Source: a virus
Direction: 5' to 3' (one strand)
Virus record (IMG/VR): IMGVR_UViG_3300032223_000613
Span: 1 to 39,068 of that record
Length of the DNA stretch: 39,068 bases
The notes under the pieces were generated by a model that searched no databases, was not told the origin of the DNA, and saw only the letters and a list, made by a program, of their open reading frames with translations. Position 1 is the first letter of the stretch. Each line of letters opens with the position of its first letter. Of the stretch, positions 1-39,068 are shown in pieces. A program made the position numbers and the translations under genes.

Positions 1-123
1 CAATGGCCGGTCTGAACCTCAACCATTAAGACAAGTCTACATCAAATAGGGGGGAAAGGCAAGCATCTCCGGTAAGTATTTCCGCGACTCGATTCCGGTT
101 CGGCTTGGTGAACGCCGGCCGGC
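1..123. repeat. Terminal direct repeat, left copy
   Basis: Bases 1-123 are identical to 38946-39068. The repeat reaches exactly to both ends of the window, which is what a circular assembly, a circularly permuted genome or true direct terminal repeats would give. It ends inside a GC palindrome, GCCGGCCGGC (114-123). It holds no gene. Sequence alone cannot tell an assembly overlap from a physical terminal repeat. Confidence 0.95.
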
Positions 124-180
124 CAATAATTGCACCAACACAAACTGCCCAACACAAACCGCGCGCCCTGCGCCCAGTCC

Positions 181-195
181 GTACGATTTTCATAC
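181..195. repeat. 15-bp inverted repeat, degenerate copy
   Basis: Reads GTACGATTTTCATAC, two changes from the consensus GTACGAATTTCGTAC. It lies between the circle junction and the terminator of the 264-899 gene, outside any gene. Confidence 0.5.
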
Positions 196-216
196 GCGGT
201 TTTGCGGCCGAATTGA

Positions 217-248
217 GGGCAAAAAAATAACCCCCGCTTTCGCGGGGG
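217..248 (-). terminator. Rho-independent terminator of the 264-899 gene
   Basis: CCCCCGC (231-237) and GCGGGGG (242-248) form a perfect 7-bp GC stem with a 4-base loop. Read on the - strand it is followed by TTATTTTTTT (221-230), a classical U tract. It begins 16 bases after the stop codon of the - strand gene ending at 264. Confidence 0.93.
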
Positions 249-263
249 CTACTCTTTCGGAGA

Positions 264-899
264 TTACTTCTTGAGGGGCACCGAATTCTTAACGATAATC
301 GCTAGAATCTTTGAGATTTTCTCAAGGTTGGCCGTATCGACTGCCTTTAATTGCTCGGCCTTAAAGCCCTGTAATGCAGCGAGCGTAACGGCGAGAATCG
401 AATCAACATCCCGCTTGCTCTCCTTCTTTAATTCGCCAGTGCCCTTCTTGGACTTAGGCGAGATTTTAGGCGAGAGGGCTTCCACCGCTTCTAGGCTCTC
501 GGTGGCTTCGATTATGGCATCTGCGCCTGTGCTGCCGTTCTTGGTGTTGAAGCGCACCGCCAGTTTGATGAGGTCGGACACCGACATATTCTCTGCTTCG
601 GGGTGCTTCGAGATGATGAGCGAGCAGGTTACGAAGTGTTGAGCGTGTGAAGGTCGAAGGGTAGGCGCGGTGCCAGTTGCTTCGATTGCTTGAGCGATTG
701 AGGCTTTCACCTGCGCGACAGTAATCCCGCTATCCGCCATCTTCTGCGCTGTCTCAACGATGAAGCCCAATTCCAATTCCTTCGAGCCAGACGAGATGAG
801 CGCGTAATGCTCGGAGATGGAATCCACCGCCTGCACCTTAATCTTTGGTGCTGTTGCTGTTGGTGCCTTTGGTGCCTTTGCCTTTGGTGCTGTTGCCAT
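264..899 (-). CDS. Ala/Lys-rich protein of unknown function next to the putative origin
   Basis: A 211-residue protein I do not recognise. The first 20 residues are a low-complexity Ala-Pro-Lys tail (repeats of APK) like those of proteins that bind DNA non-specifically. The rest is predicted mostly helical, and residues about 145-165 are a second Lys/Ser-rich stretch. ATG 899 follows GAAAGG at a workable distance, and a copy of the 15-bp inverted repeat lies 24 bases upstream. A strong terminator follows the gene. It is the only gene facing the repeat-rich 900-1695 region from this side, so an origin-binding or DNA-organising role is possible, but this is inference from position and composition only. 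Confidence 0.75.
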   Translation of the reverse strand: MATAPKAKAPKAPTATAPKIKVQAVDSISEHYALISSGSKELELGFIVETAQKMADSGITVAQVKASIAQAIEATGTAPTLRPSHAQHFVTCSLIISKHPEAENMSVSDLIKLAVRFNTKNGSTGADAIIEATESLEAVEALSPKISPKSKKGTGELKKESKRDVDSILAVTLAALQGFKAEQLKAVDTANLEKISKILAIIVKNSVPLKK

Positions 900-923
900 T
901 TGGGTTTGCCTTTCGGTTTTCGC

Positions 924-938
924 GTACGAATTTCGTAC
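924..938. promoter_or_regulatory. 15-bp inverted repeat GTACGAATTTCGTAC
   Basis: Perfect copy with 8-bp arms when flanks are included (CGTACGAA, T, TTCGTACG). It lies 24 bases upstream of the ATG at 899, a spacing shared (22-26 bases) with the copies before 38078, 38480 and 38887. Confidence 0.8.
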
Positions 939-1141
939 GGGTGCTTGGTTGCACTAATCAAGAGTACCGCGAATCGGGGGGAATATCCACCTCATTTCGC
1001 CACCAATTTCGAGCGCGAATCGGGGTCGGGGTAGGCCGAAACAGGGTCGCGGGGTCTAGGGGTCGAGCATTGGCCGAATCGGGGTCGAGAGTCTTTCGAG
1101 AGTCGCTCGAATCTAGGGGAGAGAGCTTCTCTCCTGCCGAA

Positions 1142-1168
1142 TCGAATCGCCGGAATCGCCGGAATCAC
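1142..1168. repeat. Three tandem 9-bp repeats
   Basis: Copies tcgaatcgc (1142-1150), cggaatcgc (1151-1159) and cggaatcac (1160-1168), each containing GAATC. They lie 12 bases before the 11-bp array. Confidence 0.8.
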
Positions 1169-1180
1169 CGGCACGACTCT

Positions 1181-1246
1181 CTCTCGAATCCTTCTCGAAT
1201 CCTTCTCGAATCTTTATCGAATCTTTCTCGAATCTTTCTCGAATAT
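1181..1246. repeat. Six tandem 11-bp iteron-like repeats
   Basis: Copies start at 1181, 1192, 1203, 1214, 1225 and 1236 with consensus ttctcgaatcy; each differs by one to three bases. The period of 11 is close to one helical turn, so a bound protein would sit on one face of the DNA. The first five copies contain GAATC. Confidence 0.9.
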
Positions 1247-1520
1247 CGGGGGAATATCTGCGGGGGAAAGTGTGAGGGGGGAGAGTCACCCGCTAATAAT
1301 TCTTAATGAGGCCGCTAAAGAATAATTATTTAATGAATCGAGAATCAAATAGCCCTGCACTTGCAGGGATTGGCCGACATTCGATTAGTAAGTGATTGGC
1401 AGATGTTTTGAGGGGGGATTTATTAAAGCGCGAGAGCGCGCGATATCTAGAGTCCAAACATAATTTTCTGTTATATAGCCCCCTTATATATGTATAATTC
1501 AGACATTTATAAAATATATC

Positions 1521-1537
1521 AGCGAACCCTGTTCGCT
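1521..1537. other. Hairpin in the terminase leader region
   Basis: AGCGAAC, CCT, GTTCGCT: a perfect 7-bp stem with a 3-base loop, followed by a T-rich stretch. It could be a weak + strand terminator or part of the origin. Confidence 0.5.
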
Positions 1538-1582
1538 TTATCCTTTTGAACAGGTTATCTTATATGTATAGAAATACATATT

Positions 1583-1607
1583 CGGAGTCGCTCCGTTTAA
1601 GACTCCG
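1583..1607. other. Alternative hairpins upstream of the terminase gene
   Basis: CGGAG-TCG-CTCCG (1583-1595) can fold alone, or CGGAGTC (1583-1589) can pair with GACTCCG (1601-1607). The two folds exclude each other. An AT-rich stretch with a TATAAT at 1636-1641 follows; no clear -35 box is seen. Confidence 0.4.
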
Positions 1608-1695
1608 CTCCTTATATATAATATATAATATATACTATAATGGGAGAGTTATGCCCGTTAAAAGTAACCGTTAGAATAGTTATAAGGGGCGTAAT

Positions 1696-3552
1696 ATGGC
1701 AGGTAAGAAAGTCTCCAAAGAGGACTCCCAAAAGCAAGTTTTAGCCCTGCTCAGCCAGGGTTCGACAATCAAGATGGCTATGGAAAACGTAGGCCGGACA
1801 GAGGCTGCCTATCGGCAATGGGCTATGCTAGACCCTGATTTTAAGGAGAAGGCAGAGAAGGCTCGTCTCTCAGGCAAGGGAATCCAAACCTCCCTAGAGA
1901 ACCTCAAGGACATCTCCTATCCAGACTTCTGCGAGGAGTTCCTGGAGACCAAGTTATTTGACCATCACCTAGACTGGATTGACCTCGTAGAAGGTCGTGA
2001 GCCTAGATGGCTCCATCCTAGTATGACATATGAGCAGAATGCCATAAACCGCATCCTCATCAATGTCCCACCGGAGCACGCCAAGTCTACAGTCCTTACC
2101 ACCAACTATGTGACCTACCGCATAGTAACCAACCCTAATCTTCGAGTCATTATTGTCTCCAAAACCCAGGGCATGGCACGCAAGTTCCTTGGTGCTATCA
2201 AGACTAGACTTTCACATCCAGCCTTTACCAAGATGCAGGTTGCCTTTGGCCCTCAGGGTGGATATAAACAAGATGCAACCCAATGGTCTGCAGATATGAT
2301 TTACCTAGGTACGGGACGTGACTCAGGCGAGAAAGACCCAACCGTACAAGCCCTCGGCTTTGGCTCTCAGATTTACGGCGCACGCGCCGACCTGATTATC
2401 CTAGACGACGTTGTGATGTCCTCAAATGCCCACGAGTGGGAGAAGCAAATTGAATGGCTTCAAAAGGAAGTAATCACACGTCTAGGGCGGCACGGAAAAC
2501 TACTTATTGTTGGAACCCGTGTCGCTCCTATTGACCTTTACAAGATGATACGCGATGGTGGACAATGGACAGGTGGCAAAAGCCCCTTCACCTATTTTAG
2601 CCAACCTGCAGTTCTTGAATTCGACGAGAAACCTGAAAACTGGAAAGCCCTATGGCCCAAGACTGACAGGCCCGAGGGAGACATAGATGAACCAGACGAA
2701 AACGGACTATACACAAAGTGGGACGGCCCATCTCTTTTTACACGCCGTTCTGAGGTTGCTCCTTCTGTATGGGCTATGGTCTACCAGCAAGAAGATGTTG
2801 TCGAGAATTCTATCTTTTCTCCGACCTGCATCGCTGGAAGCGTCAATGGGATGCGCAAGCGAGGACCTCTCAAACCTGGAATCCCCGGACATCCAAAGCA
2901 CGTTGAGTCTTCATACACAGTTATGGGCCTCGACCCGGCAATGACAGGAAACACGGGTGCCGTTATTGCGACATACAACCGTGCTGATTCAAAAATTTAT
3001 ATTCTTGACTGCGTCAATATGACAGACCCAAGTCCCGCAAAGATTAGGGCCCTAATTGAAGACTGGGTCGAGCGGTACCGTCCACAGGAACTGCGTATTG
3101 AAATCAATGCTCACCAGAAGGCTTACGCCCTGGATGAGGACTTGCGTAACTGGCTTGCTCAGTATGGCACTCGTCTAGAATCTCACTTCACAGGTAAGAA
3201 TAAGTGGGACACATCTTTTGGTGTAGCATCTATGGCAACACTATTTGGAAACACTAGAGATGGTAGATTCCAAGATAATAACATTATCGAACTTCCAAGC
3301 AACGAAGGTTCTGAGGGTCTCAAGACCTTAGTCCAGCAACTCATCACTTGGAAGCCCGATACTAAAAACCCAACAGATACAGTAATGGCTCTATGGTTTG
3401 CAATCATTCGCATACGCGAACTTATGCAGCAATCAAGTAGAATAAGCCAGTACCAAAGTAATCGTTGGGCAACCAGAGCCCAAAGGTCTCAGCGGATGTC
3501 AATCAATTTAGATGAATCCTTTGCTGAGCAATGGGTAGAAACTTACGGATAG
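1696..3552 (+). CDS. terL: Large terminase subunit
   Basis: A 618-residue DNA-packaging motor: ATPase plus nuclease. The Walker A-like segment VPPEHAKST is near residues 123-131, and Walker B (LIILDD) is near 232-237. The C-terminal RNase H-like nuclease starts with GLDPAMTGNTG near 411 and has a late acidic motif in TDTVMALW near 557. The first about 60 residues look like a helix-turn-helix (QVLALLSQGSTIKMAMENVG), the kind of DNA-binding domain usually found in a small terminase. No separate small-subunit gene is visible, so this fusion may supply DNA recognition. ATG 1696 follows AAGGGGCG. It is the first gene of the long + strand virion block. Confidence 0.95.
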   Translation: MAGKKVSKEDSQKQVLALLSQGSTIKMAMENVGRTEAAYRQWAMLDPDFKEKAEKARLSGKGIQTSLENLKDISYPDFCEEFLETKLFDHHLDWIDLVEGREPRWLHPSMTYEQNAINRILINVPPEHAKSTVLTTNYVTYRIVTNPNLRVIIVSKTQGMARKFLGAIKTRLSHPAFTKMQVAFGPQGGYKQDATQWSADMIYLGTGRDSGEKDPTVQALGFGSQIYGARADLIILDDVVMSSNAHEWEKQIEWLQKEVITRLGRHGKLLIVGTRVAPIDLYKMIRDGGQWTGGKSPFTYFSQPAVLEFDEKPENWKALWPKTDRPEGDIDEPDENGLYTKWDGPSLFTRRSEVAPSVWAMVYQQEDVVENSIFSPTCIAGSVNGMRKRGPLKPGIPGHPKHVESSYTVMGLDPAMTGNTGAVIATYNRADSKIYILDCVNMTDPSPAKIRALIEDWVERYRPQELRIEINAHQKAYALDEDLRNWLAQYGTRLESHFTGKNKWDTSFGVASMATLFGNTRDGRFQDNNIIELPSNEGSEGLKTLVQQLITWKPDTKNPTDTVMALWFAIIRIRELMQQSSRISQYQSNRWATRAQRSQRMSINLDESFAEQWVETYG

Positions 3553-3559
3553 GAAACCA

Positions 3560-5356
3560 ATGGCACTAACTATTGAGCAGATTGCAGCGCGTGTTGATTC
3601 GCTGCGCTATCGCTCCACAGAGCGCGATGCTACTGCCAATGACGTTCTTTCCGTTCGTCAGGGTAAAATTGCGGAAGTCTATCCGGACTTCTTTCCAGAC
3701 GGCGTAGATGCTAACGTTGTAGCAAACTTCATCGATGTGGTCGCACGTGACTTATCAGAAGTAATGGCTCCGTTGCCAGCCGTCAATTGTTCAGCAGCAA
3801 ACCAAGTATCGGACCGTGCTCGCACGTTTGCTGATAAGCGAACACGTATTGCATCTAACTATTTTACTCATTCAGATTTATCTGTGCAGATGTACACCGG
3901 TGCAGATTACTATATCACATATGGCTTCTGCCCATTCGTTGTGGAACTAGACGAAGAATCAAAACTTCCTCGTATCCGCATTGAAAACCCAAGAATGTCA
4001 TACCCAGAGTTTGACCGCTATGGTCGTTGCGTTGCTTTTGCAAAGCGATATATGATGACTCTTGCCGAGTTAATTGCTCAGTTCCCAGAATTTGAATCCC
4101 AACTCCTAGGTGAGTTTGGATATAAGCAAGATATCAACGCGGCTATTGATATCTATCGTTACTACGATAAAGACCAGTCAGTTGTATATGTTCCATCTCG
4201 TCAGAACCTAATCCTTTCTTGGGCTAAGAACCCACTTGGAAAGATGATGGTTATTATTGCAAAGCGTCCATCTATCGATGGCGAAATGCGTGGACAGTTT
4301 GATGATGTTATTGGAATCCAGTTACTCCGCAATCGTTTTGCTATGCTTGCTATGGAAGCCGCTGAAAAGTCAGTACAGGCTCCTATCGTACTTCCACAGG
4401 ATGTGCAGGAACTTCAACTTGGTGGAGATGCGGTTATTCGTACATCTAATCCACAGGGCGTGCGTCGAGTATCTCTTGAGATTCCACAAGGCGCATTTAG
4501 CGAACAGAATTTGCTTAATCAGGAACTCCGTGTTGGAGCACGCTACCCAGAAGGTCGTACCGGCAACATCAATGCTTCGGTCGTTACTGGTCAAGGTGTG
4601 CAAGCACTTATGGGTGCGTTCGATACACAAGTTAAATCATCACAGGCAATCTTTGCTGCATCGCTACGCGATGTAATCAGCCTCTGTTTCCAGGTTGATG
4701 AAGCATACTTCAACGTAGAGAAGACAATTCGTGGTGTAGATGCTGGTTCTCCTTACGTAATTACCTACACCCCTGGCAAGGATATCAAGGGTGACTACTC
4801 TGCAGATGTCCGTTATGGTATGTTGGCTGGTCTTAACCCAGCACAGGGACTTATTTTTATGCTACAAGCCCTCGGAGGTAAGTTAATCTCTAAGGATATG
4901 GCTATGCGTGAACTTCCATTCAATGTGAATGTTACGCAAGAGCAAGAAAAAATTGAAGTTGAGGATATGCGTGCATCGCTTATTAACTCACTTCAAGCAT
5001 ATACCCAAGCAATTCCACAGATGGCCTCTTCGGGTGGAGACCCAACTGCCATTATTAGTAGAGTTGCTCAGGTTATCAAGGCGCGACAAGGTGGCAAGTC
5101 TATCGAAGACGCTATCGGGGACATTTTTGCGCCACAGGTTCCTCCTGCTGGAGCACCGTCGCCGGTTGAGCAAACGTCCCCTGTTCCCGCTGGTGCCCCA
5201 GTAGGGGGCTCACAACCTCCACAAGCACAACAAGCACAACAGCCACAGATACAGCCAGGTGGCGGTCAAGATATTCAGACAATCCTAGCGTCATTAACAA
5301 GTTCAGGTAAAGCAGGCGGTACTGCTAGAACAACAATGACACGTAAGGAGGCATAA
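3560..5356 (+). CDS. Portal protein
   Basis: A 598-residue protein directly after the terminase, the usual place for the portal, the dodecameric ring through which DNA enters the head. The sequence is mostly helical with the patterns of a podovirus-type portal. The last about 90 residues turn into a Pro/Gln/Ala/Gly-rich tail (for example PPQAQQAQQPQIQ), which is probably disordered. ATG 3560 follows TAGGAAA seven bases after the terminase stop. The assignment rests on size, order and general sequence character, not on a signature motif. Confidence 0.85.
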   Translation: MALTIEQIAARVDSLRYRSTERDATANDVLSVRQGKIAEVYPDFFPDGVDANVVANFIDVVARDLSEVMAPLPAVNCSAANQVSDRARTFADKRTRIASNYFTHSDLSVQMYTGADYYITYGFCPFVVELDEESKLPRIRIENPRMSYPEFDRYGRCVAFAKRYMMTLAELIAQFPEFESQLLGEFGYKQDINAAIDIYRYYDKDQSVVYVPSRQNLILSWAKNPLGKMMVIIAKRPSIDGEMRGQFDDVIGIQLLRNRFAMLAMEAAEKSVQAPIVLPQDVQELQLGGDAVIRTSNPQGVRRVSLEIPQGAFSEQNLLNQELRVGARYPEGRTGNINASVVTGQGVQALMGAFDTQVKSSQAIFAASLRDVISLCFQVDEAYFNVEKTIRGVDAGSPYVITYTPGKDIKGDYSADVRYGMLAGLNPAQGLIFMLQALGGKLISKDMAMRELPFNVNVTQEQEKIEVEDMRASLINSLQAYTQAIPQMASSGGDPTAIISRVAQVIKARQGGKSIEDAIGDIFAPQVPPAGAPSPVEQTSPVPAGAPVGGSQPPQAQQAQQPQIQPGGGQDIQTILASLTSSGKAGGTARTTMTRKEA

Positions 5357-5814
5357 TGGGCGGTAAAGGTAGCGGTGGCGCGAACGGCGGACCACAGTAC
5401 AACCCTGCCAATGTCTCTGCTACTGGCGGTAATGGCACTAGTGGTGACTACACAGGATTTGCATATGGACAAAACAAGGCAGTAAATGATGCTCGCGTAC
5501 AGGGTAATCAAGCAGTTGCATCTATTCAGGCATCTGAGCCTGCAAGTAATCCAAATGCTTCTCCTAGTCCTTTTGATGGATTGGAAACTTTGCACTCAAC
5601 TCCTGCAGAGATTCATCCAGTAACGCACGGCTCTGACTTTGGTCGCGGTGCAGACTCAAGCATTCTCCCAAGTATTCCTGGAGACATTCGTTTGAAAGAA
5701 AATCAAGCAATTGCTAGGCAGTATCTCCCACTTTTTGCACACGTTGCTAAGAGTCCAGATACACCAGATTCATTTAAGCGTTTCATTAACTACTTAGCGA
5801 GCACTATTTCGTGA
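5356..5814 (+). CDS. Hypothetical virion-block protein
   Basis: A 152-residue protein, not recognised. The first about 35 residues are Gly/Asn-rich (MGGKGSGGANGG at the start). The last 50 residues look helical. ATG 5356 has a perfect AAGGAGG and overlaps the portal stop by one base. It overlaps the next gene by 4 bases. Position between portal and the giant internal protein suggests a minor head or assembly protein. Confidence 0.8.
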   Translation: MGGKGSGGANGGPQYNPANVSATGGNGTSGDYTGFAYGQNKAVNDARVQGNQAVASIQASEPASNPNASPSPFDGLETLHSTPAEIHPVTHGSDFGRGADSSILPSIPGDIRLKENQAIARQYLPLFAHVAKSPDTPDSFKRFINYLASTIS

Positions 5815-6014
5815 AGAACATCTGGCAACCTGGTGGATATTTCGATACTCTCGATAAGTTCACTTCGTCTCTAGGCCACGAGAATGCTGCTATGGCTATT
5901 AAGTTTGCTTCAATTCCTTGGAATTCTGCAGAAGATGTAGATAGATTTATTATTGCAATTACTGGTTCTGCACCTCTTGGTGGCGGTTCTACAAACTATA
6001 TAGCAAAGGGGTAA
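5811..6014 (+). CDS. Small hypothetical protein, GTG start
   Basis: 67 residues starting with GTG at 5811 inside GTGA, so start and upstream stop overlap and translation is probably coupled. It ends in a Gly-rich tail (GSAPLGGGSTNYIAKG). No domain recognised. It lies just before the 1698-residue gene and could be read as a continuation of the previous product in another frame. Confidence 0.7.
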   Translation: MKNIWQPGGYFDTLDKFTSSLGHENAAMAIKFASIPWNSAEDVDRFIIAITGSAPLGGGSTNYIAKG

Positions 6015-6016
6015 CA

Positions 6017-9000
6017 ATGTCAATTTGGGATGACTTTACCTCTACAATTGGTCACTATATTTCTAGTATGGTAAGTGGTGCAGCAAATTCTCTTCCTAAC
6101 GCTGCAGTAAGTGCTGCCGGTGGTTTAGTTGATGCAGGAACAAATGCGGCAGTACGAGCAGCAGCGCCAACTACTAAGTTGCCATCAACAGGAACACAGT
6201 TGGCACAGGTTGCACGCGACCAGATTGCTGCTAACTCACCATTCAAAGTAATACCAATTAAGCCTTCCCAAGATTTGCTCTTAAAGACTGCAGTATTTGC
6301 AGAAAACAAAATCATTTCTCCATATGTAACTCGTCCATTCTCAACATTTGGACTGATGACTGACTTTTCATCTGCACCATTGTACCACGATGGCTTCCAA
6401 TGGGATGATTTCAAGGTAGCATACAATCGAAGCAAGTATGTTTCTCCTTTCCAGGCTCTTATTAAGTCTGACATTTATAAGGCAACACCACTTGGTGATT
6501 TAACTACTTCTATCCTTAAAAAGGGTGGAGTAGACCTTGATAAGGTTGACCTATGGGACAATCAAAGCATCAAGAAGAGTTTCCACGACAACGTAGTTGG
6601 TAAGTGGTTTACCGGTACTGGTGATTTTGTTGAATCATTTGCTGAATTTGGCGGTGCTGGTAAAGTAGTTGGTGCTGTTGCAAAGTTTGGCAAGTATGCT
6701 GCTGTAGAAACTGGTCTAGGAGCATTAAGCAAAGACTATACTCTAACCCAAGTTGAGAACGATATGACTCAGGGAATTCAGCATGCAACTACTGGGGTAG
6801 GAACTCCAACTGTTCGTGGCGCAGAAGTTATGCAGATGGCTCAAACAACAGACCCATCAGTATTAATTCCTAAGATTCAGAAGTATACAACAAATGCAAA
6901 TCTAATTCCATTGATTATGGAAGAGACTAACCCTGCAGTTATTAGAGATTTGCTTCTTGCTGATAGTGGTCATATTCCAGCCCTCGAGCGTCTTGCTCAA
7001 AATGGAAGTTCAGACTACCTAATGGTGGCATCTGATACTCATAATTATTTGAAGTCTGAGGCTATTGCTAACAATAACTCACTTAATCATTTGCCAGATG
7101 ATGCTCTTGCTAAAATTAATAAAGCATTTGATGACTCGATTGCACGCGTACCGGAGCATAAGCGTTTCTTAGATGCACTTATGGACCCATCAACAAACAG
7201 TCCTCTATTTGGTGGAACTGGTTATTTCCCAGCAGAACCTATCGTTGGAGCAAAAGAAGTAGCCGCTGTTCGCAAGACTGTTTCTGAAACTGGTGCTGCA
7301 CTAAAGGCTAGAGATTATTCAGCAATGGGCAGCTGGGCAGAGCGTGTGCTTGGTAATAGAATTCTTACTCGTGTTGTTCGTACAACTGGCTCACGCAGCC
7401 CAATGGGTATTGTCGGCTTTAATGGTTCTCGTCCATTTGATGCTTTTGCTGAAATTAATGCACAACTTGATAATATTAAAGTATTAGAAAATGGTGCAAC
7501 AACTATTGAGTACGAGTGGGGCAAAACTGCAACTGCATCAGAGTACAGAAAAGCAGTTCTTGCTGCATACGCAAAGCAGACAACAGATATTGGCCGTCGT
7601 GAGATAATTTCTCAACTCGACGAACACCTAGGACATATTATTGCTCGCTATTATGGAATTAATACTGCAGAAGAAATTAAGGGATATGTTGCTGCAATTC
7701 GCGGAGCAACGCAGGATTCCTATTCTAAGTTAGTTAAAAATGGATTCTCTGTAGATATGAATGGTCGTTTGACCCTTTCCCCAGAGACTCAGTCTCAACT
7801 TGCGCAGTCATATCGCTTTGCTCCTTGGGATGCATTTGAACAGGACATCATTCGCGCACAGACAAAGGGAAACCTTGCAGCCGGAAAACGTTTCATTCAG
7901 TCATCTGGGCAAATTACTCGTTCTGTCCTAGAAGATGGAGTCAAGTACTGGTCATTTGATGCCCTAGCGCGTCCAGCGTTCATTTTCAAACAATCATACA
8001 TGGAACCAATAATTAGTGCAACTATTGCGCAGGGTGCAGACTTCTTTATCAAGAACCTCCCAAATGCTTTGGATAATTCCCTTAAGAACAACATTAATCG
8101 TTTCATTGAAGCAAGCACTAAAGTAACAACGCTTGCAGAGCGCAAAGAAGTTTCTAATACTGTAACTAGAATTCAAGAACAACTCAAGACTGCTTTGCAA
8201 AATAGAGATATGCTTGCTGCCGAGTGGGAACAGATGTACAAATCTGGCAAACTCAGCCCACGAACAACGCGTGAGAACTCCGCATATATCAAGAGCGAAC
8301 TTAAGAAGTATACAAAGATTGTAGATTCTCTTGAGGCAGAGATTCATGATGCTGTTCGCCCATTAAACTTGGGCGATGAAAGCATTGTATCTGTACCCAG
8401 CATTGCTAATTTAGAGCGTCGCATAGCCTACATTGAGCAGTCAGTCCCATCCTTGCGTAACAAGATGGGCAAGACAATCAAGGGTGTAAAGAAATCTATC
8501 GCTGAACTGCAGAATGAGATTATTTCACTATCTCCTGATGGCAAGAAGATTGTTGAATTAAACAACAAGATTGCATCAGCATATGAAGATATCGATATGG
8601 AAGTCAAGAATCTTGGCTCTGTTCGAGCACGTCAGGCAGACACTTTCGGTCGTGGCACAGAATTTAAGAAGCGTTACTACGGCAAAGAGTCACAATACCG
8701 CATGGTTGCTGGTAAGTGGACAAACATTGAGAGCCTATTTAACGATAACCTATTAGGTGCAGCAATGCGCGATGAACTTTCCAATACAATGACAGCATAC
8801 AATACATATGCCGGAGATATGAATATTGGTGCACGTCAGGCTATCTACTCTCGTCGTGCCCCAAGTGGTATCATCGATATCTATCATGATGATTACTTCA
8901 AGGAACTTGCGCATGTAACCAACCAACTTTGGCGCAATGACCCATTCATTAAGTTGATTCTTGCAGATACACCAAAGACTAACCTTGTTAAATGGCTCAA

Positions 9001-11113
9001 GGATAACCCAAGTTACCTTGACCAATGGGAGTTTGTAAAAAAGCCTGACCTATCTGCGTGGGTAGATAACAAAGTTTCTTTGGTAAATCGCTACCTTCCA
9101 AGCGCAGAAGTTAAAGACGCGCTTCTTAAGGGTCCAGTAACAGATATCCAAATGCAGAAGATGCTTTCTGGTAAGATGGATAGACTTACTGCTATTCAGC
9201 CAACTGATTTTAACTACGATGGGCTAAGCACGCGAAGCGCAACTGTTCGCGGTGTTGAGCAGATTGAAGCAGGATTGAACCGAGGAATTGGTTTCATCTT
9301 CAAGCAACTTGCTCGTCCGGAGAATCCAATTCGTTGGGCATATGCAGATACCAAGTTTACAGACATTGTTGCTAAGAAGGCAAATATTCTTGCTTCCCAG
9401 GGCGTAGATTTAACAGGGCCAAAGGGTCTTGAAAGAATCAATGCTCTTCGTCAAGCAGCAGTACGTGAGACTATTAAAGATACAGAAGCAACATTCTATA
9501 CTGTTCGTCGGCCACTAAGAGCAATTCAGGCTGCGCGTTTGGCAATGTCTTTCCCTACTGCCACACTTAGTGCGTTCTACCGTTATGGTCGTCTTGCAGT
9601 TAAGAACCCTTACAACACTATGGGCTTCTTGCATTACTACCAAGGTGCATTTGGAAACTTCGGCGTAGACCAATACGGCAACCATGTCACAGACCCAATG
9701 GAAGCACAGTATCTTGTAGTTCCTGGAACAGAAGATTTGCCAAAGATGTTTGGCGCTGGTGGAGTACGTTTGAATGCAAAGTCCCTTGGATTCTTGCTTA
9801 ACTACCCATCTCCTTCTATCTATACATCTCTAAGCGTTGGAGCAATTCAAAAGAATTTCCCAAATTCAGAAGATGTCATGAAGACCATTATGGGTCAATA
9901 CTACGATGTTGTATTCCCATTTGGAACTCAAACCGGTGTTGCAGAATCTATGACGCCTGGCTGGGCTCGTGATGGCTTTAACTGGATTCGCGGTCCAAAG
10001 GCTAGAAAAGATTGGCAAGCATCCGTGCAATCAGTATGGGATTACCATGCTACATTGCGCGAGATGGGTCTTGAGAAGAACACACTAACTGAGAAGCAAG
10101 TTATTGATGAAGCAAATCACTTGTTCCACGTCAAGGCTGCTTTTGAATTTGCATCACCTGCCGGTGTGCCTATCAAGGTTGATACTAAGCCTTTTGATAT
10201 TTTCACTCAGTATTATAAGATTCTCTTCAATAAGTATTCAAGCCAAGGTTTGAGTTATGAAGATGCAAAGACCAAGGCTGGCGATGAGATGATTAGCCAT
10301 CTTGGTGCAGATTTCCCAGTAGATAGAGCAGCAACCGGCAATCACGTTGCTAAGTTCTACATGCCATCTACAATGGAATCATACAAGCGAGTAATGGTTG
10401 ATAACAAAGACCTAGTTGCTCAGTTATATGACTTAGGAAAGAAAGACCCTGCCGGTCCAAAACTTCTAGAACTGCTTACCTATGATGTACCTAATACTGA
10501 TAAGTTTAATAACACAGTATACAACTTGATTTCTGACCCTAATGCGAAGTTGCCTAATGGCGAATTGATGAACAACATCATTCCAAGTATTGCAAAGAAA
10601 GAAGAGATTCTTTCAAACAATAGAACTTGGAATTTGTACTTTGCACACAAGCAAATGATTCTTGATTTGCCTCAGGTTAAGAGTGCTGGATTTACAGCAG
10701 AAACATTTACTCGCATCCCTGGTGCGTCAAATGAGATGAAACTCTTTGCTGATACAGTGCTCAAGAAGCAGAACCCAACTTGGTGGTCAACAGAGTTCCA
10801 GCCTCAGTCAACTGCAGATAAGGCATACATCTGGACTGCTGGTCTTTGGGCGATTACCCATAATCAGAAGTTTATGGATGCTCACGGTCAAAACAAGTTC
10901 TGGCAAGATGCAAAGCAATTTGTAGAGTTGCGTGAAGAAGTAGCCAAGATTTACAATAGTTATCCATCCGGAAGCCAGATGAAAACAATGATTAACAGAG
11001 TCTACCCAACTAACGTTGAGAACACAATGTTACAATGGCATCCTAAGTTGCAAGAACTTATCCAGAAGTACTTAATGAACGATTCCTTGAAGGCGGTAAA
11101 TCCAAATGGCTAA
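6017..11113 (+). CDS. Giant internal virion or DNA-ejection protein
   Basis: A 1698-residue protein, 13% of the window, between the portal region and the capsid genes. The N-terminus is Ala/Gly-rich and hydrophobic with amphipathic character. Residues about 690-850 contain long charged helices likely to form coiled coils. I see no lysozyme, protease or RNA-polymerase motif. Podoviruses of T7 and N4 type carry very large proteins that leave the head with the DNA, and size and position fit that role. With no tape measure in the genome, this protein is the best candidate for building the ejection channel. ATG 6017 follows AAAGGGG. Confidence 0.75.
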   Translation: MSIWDDFTSTIGHYISSMVSGAANSLPNAAVSAAGGLVDAGTNAAVRAAAPTTKLPSTGTQLAQVARDQIAANSPFKVIPIKPSQDLLLKTAVFAENKIISPYVTRPFSTFGLMTDFSSAPLYHDGFQWDDFKVAYNRSKYVSPFQALIKSDIYKATPLGDLTTSILKKGGVDLDKVDLWDNQSIKKSFHDNVVGKWFTGTGDFVESFAEFGGAGKVVGAVAKFGKYAAVETGLGALSKDYTLTQVENDMTQGIQHATTGVGTPTVRGAEVMQMAQTTDPSVLIPKIQKYTTNANLIPLIMEETNPAVIRDLLLADSGHIPALERLAQNGSSDYLMVASDTHNYLKSEAIANNNSLNHLPDDALAKINKAFDDSIARVPEHKRFLDALMDPSTNSPLFGGTGYFPAEPIVGAKEVAAVRKTVSETGAALKARDYSAMGSWAERVLGNRILTRVVRTTGSRSPMGIVGFNGSRPFDAFAEINAQLDNIKVLENGATTIEYEWGKTATASEYRKAVLAAYAKQTTDIGRREIISQLDEHLGHIIARYYGINTAEEIKGYVAAIRGATQDSYSKLVKNGFSVDMNGRLTLSPETQSQLAQSYRFAPWDAFEQDIIRAQTKGNLAAGKRFIQSSGQITRSVLEDGVKYWSFDALARPAFIFKQSYMEPIISATIAQGADFFIKNLPNALDNSLKNNINRFIEASTKVTTLAERKEVSNTVTRIQEQLKTALQNRDMLAAEWEQMYKSGKLSPRTTRENSAYIKSELKKYTKIVDSLEAEIHDAVRPLNLGDESIVSVPSIANLERRIAYIEQSVPSLRNKMGKTIKGVKKSIAELQNEIISLSPDGKKIVELNNKIASAYEDIDMEVKNLGSVRARQADTFGRGTEFKKRYYGKESQYRMVAGKWTNIESLFNDNLLGAAMRDELSNTMTAYNTYAGDMNIGARQAIYSRRAPSGIIDIYHDDYFKELAHVTNQLWRNDPFIKLILADTPKTNLVKWLKDNPSYLDQWEFVKKPDLSAWVDNKVSLVNRYLPSAEVKDALLKGPVTDIQMQKMLSGKMDRLTAIQPTDFNYDGLSTRSATVRGVEQIEAGLNRGIGFIFKQLARPENPIRWAYADTKFTDIVAKKANILASQGVDLTGPKGLERINALRQAAVRETIKDTEATFYTVRRPLRAIQAARLAMSFPTATLSAFYRYGRLAVKNPYNTMGFLHYYQGAFGNFGVDQYGNHVTDPMEAQYLVVPGTEDLPKMFGAGGVRLNAKSLGFLLNYPSPSIYTSLSVGAIQKNFPNSEDVMKTIMGQYYDVVFPFGTQTGVAESMTPGWARDGFNWIRGPKARKDWQASVQSVWDYHATLREMGLEKNTLTEKQVIDEANHLFHVKAAFEFASPAGVPIKVDTKPFDIFTQYYKILFNKYSSQGLSYEDAKTKAGDEMISHLGADFPVDRAATGNHVAKFYMPSTMESYKRVMVDNKDLVAQLYDLGKKDPAGPKLLELLTYDVPNTDKFNNTVYNLISDPNAKLPNGELMNNIIPSIAKKEEILSNNRTWNLYFAHKQMILDLPQVKSAGFTAETFTRIPGASNEMKLFADTVLKKQNPTWWSTEFQPQSTADKAYIWTAGLWAITHNQKFMDAHGQNKFWQDAKQFVELREEVAKIYNSYPSGSQMKTMINRVYPTNVENTMLQWHPKLQELIQKYLMNDSLKAVNPNG

Positions 11114-11960
11114 TAACCCATTATTGACGAATGTTGGTATTGCCCCCGAGAGTACTACCGCATCCTCGTCTACCGTTCTTACATTAATTACTGATGCATC
11201 GGCTCTTTCTCTCCTTCAATCTGCTGCTACAAAGGCTGGGTATACTGGCGCCATCACTAAAGAGATGGTTGCAGATTTTAAGAATAAGTATAATGCAGAA
11301 GTAAAGAAGCAACCTGATTACACAGCAACATCTGGAACTACAAAGACAGAACTTACAGCAGATAATCTTGCTGTAAAATCAACCTCAACTAACCAGACTC
11401 AAGTACAGAAGCCAAGCCTATTTGATGGTGCTACATATGCTTCTGACTATATCTGGTCTAAGGTAGATTTTACTAAAGTTAGTGCCGGCGGTAAAGCACT
11501 TGATGCAATTACTAAGGTTCGTCAGATTGTTAATGACTCCGGCAATCTTGGTGTTTCTCTTGTTGAGATTCAGAATTATGCTCGCCAAATTGGTTCTGGC
11601 AAACTTGATGAAAATGGCCTAACCGCCATTATGAACAAACAGGCAGCGCAGGATTATCCTTTATTTGCTGACAGACTAAATGATACGCCGGGAGCAACTG
11701 TTAAATCATTAGTTGACCCATACATTTCAAGCATTGCAAAGGTTCTTGAAATCCCTAAGGATAGTATTGAACTTAATAATCCATATTTGCAGAAAGCAAT
11801 TCGTCCAGATGGAACAGTTGGCAAGTTGCCTGCAATGTCTATTCCAGACTTTGAGCGTATGCTTATGGATACACCAGAATGGCAAAAGACAAAGCAGGCA
11901 AATGATAAAGCCTATAGTGCTGCTATGGCTCTAAGTAATGCATTAGGAGTACACGCGTAA
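11106..11960 (+). CDS. Putative internal virion protein
   Basis: 284 residues, Ser/Thr/Ala-rich at the N-terminus and helical later. It overlaps the giant gene by 8 bases and the next gene by one base (TAATG), so the three appear translationally coupled and may act as one complex. No recognised domain. A core or ejection role is inferred from linkage. Confidence 0.75.
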   Translation: MANNPLLTNVGIAPESTTASSSTVLTLITDASALSLLQSAATKAGYTGAITKEMVADFKNKYNAEVKKQPDYTATSGTTKTELTADNLAVKSTSTNQTQVQKPSLFDGATYASDYIWSKVDFTKVSAGGKALDAITKVRQIVNDSGNLGVSLVEIQNYARQIGSGKLDENGLTAIMNKQAAQDYPLFADRLNDTPGATVKSLVDPYISSIAKVLEIPKDSIELNNPYLQKAIRPDGTVGKLPAMSIPDFERMLMDTPEWQKTKQANDKAYSAAMALSNALGVHA

Positions 11961-13402
11961 TGGCAATGACATCTGCTCAGAAGGCCGCTGCTGCAAAAGC
12001 CGCAGCCGCTGCTAAAGCCGAAGCCGCTAAAAAGGCTGCCGCTGATTATGCTGCTGCTCATCCAGATAATCCTCTGGGTTTAGAACCAGGTGAACTTGCG
12101 ATGGCTAAGAATGCCAAGGCTGCTGCAGCAGCACGAGCAGGCAATGGTATGCCTTCTCTTAACGATGCAGGAATTAAAACAGCAACAGCATCTACTTCAC
12201 CAAGTGTGGGATATGCTGCATCGCTAGACCCAACTAAGGCTCCTGGATATAACCCTGGCATGGCAGCCGCTATGGCGCCAACTTATGTGACAGAGCCAGT
12301 CACTAAACCAGTTAAATCTAATTTTCCAGCAGTAGGAACAGTACTTCGTTATAATCCTGGAAGCAAAGCAGGAATGCGTATTCCAGTGCTTGCTGATGGT
12401 AATGGTGGCGAATACCTTGGTTCAGAAGAAACTGACCCAGATTATAAGGCACCAGCAGATGCAGTTGTACCTGCAGCAGTTTCCGGAACAGACCGTTCAC
12501 TTGCAATAGATACATTTAAGAATACAATCTCTTTGATGTTCGGTTCAAAAGAAGCGGCTAAGCCTTATGTATCAAAGTTATATGATTTAGTATCTGGCTT
12601 TTACAAGGCAGGTTCTTCAATGGAAGAGTCTATCAACCTTGCCGTAAGAGCAGCATTTGTTGATAAGACAATTCCTGAATTTACAGACCGCTTTAAGGGT
12701 CTATTTGATTTGCAGGCAAAGTACGAAGCAGGCCAGCAAGTTGTTGTTCCAACTGTTGCAGAATATATACAGTCTGAGAATGACATTGCCGATACACTTC
12801 GTAGCGTAGGTCTTGGTGACCTAGCAACACAGGATTATATTAATAACGTCCTCGGTGCTGGTAATTCAGTTAAAACTGTTACCGATAAAATTAGCAATAC
12901 ATTTGCAAGAATTGATAATGCTCCACAAGCATTCAAGGATGCCGTTGCAGCACAGTTCCCATCAGTTGATAGAGTTTCACTAGCCAAGGCTATTCTAGCC
13001 GGACCTGAGGGTGCAGCAGAACTTCAAAAGAACATTGAAAAGACTGGTGTTCTCACTCAAGCAGGAATCCAGGGAGTTACCTTACAAGGTACGCAAGCAG
13101 CAGATATTGTTGCAGGTGGTGGAACATTTGAAAACACCGCATCTAAGTTTGGTGCTGTCGCAACCAACACCCAAGGCATGGGAATGCTCAATCAGATTTA
13201 TGGTTCTCGATATGGTCAGTATGGCCAAAATCAAGCAATTGCACAGCAGTTTGGCATTGGTAATGTTACAGAAGCCAATAGAAACCAGCAGATGCAATTA
13301 AACGCCGAGCAAGCAAACTTCTCTGGTAGTGCAGGAAATCTACAGAGCGCATATGGCGTCACACGCACAGCCTACGGAACATCACCGCAAGGCATAGTAT
13401 AA
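11960..13402 (+). CDS. Putative internal virion protein, Ala-rich
   Basis: 480 residues. The first about 35 residues are almost only Ala and Lys, a basic low-complexity tail that could touch packaged DNA. The middle is helical and the last 80 residues are rich in Gly, Gln, Asn and Tyr. No known domain. It is the last of the coupled trio beginning with the giant protein; a TATAAT overlaps its stop codon. Confidence 0.75.
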   Translation: MAMTSAQKAAAAKAAAAAKAEAAKKAAADYAAAHPDNPLGLEPGELAMAKNAKAAAAARAGNGMPSLNDAGIKTATASTSPSVGYAASLDPTKAPGYNPGMAAAMAPTYVTEPVTKPVKSNFPAVGTVLRYNPGSKAGMRIPVLADGNGGEYLGSEETDPDYKAPADAVVPAAVSGTDRSLAIDTFKNTISLMFGSKEAAKPYVSKLYDLVSGFYKAGSSMEESINLAVRAAFVDKTIPEFTDRFKGLFDLQAKYEAGQQVVVPTVAEYIQSENDIADTLRSVGLGDLATQDYINNVLGAGNSVKTVTDKISNTFARIDNAPQAFKDAVAAQFPSVDRVSLAKAILAGPEGAAELQKNIEKTGVLTQAGIQGVTLQGTQAADIVAGGGTFENTASKFGAVATNTQGMGMLNQIYGSRYGQYGQNQAIAQQFGIGNVTEANRNQQMQLNAEQANFSGSAGNLQSAYGVTRTAYGTSPQGIV

Positions 13403-13436
13403 TAGAATCCTACTCGGGTCGACCGGCACTGAGTAG
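13398..13436 (+). promoter_or_regulatory. Possible capsid-operon promoter and leader hairpin
   Basis: TATAAT (13398-13403) overlaps the upstream stop. It is followed by the inverted repeat CTACTC (13410-13415) / GAGTAG (13431-13436), which encloses the palindrome GGTCGACC (13417-13424). No good -35 box is seen. The 122-base gap before 13525 is the longest in the structural block. A capsid promoter or a processing site is plausible but unproven. Confidence 0.35.
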
Positions 13437-13524
13437 AGTATTAGACCGGTAGTAAGAGCCAGACCCATTTCCCCTAATGGAACCTGTGGCTTACGTTCAA
13501 ACTAACGAAGGGTGGATAGTTGCT

Positions 13525-14010
13525 ATGAGCAACATCAACTGGGATGACGAAGACGACGACAATCTAGATACCGATTACTCTAGCGCATTAGGCGATGACA
13601 ATGACTTGTTAAAGAAGTTGCGTAAGGCAAAGCGTTCAGACGAAAAGCGTATCAAGGAACTCACAGAACAACTTGAGGCTTTCTCAAAGGTTCAGAATGA
13701 GCGCACCGTTAAAGAAATCTTAGAACAAAAGGGCGTTAATCCAAAGGCCGCTCGCTTGATTCTAAAAGACCTAGGCAATGATATTAGTCCAGAGGCAGTT
13801 AATAACTGGCTCGATACTGATGGTGACCTAGTCGGTTTCAGCAGGCAAGAAGAAGCGCCACCGGCTACAGAAATTGACCGTGCTGCATTACGTCAGCAGG
13901 ACATTGTAACCCAAAACGCAATAACGCCTACACAGGCGATGGATGCCTTTGCAAGAATCAATGATGCGCAGAGCGCAGAAGAGATTATTGCAATGATTCA
14001 TAATTCATAA
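13525..14010 (+). CDS. Putative capsid scaffold protein
   Basis: 161 residues from ATG 13525, chosen over the upstream ATG at 13477 because AAGGGTGG lies nine bases before it and the product then starts with an acidic segment (NINWDDEDDDN). Residues about 30-65 are a charged coiled coil (KKLRKAKRSDEKRIKELTEQ). An acidic, coiled-coil protein immediately before the major capsid gene is the usual signature of a scaffold that shapes the procapsid and leaves before maturation. Confidence 0.8.
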   Translation: MSNINWDDEDDDNLDTDYSSALGDDNDLLKKLRKAKRSDEKRIKELTEQLEAFSKVQNERTVKEILEQKGVNPKAARLILKDLGNDISPEAVNNWLDTDGDLVGFSRQEEAPPATEIDRAALRQQDIVTQNAITPTQAMDAFARINDAQSAEEIIAMIHNS

Positions 14011-14041
14011 TCATAGTTTCTAGTCACTTGGAGGTGACATA

Positions 14042-14998
14042 ATGACCGTATCATATACAGATACATCTTCGAGTTCTCTCGGAGGCACCGCAGGTGGTGC
14101 AGGTCTCGTCCAGAAGGCGTATGACCGTCTTCTAGAGTTTGCCCTTCGTGCTCAACCTCTTATCCGCGACGTTGCAGATAAGACACCAGCAAAGCAGAGC
14201 ATTCCAGGTTCAACAGTTGTTCTACAACGCTACGTTGACCTCGACCCAAAGACATCAACACTTACTGAAACAGCAGATGTTGATTCACTCGCACTCTCAA
14301 CACCAACAACAGTAACAATTACACTCGCTGAATACGGCAACTCTGTTCTCGTAACACGCGCTCTTGAGTTGTTCTCACTTGCAGATGTTGACCCAGCAAT
14401 CGCTAACATCATCGCGTTCAACCTTGCCGATTCTGTCGACAACGTCGCAATGACAACTCTTCGTGGTGGTACCAACGTAATCTACTCTGGTGCAACTGCA
14501 ACATCAACAGGTACAATCACTGCTGCTGCTACACTCACTTCTGCTAACGTCCGTAAGGCCGTTGCTAAGTTGCGTGCGGGCAAGGCAGTTCCTCGCAAGG
14601 GCTCATTGTTTTGGGCTGGTATCCACCCAGAAGTTTCACACGACCTTCGTTCTGAAACAGGTTCTGCAGGTTGGTTGCTTCCTAACCAGTACGGTTCCGC
14701 TCAGGACCGCATTTGGGCAGGCGAAATCGGTACCTATGAAGGTGCATTCTTCGTCGAGTCCCCACGTCTTTACAATGCTACCGATGGTGCAGCATCTGCT
14801 CGTAACTATCGTACAATCATTGCAGGACAGCAGGCAATGGCACAGGCTGTTGCCGAAGAACCACACGTCGTTATCGGACCGGTCGTTGACCGTTTGATGC
14901 GTCACCGCCCAATGGGTTGGTACGGAGTTCTTGGTTTCGCACGTTACCGTGAAGAAGCCCTTTACCGTATTGAGTCTGGTTCATCAATCGCATCATAA
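14042..14998 (+). CDS. Major capsid protein, N4-gp56-like
   Basis: 318 residues that form the head shell. The start with a Gly/Ser-rich arm, the segment TETADVDSLAL, and the closing MGWYGVLGFARYREEALYRI match the N4-gp56 capsid family pattern (HK97 fold). ATG 14042 has a strong TTGGAGGTG. The gene uses noticeably more C-ending codons (GAC, AAC, TTC, CTC) than its neighbours, as expected for the most abundant virion protein. A GAAA-loop hairpin follows the stop. Confidence 0.9.
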   Translation: MTVSYTDTSSSSLGGTAGGAGLVQKAYDRLLEFALRAQPLIRDVADKTPAKQSIPGSTVVLQRYVDLDPKTSTLTETADVDSLALSTPTTVTITLAEYGNSVLVTRALELFSLADVDPAIANIIAFNLADSVDNVAMTTLRGGTNVIYSGATATSTGTITAAATLTSANVRKAVAKLRAGKAVPRKGSLFWAGIHPEVSHDLRSETGSAGWLLPNQYGSAQDRIWAGEIGTYEGAFFVESPRLYNATDGAASARNYRTIIAGQQAMAQAVAEEPHVVIGPVVDRLMRHRPMGWYGVLGFARYREEALYRIESGSSIAS

Positions 14999-15013
14999 GT
15001 TGATTGACTGTAG

Positions 15014-15031
15014 GGCTGGAGAAATCCAGCC
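15014..15031 (+). terminator. Hairpin after the capsid gene, possible attenuator
   Basis: GGCTGGA-GAAA-TCCAGCC is a perfect 7-bp stem closed by a GNRA tetraloop, 15 bases after the capsid stop. It is followed by TTATGG rather than a U run, so it is more likely a stability element or partial terminator than a full stop. Confidence 0.5.
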
Positions 15032-15059
15032 TTATGGTAAATTCACTTTAAGGAGCATA

Positions 15060-15329
15060 ATGGCAAACTATATCTTTACTACTCCGATAGTAGAAGAAGG
15101 TCCCTCTGGCGCGGCTCGTCTATTTACATTCTATAGATTGAAGAGGGGCATAAGTGTTGCTAAACGCAATGGCGTTTACGTAACAGAACGTTACTCTGTT
15201 CAGTCAGATGTAAACTCTGCTGAGGAATATTACTTAGGTGGTAGTAATCACATAGTAAATGATACGACAAAGGCTGCCCTCATTGCAGGAAATATTGGAG
15301 TTACGGAAAGCAACTTTACATTAGCATAG
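15060..15329 (+). CDS. Small hypothetical structural-block protein
   Basis: 89 residues from ATG 15060, selected because AAGGAG lies 6 bases upstream; longer readings start inside the capsid gene. The sequence is beta-rich (FTTPIVEEGPSGAARLFTFY) and contains a YSVQSDVNSAEEYYLGG segment typical of small virion proteins of aquatic phages. Function unknown; head decoration or head-tail joining are possible. Confidence 0.8.
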   Translation: MANYIFTTPIVEEGPSGAARLFTFYRLKRGISVAKRNGVYVTERYSVQSDVNSAEEYYLGGSNHIVNDTTKAALIAGNIGVTESNFTLA

Positions 15330-15337
15330 GGGACACT

Positions 15338-15799
15338 ATGGCAAAAAAAGAAGTTTGCGACCATATAGGGAAAGTTCTTGAGTGGGAATATGAACTTAAG
15401 AATGGCAATATGGTTCAATATGTTTCATTGTATGGATGTACCAAATGTACTGCTACAAGTAAAAAATTGTGGCCGGGATTTGGCGAGATGAAAGCCAAGA
15501 GTGACCACATCGTTGGTGACTTCTGGTGTGAGTGTTTTGGTTGCAAGGCCAAGACGCTACAACTGAATGCTGGAGATGCCACTAGGGACATTCCAGATAA
15601 GAAATGGACTTCCGAGTTAAACGAATACAAGGCTGCTAGAGCAGAAGGTATCCAACCCGGAGGAACGACTCGAGCACATATCGAGGCAGCAAGAGAGGCT
15701 TCTGATAATATGGGCAAAGCCTATAATTCAGAAACTATGGCACCAGCACATCAAATCGACAAAAAGGTCGCAGGCGTAATGAAAGAACTAGGAGTATAA
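15338..15799 (+). CDS. Zinc-ribbon protein
   Basis: 153 residues. Cys/His pairs CDH (7-9), CTKC (34-37) and CECFGC (64-69) suggest one or two bound zinc ions in the N-terminal half. The C-terminal half is helical and charged. ATG 15338 follows AGGGGAC. Function unknown; it is made together with virion proteins. Confidence 0.75.
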   Translation: MAKKEVCDHIGKVLEWEYELKNGNMVQYVSLYGCTKCTATSKKLWPGFGEMKAKSDHIVGDFWCECFGCKAKTLQLNAGDATRDIPDKKWTSELNEYKAARAEGIQPGGTTRAHIEAAREASDNMGKAYNSETMAPAHQIDKKVAGVMKELGV

Positions 15800-15800
15800 C

Positions 15801-15968
15801 ATGGCTAAAGGCAAAGTGGAAATGTACGCATCTAAGGGCGCAATGAAGGCGCACGAAAAGGGTGAAGGTAAGAAGATGGCTGCTTTTGAAAAGAAGCAGG
15901 GCATCAAGGATGTTGTTAAGAAGTCAGCACCTAAGTCATCTGTTAAGAAGATGGGTAAAAAGAAGTAA
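15801..15968 (+). CDS. Small lysine-rich protein
   Basis: 55 residues, with about one third Lys and almost no acidic patches (ends SVKKMGKKK). ATG 15801 follows AGGAG. The stop overlaps the next start (TAATG). Composition suggests binding to DNA or to packaged genome inside the head. Not in any family I can name. Confidence 0.75.
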   Translation: MAKGKVEMYASKGAMKAHEKGEGKKMAAFEKKQGIKDVVKKSAPKSSVKKMGKKK

Positions 15969-16252
15969 TGGTTGGGGTAAGAACAACTCCAGGAATTACC
16001 AATAAGGAAGTTAATCCAATTAACCGAGCAGTACATACTTTTACAGGATATATTGGTAACGTTGGTAAAGAGATTAAAGAAACTGCACAAGTATGGAAAG
16101 CAGGTTTTGATATTGCTGGTCCATCAGGTTTGCCAGATGGTGCAGCAAAGACTGCCCTTACTGCAAAGCAGAATGCTCTAGATAAGAAACTTACAAGCGC
16201 AGAGGGTCAACTCTTTGGTGCTATATTCCAGGGGCGTAGGTATAAGAAGTGA
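15968..16252 (+). CDS. Hypothetical virion-block protein
   Basis: 94 residues, coupled to both neighbours (TAATG before, GTGA after). The N-terminal half looks beta/loop; the C-terminal half has a helix (KTALTAKQNALDKKLTSAEG). No domain recognised. Confidence 0.7.
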   Translation: MVGVRTTPGITNKEVNPINRAVHTFTGYIGNVGKEIKETAQVWKAGFDIAGPSGLPDGAAKTALTAKQNALDKKLTSAEGQLFGAIFQGRRYKK

Positions 16253-16431
16253 AAAAAGCGCATCCTGGATTCAAGGCAGTCGCTGCTGGTATCGCAAAGA
16301 AGCAAGGCATTTCAAAAGCCGGAGCCTCTGCAATCCTAGCATCAAGTGCTCGTAAGGCTAGCAAGGCAGCAGTAAAAGCAAACCCACGCCTTAAGAAAAT
16401 TTCTGGCGTTGTAAAGAAGAAAGGTAAATAA
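16249..16431 (+). CDS. Small basic protein, phage virion-associated type
   Basis: 60 residues, GTG start in a GTGA overlap. The pattern PGFKAVAAGIAKKQGISKAG followed by AILASSARKASK recurs in small proteins of aquatic phages. It is strongly basic and helical, with a KKKGK end. A DNA-binding or head-completion role is plausible but not known. Confidence 0.7.
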   Translation: MKKAHPGFKAVAAGIAKKQGISKAGASAILASSARKASKAAVKANPRLKKISGVVKKKGK

Positions 16432-16432
16432 A

Positions 16433-16639
16433 ATGCAAGGTCCAGTATACCCACCAAAAGTGCGTGTAAAGGCTACAGATAATTCTAATACTACCAAAGA
16501 CTTTGGAAATGTTGCCTCTACAACAGGCAATGGCAAGGGAACAATTACCATCACTGGTAAAGTTATCACAAAGCCTAATCCAACGTATGTATATTCAGAA
16601 GGTGACAACCCGGTCACAAGAGTTGTGAAGAGGAAGTAA
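16433..16639 (+). CDS. Small hypothetical protein
   Basis: 68 residues, Thr/Gly/Val-rich and probably beta-stranded, ending in RVVKRK. ATG 16433 follows AAAGGTAAAT, one base after the previous stop. Function unknown. Confidence 0.65.
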   Translation: MQGPVYPPKVRVKATDNSNTTKDFGNVASTTGNGKGTITITGKVITKPNPTYVYSEGDNPVTRVVKRK

Positions 16640-16640
16640 A

Positions 16641-16934
16641 ATGGCTGAAAAGTATAGCAAGAAAACTTGGAATACACAGGTTAAGGTTCCACAGTCTACT
16701 ATTGATACCATCAAGAAGATGGGCATGACTACAGCCCTTTCTATTGCTGGTTCATCAAAGAAGGCTGAGGCTGGTGGATATGTCAGCGCAGATGACCAAA
16801 CATTCCGTGAGGGTGTTCGTCGTATGTACGGAGATACACGCTACCAGAATGCAATCTACAAGGCAAAGGCATCACCAGGACCAATCCAGAATAACCCAAC
16901 ATTGGGTTCTTTGGCTTCTAAGAACTGGCTTTAA
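16641..16934 (+). CDS. Small hypothetical virion-block protein
   Basis: 97 residues from ATG 16641 one base after the previous stop, with AAGAGGAAG upstream. Features include a Tyr/Arg-rich segment (RRMYGDTRYQNAIYKAKA). Unknown function; the repeated tight spacing shows it belongs to the same operon. Confidence 0.65.
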   Translation: MAEKYSKKTWNTQVKVPQSTIDTIKKMGMTTALSIAGSSKKAEAGGYVSADDQTFREGVRRMYGDTRYQNAIYKAKASPGPIQNNPTLGSLASKNWL

Positions 16935-16949
16935 TAGAGAGTGGGGACA

Positions 16950-17672
16950 ATGGAACAAGAGACAGTATCAATCGCGTGGTGTGACAACGGTAACGTTGAT
17001 GGACGCTTTATGCAAGGCGTTACCGATGTCATTCTTCGTTCAGGATTGAAGTTTGAAACAACAATCCGTAGCAACGGCAATCAAATTGCCCGGCAGCGTA
17101 ATAAAATTATTAACTTCTGGTATGACAATAATAAGTCAGACTGGCTATTATGGGTAGACTCGGACGTAGTCATTAGCCCAGAAACATTTTTGAAACTTTG
17201 GGCAAAGAAGGATGTGCTGACAAAGCCACTTCTAACCGGAGTATACTTTACCTCAACAACACCGGAAGAACCATTGATGGTTCCACTCCCAACTGTTTAC
17301 AACTTTGTTGAACGCGGTGAGGAATTCACAATCAAGGCAGTTCATCCGCTACCTGCAGATGCCTTTATGAAGGTAGATGCTGCTGGCTTTGGATTCGTCC
17401 TTATGCACCGAAGTGTTGTAGAGAGACTAAGAAAAGCAATCCCAGAAGAGACCCCGCTATTTGCGGAGGCAGGGGTTGGCAATACATTCATTGGCGAGGA
17501 TATCTACTTCTTTATGTTATGTGGCAAGGCCGAGATTCCGGTCTGGTGCGACACATCGGCGCTTGTGCCTCATATGAAGCGGTTCTCGTTTGACGAGCAC
17601 TACTATAAGGCTTTCTTAGATAAGCCTAAAGTCCAGGAAAAGCCTAAGAGCAAAATCATTCTACCAAAGTAA
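16950..17672 (+). CDS. GT-A fold glycosyltransferase
   Basis: 240 residues from ATG 16950 (GTG 16941 in the same frame is less likely because it disrupts the GAGTGGGG ribosome site). The metal/nucleotide-sugar motif is in WLLWVDSDVV near residue 70, followed by GFGFVLMHRSV near 150 and GEDIYFF near 185, the order seen in GT2-like enzymes. It probably adds a sugar to a virion protein or host surface glycan. Being inside the neck gene block favours a virion target. Acceptor and donor unknown. Confidence 0.8.
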   Translation: MEQETVSIAWCDNGNVDGRFMQGVTDVILRSGLKFETTIRSNGNQIARQRNKIINFWYDNNKSDWLLWVDSDVVISPETFLKLWAKKDVLTKPLLTGVYFTSTTPEEPLMVPLPTVYNFVERGEEFTIKAVHPLPADAFMKVDAAGFGFVLMHRSVVERLRKAIPEETPLFAEAGVGNTFIGEDIYFFMLCGKAEIPVWCDTSALVPHMKRFSFDEHYYKAFLDKPKVQEKPKSKIILPK

Positions 17673-17682
17673 GAGGACGCAA

Positions 17683-17979
17683 ATGACAACTCCAGCATGG
17701 CAGCGCAAGGAAGGCAAGAATCCTAAGGGTGGCTTAAATGCCAAGGGACGGGCTTCTGCCAAGGCAGCAGGACATAACCTCAAAGCACCAGTTAAAAGCG
17801 GTGACAACCCCCGTAGAGCCTCGTTCTTGGCACGTATGGGCGGTATGCCTGGGCCAGAAAGAAAGCCGAACGGCGAACCTACAAGACTGCTTCTATCCCT
17901 ACAGGCGTGGGGAGCATCATCTAAGGCTGATGCAAAGAAGAAGGCAGCAGCAATTTCACAAAGAAATAAATCAAAGTAA
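17683..17979 (+). CDS. DUF6321-like small basic protein
   Basis: 98 residues. The segment WQRKEGKNPKGGLNAKGRAS and later RRASFLARMGGMPGP are typical of a conserved family in aquatic phages, which I believe is DUF6321. It is basic and poor in hydrophobic residues. Members sit in structural blocks; role unknown. ATG 17683 follows AAGAGGAC. Confidence 0.75.
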   Translation: MTTPAWQRKEGKNPKGGLNAKGRASAKAAGHNLKAPVKSGDNPRRASFLARMGGMPGPERKPNGEPTRLLLSLQAWGASSKADAKKKAAAISQRNKSK

Positions 17980-17991
17980 GAAAGGTAGACG

Positions 17992-18267
17992 ATGGCAACT
18001 GGATTTTCCGGTAGTGAGTTCTGCGGTGAGTTGAATAGACTTGCCAATGGTGGGACTTATCCTGCTCGTACAGCATTTCTAGATGACCAAGGAGCGGCAA
18101 ACAAGTATGCCGGCACCACAGGTCTCGGAGTTGTTGGAGCATTAAATATCAAGGCTAGTGCCTCTCGTCAACCTAAAGACTATAAAGGTCTGCAAGCAGT
18201 ATGTAACGAACTTGCTGGAACGACTGGCAATTCACCTGTAGCAGCATTACGGAGTATTAACCTATGA
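17992..18267 (+). CDS. Small hypothetical neck-region protein
   Basis: 91 residues, Gly/Ala-rich, with two cysteines (FCGEL and VCNEL). ATG 17992 follows AGAAAGG. It overlaps the next gene by 4 bases. Unknown function. Confidence 0.7.
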   Translation: MATGFSGSEFCGELNRLANGGTYPARTAFLDDQGAANKYAGTTGLGVVGALNIKASASRQPKDYKGLQAVCNELAGTTGNSPVAALRSINL

Positions 18268-19181
18268 CAACTTTTGTAGAACTCATTGATGAAGTGTCAT
18301 CAAATATGTCTGGCTATACTCTACAACAGGATAGAGCAACATACCTTACCTCTGATGTAACTACATCTACATCACCTATTGATAGCCCTACAATCCTTTC
18401 AGTTAACTCTACTGAAAATATTGGTAAGGGCATTGTCGAAATTGGCGAGGAACTTATCTGGGTTGATAATTATGACCGCGTAGGAAATACTTGTACTGTA
18501 TCTCCATTTGGTCGTGGCTATAATGGTTCAACTGCTACTACTCACTCTCGTGGTGATAAGGTTACAATTAGTCCAACATTCCCAAGAGTTGCCATTAAGA
18601 GAGCAATTAATGATACTGTTAAGGCAATGTCATCTGTTCTATATTCTGTTGGTCGTACAGAATTTACATATCAAGTGCCAAAGAATACATATGGATTCAA
18701 TGGTCTAGGTATTCGTAATATCCTTTCACTATCATGGCAATCAACTGGTCCAACCAAAGAATGGATTCCAATTCGCCATTGGGATTGGGATGTTGCTGCA
18801 GATGAGACAGTATTTGGTGCCGATGCGCAGACAGTCACAATTGGTGATTATATTACTCCTGGACGTAGAGTAAAAGTAATCTATGCAAAAGACCCAGATT
18901 ACTTCACATCTGATACACAAGAACTTACCGACCTAGGATACCAGCAGTCTGTTAAAGATGTTGTAATCCTTGGTGCGTGTTACCGTTTGACAATGTTCCT
19001 GGACCCAGCACGTCAGTCAATGGTCAGCCCACAGGCTGATGAGACAGATGCTCGCCGTCCTTATGGAACATCCAATGCAATAACTAAGCAACTGTTCCAA
19101 ATGTATAAGCAGCGCCTTGATGAGGAAATCATCGAACAGCAACGCCATTACCCAATCCGCGTCCACTACGCCCGTCGATAA
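18264..19181 (+). CDS. Probable head-tail connector or neck protein
   Basis: 305 residues. A helical N-terminus, a beta-rich middle containing EIGEELIWVDNYD and CTVSPFGRGYNG, and a helical C-terminus with a final basic tail. The segment on energy-free adhesion (GEELIWV followed by FGRGYNG) is common in phage neck or fibre-linker proteins. It precedes the tail fibre gene, so a gatekeeper or tail-tube adaptor is the best guess. Confidence 0.65.
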   Translation: MTTFVELIDEVSSNMSGYTLQQDRATYLTSDVTTSTSPIDSPTILSVNSTENIGKGIVEIGEELIWVDNYDRVGNTCTVSPFGRGYNGSTATTHSRGDKVTISPTFPRVAIKRAINDTVKAMSSVLYSVGRTEFTYQVPKNTYGFNGLGIRNILSLSWQSTGPTKEWIPIRHWDWDVAADETVFGADAQTVTIGDYITPGRRVKVIYAKDPDYFTSDTQELTDLGYQQSVKDVVILGACYRLTMFLDPARQSMVSPQADETDARRPYGTSNAITKQLFQMYKQRLDEEIIEQQRHYPIRVHYARR

Positions 19182-19190
19182 GGTAGATAA

Positions 19191-21344
19191 ATGACAACCC
19201 GTAACTACTCATCCCGCTCGCAGCAAACATCGTTAACTGCAGCAATCACCGCCTCGGCATCAACAATGAACGTGTTATCCGCGACAGCATTGCTTGGTGG
19301 TGTATCGATTTCTGCTGGACAAACATTTACAGTTGTCATCGACCCAGACACGGCGCTCGAAGAAATTGTTGACGTTACCGCAGTATCTACCAATACACTC
19401 TCTATTACTCGTGGTATTGATACAAGCCCATCAGTAGGACAGGCACACTCTGCTGGTGCAATCGTTCGCCATATGGTTATCGGTCGTGACCTTCGTGAAG
19501 CAAACACTCACATTGAACAGACAAGCGGAACTATTCACGGACTTACAGTTGCTAACTTAGTTAAGACAACTGATACAGGAACAGTTACGGGCAGCATGAT
19601 TGCAGACGGAACTATTGTTAATAGTGATGTTAATGCCTCTGCTGGCATTGCTTATAGCAAACTCACCCTTACCGGTTCTGTAGTTAATGGCGACCTCGCC
19701 AATACAACAATCACAGATGCAAAGATTGCTACATCTGCTGCTATTGCTCCATCTAAGATTGCTGGTACAGCAGTAACACAGGCTGATACTGGAACAGTAA
19801 CATCTGCTATGATTGCAAATGGTACTATCGTTGATGCTGACATTAGTTCATCTGCTGCGATTGCAGCAACAAAGGTTTCTGGAACTGCAGTAACACTTGC
19901 AGATGTTGGAACCGTAACTGGAACAATGATTGCTAATGGCACAATTACAGACTCAGATATTAATTCATCTGCTGCAATTACCAAAACTAAGATTTCTGGA
20001 ACAGCAATTACTGCTGCAGACACAGGAACAGTTACAAGCGCAATGATTGCTGATGGCACAATTGTTAATGGTGATATCAGCACAACAGCAGCAATTGCAC
20101 TATCTAAGTTGGCAACTGACCCACTTGCTCGTGCTAACCATACAGGAACTCAATTGGCATCCACAGTATCAGATTTTGATACTCAGGTTCGTACTTCTCG
20201 TCTAGACCAGATGGCTGCACCAACATCATCTGTTGCAATGAATAGTCAGAAGATTACCGGTCTAGGTACTCCGACATTAGGAACTGATGCCGCTACTAAG
20301 TCATACGCTGATGGGTTGATTACTTCCCTTGTTAACTCGGCTCCGACTACTCTTGATACTCTCAATGAGTTGGCTGCTGCTCTTGGTAATGATGCTAACT
20401 ATGCTACAACAACTGCAGCATCTATTGCTGCTAAGTTGCCTTTAGCGGGTGGAACAATGACAGGCGCAATTGCTATGGGTGGATTTAATATCACCGGAGT
20501 AGCAACACCTGTTAACTCAACTGATGCATCTAACAAAGCCTACTCAGATTTGAAACTAGCACTTACTGGTGGAACACTTTCAGGTGCTCTTGCTATGGGA
20601 AGCAACAAGATTACTGGATTGGGAACTCCTACTGTATCTGGAGATGCAGTAACTAAGGATTATGCAGACCTTAAGTTAGCATTAACTGGAGGAACTCTTT
20701 CTGGAGCCCTTGCAATGGGAACCAATAAAATTACAGGACTGGGAACACCAACAGCATCTACTGATGCTGCTACAAAGGCATACGCAGATACAATGCTTCC
20801 GCTTGCTGGTGGTACTATGTCTGGCGCTATTGCAATGGGTTCAAATAAGATTACTGGTCTTGGTACTCCTACAGTTAGTACCGATGCAGTAACAAAGGCA
20901 TATGCAGATGCTATTCTTGTAGGTGCTCCAGGAAACTTGACTGGACCAATTACATCTGTTGGTGCTGCAACTGCAATTGCATCTCAGACTGGTACTGGCA
21001 CTACATTTGTAATGAACACCAGCCCTACTCTTGTTACCCCTGCACTTGGAGTTGCTACTGCAACATCTGTCAATGGTACAACTATTCCAACATCTAAGAC
21101 TTTAGTTGTGACTACAGATAAATTATCTGTTCATGCTGCAACTACATCTGCAGAACTCGCAGGAATTATATCTGATGAGACTGGTAGCGGTGCATTAGTA
21201 TTTGGAACATCGCCAACATTGGTTACACCAACATTAGGTGTAGCAACTGCAACAAAAATTACAACACCAATACATGCATCACTTGATGCAAATTCATATG
21301 AACAAGACATAACACTCATGACAATCATGGGTGCATGGTTATAA
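19191..21344 (+). CDS. Tail fibre with two repeat families
   Basis: 717 residues. The N-terminal about 110 residues contain the virion-attachment-like GQTFTVVIDPDTALEEIVDV and end near DLREANTHIEQT. Residues about 125-300 hold 39-residue repeats built on GTVTSAMIADGTIV and SAAIAATKISGTA. Residues about 415-585 hold four 40-residue repeats built on LAGGTMSGAIAMGSNKITGL and TDAVTKAYAD. Both types are common in trimeric fibres that reach the host receptor. The C-terminal tip is short (ends ITLMTIMGAWL). No chaperone domain is visible. Confidence 0.88.
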   Translation: MTTRNYSSRSQQTSLTAAITASASTMNVLSATALLGGVSISAGQTFTVVIDPDTALEEIVDVTAVSTNTLSITRGIDTSPSVGQAHSAGAIVRHMVIGRDLREANTHIEQTSGTIHGLTVANLVKTTDTGTVTGSMIADGTIVNSDVNASAGIAYSKLTLTGSVVNGDLANTTITDAKIATSAAIAPSKIAGTAVTQADTGTVTSAMIANGTIVDADISSSAAIAATKVSGTAVTLADVGTVTGTMIANGTITDSDINSSAAITKTKISGTAITAADTGTVTSAMIADGTIVNGDISTTAAIALSKLATDPLARANHTGTQLASTVSDFDTQVRTSRLDQMAAPTSSVAMNSQKITGLGTPTLGTDAATKSYADGLITSLVNSAPTTLDTLNELAAALGNDANYATTTAASIAAKLPLAGGTMTGAIAMGGFNITGVATPVNSTDASNKAYSDLKLALTGGTLSGALAMGSNKITGLGTPTVSGDAVTKDYADLKLALTGGTLSGALAMGTNKITGLGTPTASTDAATKAYADTMLPLAGGTMSGAIAMGSNKITGLGTPTVSTDAVTKAYADAILVGAPGNLTGPITSVGAATAIASQTGTGTTFVMNTSPTLVTPALGVATATSVNGTTIPTSKTLVVTTDKLSVHAATTSAELAGIISDETGSGALVFGTSPTLVTPTLGVATATKITTPIHASLDANSYEQDITLMTIMGAWL
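19573..20100 (+). repeat. 117-bp coding repeats in the tail fibre
   Basis: The unit is 39 codons (GTVT to GTVT), present in three good and two partial copies. The DNA copies differ mostly at third positions, so selection has kept the protein repeat. Confidence 0.8.
20434..20925 (+). repeat. 120-bp coding repeats in the tail fibre
   Basis: Four 40-codon copies starting with LAGGT or LTGGT and containing MGxNKITGLGTPT and KAYAD; a partial copy lies upstream near 20250-20310. Confidence 0.85.
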
Positions 21345-21360
21345 GAAAGGGTAGTAACTA

Positions 21361-21663
21361 ATGGCTACAACAACTAAGGCACTGGCTCGAGGAGCCTTTG
21401 CAACATCATCAGCAACTCTCTACACGGTACCTGCTTCTACAACAACAGTAGTTACCAACATTGCAGTGGCTAACACTGCAGGTTCATCAGCAACCTTTAC
21501 TATCTCACTAGATGGTGTAGTGCTTATCCCTGCTGCAACTATTGCTGCTAATACAACAGCATTGTTTGACCTTAAGCAGGTACTTGCTACAACTAAAATT
21601 ATTGCTGGGTTTGCATCTGCAACCACAGTTAACTTTCACATCAGCGGAGTGGAGATAGCGTAA
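21361..21663 (+). CDS. Small beta-rich tail-associated protein
   Basis: 100 residues, Thr/Ala/Val-rich with a predicted beta-sandwich pattern (VPASTTTVVTNIAVANTAG). Similar short proteins lie next to fibre genes in many aquatic phages and may cap or decorate the fibre. ATG 21361 follows AAAGGG; it overlaps the next gene by one base. Confidence 0.7.
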   Translation: MATTTKALARGAFATSSATLYTVPASTTTVVTNIAVANTAGSSATFTISLDGVVLIPAATIAANTTALFDLKQVLATTKIIAGFASATTVNFHISGVEIA

Positions 21664-23180
21664 TGGCACAATCAGTATTTCCAGCCGTATCAGGTTCTCC
21701 ATACACAGCAGGTACTACTTATGGTAATACTGCTAGTCGTCCCGCTTCGCCTACTATAGGTCAAACTTACTACAATGGACAAACTAGCTCATTTGAAATT
21801 TGGAATGGTTCTATTTGGTCTGCAATTAATGCAGTACCATCAGCAGTAAGTGCTGTAATTGCAACTGACCAAGGCACGGGACGCGCTTACAACAACGGGC
21901 AAACTTCTGTTGCTTTTACTCCCGCTACTGTTGGTGGCGCCGCAACCTCTTTTACAGTTACATCCAGTCCTGGTGGGTATCAAGCATCTGGAGCATCATC
22001 TCCTGTTACTTTAGTTGGATTGCAAAGCAATACTTCTTATACTTATTCAGTAGTTGCATCTAACGCACTTGGTGCATCCGTTGGCACAGTCAGCGCTGCT
22101 GTTACTGCTACAACAATTCCTGGTGCTGCTGGTACTCCTACTGCATCTGCTGCAGGAGATGGGTCGGGCAATGTAACTATTTCATGGGCTGCAGCAAACA
22201 GTGGTGGATTAACAACAAACTATCTTGTAACAGCAAGCCCAGGTGGTGCAACAACAAGCACTACCGCTACAACTGCTACTATGACTGGTTTAACAAATGG
22301 AACTGCTTATACATTTACAGTAACTGCATCTAATACAAATGGTTCTGCTGCTGCAACTGCAGCATCAAACTCTGCTACTCCTGCTTATGGACCAACAAGC
22401 GGCAACTATCTTGTAGTTGGTGGCGGTGCATCTAGTTGGGTTGCGGGTGGGGCTGCGGGTGGTGGCGGTGCGGTTAAAACTGGAAGTGGATTAAGTCTTG
22501 GTTTAACTTGGACAGTAACTGTAGGTGCTGCTGGTACTCCTAGTACGGCTGGCACTGGTGCATCGCGTACTGCTGCTCAAGGTGGAGACTCTGTATTAAA
22601 AACGATTACATCTAAAGGTGGTGGTGCTGGCGGATATGCAGCAAGCGCAGCCGATAATGGTACTGCGGGTGGTAACGGTGGTGGAGCATATACTAACTCA
22701 GCCGCAGCAGCAACTGGTGGTGCTACAAATGATAATGGTTATGCTGGCGGTAGCATTGTTGCAAATAGTGGCGCTACATACTCAGCCTCTGCTGGTGGTG
22801 GAGGTGCTGGTGGTACTCCTGGTGTACAAACTAGCGATTACCGAGATGGTGGACCTGGAGTCCAATCGTCTATTACAGGTAGTGCAATTTATTATGGTCC
22901 TGGCGGTGCTGGAGGTCAGTACACAAATGCCGGTGGAACAGCAACAAATGGCGCTGCAAGAAGTGGCAGCGCACCAACTGCAAACAATGGTGCTGGTACA
23001 GGTTCTACCGCAGCCAGCGCGTTATCAGGCAGTGCTGGCATAGTTGTTTTTCAATACCCAACTTTATATCGTGCTATTACAACAATTCCAGGAACATTAA
23101 CCTATACCGTTGACACAACAACTTTAACAGGTTCTTATACTTACAAATTTACTGCAGGAACAGGAACGGTGACATGGTAA
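21663..23180 (+). CDS. Fn3 and glycine-rich tail/receptor protein
   Basis: 505 residues. Two fibronectin type III-like domains (about 70-155 and 157-240; the second contains NVTISWAAANSGGLTTNYLV and ends in TAYTFTVTASN) lie before a glycine-rich domain (about 245-450; GNYLVVGGGASSWVAGGAAG) of the kind found in phage adhesins. The last 50 residues are Thr-rich beta. It probably binds host surface sugars. ATG 21663 overlaps the previous stop (TAATG). Confidence 0.82.
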   Translation: MAQSVFPAVSGSPYTAGTTYGNTASRPASPTIGQTYYNGQTSSFEIWNGSIWSAINAVPSAVSAVIATDQGTGRAYNNGQTSVAFTPATVGGAATSFTVTSSPGGYQASGASSPVTLVGLQSNTSYTYSVVASNALGASVGTVSAAVTATTIPGAAGTPTASAAGDGSGNVTISWAAANSGGLTTNYLVTASPGGATTSTTATTATMTGLTNGTAYTFTVTASNTNGSAAATAASNSATPAYGPTSGNYLVVGGGASSWVAGGAAGGGGAVKTGSGLSLGLTWTVTVGAAGTPSTAGTGASRTAAQGGDSVLKTITSKGGGAGGYAASAADNGTAGGNGGGAYTNSAAAATGGATNDNGYAGGSIVANSGATYSASAGGGGAGGTPGVQTSDYRDGGPGVQSSITGSAIYYGPGGAGGQYTNAGGTATNGAARSGSAPTANNGAGTGSTAASALSGSAGIVVFQYPTLYRAITTIPGTLTYTVDTTTLTGSYTYKFTAGTGTVTW

Positions 23181-23716
23181 TGTTTGAACACTTTTATATT
23201 AAAAAAGTTGATGCAACAGTTACGCAACTTATGCAAGCATGGATGAATCAACCTAATCTTTCTTTCCTTGAAATTGGTTCGGGAGAGGGTAGTAGTGCTA
23301 TAGGAATTATTCAAACAGTGCTTACAGATGCATCATCTAAAATAACTTGTGTTGATAAATGGGACGCTTCACTTCTTAATGGTTACTTTGCAGATGACTA
23401 TGAAGCAAACTTTGATGTCAACACAGCACCATATGCCAGTCAAATCATTAAAGTTAAAAGCGATAGCGCCACTTGGTTAGTTAATAACAAAGACAAGCGC
23501 TTTGATTTTATCTATATTGATGGCGACCACAATTACTCTGGCTGCAAGATGGACATAACGTTATCTTGGAACATGCTTAAGTCTGGTTGCTGGATGGTTG
23601 TAGATGACTATGGCTTTGATGGAGTAACTCAAGCAACAGATGAGTTTACAATTACTGCAACAGATATTGTACAGATGGTAAGAACAGATAGTCAAACTTG
23701 GTTTAAAAAGGCTTAA
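23174..23716 (+). CDS. Class I SAM-dependent methyltransferase
   Basis: 180 residues. Motif I FLEIGSGEGSSAIG (near 33-46) binds S-adenosylmethionine. ITCVDKWD supplies the acidic ribose contact, and FDFIYIDGDHNYSGCKMDI with WMVVDDYGFDG match the Methyltransf_24 family. There is no DNA methyltransferase NPPY motif. ATG 23174 overlaps the upstream stop; ATG 23180 is an alternative. Lying between an adhesin and a tail protein, it may methylate glycans or virion proteins. Confidence 0.8.
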   Translation: MVMFEHFYIKKVDATVTQLMQAWMNQPNLSFLEIGSGEGSSAIGIIQTVLTDASSKITCVDKWDASLLNGYFADDYEANFDVNTAPYASQIIKVKSDSATWLVNNKDKRFDFIYIDGDHNYSGCKMDITLSWNMLKSGCWMVVDDYGFDGVTQATDEFTITATDIVQMVRTDSQTWFKKA

Positions 23717-23717
23717 C

Positions 23718-23810
23718 ATGGATACCCCAGTCAACGTCCTTATACCTATGTACAGGGACGTTGACGCACAGGCAGATATGTTTGAACTTGCTTATGAAGG
23801 ATTAATCTAA
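23718..23810 (+). CDS. Small ORF resembling a truncated glycosyltransferase N-terminus
   Basis: 30 residues starting at ATG 23718, one base after the methyltransferase stop. VNVLIPMYRDVDAQA looks like the first strand of a GT2 enzyme, after which the frame stops. It may be a remnant, or chance coding over the stem-loop at 23730-23765. Confidence 0.4.
   Translation: MDTPVNVLIPMYRDVDAQADMFELAYEGLI
23730..23765 (+). other. 10-bp perfect inverted repeat between tail genes
   Basis: GTCAACGTCC (23730-23739) and GGACGTTGAC (23756-23765) pair perfectly around a 16-base loop. No U tract follows. It could be an mRNA processing or stability element before the 23821 gene, or a protein-binding site. Confidence 0.6.
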
Positions 23811-23820
23811 AGGAGATAGC

Positions 23821-25854
23821 ATGACAAGAGACATTACCGAAGGTCGTGGAGACTCATCTGGATATGGTCGTTCGATTGCTATTGACCTTGGAATTGTATC
23901 TTCTAACTCAATCTGGCAGAACACAGATGTTGCTTACGACACAGCGATAGGTGGACTTCCATTCATCTATGCAATCAATGATGGCCGTCCTTATGTCAGA
24001 GAGACTGCTCCATTTAGAAAAGACCAGTTTGACTCTCAGCAAGAGCCAGGAGAACAATCTCTAACTGGCTGGTGGGTTCGCTCACAGTCTTCATTCCATC
24101 ACGGTTGTGGTATCAGATTCTATGACCCAGGCCAAGGTGGAGATATCGTATCCTATCGCTTTGCTGATAGCAGAAACGTTGACATCTGGACTAAGGGTCA
24201 GGTATCCCTCCTTAGAAATATGACTCAGAACCATAACGTAACAACTGTTAACTCAACAACAACTGGTCGTGCTCGTCAAGATTTGCGTGCTATCCAATGG
24301 GTAAGCGGTGGAACAACCTATGATGGGGTTCTTCTCCATGATGGTTGGGATGTAGATAAGATTGACTCCAATGGAACTTATGTAGATTTTGTTGATTATA
24401 ATACAGGAACTGCAGAACCGGTATACGCAATATGTGATGATGGCACATATGCCTATTGGGTAGTTAACCATGTAGGTGCTGGTGCTAATAAATTGCATGT
24501 GTTTAAGAAACCACTTTCTGGTGATTCAACTACTGGTGCCACTCTTCCCACGCTTACGGGTGATATCACTCTTATGTTTAGTGCTACAGGAACTGTTGTT
24601 ACCAATGCAACTATTGAATATGTAAAAGAACGTATCATTCTCTGTGTCAACAATTCAGTCTATGAGTTTTCAACTTCTGCAAGTTCTCTTCCTGCTCCTG
24701 TATATACCCATCCAAATACTTCTTACATTTACACCGGAATTACAGCATCTGGTCCATCAATCTATGTTTCCGGATATAATGGAATCAAATCAACAATCCA
24801 GAAGTTTAGCCTTACATCTGCGGGTGCTCTTGTTTCATTAACATCAGCAATTACTGCAGCAGAAATGCCTCTTGGCGAAGTTGTACATAGCATTTACTAC
24901 TACCTTGGCATCTTAATGATTGGCACAAGCAAAGGTGTGCGTGCTGCATTCGTATCTGACCAAGATGGTTCTCTATCATACGGCCCACTCATTGTAGAGA
25001 CTGCTCAACCTTGCTATCAATTTGCATCAAGAGACCATTATATATGGTGCGCAACCGGTATTGCAGGCGAAGCAGGCGCAATTAGAATTGATATTGGTGT
25101 TGCTATTGAGACGCTTCGATATGCTTGGGCGTATGATGTCTATGTGCCATTGGTAACTAACCAGACAACTGGCGTTGCATTCATTGGAAGCACAGATAGA
25201 ATTGCATTCTGTACCAATAAAGTTAACTCTACAAATGGATACCTATATCTGCAAGATGCATCAACTCTTGCAACAAGTGGGTACATCAAGACTGGAAACA
25301 TTCGCTTCAACACACTCGAACCTAAGCACTTCGAAAGAATCTTAGGACGTGGAAATTTCAAAAAGGGTGAGTTGACAATTGTATCAGTTGACAGAAATGA
25401 TGTGGAATATGACCACATTACCTACAGTTCGGTGATTGATTCTATCGAAGTAACAACCGAACCACCATCAACATCGACTGAATATATTGCATATAAGTTT
25501 GAATTTTATAGAGATGCCACAGATACTACTACTGGCCCAGTATTCAAGGGTTACCAAGCAAAGGCAGTTATTGCTGCTCCGCGCCATAGAATACTTCAAT
25601 TCCCAGTATATTGCTATGATACAGAGACAGACAGATATAATGCTGTTACCGGATATGAAGGTAGAGCATTTGAAAGAATCCTTGCTTTAGAGGATTTGGA
25701 ATCTGACGGAGATGTCATCACGTGGCAAGATTTCAGTACCGGAGAAATCCAATCTGTGGTAATTGAAAAGATAAACTTCACCAGAGCAACCCCTCCAGAT
25801 AAGCGTTTCAGCGGCTTTGGAGGAATCCTCACTATACAACTTAGGACAGTATAA
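23821..25854 (+). CDS. Large tail protein, probable nozzle/beta-propeller
   Basis: 677 residues, almost entirely beta-strand, with repeated turns such as DGTYAYWVVNHVG and TDRIAFCTNKVNSTNGYLYL that suggest propeller blades. The C-terminal about 150 residues are a mixed domain (LALEDLESDGDVITWQDFST). Podovirus nozzle or tail-tube B proteins have this size and character. ATG 23821 follows AAAGGAG. It overlaps the next gene by one base. Confidence 0.7.
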   Translation: MTRDITEGRGDSSGYGRSIAIDLGIVSSNSIWQNTDVAYDTAIGGLPFIYAINDGRPYVRETAPFRKDQFDSQQEPGEQSLTGWWVRSQSSFHHGCGIRFYDPGQGGDIVSYRFADSRNVDIWTKGQVSLLRNMTQNHNVTTVNSTTTGRARQDLRAIQWVSGGTTYDGVLLHDGWDVDKIDSNGTYVDFVDYNTGTAEPVYAICDDGTYAYWVVNHVGAGANKLHVFKKPLSGDSTTGATLPTLTGDITLMFSATGTVVTNATIEYVKERIILCVNNSVYEFSTSASSLPAPVYTHPNTSYIYTGITASGPSIYVSGYNGIKSTIQKFSLTSAGALVSLTSAITAAEMPLGEVVHSIYYYLGILMIGTSKGVRAAFVSDQDGSLSYGPLIVETAQPCYQFASRDHYIWCATGIAGEAGAIRIDIGVAIETLRYAWAYDVYVPLVTNQTTGVAFIGSTDRIAFCTNKVNSTNGYLYLQDASTLATSGYIKTGNIRFNTLEPKHFERILGRGNFKKGELTIVSVDRNDVEYDHITYSSVIDSIEVTTEPPSTSTEYIAYKFEFYRDATDTTTGPVFKGYQAKAVIAAPRHRILQFPVYCYDTETDRYNAVTGYEGRAFERILALEDLESDGDVITWQDFSTGEIQSVVIEKINFTRATPPDKRFSGFGGILTIQLRTV

Positions 25855-26057
25855 TGAACATCAACCCAGGAACTTGGGCTGCAATCGTAGTAGCAATCTG
25901 TACAGTAATTGGAGCAGTTGCCGGACTATTACGATTTATGGTTATCCACTACCTTAATGAACTTAAGCCAAATGGTGGGTCTTCATTGAAGGATGCAGTC
26001 AAGCGTCTGGAACATCGCGTTGATGATTTGTTTACCCTAATAGCGGAGAAGATGTGA
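25854..26057 (+). CDS. Small membrane protein with coiled coil, lysis-block
   Basis: 67 residues. One membrane segment (WAAIVVAICTVIGAVAGLLR, 8-27) is followed by a short basic/polar stretch and a helix (LKDAVKRLEHRVDDLFTLIA). This resembles holin- or spanin-like small proteins of actinophages. It is coupled to the endolysin by a GTGA overlap. A holin or holin regulator role is likely. Confidence 0.7.
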   Translation: MNINPGTWAAIVVAICTVIGAVAGLLRFMVIHYLNELKPNGGSSLKDAVKRLEHRVDDLFTLIAEKM

Positions 26058-26548
26058 CTCAAGCAACTGATTTTGTAGCCAAGGCTCGAGCAGAGATTGG
26101 CACAGTAGAGACTGGCGAGAACCTAACCAAGTATGGTAAATTCACCAAGCATGATGGACAACCTTGGTGTGGCTCATTCGTAATGTGGTGTGCCAATGAA
26201 GTGGGATTTAAGAAGATGCCCAACTGTGTGTATACTCCGTCTGGAGCCACAGCATTCCAAGGTACTGGAGCATGGGCTAATCACGAGACTGCTAAGCCTC
26301 AGCCTGGAGATATCGTCTTCTTCAACTTTGATGGCAAGGGTATTGAGCACGTTGGAATTGTAGTCAAAGATAATCTTGATGGAACAGTAGTAACTGTTGA
26401 GGGGAATACATCCCCAGACAAGAAGCCTACTGGCTCTCAGGCAAATGGTGGTGAGGTCTGTATGAAGGTTCGTGCATACCGCTCCAACAACAAAAGGAAT
26501 CTACCAGTATTTGTGGTAGGTTTTGGTCATCCCAAGTGGGACAAGTAA
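26054..26548 (+). CDS. CHAP-domain endolysin
   Basis: 164 residues, GTG start overlapping the previous stop. A single CHAP domain with catalytic Cys39 (PWCGSF) and His99 (IEHVGIV), then VEGNTS, the usual polar residue of the triad. CHAP enzymes cut peptidoglycan peptide or amide bonds. There is no signal peptide and no separate cell-wall-binding domain, so it should need a holin. Flanked by two small membrane proteins as in a lysis cassette. Confidence 0.9.
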   Translation: MTQATDFVAKARAEIGTVETGENLTKYGKFTKHDGQPWCGSFVMWCANEVGFKKMPNCVYTPSGATAFQGTGAWANHETAKPQPGDIVFFNFDGKGIEHVGIVVKDNLDGTVVTVEGNTSPDKKPTGSQANGGEVCMKVRAYRSNNKRNLPVFVVGFGHPKWDK

Positions 26549-26561
26549 CGAAAGGTAATAC

Positions 26562-26762
26562 ATGACAAAAGCAAAAGTAGAGGCAATCGTAAGTTCATAC
26601 CTACGAGCAGCCCTTGCAGCAGTAATTGCCGTATATATGACAGGGGAAACTAACCCTAAGAATCTGGCTATGGCTGCGGTTGCAGCGGTCGCTGGACCTG
26701 TATTTAAGGCTCTTGACCCTAAGGCAGTAGAATTTGGTAAGGTAGGCAAGCCTAAGGCATAG
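26562..26762 (+). CDS. Holin-like small membrane protein
   Basis: 66 residues with two hydrophobic stretches (AALAAVIAVYMTG and AMAAVAAVAGPVF) and a charged C-terminus. This matches small holins that follow endolysins in actinophages. ATG 26562 follows AAAGG. It is the last gene of the virion block; a terminator follows. Confidence 0.75.
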   Translation: MTKAKVEAIVSSYLRAALAAVIAVYMTGETNPKNLAMAAVAAVAGPVFKALDPKAVEFGKVGKPKA

Positions 26763-26771
26763 CCTAAAATC

Positions 26772-26785
26772 GGGCTTAAATGCCC
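26772..26785 (+). other. Short GC hairpin before the main terminator
   Basis: GGGC-ttaaat-GCCC followed by TTTAG; a weak first stop signal 10 bases after the holin gene. Confidence 0.4.
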
Positions 26786-26800
26786 TTTAGAGACAACAAA

Positions 26801-26840
26801 ACCCCCGACTCTAGGAGTAATCCTAGGGAAGGGGGTCTTT
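26801..26840. terminator. Strong bidirectional terminator closing the virion block
   Basis: ACCCCC (26801-26806) pairs with GGGGGT (26831-26836), and an inner CTAGG (26811-26815) pairs with CCTAG (26822-26826). On the + strand the stem is followed by CTTTTGTCGTTT, and on the - strand by TTTTGTTGTC. It separates the + strand lysis genes from the convergent - strand gene at 26856. Confidence 0.92.
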
Positions 26841-26855
26841 TGTCGTTTCTAGAGG

Positions 26856-27023
26856 TTAGTCACAGTCACACAAGTCGCCGGAATCCTCTAATGCTTCGAG
26901 TAGGTTCTGGATTCGCCGTGAGCGGAGTTGAGCACGGACTTCGTCGATGAGTTCATATGCTAGGTAGGCCAATGCTGAGCCCGCTAAGACACCATAAAAT
27001 ACTGCTTGGAATGTAGTTGACAT
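26856..27023 (-). CDS. Small membrane protein
   Basis: 55 residues from ATG 27023 (AAGGAG five bases upstream; longer readings begin in an AT-rich leader). A membrane segment at about 6-22 (AVFYGVLAGSALAYLAY) is followed by a charged helix and an acidic end with CDCD, a possible metal-binding pair. It is alone on its transcript and driven by the strong promoter at 27114-27143, so it may be an early host-takeover or immunity protein. No family known. Confidence 0.8.
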   Translation of the reverse strand: MSTTFQAVFYGVLAGSALAYLAYELIDEVRAQLRSRRIQNLLEALEDSGDLCDCD

Positions 27024-27072
27024 AGTACTCCTTAGTATGTATAATGATAATATTATTATATATAATATATAT

Positions 27073-27092
27073 AACGAATGCGTAAGCATTCG
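27073..27092 (-). other. Hairpin in the leader of the 27023 gene
   Basis: ACGAATGC-GTAA-GCATTCGT: a perfect 8-bp stem with a 4-base loop in an otherwise AT-only leader. It lies just after the inferred transcription start. Confidence 0.6.
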
Positions 27093-27113
27093 TATATGAT
27101 ATATTATTAATCT

Positions 27114-27143
27114 ATTATACACATAGATTCTTTCTAATGTCAA
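27114..27143 (-). promoter_or_regulatory. Consensus promoter, - strand
   Basis: On the - strand TTGACA (27143-27138), 18-base spacer, TATAAT (27119-27114). Both boxes are perfect. It should start RNA near 27107 and give an 80-90 base leader to the 55-residue gene. Confidence 0.85.
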
Positions 27144-27163
27144 ATACTTATGAAGTTAACTAT

Positions 27164-27192
27164 TTGACAAATATCCAATTGTAACTTACACT
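27164..27192 (+). promoter_or_regulatory. Early promoter giving a probable leaderless mRNA
   Basis: TTGACA (27164-27169), 17-base spacer, TACACT (27187-27192). The ATG of the next gene begins at 27200, eight bases beyond the -10 box, exactly where transcription should begin. No ribosome site precedes it. It starts the replication block. Confidence 0.82.
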
Positions 27193-27199
27193 ACACCAC

Positions 27200-27391
27200 A
27201 TGACAATACAACTTGAAGAATATACCCTACCCGAGCACATCTCGTACTCGGCTATCACCACATTCATTGACTGTGGCTACCAATACTACCTAGGGCGACT
27301 CCTGCAGAAGCAGGAAGAGCCATCTGTGTGGTCTGTCGGAGGCTCGGCATTTCACCGAGCAACTGAACTCTATGACTTGGAGAACCTATGA
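27200..27391 (+). CDS. RecB-like nuclease, N-terminal part
   Basis: 63 residues. SYSAITTFIDCGYQYYLGRL followed by GGSAFHRATELYD is the usual N-terminal region of Cas4/RecB-type PD-(D/E)XK nucleases (conserved Cys and the GxxxH motif). The frame stops and the next gene, in the -1 frame, carries the rest. The two overlap by ATGA, so they may be made as two chains that join, or be one gene split by mutation or frameshifting. The start is leaderless. Confidence 0.8.
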   Translation: MTIQLEEYTLPEHISYSAITTFIDCGYQYYLGRLLQKQEEPSVWSVGGSAFHRATELYDLENL

Positions 27392-27999
27392 GCACTAATA
27401 GCCTATGGGTTACAGCGTGGGAAGAATGCAAGGGCGATACTGACCTAACCAATGCTCGCGTTGGCGGTCGTGCTACCAAGGCATTCCCCAACAAAGAGGA
27501 TGTTTCTTTCTGGCAAGCAACTGGACCCAAGTGGGTCGAGAACTACATCGCTTGGCGTAAGAACAATCCTGGATGGAAAATATGGACAACACCTGACGGC
27601 AGGCCGGCGGTGGAACTTGCTCTTGAGCCTGTCGTTGCTGGTGTTAAAATCAAGATGATTATCGACCGAGTGTTTGAGGTCGATGGTGAACTTGTAGTGG
27701 TTGACCTTAAAACGTCTCAGCAACTCCCACCTAGTAGCCTCCAACTCGGATTCTATAAGTTGGGTCTTGAGCAGGAGTTTGGTCAGCCTGTTAATTGGGG
27801 CAACTACTATATGTCGCGTGACTCTGGTACTGCCTCAATGATTGATTTATCTGGCTACACTCGGGACAAGATGGAATACCTAGTCGAAACATTTGACAAG
27901 GCACGCAAGTCTGCGATATTCTTACCCAACACAAACAATTGCCAGTATCGTTGTGGTCTTACACAGTTCTGTCAATTCTCTACTAAGAAGGAAATCTAA
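27388..27999 (+). CDS. RecB-like nuclease, catalytic part
   Basis: 203 residues. The catalytic region is RVFEVDGELVVVDLKTSQ (Asp then DLK, near 90-107), with helix motif SSLQLGFYKLGLE after it. The end CQYRCGLTQFC gives three Cys, which with the Cys in the first gene's DCGYQYY could form the iron-sulphur cluster of this family. Such nucleases process DNA ends in recombination. Start ATG 27388 overlaps the previous stop; ends in a TAATG overlap with the next gene. Confidence 0.82.
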   Translation: MSTNSLWVTAWEECKGDTDLTNARVGGRATKAFPNKEDVSFWQATGPKWVENYIAWRKNNPGWKIWTTPDGRPAVELALEPVVAGVKIKMIIDRVFEVDGELVVVDLKTSQQLPPSSLQLGFYKLGLEQEFGQPVNWGNYYMSRDSGTASMIDLSGYTRDKMEYLVETFDKARKSAIFLPNTNNCQYRCGLTQFCQFSTKKEI

Positions 28000-28118
28000 T
28001 GGAAATCAAATTCGAAGATATCATCGCCGCGTTTAACCTCGGTATTATTACCCGAGAAGAAATCCGTCGCATTATGGGACTCGAAACAGCAACTACAACA
28101 ACGGAGGTAAGCGAATAA
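27999..28118 (+). CDS. 39-residue hypothetical protein
   Basis: ATG 27999 is in a TAATG overlap and the stop overlaps the next ATG the same way. The product has a helix-turn-helix-like pair (FEDIIAAFNLGIITREEIRR). It is too short for a known family, but tight coupling on both sides and good composition support it as real. Confidence 0.7.
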   Translation: MEIKFEDIIAAFNLGIITREEIRRIMGLETATTTTEVSE

Positions 28119-28501
28119 TGGCAGAAGACTGGAAGTTACAAGTATCATATAAGACCCAATCGGGCGATATGATTAACGTTCGTGCTCAAACAGCAGATGA
28201 ACTCAGCGTATTGCTTGAGTCTATCGCTGACTATTCATTCCAGATTGCAGCAACTCAGAAGGCGGTATCAACCGCGTTCACATTAAACCCCTCAGTAACT
28301 GGCAGTTCAACTCCCGCCACCGCGCCAGAGCAATACTCAGCACCAACCCCGGCGGGGGAAGTACCCGGTACATCAGCACCAACGTGTCAGCACGGAGCGC
28401 GGAAGTACAAGTCGGGAGTCTCGAGCAAGACAGGCAAGCCTTACGCGATGTGGGTCTGCCCAATGCCTCAGGGTCCAGACCAATGCCGTCCAGTCAACTA
28501 A
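28118..28501 (+). CDS. Zinc-ribbon protein with Pro/Thr-rich linker
   Basis: 127 residues. An N-terminal alpha/beta domain (1-50), a Ser/Pro/Thr linker (50-85), then CQHGARKYKSGVSSKTGKPY followed by AMWVCP and QCRPVN; the three Cys and one His should bind zinc. Proteins of this layout lie in replication blocks of actinophages and may bind single-stranded DNA; that is inference. Confidence 0.75.
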   Translation: MAEDWKLQVSYKTQSGDMINVRAQTADELSVLLESIADYSFQIAATQKAVSTAFTLNPSVTGSSTPATAPEQYSAPTPAGEVPGTSAPTCQHGARKYKSGVSSKTGKPYAMWVCPMPQGPDQCRPVN

Positions 28502-28543
28502 CTAATAAAGTAATTCCATTTTAACTATTAGGAAGGGTGTCCA

Positions 28544-29326
28544 ATGAGAACTCTAATACGTTCAGTAGGTAAGGCTTCCATTGGTGGGGAACCCCTTCCT
28601 AGTTGCTTCAAGGCTTTTGAGCAGAATAAAATCATCATCCGTCGCTCAGAGGTATCTATGTTCGCAGGTGCGCCAGGAGCGGGCAAATCAACGCTCGCTC
28701 TGGCCATCGCACTTAAGACCAATGTACCAACGCTTTATATCTCAGCAGATACCAACGCTCATACAATGGCTATGCGCCTTGCATCGATGATTAGCGGTAA
28801 GAATCAGACCGAAGTTGAGCATAAGTTAAACAATGATATGAATTGGACTCGTGCCGTCCTGCAGAAGGGCAGTCACATTGTATGGTCATTCGAATCATCG
28901 CCAACGCTACAAGATATTGATGAAGAAGTACAAGCATTTGAAGAACTGTGGGGTTGTCCACCAACACTTATCGTGTTAGATAACCTTATGGATGTTGCCA
29001 CAGATGGTGGCGAAGAGTTCGCATCTATGCGAGCCATTATGAAAGAGTTAAAGTACCTTGCACGTGCCACTAATGCTGCAATTGTCGTACTACACCACAC
29101 TTCGGAAGCAATACCAGGCACTCCGTGCCAGCCTCGTTCTGCTATTCAGGGCAAGGTATCTCAACTCCCTGCTCTAATCTGTACTTTAGGAACTGTTGGT
29201 ACTTCTATGGGCGTTGCAAGCGTTAAGAATCGCTATGGCAGAGCAGATGCAGGGGGCACACTAATGACTTGGTTAGCATTCAACCCTGAATATATGTATG
29301 TAGAAGATATTCCGGAGAATTCATGA
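28544..29326 (+). CDS. RecA/DnaB-like ATPase, putative replicative helicase
   Basis: 260 residues. Walker A GAPGAGKST (about 42-50), Walker B TLIVLDN (about 140-147) and the sensor-like VVLHHTSEA (about 181-189) are those of the DnaB/RepA branch of RecA ATPases. It lacks a primase-binding N-terminal domain. With the split primase two genes downstream, it should form the phage's own helicase-primase. ATG 28544 follows AGGAAGGG. Overlaps the next gene by ATGA. Confidence 0.85.
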   Translation: MRTLIRSVGKASIGGEPLPSCFKAFEQNKIIIRRSEVSMFAGAPGAGKSTLALAIALKTNVPTLYISADTNAHTMAMRLASMISGKNQTEVEHKLNNDMNWTRAVLQKGSHIVWSFESSPTLQDIDEEVQAFEELWGCPPTLIVLDNLMDVATDGGEEFASMRAIMKELKYLARATNAAIVVLHHTSEAIPGTPCQPRSAIQGKVSQLPALICTLGTVGTSMGVASVKNRYGRADAGGTLMTWLAFNPEYMYVEDIPENS

Positions 29327-29691
29327 CAACTAGGAAGTCACATAAGGCTAGAGGAGCATCATTTGAAACAGATATTAGGGATTGGTTCCGTTCTCGCGGT
29401 TATGATGCTGAACGTTTGGCTCGTGCGGGAGCGAAAGATGAGGGGGATGTCGTTGTCAAAGCAGATTTCCTCGGAAGTGTCGGAATCATTGAATGTAAAG
29501 CCCCGGGTGCAGGTAATAGCATTAACCTCTCTGGTTGGCAAAAGGAATCTCAAGTTGAAGCAACGCATTATTCAGAAGCAAGGAACATCGACAGGGACTC
29601 AGTACTCCCAGCAGTCATAATCAAGGCAAGAGGCAAGTCAATAAGCGATGCTTATTTAGTATTGAGGTTAGGTGATGTCTTTGATGGTTGA
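29323..29691 (+). CDS. Holliday-junction-resolvase-like PD-(D/E)XK nuclease
   Basis: 122 residues. E15 (GASFETDI), D42 (DEGDVVV), E57 and K59 (GIIECKAP) make the complete catalytic set of archaeal/phage-type resolvases, preceded by the basic RKSHKARG. It probably cuts branched DNA before packaging. ATGA overlap with the ATPase gene. Confidence 0.85.
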   Translation: MTTRKSHKARGASFETDIRDWFRSRGYDAERLARAGAKDEGDVVVKADFLGSVGIIECKAPGAGNSINLSGWQKESQVEATHYSEARNIDRDSVLPAVIIKARGKSISDAYLVLRLGDVFDG

Positions 29692-30052
29692 TGACTTACC
29701 AGATATTGTATCTGTGCTTGAGCACTACGGAGCAACAGTACGAAGAACAACTGGTCAAGTAATTGTTAAGTGTCCGTTCCACAACGACACTCATGCTAGT
29801 GCAAGTTTTAATACAAGAGAAAATATATTTAACTGTTTCGCCTGCGGAATGAGCGGTAACAGCCTACAGATTATTGCAAAGCAGGAAGGAGTTAATATAC
29901 GTGAAGCAAAATCTATCGCAGAAGGATTTACTGGGCAAAGCCACACGGAAGTACTCGGAAAATATTCATCTGGCCGAAGACTACCTCGCAAGTCGGGGAA
30001 TCTCTCTAGCAGTAGCACGAGCGGCTCGATTAGGCGTAGTAGAGGAGCCTGA
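29684..30052 (+). CDS. Primase zinc-finger (CHC2) protein
   Basis: 122 residues from ATG 29684 (ATG 29675 or GTG 29672 are possible). The zinc ligands C30, H33, C51 and C54 (KCPFH and CFAC) are those of DnaG/T7 primase, which recognise the priming site. After about residue 85 the sequence loses family character and becomes Ser/Arg-rich, because the real primase continuation is in the +1 frame (29901-30533). The two genes overlap by 152 bases. Confidence 0.8.
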   Translation: MVDDLPDIVSVLEHYGATVRRTTGQVIVKCPFHNDTHASASFNTRENIFNCFACGMSGNSLQIIAKQEGVNIREAKSIAEGFTGQSHTEVLGKYSSGRRLPRKSGNLSSSSTSGSIRRSRGA

Positions 30053-30533
30053 TGCGGGACACGAAGCATTCGTTGGCAGGCTTGCAATCCCTTACATTAC
30101 GAAGACTGGTATTGCTGATTTGCGCTTCCGTTCTCTCAACCCTGCTGTTGAACCTAAATATATGGGTATGGCTGGTGCTACTACACGTATGTATAATGTT
30201 CTTGATATTGAACGTGCAGGAGATTTTATCGGTGTCTGTGAAGGCGAACTCGACACCATTACGCTCTCGGCCTGCATCGGGATTCCGTGCGTTGGGGTAC
30301 CCGGAGCCAATTCATGGAAGAAGCACTACACACGATTGCTCGCGGATTTTGAGAGAATTTTTGTCTTTGCCGATGGCGACCAACCGGGCAAGGAATTTGC
30401 CTCCAGTCTTGCCAGAGAACTTCCAGTTACTATCATACAACTACCAGACGGACATGATGTTAATTCAATGTTCGTGCAAGAAGGTGCTAAGTACATACAT
30501 GAAAAGATGGGATTAAACAATGACTCTGAATGA
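29901..30533 (+). CDS. TOPRIM primase domain protein
   Basis: 210 residues from GTG 29901, chosen because AGGAAGGAG (29883-29891) sits nine bases upstream. The catalytic Glu is E114 (VCEGELD) and the metal pair is DGD 158-160 (FVFADGDQPG), the TOPRIM signature. It starts inside the zinc-finger gene in another frame, so zinc finger and catalytic domain are made as separate chains, or are fused only by +1 frameshifting. Confidence 0.85.
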   Translation: MKQNLSQKDLLGKATRKYSENIHLAEDYLASRGISLAVARAARLGVVEEPDAGHEAFVGRLAIPYITKTGIADLRFRSLNPAVEPKYMGMAGATTRMYNVLDIERAGDFIGVCEGELDTITLSACIGIPCVGVPGANSWKKHYTRLLADFERIFVFADGDQPGKEFASSLARELPVTIIQLPDGHDVNSMFVQEGAKYIHEKMGLNNDSE

Positions 30534-30882
30534 TATACCACCATGCACAGTATGCGGTGCTACCTTCGAAAATGTTTTTGAAGCAACAGACCATTTGCTA
30601 GAAGACAATGATGAGAAGTTTGACCCAGTACTCATCCTACCTAATGGGTATCGACTGCTGGTAGGCTCGTTAATGCGGTGCATATTCGATTATGCAAATG
30701 ACCCAGAGCAGGTCAAGTCTATTGCACAATCAACCTATGCAACACTATATGCAGCAGAACATAACCCAGGAGAAATGAAGAGTCTTATTGAAGAAATCAT
30801 TATCAATGAACATCTCTCAACACTAGACGAAGAACTGAAAGAGTTGCTAACCGATGAACAACCTAACGAAAATGGAGAGTGA
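30520..30882 (+). CDS. Hypothetical protein with C2H-type zinc motif
   Basis: 120 residues. CTVCGATFENVFEATDHL gives two Cys and a His in finger-like spacing (9-26). The rest is helical and acidic. It overlaps the primase gene by 14 bases. Function unknown; expression with replication genes. Confidence 0.7.
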   Translation: MTLNDIPPCTVCGATFENVFEATDHLLEDNDEKFDPVLILPNGYRLLVGSLMRCIFDYANDPEQVKSIAQSTYATLYAAEHNPGEMKSLIEEIIINEHLSTLDEELKELLTDEQPNENGE

Positions 30883-30888
30883 AGAAGC

Positions 30889-31278
30889 ATGGCAGATTAT
30901 AGAACAAATCCAGACATCCACAGGATTAACCCCAACCCACTTGAAGATTACGTCAACCGAATCCAAAAGGAAAGTACTTCATTTAAGTCTGTCCGTAAGC
31001 CTACTGACTTCGAAGATAGCGTAGAGAAACTATTCAATGAACTACAGTCCTTGCTTATCTCTAAGCACGACGACTATGGACCTAAAAACATTAGTGATAG
31101 TCCCGGTGGGCCTCTTAATGGGCTTCGTGTACGAATCCATGATAAGCAAGCACGAATCAACAACCTAATCGACAACGAGAAATCACCTAAGCACGAGAGC
31201 CTTGAAGACTCATTTAAGGATATGGCCAACTACGCGATTATCGCCTTATTGGTACTGAGAGGTAAGTGGCCGGCTTGA
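30889..31278 (+). CDS. Nmad1/DUF1599-like protein
   Basis: 129 residues. KHDDYGPKNISDSPGGPLNG, RVRIHDKQARINNLI and SFKDMANYAIIALLVLRGKW follow the pattern of DUF1599, also called nucleotide modification associated domain 1, all-helical and related to MazG-type nucleotide-binding folds. A role in nucleotide pool change or base modification is suggested by family name only; no modifying enzyme is seen nearby. Confidence 0.75.
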   Translation: MADYRTNPDIHRINPNPLEDYVNRIQKESTSFKSVRKPTDFEDSVEKLFNELQSLLISKHDDYGPKNISDSPGGPLNGLRVRIHDKQARINNLIDNEKSPKHESLEDSFKDMANYAIIALLVLRGKWPA

Positions 31279-31601
31279 ACAGACCAACATCAGTTAAAAT
31301 CTTTGGACAAAAGTACAAGGTAAAGTATGTCCCAGTCCTAGAAGATGAGGGTACCGACCTCCTCGGCTTAACTGATTCAAAGACCAATACCATTACTGTC
31401 GTAAGCACTTTGCAAGAAGACAAGATGGCTAGTGTTCTTATGCACGAGATAACTCATGCAATCATTGATGAATCAACGATGTCACTTCGTCGTAGATTTG
31501 GCCTAGAAGAAGTATGCGATATCGTCGGATATCACGTAACCAATGTACTAAGAGATAACCCATCCATCGTAGAATGGATATTAAAGGAGGTGGAAGAATG
31601 A
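31266..31601 (+). CDS. ImmA/IrrE-like zinc metallopeptidase
   Basis: 111 residues, GTG start 31266 with AGAGG upstream, overlapping the previous gene by 13 bases. HEITHAIID (about 59-67) is the HExxH zinc motif. Small peptidases of this type cleave repressors in other phages and mobile elements; the target here is unknown. Confidence 0.75.
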   Translation: MAGLNRPTSVKIFGQKYKVKYVPVLEDEGTDLLGLTDSKTNTITVVSTLQEDKMASVLMHEITHAIIDESTMSLRRRFGLEEVCDIVGYHVTNVLRDNPSIVEWILKEVEE

Positions 31602-31879
31602 AAATCTTCGGTCCATATAAAGGTAGCAAACAGAATGGTGGCAGACCAATCTATGTTATCAAAAAGAAAAAGAAGGACGGAACTACTGAGACAACCTCAA
31701 CCAACAAGGCTCGTCTTGATTTCAAGAAGGCTACTGGAAAGAAGTTGTCTAGGTCTACCGATATAGACCACAAGGATAACGGCGGTCGCGCCGGTCGTGA
31801 TGGAATTAAAAACCTTCAACCTATGTCTCATAGCAAGAACGTTGCTAAAGAGGACAAGAGACGAGCAAAGAAAAAGTGA
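31598..31879 (+). CDS. HNH endonuclease-like protein
   Basis: 93 residues from ATG 31598, which overlaps the previous stop (ATGA) and follows AAAGGAGG; an earlier ATG at 31574 lies upstream of that site. DIDHKDNGGRAGRDGIKNLQ followed by PMSHSKN matches the HNH metal-finger core (DH, N, N). The flanks are Lys-rich. It could be a replication or packaging nicking enzyme or a free-standing homing nuclease. Confidence 0.78.
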   Translation: MKIFGPYKGSKQNGGRPIYVIKKKKKDGTTETTSTNKARLDFKKATGKKLSRSTDIDHKDNGGRAGRDGIKNLQPMSHSKNVAKEDKRRAKKK

Positions 31880-32619
31880 AAACAATTGTCTGTGTATCCG
31901 ACTTACAGATACCTTATCACGATAAGCGTGCTGTTGCCAACCTAGCAAACTTTATCAAGGCTTACAAGCCAACTGAGGTTGTATCTGTTGGAGACGAGAT
32001 GGATATGCAGACCATCTCTAAATGGGCCAAGGGAACGCCGTTAGAATACGAACGCTCCATTGGTAAGGATAGGGATGAGACAACAAGGGTACTCGAGCAA
32101 CTCAAGGTAAAGCACATAATCCGTTCTAACCATACTGACCGGCTGTTCAATACAGTTATGATGCGCTCTCCTGGCTTGCTCGGGTTGCCTGAATTAGAAC
32201 TACCAGAGTTCCTCCGGCTCGACCAAATTGGTGCTACATACCACGAGAAGCCCTATGAATTGGCTCCAAACTGGTTGCTTATGCACGGCGATGAAGGCTC
32301 AATGAACGCCACAGGAGGACTTACAGCATTAGGTTTGGCTAAGCGTACCGGCAAGTCAGTAGTGTGCGGTCACACCCATAGAATGGGTCTCGCACATCAC
32401 ACCCAGGCTTATGGAACAACACCAACACAAACTATTTGGGGTATGGAAGTCGGCAATCTTATGGATTACCGCAAGGCTAAGTACATCAAGGGTGGCCTAT
32501 TCACTTGGCAACAAGGCTTCGGTATCCTGTATGTCGATGGTCGTACAGTTATTCCATCCGTAATTCCTATTGCGCGAGATGGCTCGTTCATTGTGGAGGG
32601 CAAGGTGTGGGGTCGATGA
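31876..32619 (+). CDS. Calcineurin-like metallophosphoesterase
   Basis: 247 residues, GTG start 31876 in a GTGA overlap. Metal ligands are visible in SDLQIPYHD (8-16), VGDEMD (38-43), SNHTDR (84-89), MHGDE (136-140) and GHTHRMG (164-170), a full set. Phage enzymes of this class act on DNA, RNA or nucleotides; substrate unknown. Overlaps the next gene by ATGA. Confidence 0.85.
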   Translation: MKTIVCVSDLQIPYHDKRAVANLANFIKAYKPTEVVSVGDEMDMQTISKWAKGTPLEYERSIGKDRDETTRVLEQLKVKHIIRSNHTDRLFNTVMMRSPGLLGLPELELPEFLRLDQIGATYHEKPYELAPNWLLMHGDEGSMNATGGLTALGLAKRTGKSVVCGHTHRMGLAHHTQAYGTTPTQTIWGMEVGNLMDYRKAKYIKGGLFTWQQGFGILYVDGRTVIPSVIPIARDGSFIVEGKVWGR

Positions 32620-33278
32620 TGGATTGGAATCGCATTGAACCTTGGGACTATGTAGTTAACGGCGTAGCATCTGAGTACCATAAGAAATATGATATGGTAG
32701 AGATAGAAGATATACGCCAAGCACTATACCAATGGTTCCTCGAACACCCTAACAAGTTGGATACGTGGGAAGCAATCGGCCATCGTGATGCTAAGAACTT
32801 AATCTATCGCTCGCTTCGTAACGAAGCATTAGATTACTGTCAGCGTTGGAAGGCCAAGTCAGTTGGCTATGAAATATCGGACAATCATTACTACGACCCT
32901 GAAATGGTCGAGGCAATCCTGCCTTCTGTATTGCGTGGTGAGATTGGTGTCGCCCAGAAACTCAACCTTGGCCGGCCAGGAAATCAGCCAGCACCTTCGG
33001 AAGGTGGCAATATTACTGTGATGATGATTGAGATTGACTACGGCTATTGGAAACTATCTAAAGATGATAGACGTATCCTATTCCTCAAGTATGCTGAGTC
33101 GATGCCGTTGGCAGAGATTGCTAATGAATTAGAATTGGGTTCAGAGGATGCAGCAAGGATGCGGTGCAATCGCGCTATCCGTAGGCTCATCAACAAGATT
33201 GGTGGATACAAGCCCTACAAAGACGAAGACACCTCTGCTCAAGAATCTGAGTCAGAGGTGTCGGTTGTGGAAGACTGA
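32616..33278 (+). CDS. Sigma-70-like transcription factor
   Basis: 220 residues from ATG 32616 (ATGA overlap; ATG 32619 also possible). The helix-turn-helix at about 165-200 (SMPLAEIANELELGSEDAAR followed by MRCNRAIRRL) is a region 4 pattern and binds -35 DNA. The N-terminal half (EDIRQALYQWFLEH, then EALDYCQRW) is helical like region 2. It could steer host RNA polymerase to late phage genes. The end is acidic and overlaps the convergent 33239 gene by 40 bases. Confidence 0.72.
   Translation: MMDWNRIEPWDYVVNGVASEYHKKYDMVEIEDIRQALYQWFLEHPNKLDTWEAIGHRDAKNLIYRSLRNEALDYCQRWKAKSVGYEISDNHYYDPEMVEAILPSVLRGEIGVAQKLNLGRPGNQPAPSEGGNITVMMIEIDYGYWKLSKDDRRILFLKYAESMPLAEIANELELGSEDAARMRCNRAIRRLINKIGGYKPYKDEDTSAQESESEVSVVED
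33228..33262. terminator. Hairpin inside the convergent gene overlap
   Basis: GACACCTCTG (33228-33237) pairs with CAGAGGTGTC (33253-33262); an inner CTCA (33238-33241) pairs with TGAG (33248-33251), leaving one bulged T. It lies where the sigma-like gene and the - strand nuclease gene overlap tail to tail. There is no U tract, but it is well placed to block both polymerases. Confidence 0.65.
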
Positions 33279-33649
33279 TGCTTCCATCGCATATACTCCA
33301 TAATTTCATTAGGAGTAATTAAGTATCCTGCGGATGGGTTAGGTTCGATGTCACAACTTATCGACCTACCCCATTCCTGTATTGCTTTCAGGAGTACATC
33401 TCTAGCAACGATAAGAACTACATCGCCCAGTACTAAAGCCCAATGAGTGGCCTCAGATACAGTAATGCCTGAGGGTTCCCAACTCTTTGTACTGTTGTAC
33501 CAACAATGAGTTTCGATGTATACGTTGCCGGTTTCTTTCCATTGCCTATCTGTTTTAACTTCGACTGTATCTATGGTAAGTAGGCGAGCAACAGCAGACT
33601 CGCCCACTAGACCATCACGAAAGTCTATATCCCAATTTGAGTTAGACAT
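33239..33649 (-). CDS. PD-(D/E)XK endonuclease-like protein
   Basis: 136 residues. GLVGE (E17), D27 and VEVKTD (E30, K32) form a small nuclease core like those of phage and restriction endonucleases; NVYIETHCW follows. It is the last gene of the - strand block. ATG 33649 lacks a good ribosome site; the 15-bp inverted repeat is nine bases upstream. Third PD-(D/E)XK protein of this phage. Confidence 0.75.
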   Translation of the reverse strand: MSNSNWDIDFRDGLVGESAVARLLTIDTVEVKTDRQWKETGNVYIETHCWYNSTKSWEPSGITVSEATHWALVLGDVVLIVARDVLLKAIQEWGRSISCDIEPNPSAGYLITPNEIMEYMRWKHQSSTTDTSDSDS

Positions 33650-33651
33650 AT

Positions 33652-33780
33652 TTAGTCCGTACGAAATTCGTACGAGTCATCCTCCAGTTCTTTAATGTAC
33701 TGGTCAATCTTATCCAACGATTCCATAATAGACTTGATGTACTTATGTCTTAGCCTTGCTTCCTCTTTCGAGTATTCCAA
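33652..33780 (-). CDS. Small charged protein, TTG start
   Basis: 42 residues from TTG 33780, chosen because AGGAGG lies five bases upstream and the upstream gene stops two bases before. It is a helical charged peptide (KSIMESLDKIDQYIKELEDD). The last residues YEFRT are encoded by a copy of the 15-bp inverted repeat. Longer readings overlap the FmdB-like gene and are unlikely. Confidence 0.6.
   Translation of the reverse strand: MEYSKEEARLRHKYIKSIMESLDKIDQYIKELEDDSYEFRTD
33659..33673. promoter_or_regulatory. 15-bp inverted repeat
   Basis: Perfect copy (GTACGAAATTCGTAC as read on the + strand), with 8-bp arms. It covers the end of the 42-residue gene and lies nine bases before the start of the nuclease gene at 33649. 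Confidence 0.8.
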
Positions 33781-33781
33781 A

Positions 33782-33964
33782 CTATCCTCCTGTCGAGTAA
33801 AACCCTGTACCTTTGAAATGCACAGGCGTTGCGCTGAATACCCTAATTGTATCATAACTCAGGCACTTATTGCAATCTGCTGGCTCATCTCTGCTATCTA
33901 CGTTACGGCTGTGAGTAGTTACCGCATTACATACATTGCATTGGTACTCATATGTTGGTGACAC
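33782..33964 (-). CDS. FmdB-type zinc ribbon protein
   Basis: 60 residues, GTG start 33964 with AGGAGG upstream. TYEYQCNVC (4-12) and PADCNKC are the two CxxC pairs of the FmdB family, small zinc-ribbon proteins thought to act in regulation. It overlaps the upstream gene by 17 bases. Confidence 0.8.
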   Translation of the reverse strand: MSPTYEYQCNVCNAVTTHSRNVDSRDEPADCNKCLSYDTIRVFSATPVHFKGTGFYSTGG

Positions 33965-34160
33965 TCGTTCCTCCTAGTCTGCTACGTCGTTGTGCTTCTA
34001 CCATATCAAGAATCCTGGAATAGTTATCAAGGTTCTGTGCTATATTGCGAGATAGTTCCCTGGCCACTAGTCGCTTATAACCGAACAGCGTTAGTGTTTC
34101 CTTGATGTTCTCGATGTACGGCGTATCTCTGTATGGGTGTTCTTTCCTAGGCGTTGCCAT
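33948..34160 (-). CDS. Small hypothetical helical protein
   Basis: 70 residues from ATG 34160 (GAGGAGG just upstream; ATG 34172 would place the ribosome site inside the gene). It is basic and helical (LVARELSRNIAQNLDNYSRI). Unknown function. Coupled to both neighbours by overlap. Confidence 0.7.
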   Translation of the reverse strand: MATPRKEHPYRDTPYIENIKETLTLFGYKRLVARELSRNIAQNLDNYSRILDMVEAQRRSRLGGTSVTNI

Positions 34161-34335
34161 ATTCCTCCTCATCTATCGGTGTCGGTGCAGTAGTAATTGT
34201 ACCACACTCGGTACACTTCTGCGTTAAATTGTACCAGCCCACTAGCCTAGTTTCTGGGTCCCACATAACGTTGATATTGAATATGCGACAACCGCAGATA
34301 CAGGCTAGTGTAGGGAATCCTCTCAAGTCATCCAT
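34147..34335 (-). CDS. Zinc-ribbon protein
   Basis: 62 residues from ATG 34335 in a TAATG overlap (GTG 34344 is an alternative). CICGCR (12-17) and KCTECG give two Cys pairs. Ends in an acidic tail. No family assigned. Confidence 0.68.
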   Translation of the reverse strand: MDDLRGFPTLACICGCRIFNINVMWDPETRLVGWYNLTQKCTECGTITTAPTPIDEEEYGNA

Positions 34336-34721
34336 TAGTACCACCCGTGTTTCTTATGGTAGTACCAAGCATTGCAGGGTGTCTTGTATCTATAGATGAT
34401 GTACGAGATACCTCTGTCTATCTGCATAGTTGCCGGAACCTTTGGATTAAGGTCAAGCAGTTGGGGTATCCCGCCAGCATTCTTTCCCATTACCTTCATC
34501 TTATTGTAAGCATTCGCTCTCCAATGGGATTCGTTAGTCCACAATTTATCTAGACATACCCATTGTTTATCTGCCCAAGCAAGAACCTTATCTCTTGCAT
34601 ATGCTTTGCTATCTGCTACTGTCCATACAGTTTGCTTAGGCTTCTCTGTTCCTACTTTGTTTACTCCCATTACTACGAATGCAATGATGAGTACTAACAA
34701 TAACGAGCGTACGAATTTCAT
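34335..34721 (-). CDS. Secreted lytic transglycosylase (SLT-like)
   Basis: 128 residues from ATG 34721, set by AGGAGA upstream and an ATGA overlap with the whiB-like gene. The N-terminus (MKFVRSLLLVLIIAFVVMGV) is a signal or membrane anchor. CLDKLWTNESHWRANAYN holds the catalytic Glu, then GGIPQLL and RYKTPCNAWYY, the pattern of actinobacterial lysozyme-like SLT domains. It is far from the lysis cassette, so it may act on the wall early. Its codons 1-5 (MKFVR) lie in the 15-bp inverted repeat. Confidence 0.85.
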   Translation of the reverse strand: MKFVRSLLLVLIIAFVVMGVNKVGTEKPKQTVWTVADSKAYARDKVLAWADKQWVCLDKLWTNESHWRANAYNKMKVMGKNAGGIPQLLDLNPKVPATMQIDRGISYIIYRYKTPCNAWYYHKKHGWY

Positions 34722-34723
34722 AC
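34709..34723. promoter_or_regulatory. 15-bp inverted repeat containing a start codon
   Basis: Variant GTACGAATTTCATAC; the G-to-A change creates, on the - strand, the ATG of the SLT gene and the TGA of the whiB-like gene. Confidence 0.65.
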
Positions 34724-35071
34724 ATCTCCTTTCAGCCAAGGTCTAACTCTATTAAGGAATGCCAATGCCTTGTGCATATCTCTACCTAGATTAGAGTTCT
34801 CTGTTAACTCCCTATCGAATCCGTCAGGGAATCTAAGTTCTACTCTTTCGCCAGCAAGCAAGCCACCCCATATACCATTTGCTATGTTTTCATTTCTCAT
34901 ACCTTCCTGTAAGCATTCTGATTTAGATGGGCAAGAGTTGCAGATACCCACCGCCGTTTGGATTTCATTTGCTATATTCAATTTTGCAACCCGAGATGCC
35001 CGACCATTTGGACTTTCCGGAAACCAAAGGTCAGGGTTATCGTGATTGGTACAATCTCCTGTAATTTTCAT
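34718..35071 (-). CDS. WhiB-family iron-sulphur regulator
   Basis: 117 residues. C7, C44, C47 and C53 (C..CxxCx5C) bind a 4Fe-4S cluster, and GIWGGLLAGER (66-76) is the WhiB turn. The family is found in Actinobacteria and their phages, so this sets the host. In mycobacteriophage TM4 the WhiB protein blocks host WhiB2 and causes superinfection exclusion; a like role is possible. ATG 35071 overlaps the stop of the upstream membrane-gene frame (ATGA). Confidence 0.92.
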   Translation of the reverse strand: MKITGDCTNHDNPDLWFPESPNGRASRVAKLNIANEIQTAVGICNSCPSKSECLQEGMRNENIANGIWGGLLAGERVELRFPDGFDRELTENSNLGRDMHKALAFLNRVRPWLKGDV

Positions 35072-35225
35072 ATTAGTCCGATGAGATAAAATACGATAAG
35101 CAGGGCTACAATAATTGGAAACGCTAGGTTAAATGCTAGCGAAGCAAATATGTATAAGAATATAACCTTGCCTAAAAGCAGTTATCCACGCCCCTTTCAT
35201 ATCGGTTTTCCTGTACGAATTTCAT
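35068..35225 (-). pseudogene. Small membrane protein gene interrupted by a one-base frame change
   Basis: ATG 35225 overlaps the upstream stop (ATGA) and opens a frame of 17 codons (MKFVQENRYERGV...) ending at TAG. The -1 frame just before this stop then runs as a strong membrane segment (FASLAFNLAFPIIVALLIVF) and stops at 35068 in a perfect ATGA overlap with the whiB-like gene. Adding one T to the TTTT run (35174-35177) would join them into a 52-residue protein. Either a true mutation, a sequence error or frameshifting. Confidence 0.6.
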
Positions 35226-35227
35226 AC
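35213..35227. promoter_or_regulatory. 15-bp inverted repeat containing a start codon
   Basis: Variant GTACGAATTTCATAC, the same change as at 34709. On the - strand it holds the TGA of the zinc-ribbon gene and ATG 35225. Confidence 0.65.
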
Positions 35228-35386
35228 CTCAACCTCAATCTCTGTTTCACAGATAGGGCATTCGCCTGCACCCATAGAACCTTCTGCATAGATGGTAACG
35301 TTCTCCATATAATCATCACACTCCGGACATAGCACAGTCATCTCTAACTCTACCATATCCACGCCCGAGCCTTGCCAGTAACTCAT
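35222..35386 (-). CDS. Small zinc-ribbon protein
   Basis: 54 residues from ATG 35386 (GGGGGTGG upstream, ATGA overlap). LCPECD and ECPICE are two CxxC pairs about 30 residues apart. The end is acidic (TEIEVEV). No known family. Confidence 0.75.
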   Translation of the reverse strand: MSYWQGSGVDMVELEMTVLCPECDDYMENVTIYAEGSMGAGECPICETEIEVEV

Positions 35387-35811
35387 ACACCACCCCCAAC
35401 TGTAGCGTCTACCTTTGATATTGTAGTAGTTGATTGTCCGCATACGATACACAGTCCCACGCTAAATTCGTGGGCATAACTATTCTCAAGAGTTATTTCA
35501 GTTAGCGTGTCGCACATAGTGCAGACCGCAGATACCTTAGTCCACTTGATTTCCTTTGGCACAGAATTATCTACCAATACGGAATCTAGTACATACTCGA
35601 ACTCCGGCCGGAATGTTTCAATCGGATACCCACCATACCATTCGATACGATACCCATCATCCTCATCCCAATGTAGGCTTCCATTATATGCCATACTGTT
35701 ATCGTCAACGAGAGTAAAGCGGTGAACCCACGAAGTTTCTCGACGATTGAATTCGTCTATTACTTCGAACTTCTTAAGGAACTCGCCCTTGCTAATTTCT
35801 ATGTCAGTCAT
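35383..35811 (-). CDS. Hypothetical protein with C-terminal zinc ribbon
   Basis: 142 residues. Aromatic-rich beta N-terminal part (YRIEWYGGYPIETFRPEFEY) then CTMC and CIVC pairs near 97-123. ATG 35811 follows AGGAGC; it overlaps the upstream gene by 8 bases. Unknown function. Confidence 0.75.
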   Translation of the reverse strand: MTDIEISKGEFLKKFEVIDEFNRRETSWVHRFTLVDDNSMAYNGSLHWDEDDGYRIEWYGGYPIETFRPEFEYVLDSVLVDNSVPKEIKWTKVSAVCTMCDTLTEITLENSYAHEFSVGLCIVCGQSTTTISKVDATVGGGV

Positions 35812-36076
35812 CTCGTGCTCCTAACGCTGATAGTTGTAGTCGGATTTTATTTACTGTACGAATTTCGTACAGGTCAGGATTGCTGGTGAGCATCTGTAAG
35901 TAATCTACAAGTGTCTCACGAATCTCCTCAATGGCAAGCCAGTTGAGATACACACCGCCCTCATCCCACTTAGAATTTTTGCGGATGACCGAGATACTAT
36001 TCTCGTTCATTGCACTCCACTTGGCGATAGCGGTTGCAAGTGTATCCTTACTTCGAGAAGTCGAAGAGTCCGTCAT
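35804..36076 (-). CDS. Small hypothetical helical protein
   Basis: 90 residues from ATG 36076, set by GGAGG upstream and a 29-base overlap with the amidotransferase gene. A Ser/Thr-rich start is followed by helices (LAIEEIRETLVDYLQML). Residues YEIRT near the C-terminus come from a perfect copy of the 15-bp inverted repeat. Function unknown; linked to the amidoligase pair. Confidence 0.7.
   Translation of the reverse strand: MTDSSTSRSKDTLATAIAKWSAMNENSISVIRKNSKWDEGGVYLNWLAIEEIRETLVDYLQMLTSNPDLYEIRTVNKIRLQLSALGARDD
35856..35870. promoter_or_regulatory. 15-bp inverted repeat, 9-bp arms
   Basis: CTGTACGAA-T-TTCGTACAG counting the flanks. It is inside the 35804 gene and 44 bases before the start of the 35811 gene. 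Confidence 0.8.
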
Positions 36077-36887
36077 AGTAGTAACCTCCATTCGAGTGTC
36101 GTTTTGTTTCTTTGTACTTGTCTTGTTCAGGTGTCCAGCACAGGCAGGTGTCTTCGACGATACCATCGCAATCGAAGCAGGATAGGCACATCTCGCACCA
36201 GTAAGGGTTAGCATCTTCGTAGGCTACCGATAGGCACGAAGGGCACTCATACACAAGGTCTTCGCCATAGGTATCATTTAGCACAGCAGGTCGAGAGGGT
36301 GAGCCGATGTACTTAGCCCACGAACTCTCTTTGTATGAGTCGTTGCTCCACCAAATACCGAAGTTATCCCAATGTCCGGCACTCTCGTTGATGATGTAGC
36401 ACTCGTGCTTGGCATCAGGGTTGAGCGTGAGGATAGCAATCTTGCTACCCGAAGCCCACTTGCTGATTATCTTGTAGATATTTTCATTGTCTAGGGCAGT
36501 CACGCCACCCATAGCAGGCAGGGTATCTTCTGCGAAGACACGCGTATCGCTACGCTTATCGTTAGCGTGGATATCGATATCGAGAATACCATTGTGAGCA
36601 AGATAGGTATCTGAATCAGTACCGACCTTGAACGGATGGCAGTTATCCTCATTCTTTACGCCGTGAGTTGCGTATCGTGCGTGGAAGATAGCGTACCCAG
36701 TAGGGTATTGCTTACGCACTTCTAGGAACTCATTGACTACCTTCTTGGCAGACATACCGCGACCAGTAATGATACGGCCGTCTGCTACTACGGCATAGCC
36801 GAAGCCGTGCGGATTATTGCAGGAAGCGCACTCTAAATCTTTGCGCTTGGGTGTGGAGTTAGGACTTGCTACCAGTAATAAACACAT
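36048..36887 (-). CDS. Class II glutamine amidotransferase-like protein with zinc tail
   Basis: 279 residues. Cys2 directly after the initiator Met is the expected N-terminal nucleophile. HARYATHG (69-76), CHPF (83-86) and AHNG (97-100) are the glutamine-binding and oxyanion motifs of the Ntn-hydrolase type that frees ammonia from glutamine. After about residue 215 a Cys-rich tail (CPSC, CEMC, CFDC, CLC) should bind zinc. It follows the amidoligase gene by 9 bases, which suggests ammonia or amide chemistry between the two. ATG 36887 follows AGGAGC. Confidence 0.85.
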   Translation of the reverse strand: MCLLLVASPNSTPKRKDLECASCNNPHGFGYAVVADGRIITGRGMSAKKVVNEFLEVRKQYPTGYAIFHARYATHGVKNEDNCHPFKVGTDSDTYLAHNGILDIDIHANDKRSDTRVFAEDTLPAMGGVTALDNENIYKIISKWASGSKIAILTLNPDAKHECYIINESAGHWDNFGIWWSNDSYKESSWAKYIGSPSRPAVLNDTYGEDLVYECPSCLSVAYEDANPYWCEMCLSCFDCDGIVEDTCLCWTPEQDKYKETKRHSNGGYYYDGLFDFSK

Positions 36888-36896
36888 AGTGTGCTC

Positions 36897-38078
36897 CTAT
36901 TCTGAGTCAGACGCTACGAACAATTTGTCCAAGCGTGTTAGTAGGTGTGAGTAGATATCCTTGTTATCGTAGATATACTGTACGAAATTCATACGCTCTA
37001 ACGCACCATTTCGTACTTCGGATACACTAAGTCTGCGAGTGTACTCAACGCTGGCGTGCGCCAAGTCAAGCGCAGACTTAATTGTATCGCCATTTACTGT
37101 GCCCCTAAAGATACGCATCTCTAGAGTATGTCGGTTTTGCGTGTTGACGGCAGAGTACCTATTCGTTCGGTCGCCCCGCTCGATTTTATCCTTAAAGGAT
37201 TTATACAATTTATCCTTCTCGGTATCGTACCTCTGCACATCTTCGAAGGTAGCCCAGCGAGATGACTCTCGACCAGCAAGGCGAGCATAGAACTCCTGAT
37301 TACCATAGATTAGTTGCAGGAATCGGTGCATATGCGAGCCATTATTAAAGCCAGCACGAGAGATATGGATATGCAGACCACAAGTACCAGTACCCCACGC
37401 CCTCATCTTCATCTCATCACGCAGGAAAGCAATAGTGCTCCACAGTTGATGCGCTTGATTCTTATAGAAATCGTGGGTCATTGGGTGGGTGACAATCTCG
37501 AATCCACATTGGAGCGAGCCGTCAGACTTGAGGTAGGCTAGATTATTCTCCTCTAAGGTATAGGCATATCGGGCTGCTTCGTTCATAGTATTCCGGTCGC
37601 CACGCGGTGCTTCGGTCTCAATCTCGATACCAAAGTAAAGAGGCCCTTCTCCGTGAAAGATAGGGTCAGGCCGGTACGAATAGTCGTGAATCACACGCTC
37701 ATTATCGGAATCACAGCGTTCGCATCCATCACGATTGAGTTCGTCACAGTTATCACACCATTCGTAGTTCTCTACGCAGTTCTCACAGATGTAGGTATTT
37801 CTATCGGTGACATAATTACTATCGCCAGTATGCCGATACTCGCAATGGTCGCACCAACTAGAGTATTCGTCTGCGCAATCTGTACACCAGAACGCCCAGT
37901 CGCCGTCAATGCCGTAGAATGTTTCGTTCTGCGAGAATACATCTTCACAGCGACCACAGATTTGCATACAATCTGCGCAGATATTCGAGCCATCGACTGT
38001 GATGTAGTTATCATCGCCGACTTTAACAGAGCAATCGGTGCATACGATTACTTCGTCATCTTCGATTACTTCGTTCAT
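36897..38078 (-). CDS. Putative amidoligase with N-terminal zinc domains
   Basis: 393 residues. The first about 122 residues hold eight CxxC pairs (13/16, 34/37, 41/44, 65/68, 76/79, 98/101, 108/111, 119/122), enough for four zinc sites. From about 149 the motifs FGIEIETE, SDGSLQCGFEIVTHPM, GLHIHISRAG and TLEMRIFRGT are those of the amidoligase_2 family (glutamine-synthetase-like fold), which joins amines to carboxyl groups using ATP. Substrate unknown. ATG 38078 follows GGAAAGG; a promoter and the 15-bp inverted repeat lie upstream. Confidence 0.87.
   Translation of the reverse strand: MNEVIEDDEVIVCTDCSVKVGDDNYITVDGSNICADCMQICGRCEDVFSQNETFYGIDGDWAFWCTDCADEYSSWCDHCEYRHTGDSNYVTDRNTYICENCVENYEWCDNCDELNRDGCERCDSDNERVIHDYSYRPDPIFHGEGPLYFGIEIETEAPRGDRNTMNEAARYAYTLEENNLAYLKSDGSLQCGFEIVTHPMTHDFYKNQAHQLWSTIAFLRDEMKMRAWGTGTCGLHIHISRAGFNNGSHMHRFLQLIYGNQEFYARLAGRESSRWATFEDVQRYDTEKDKLYKSFKDKIERGDRTNRYSAVNTQNRHTLEMRIFRGTVNGDTIKSALDLAHASVEYTRRLSVSEVRNGALERMNFVQYIYDNKDIYSHLLTRLDKLFVASDSE
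36980..36994. repeat. 15-bp inverted repeat variant inside the amidoligase gene
   Basis: GTACGAAATTCATAC; on the - strand it encodes MNFVQ near the C-terminus of the amidoligase. It could have arisen by chance or serve as an internal start. Confidence 0.45.
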
Positions 38079-38103
38079 CTTACCTTTCCTTTCGATAAAG
38101 TCT

Positions 38104-38118
38104 GTACGAATTTCGTAC
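38104..38118. promoter_or_regulatory. 15-bp inverted repeat before the amidoligase gene
   Basis: Perfect copy, 25 bases before ATG 38078 and about 40 bases downstream of the inferred transcription start, so it lies in the mRNA leader. Confidence 0.85.
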
Positions 38119-38163
38119 GGACAGTTGGAGCATTGGTGCTGGGTAGTGCTTGATTATGGGATA

Positions 38164-38192
38164 ATACTACACGATTATGGCGCGATTGTCAA
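38164..38192 (-). promoter_or_regulatory. Promoter of the amidoligase operon
   Basis: On the - strand TTGACA (38192-38187), 17-base spacer, TAGTAT (38169-38164). The -10 box includes the TAG stop of the 55-residue gene. Transcription should start near 38157. Confidence 0.75.
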
Positions 38193-38334
38193 TAATCGCG
38201 TCAGCAATCTTGGAGCGCAGGATTGCGCTATACTCGGCGAGAGCCTTAAAGCCATTGCGCGTATGGTTTTCTTCGGCATTGCGTAGTGCTTGCCGAATAA
38301 AGTCCCACTCCTTATCGGTGAGGTCAATTACCAT
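38167..38334 (-). CDS. 55-residue hypothetical protein
   Basis: ATG 38334 overlaps the stop of the upstream gene (ATGGTAA). The product is helical with a hydrophobic face (WDFIRQALRNAEENHTRNGF and LAEYSAILRSKIADAIID). No family recognised. Its stop lies in the -10 box of the amidoligase promoter. Confidence 0.72.
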   Translation of the reverse strand: MVIDLTDKEWDFIRQALRNAEENHTRNGFKALAEYSAILRSKIADAIIDNRAIIV

Positions 38335-38480
38335 CGAGTTCCGGCTTCACGAATCTTTCGGCGATACACGCGCACATCATCTTCCAAATCCAAGATACGA
38401 AAGACGGCGAAAGTGATAACCGAAATGCTCGTAAGTAGAGCAATGGTTACAGCAAATAGAATTGCCGGTGAGATATACAT
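38328..38480 (-). CDS. Small membrane protein
   Basis: 50 residues from ATG 38480 (GGAAAG upstream). One membrane segment (AILFAVTIALLTSISVITFA, 6-25) then a charged tail (DLEDDVRVYRRKIREAG). The 15-bp inverted repeat is 22 bases upstream. An upstream GTG in the same frame would translate the tRNA-like sequence and is rejected. Confidence 0.75.
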   Translation of the reverse strand: MYISPAILFAVTIALLTSISVITFAVFRILDLEDDVRVYRRKIREAGTRW

Positions 38481-38502
38481 TTCTTTCCAATCTGTAAATA
38501 CT

Positions 38503-38517
38503 GTACGAATTTCGTAC
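38503..38517. promoter_or_regulatory. 15-bp inverted repeat, 9-bp arms
   Basis: CTGTACGAA-T-TTCGTACAG, 22 bases before ATG 38480 and 5 bases from the tRNA-like sequence. Confidence 0.85.
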
Positions 38518-38521
38518 AGAG

Positions 38522-38567
38522 TGCCCGCCACAGGAGTCGAACCTGTGACCACGCGACCGGCGCGGGC
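38522..38567 (-). ncRNA. tRNA-like 3' half (T arm and acceptor)
   Basis: On the - strand ACAGG-TTCGACT-CCTGT is a perfect T stem and a canonical 7-base T loop, followed by GGCGGGC, the 3' side of an acceptor stem, and A as discriminator. A partner GCCCGC lies only 15 bases before the T stem, so D and anticodon arms are missing. No CCA is encoded. It may be a remnant, an old attachment core or a minimal tRNA-like RNA. Confidence 0.7.
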
Positions 38568-38579
38568 TATCCAGCAGGG

Positions 38580-38735
38580 TTACTCAGCCCAATCTGAGTC
38601 TTCTTCTACATCATCAAAGTCATCATCGAACAGGGACTCGTCAATTAAAGGCTCAAGACCTTCGGATTCGACAAGGGCGACAATTTCCTCATCAGTAAGT
38701 GAGTCATCATCAAAGAAATCGAAATCGTCTAGCAT
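38580..38735 (-). CDS. Extremely acidic 51-residue protein
   Basis: From ATG 38735 in a TAATG overlap with the upstream gene. 24 of 51 residues are Asp or Glu (for example FDFFDDDSLTDEE) and there is no Lys, Arg or His. Such charge is typical of DNA mimics that block nucleases or DNA-binding proteins, though size and sequence match no family I know. Confidence 0.75.
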   Translation of the reverse strand: MLDDFDFFDDDSLTDEEIVALVESEGLEPLIDESLFDDDFDDVEEDSDWAE

Positions 38736-38887
38736 TATAGAACTCCGTTCAATCGTAGGTATTCGGCATCGACTTGCTTGGGTGCTGAATCCTCAGCGAT
38801 ATTACGAAGCACTTGCTCGTGGTTAAAATCGTGAAGTTCTGCAACTAACGCCTCAAGCGTATCGAGCAGGCTCTTTGACTTAGCCAT
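38735..38887 (-). CDS. 50-residue hypothetical protein
   Basis: ATG 38887 has GGAGAG seven bases upstream and the inverted repeat 26 bases upstream. The product is helical (SLLDTLEALVAELHDF) and is coupled to the acidic protein gene by TAATG, so they may act as a pair. Confidence 0.72.
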   Translation of the reverse strand: MAKSKSLLDTLEALVAELHDFNHEQVLRNIAEDSAPKQVDAEYLRLNGVL

Positions 38888-38913
38888 TTAATCACTCTCC
38901 TTTATTCTGAGCC

Positions 38914-38928
38914 GTACGAATTTCGTAC
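38914..38928. promoter_or_regulatory. 15-bp inverted repeat before the 38887 gene
   Basis: Perfect copy with 8-bp arms (CGTACGAA, T, TTCGTACG), 26 bases before ATG 38887. It is the first copy of the series on the - strand after the circle junction. Confidence 0.85.
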
Positions 38929-38945
38929 GAGCGATTTAAGTTAAA

Positions 38946-39068
38946 CAATGGCCGGTCTGAACCTCAACCATTAAGACAAGTCTACATCAAATAGGGGGGA
39001 AAGGCAAGCATCTCCGGTAAGTATTTCCGCGACTCGATTCCGGTTCGGCTTGGTGAACGCCGGCCGGC
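38946..39068. repeat. Terminal direct repeat, right copy
   Basis: Exact second copy of bases 1-123. Joining the copies makes a circle of 38945 bases in which the - strand accessory genes run without a break from 38887 down to 33239, and the 264-899 gene lies just upstream of them. Confidence 0.95.

Follow-up and report, generated by a model that had tools for sequence, protein, structure and literature searches.

Palindromes in the accessory segment

The window, the whole 39,068-nucleotide stretch of viral DNA analyzed here, carries a 123-bp direct terminal repeat (1-123 = 38946-39068); the circle junction is therefore real, and the circle size is 38,945 bp. Ten copies of a palindrome lie among the accessory genes near this junction, with the following features (palindromes are listed without strand; the basis of each entry is in brackets).

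264-899, - strand: gene for the candidate palindrome-binding regulator, 211 aa (presence pattern, covariation, tree, out-of-sample prediction)
924-938: palindrome upstream of regulator gene 264-899, with 24 nt between its end and the ATG; possible autoregulation (motif scan and spacing)
181-195: palindrome with two deviations, ~30 nt downstream of the intrinsic terminator behind 264-899 (motif scan)
38914-38928: palindrome separated by 26 nt from the ATG of gene 38735-38887(-), which encodes 50 aa (motif scan and spacing)
38503-38517: palindrome directly after a tRNA-like element, with the ATG of gene 38328-38480(-), which encodes a small membrane protein, 22 nt further on (motif scan)
38104-38118: palindrome upstream of the amidoligase-like gene 36897-38078(-), 25 nt from its ATG (motif scan and spacing)
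38164-38192, - strand: putative sigma70-like promoter TTGACA-17-TAGTAT; palindrome 38104 lies 45 nt downstream of the end of its -10 (consensus match)
36980-36994: palindrome with one arm deviation, inside the amidoligase-like gene 36897-38078(-) at its 3' end and ~90 nt ahead of the glutamine-amidotransferase gene 36048-36887(-) (motif scan)
35856-35870: palindrome read as YEIRT within the 3' end of gene 35804-36214(-); 44 nt to the next ATG (motif scan and spacing)
35213-35227: palindrome with one arm deviation, in which a TGA stop and the ATG of MKFV overlap (motif scan)
34709-34723: palindrome with one arm deviation, holding the ATG of gene 34335-34721(-) (MKFV...) (motif scan)
33659-33673: palindrome read as YEFRT within the 3' end of gene 33652-33855(-), just before gene 33239-33649(-) (motif scan)

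A scan for GTACGAAWTTCGTAC with at most three mismatches recovered these 10 sites and no others in 39,068 bases, against a chance expectation of 0.7 (shuffled-sequence controls averaged 0.71 matches and reached at most 6; the scan itself counted 20 matches, because each site scores on both strands). All ten coordinates given in a first-pass annotation of the window were correct, as was its remark that the + strand blocks lack the motif: zero copies at this threshold lie between 939 and 33658, an interval that covers the virion and replication blocks. Along the transcript the sites follow one another around the circle as 924, 181, 38914, 38503, 38104, 36980, 35856, 35213, 34709 and 33659, a single 6,210-bp run. 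The 15-bp inverted repeat described earlier is real and is refined here to a palindrome of core form GTACGAA-N-TTCGTAC, with outer CT/AG added in some copies. Between the ends of sites 924, 38104, 38503 and 38914 and the ATG that follows lie 24, 25, 22 and 26 nt, which include a Shine-Dalgarno sequence, in agreement with the 22-26 bases noted before, and the reported overlaps with coding sequence also hold: 34709 supplies the MKFV ATG, 35213 the same ATG plus the preceding gene's TGA stop, and 35856 and 33659 the gene ends YEIRT and YEFRT. Placement at gene starts applies to the start-linked sites and not to 181, downstream of the terminator behind 264-899. Promoter matches across the whole accessory segment of the window are at chance level. 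A known tRNA or Rfam element was rejected as the identity of the motif, since none was found at the gathering threshold.

Joint variation of palindromes and candidate regulator among related phages

The palindrome-bearing phages are a freshwater family infecting actinobacteria. Each of ~70 related contigs carries its own 14-16-bp palindrome in 3-11 copies in the same accessory segment, with ~20 sequences overall; the window's own palindrome sequence was not found in relatives. A motif scan of IMG/VR returned 11 contigs with single copies apart from L111 and L112, which exposed the GTACGATNATCGTAC class, and an amidoligase query against IMG/VR returned no relatives. The small genes of the accessory segment vary between relatives. 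In 21 genomes, 7-11 sites each lie within 4.1-6.9 kb around the regulator gene, and a palindrome occurs just upstream of that gene in 17/20 genomes and just downstream in 18/20. Spacing to start codons is conserved in relatives, and the virion blocks of the window and 20 relatives hold zero copies, the two points on which the first-pass annotation had let its reading of the motif depend. A start codon follows 157 of 387 palindromes at 10-29 nt, where the control distribution is flat, and a strong sigma70-like promoter match lies 25-45 nt upstream of 42/387 sites versus ~5/2040 controls. A recognizable promoter is present at only a minority of sites, and a good part of them have no nearby start codon. 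Start-linked palindromes have a directional center base (A:T 100:6 on the transcript strand), a bias that is unexpected for a plain symmetric dimer. Hairpins immediately upstream of start-linked palindromes are found at 54/173 sites versus 233/1536 controls, and are partly the tRNA-like element. An embedded -10 promoter was rejected as the function of the palindrome: TATAAT or GATAAT occurs in A+T-rich classes and in none of the G+C-rich ones, and detected promoters lie 25-45 nt upstream.

One gene follows the palindromes closely. The 264-899(-) product is a 211-aa, all-alpha protein with Lys/Ala/Pro-rich ends, and on sequence comparison it founds a new, previously unnamed protein family: searches with 49 family members against Pfam, PHROG and PDB sequences returned nothing meaningful, bacterial genomes searched with one subgroup of the family gave no relatives, and Foldseek with two predicted models of the family gave no significant match to a known DNA-binding protein. 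Of the palindrome-bearing genomes 20/21 have the family gene, and of those free of palindromes 0/6. Its covariation with palindrome class is the best of all shared genes (AUC 0.986, nearest-neighbor accuracy 0.96; the runner-up gene reaches 0.898 and 0.63), on measures inflated by phylogenetic relatedness to an equal degree in all compared genes. On its tree, motif labels change 15 times, the minimum possible, compared with 25 and 23 changes on the trees of two neighboring genes. Among 28 previously unused contigs picked by their 264-899 relative only, that relative alone indicated the correct palindrome in 28/28, 26 of them with at least 2 copies. The binders suggested in the first-pass annotation fared far worse, with AUCs of 0.898 (sigma-like), 0.802 (WhiB) and 0.690 (FmdB-like), and were rejected. 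We also rejected the HNH-like protein 31574-31879, which has a similar presence pattern (19/21 versus 0/6) but shows no covariation (AUC 0.548).

Two phages whose flanks are 91-95% identical carry different regulators, and seven orthologous palindromes have been exchanged along with the regulator, while one site keeps a decayed copy of the old palindrome. The exchange replaces only ~20 bp inside otherwise conserved leaders. These sequence patterns strongly support a correspondence in which each phage pairs a single type of regulator with a single palindrome type that matches it, such that exchange of the regulator entails exchange of the palindromes. Among the options raised earlier, operators through which one regulator controls all accessory cassettes thus gain strong support, with 264-899, which had not been linked to the motif, as the candidate.

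A predicted operator system and its alternatives

Judging from these sequence relationships, we consider it likely that the palindromes are operators of the predicted phage DNA-binding regulator 264-899, which would be autoregulated and would act as a stoperator-like block in gene leaders. Its product would recognize the palindromes sequence-specifically as DNA and, because the site is symmetric, would presumably bind as a homodimer; because a palindrome lies 24 nt before the 264-899 ATG, it would also control its own gene. The operators would lie ~20-40 nt past the transcription start points and face in the direction of transcription, and there the bound protein would stop elongation as at a stoperator and so time or limit accessory-gene expression during infection. 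The leader position of the sites is compatible with an elongation block by the predicted regulator, and the effect is probably a stoperator-like block of transcription. The least secure step is the sign of the effect, where we prefer repression over activation only slightly. The palindromes and 264-899 together look like a fast-changing gene-control switch with its reading protein.

The same regulator and operators might instead activate, by recruiting or freeing RNA polymerase (for instance together with the sigma-like phage factor 32505-33278) or by preventing premature termination in the leader. Such a role, which we hold to be possible though rather unlikely, would suit the fixed direction of the sites, the presence of a sigma-like factor in these phages, and the palindrome-free relatives, which retain strong promoters directly ahead of the same genes. 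However, most recognizable promoters lie upstream of the site, and a protein bound downstream of the start point would be unusual for an activator. An improbable reading places the palindrome in the mRNA, as a leader hairpin on which 264-899 or a nuclease would act to control translation or stability. Many sites do lie in leaders just ahead of the ribosome site, the center base is strand-specific, and in the - strand transcript all four arm deviations of the window would still allow a G-U pair. But over 370 nonredundant sites, transitions that keep pairing number 40 against 52 that break it, and at start-linked sites 6 against 9, plus 6 transversions; in addition, one site comes after a terminator, and the shortest palindromes would form a stem of only 5 pairs. 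Pairing-keeping arm changes show no enrichment, and we rejected the hairpin; since arm variants fail to keep RNA pairing, DNA binding is favored. Of the mRNA leader element proposed earlier, then, the leader location stands for most start-linked copies, and the base-paired structure is disfavored.

It is more doubtful still that the sites serve partition, condensation or replication, with 264-899 a centromere- or nucleoid-type (KorB/ParB-like) protein that loads at palindromes and with gene-start placement secondary. Several sites cluster around the 264-899 gene, whose product has basic, Lys-rich ends, and for one model the best fold matches, weak ones, are the DNA-binding domains of ParB and SopB. 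Yet these matches are nonsignificant (E 0.8 and above) and absent for the second model, a ParA-type ATPase (AAA_31) is absent from 21 genomes, and the placement ahead of start codons and behind promoters is marked. Least probable, and in our view very unlikely, are short homology for exchange of small genes and homing- or restriction-type targets, for instance of the HNH-like protein. The variability of the small genes and the presence pattern of the HNH-like gene are in keeping with these ideas, but that protein does not covary with the motif, and recombination needs neither symmetry, nor start-codon spacing, nor ~20-bp replacement in conserved leaders. Short homology, also among the earlier suggestions, fails to explain why a whole set of palindromes switches with one protein.

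Comparison with known phage systems and significance

The predicted operator system recalls the stoperators of Cluster A mycobacteriophages (L5, TipsytheTRex), which are several oriented sites per genome for the immunity repressor; both have multiple sites for one phage protein, a site at the regulator's own gene, and site and protein that diverge jointly between relatives (PMC6550527, PMC9283540). The sites described here are likewise oriented with transcription, as the center base of start-linked copies indicates. Cluster A stoperators, however, are asymmetric, monomer-bound 13-mers, more than 20 in number, spread genome-wide in temperate phages, whereas here 14-16-bp palindromes, 7-11 in one 4-7-kb segment, occur in phages with neither a detectable integrase nor parABS (PF00589 absent in 28 genomes, PF00239 and PF13614 in 21), and the regulator, unlike the Cluster A Rep HTH family, has no detectable relation to known families. 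The L5-type 13-bp stoperator consensus, GATGAGTGTCAAG, is no more frequent here than expected by chance.

In Cluster K, the ESAS/SAS are subcluster-specific inverted repeats before the starts of nonstructural genes, for which RNA pairing was considered improbable and the proposed binder is a DNA-binding protein whose specificity differs; the ESAS has 17-bp imperfect arms with a spacer and lies beside the 13-bp SAS (PMC3203893). Inverted repeats before start codons with a consensus that differs between subgroups are met here too, but with arms of 6-8 bp, little or no spacer, ~20 classes and a named candidate binder. The likeness to mycobacteriophage start-associated sequences drawn in the first-pass annotation therefore extends to layout and not to sequence, as the Cluster K SAS GGGATAGGAGCCC has 0 matches at up to 2 mismatches. 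Lambdoid CI/Cro systems combine palindromic operators, a dimeric phage regulator and specificity types, and their operators cluster at one or two promoters of the lysogeny switch; here, in contrast, there is one site per accessory gene along the segment, and lysogeny genes were not found. The nearest named relatives of the window are the Planktophila phages LanE43-AprE7 and AprF5 (OX376640, OX376641; 72% over the scaffold and capsid region), in which neither a palindrome nor a 264-899 relative was found. Both are ~39 kb and encode WhiB and a sigma factor (PMC10202952).

Operators have to change along with their regulator, and how a network of roughly ten of them can do so is an old question for which natural examples are few. 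The genomes studied here, otherwise closely related, offer dozens of putative natural regulator-operator pairs, and in one phage seven new sites stand beside an old one in decay. It is a serious possibility, held at slightly less than even confidence, that 264-899 represents a new superfamily of viral DNA-binding regulators with ~20 largely orthogonal recognition codes in one phage family, whose 7-11 operators are rewritten ~20 bp at a time upon regulator exchange, a natural orthogonal library driven by competition or exclusion between coinfecting integrase-free phages. If binding is confirmed, the family would offer a ready set of mutually noninterfering regulators, would make control circuits readable straight from metagenomes, and would raise the question of why integrase-free phages maintain many immunity-like specificities; it would also open a first way into how phages of abundant freshwater actinobacteria control their genes.

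Palindrome copies and sequence classes

A direct terminal repeat of 123 bp in the 39,068-base window closes the contig as a circle of 38,945 bp. Scanning for GTACGAATTTCGTAC with up to three mismatches recovered ten sites, against 0.71 expected from shuffles, and these were exactly the positions listed in the first-pass annotation. In transcript order they lie at 924, 181, 38914, 38503, 38104, 36980, 35856, 35213, 34709 and 33659, a single unbroken 6.2-kb run in the minus-strand block; the remaining 32.7 kb of the circle holds no copy at this threshold. Their placement was also as first described: an ATG follows the end of four sites by 22–26 nt (and of a fifth by 44 nt), two sites hold the ATG of an MKFV start, and two lie inside gene ends. 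Features of the window discussed here are:

264-899 (-): candidate palindrome-binding regulator, 211 aa
1163-1250: 11-bp unit CGAATCYTTCT repeated six times in tandem, between the regulator and terminase genes
31574-31879 (+): HNH-like protein, 101 aa
32505-33278 (+): sigma-like phage factor (PHROG sigma-K), adjoining the accessory segment around the regulator gene
36048-38078 (-): putative gene pair named from sequence, class II glutamine amidotransferase-like and Cys-rich amidoligase-like
38522-38567 (-): single-copy tRNA-like element

Among 22 records with a common capsid region, GTACGAATTTCGTAC was not found (up to two mismatches). De novo searches showed that several relatives carry their own palindrome at the same location, for example GTCGGGYTARCCCGAC and GTCGGCYRGCCGAC, and that the palindrome of the related contigs L111/L112 is GTACGATNATCGTAC. 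When 80 contigs were retrieved via the neighbouring glutamine-amidotransferase gene, about 70 had a repeated palindrome, 14–16 bp long and belonging to one of about 20 sequence classes, three of them supported by 3–4 copies only. Across 21 genomes, sites are confined to one arc of 4.1–6.9 kb and foreign-class palindromes are practically absent (5 matches over 90 motif pairs). The nearest named relatives of the window, the cultured Planktophila phages LanE43-AprE7 and AprF5 (PMC10202952), lack the palindrome at up to two mismatches.

A candidate regulator family that tracks palindrome class

We set every gene family common to the genomes against palindrome status. Of the 21 palindrome-bearing genomes, 20 carry the family of 264-899 (-), and none of the six palindrome-free genomes does; a profile built from 49 members found no match in the palindrome-free genomes or in the two Planktophila phages. 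The single exception may be an artefact, its contig having been analysed minus its last 550 bases. Regulator similarity predicts palindrome class with an AUC of 0.986 and a nearest-neighbour accuracy of 0.96; the runner-up, the sigma-like factor, reached 0.898 and 0.63, and the capsid protein 0.49. On quick maximum-likelihood trees with long branches (56 contigs, 16 classes), the regulator requires 15 motif-label changes, the minimum possible, and two genes within the same segment require 25 and 23. Among 28 unused contigs retrieved by regulator protein alone, the class of the nearest known regulator was the commonest known palindrome in 28/28; not all of these contigs are independent, since in several the regulator is identical to one already known. 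The predicted palindrome occurred at least twice in 26 of them and once in each of the other two. The HNH-like protein, which occurs in 19 of the 21 genomes with a palindrome and in none of the six without, does not covary with the motif; the sigma-like factor is found in 33/36 relatives, some copies seemingly split (G030, G043).

Pairs of close relatives point to joint exchange. The contigs L169 and L179 are 91–95% identical in DNA across most of the compared region, with glutamine amidotransferases 94% identical, while blastp detects no similarity between their regulators, and the palindromes at seven orthologous sites are of different types (GTCGGC versus TCCGTTT). An eighth site (L169:8553) is GTCCGCTTTGACGGAC in L169 and GTCCGTTTAAACGGAC in L179 between nearly identical flanks, and we read it as a putative decayed operator of a former specificity class, with the L179 copy intact. 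A replacement of this kind also separates L125 from L139; at two of the compared sites it is confined to about 20 bp. At the level of sequence, comparison shows that each regulator type corresponds to a single palindrome type, that the two are exchanged jointly and that placement is shared. Of the roles first suggested for the repeat, that of an operator is upheld and sharpened by this candidate family, which we propose as a new regulator family predicted to bind the palindrome.

Family members are about 195–240 aa and all-alpha, with ends rich in Lys, Ala and Pro. Sequence searches of Pfam, PHROG and PDB gave no meaningful match for any of them. The window regulator was not found in 50,697 annotated phage records, one subgroup has no match in 84,980 prokaryote species (one genome each), and no significant fold match came from either of two AlphaFold models, whose mean pLDDT is 83 and 87. 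We make no ParB-like assignment; ParB/SopB DNA-binding domains top one list (E 0.8 and above) and are missing from the top of the other.

Position, direction and DNA or RNA action

A start codon and ribosome site lie 10–29 nt downstream in 157 of 387 non-redundant sites (control positions are flat), and a promoter match of at least 10/12, its -10 ending 25–45 nt upstream, precedes 42 of the 387, against about 5/2040 controls. From these flanking signals we infer that many start-linked palindromes sit in the 5′ leader, about 20–40 nt past the transcription start as judged from the -10 position. Odd-length palindromes have A rather than T as central base on the transcript strand in 100/106 start-linked sites and in 78/104 sites without a start link, so the element has direction. 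In the palindrome-free contigs L095 (G005) and L102 (G008), TTGACA-N17-TATACT promoters lie directly upstream of the same genes, before the amidoligase-like gene.

The strongest case for a function linked to transcription or RNA comes from this direction, and an mRNA leader element had been among the options first raised. For an RNA hairpin, transcript C-to-T and A-to-G changes, which leave G-U pairs, should exceed G-to-A and T-to-C changes. The window's four arm deviations all keep pairing, and the window alone is misleading on this question: across all sites pairing-keeping and pairing-breaking transitions number 40 and 52, and at start-linked sites, after trimming of the optional outer base, 6 and 9, plus 6 transversions. 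A paired hairpin is thus disfavoured, and DNA binding of the palindrome appears the better reading.

A tRNA-like pattern of 43–48 nt was found in 58/82 contigs (L120:8157, L127:7924, L140:8084 and others), in most of the 58 at 4–26 nt before a palindrome. It has a 6-bp acceptor-like stem, a 13–19-nt linker without D and anticodon arms, and a 5-bp T arm with loop TTCRANT/TGCRANT. ARAGORN made no call and the Rfam tRNA score is only 13.4 bits; both-sided changes occur at 9/11 pairs in sequences preselected for pairing, so that the percentage paired is built in. The amidotransferase-like/amidoligase-like pair is kept together in the accessory segment of relatives.

Proposed mechanism and known systems

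Given the symmetry of the sites, the regulator would bind the palindrome as a homodimer. It would also regulate its own gene, as a palindrome lies just upstream of that gene in 17/20 genomes (24 nt ahead of its ATG in the window). Sites downstream of promoters and oriented with transcription, as are the stoperators (repressor sites) of the Cluster A phage L5 (PMC9283540), suggest repression through an elongation block; the regulator may instead activate. Several oriented sites, and a protein and site that diverge together, recall the stoperator system, whereas its asymmetric 13-mer, Rep homology, genome-wide spread and temperate phage are lacking here. The likeness to mycobacteriophage start-associated sequences noted at first holds for layout, which is that of the Cluster K ESAS, and fails for the SAS consensus, which was not found here. 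The authors of that work considered a DNA-binding protein of varying specificity likelier than an RNA hairpin (PMC3203893). The literature searched, with incomplete coverage, gave no account of such a system in freshwater actinophages. In the genomes searched, there was no match for a tyrosine integrase, a resolvase-type recombinase or a ParA-type gene; over lysogeny we therefore favour control of timing or dosage in the lytic cycle, or exclusion between co-infecting phages.
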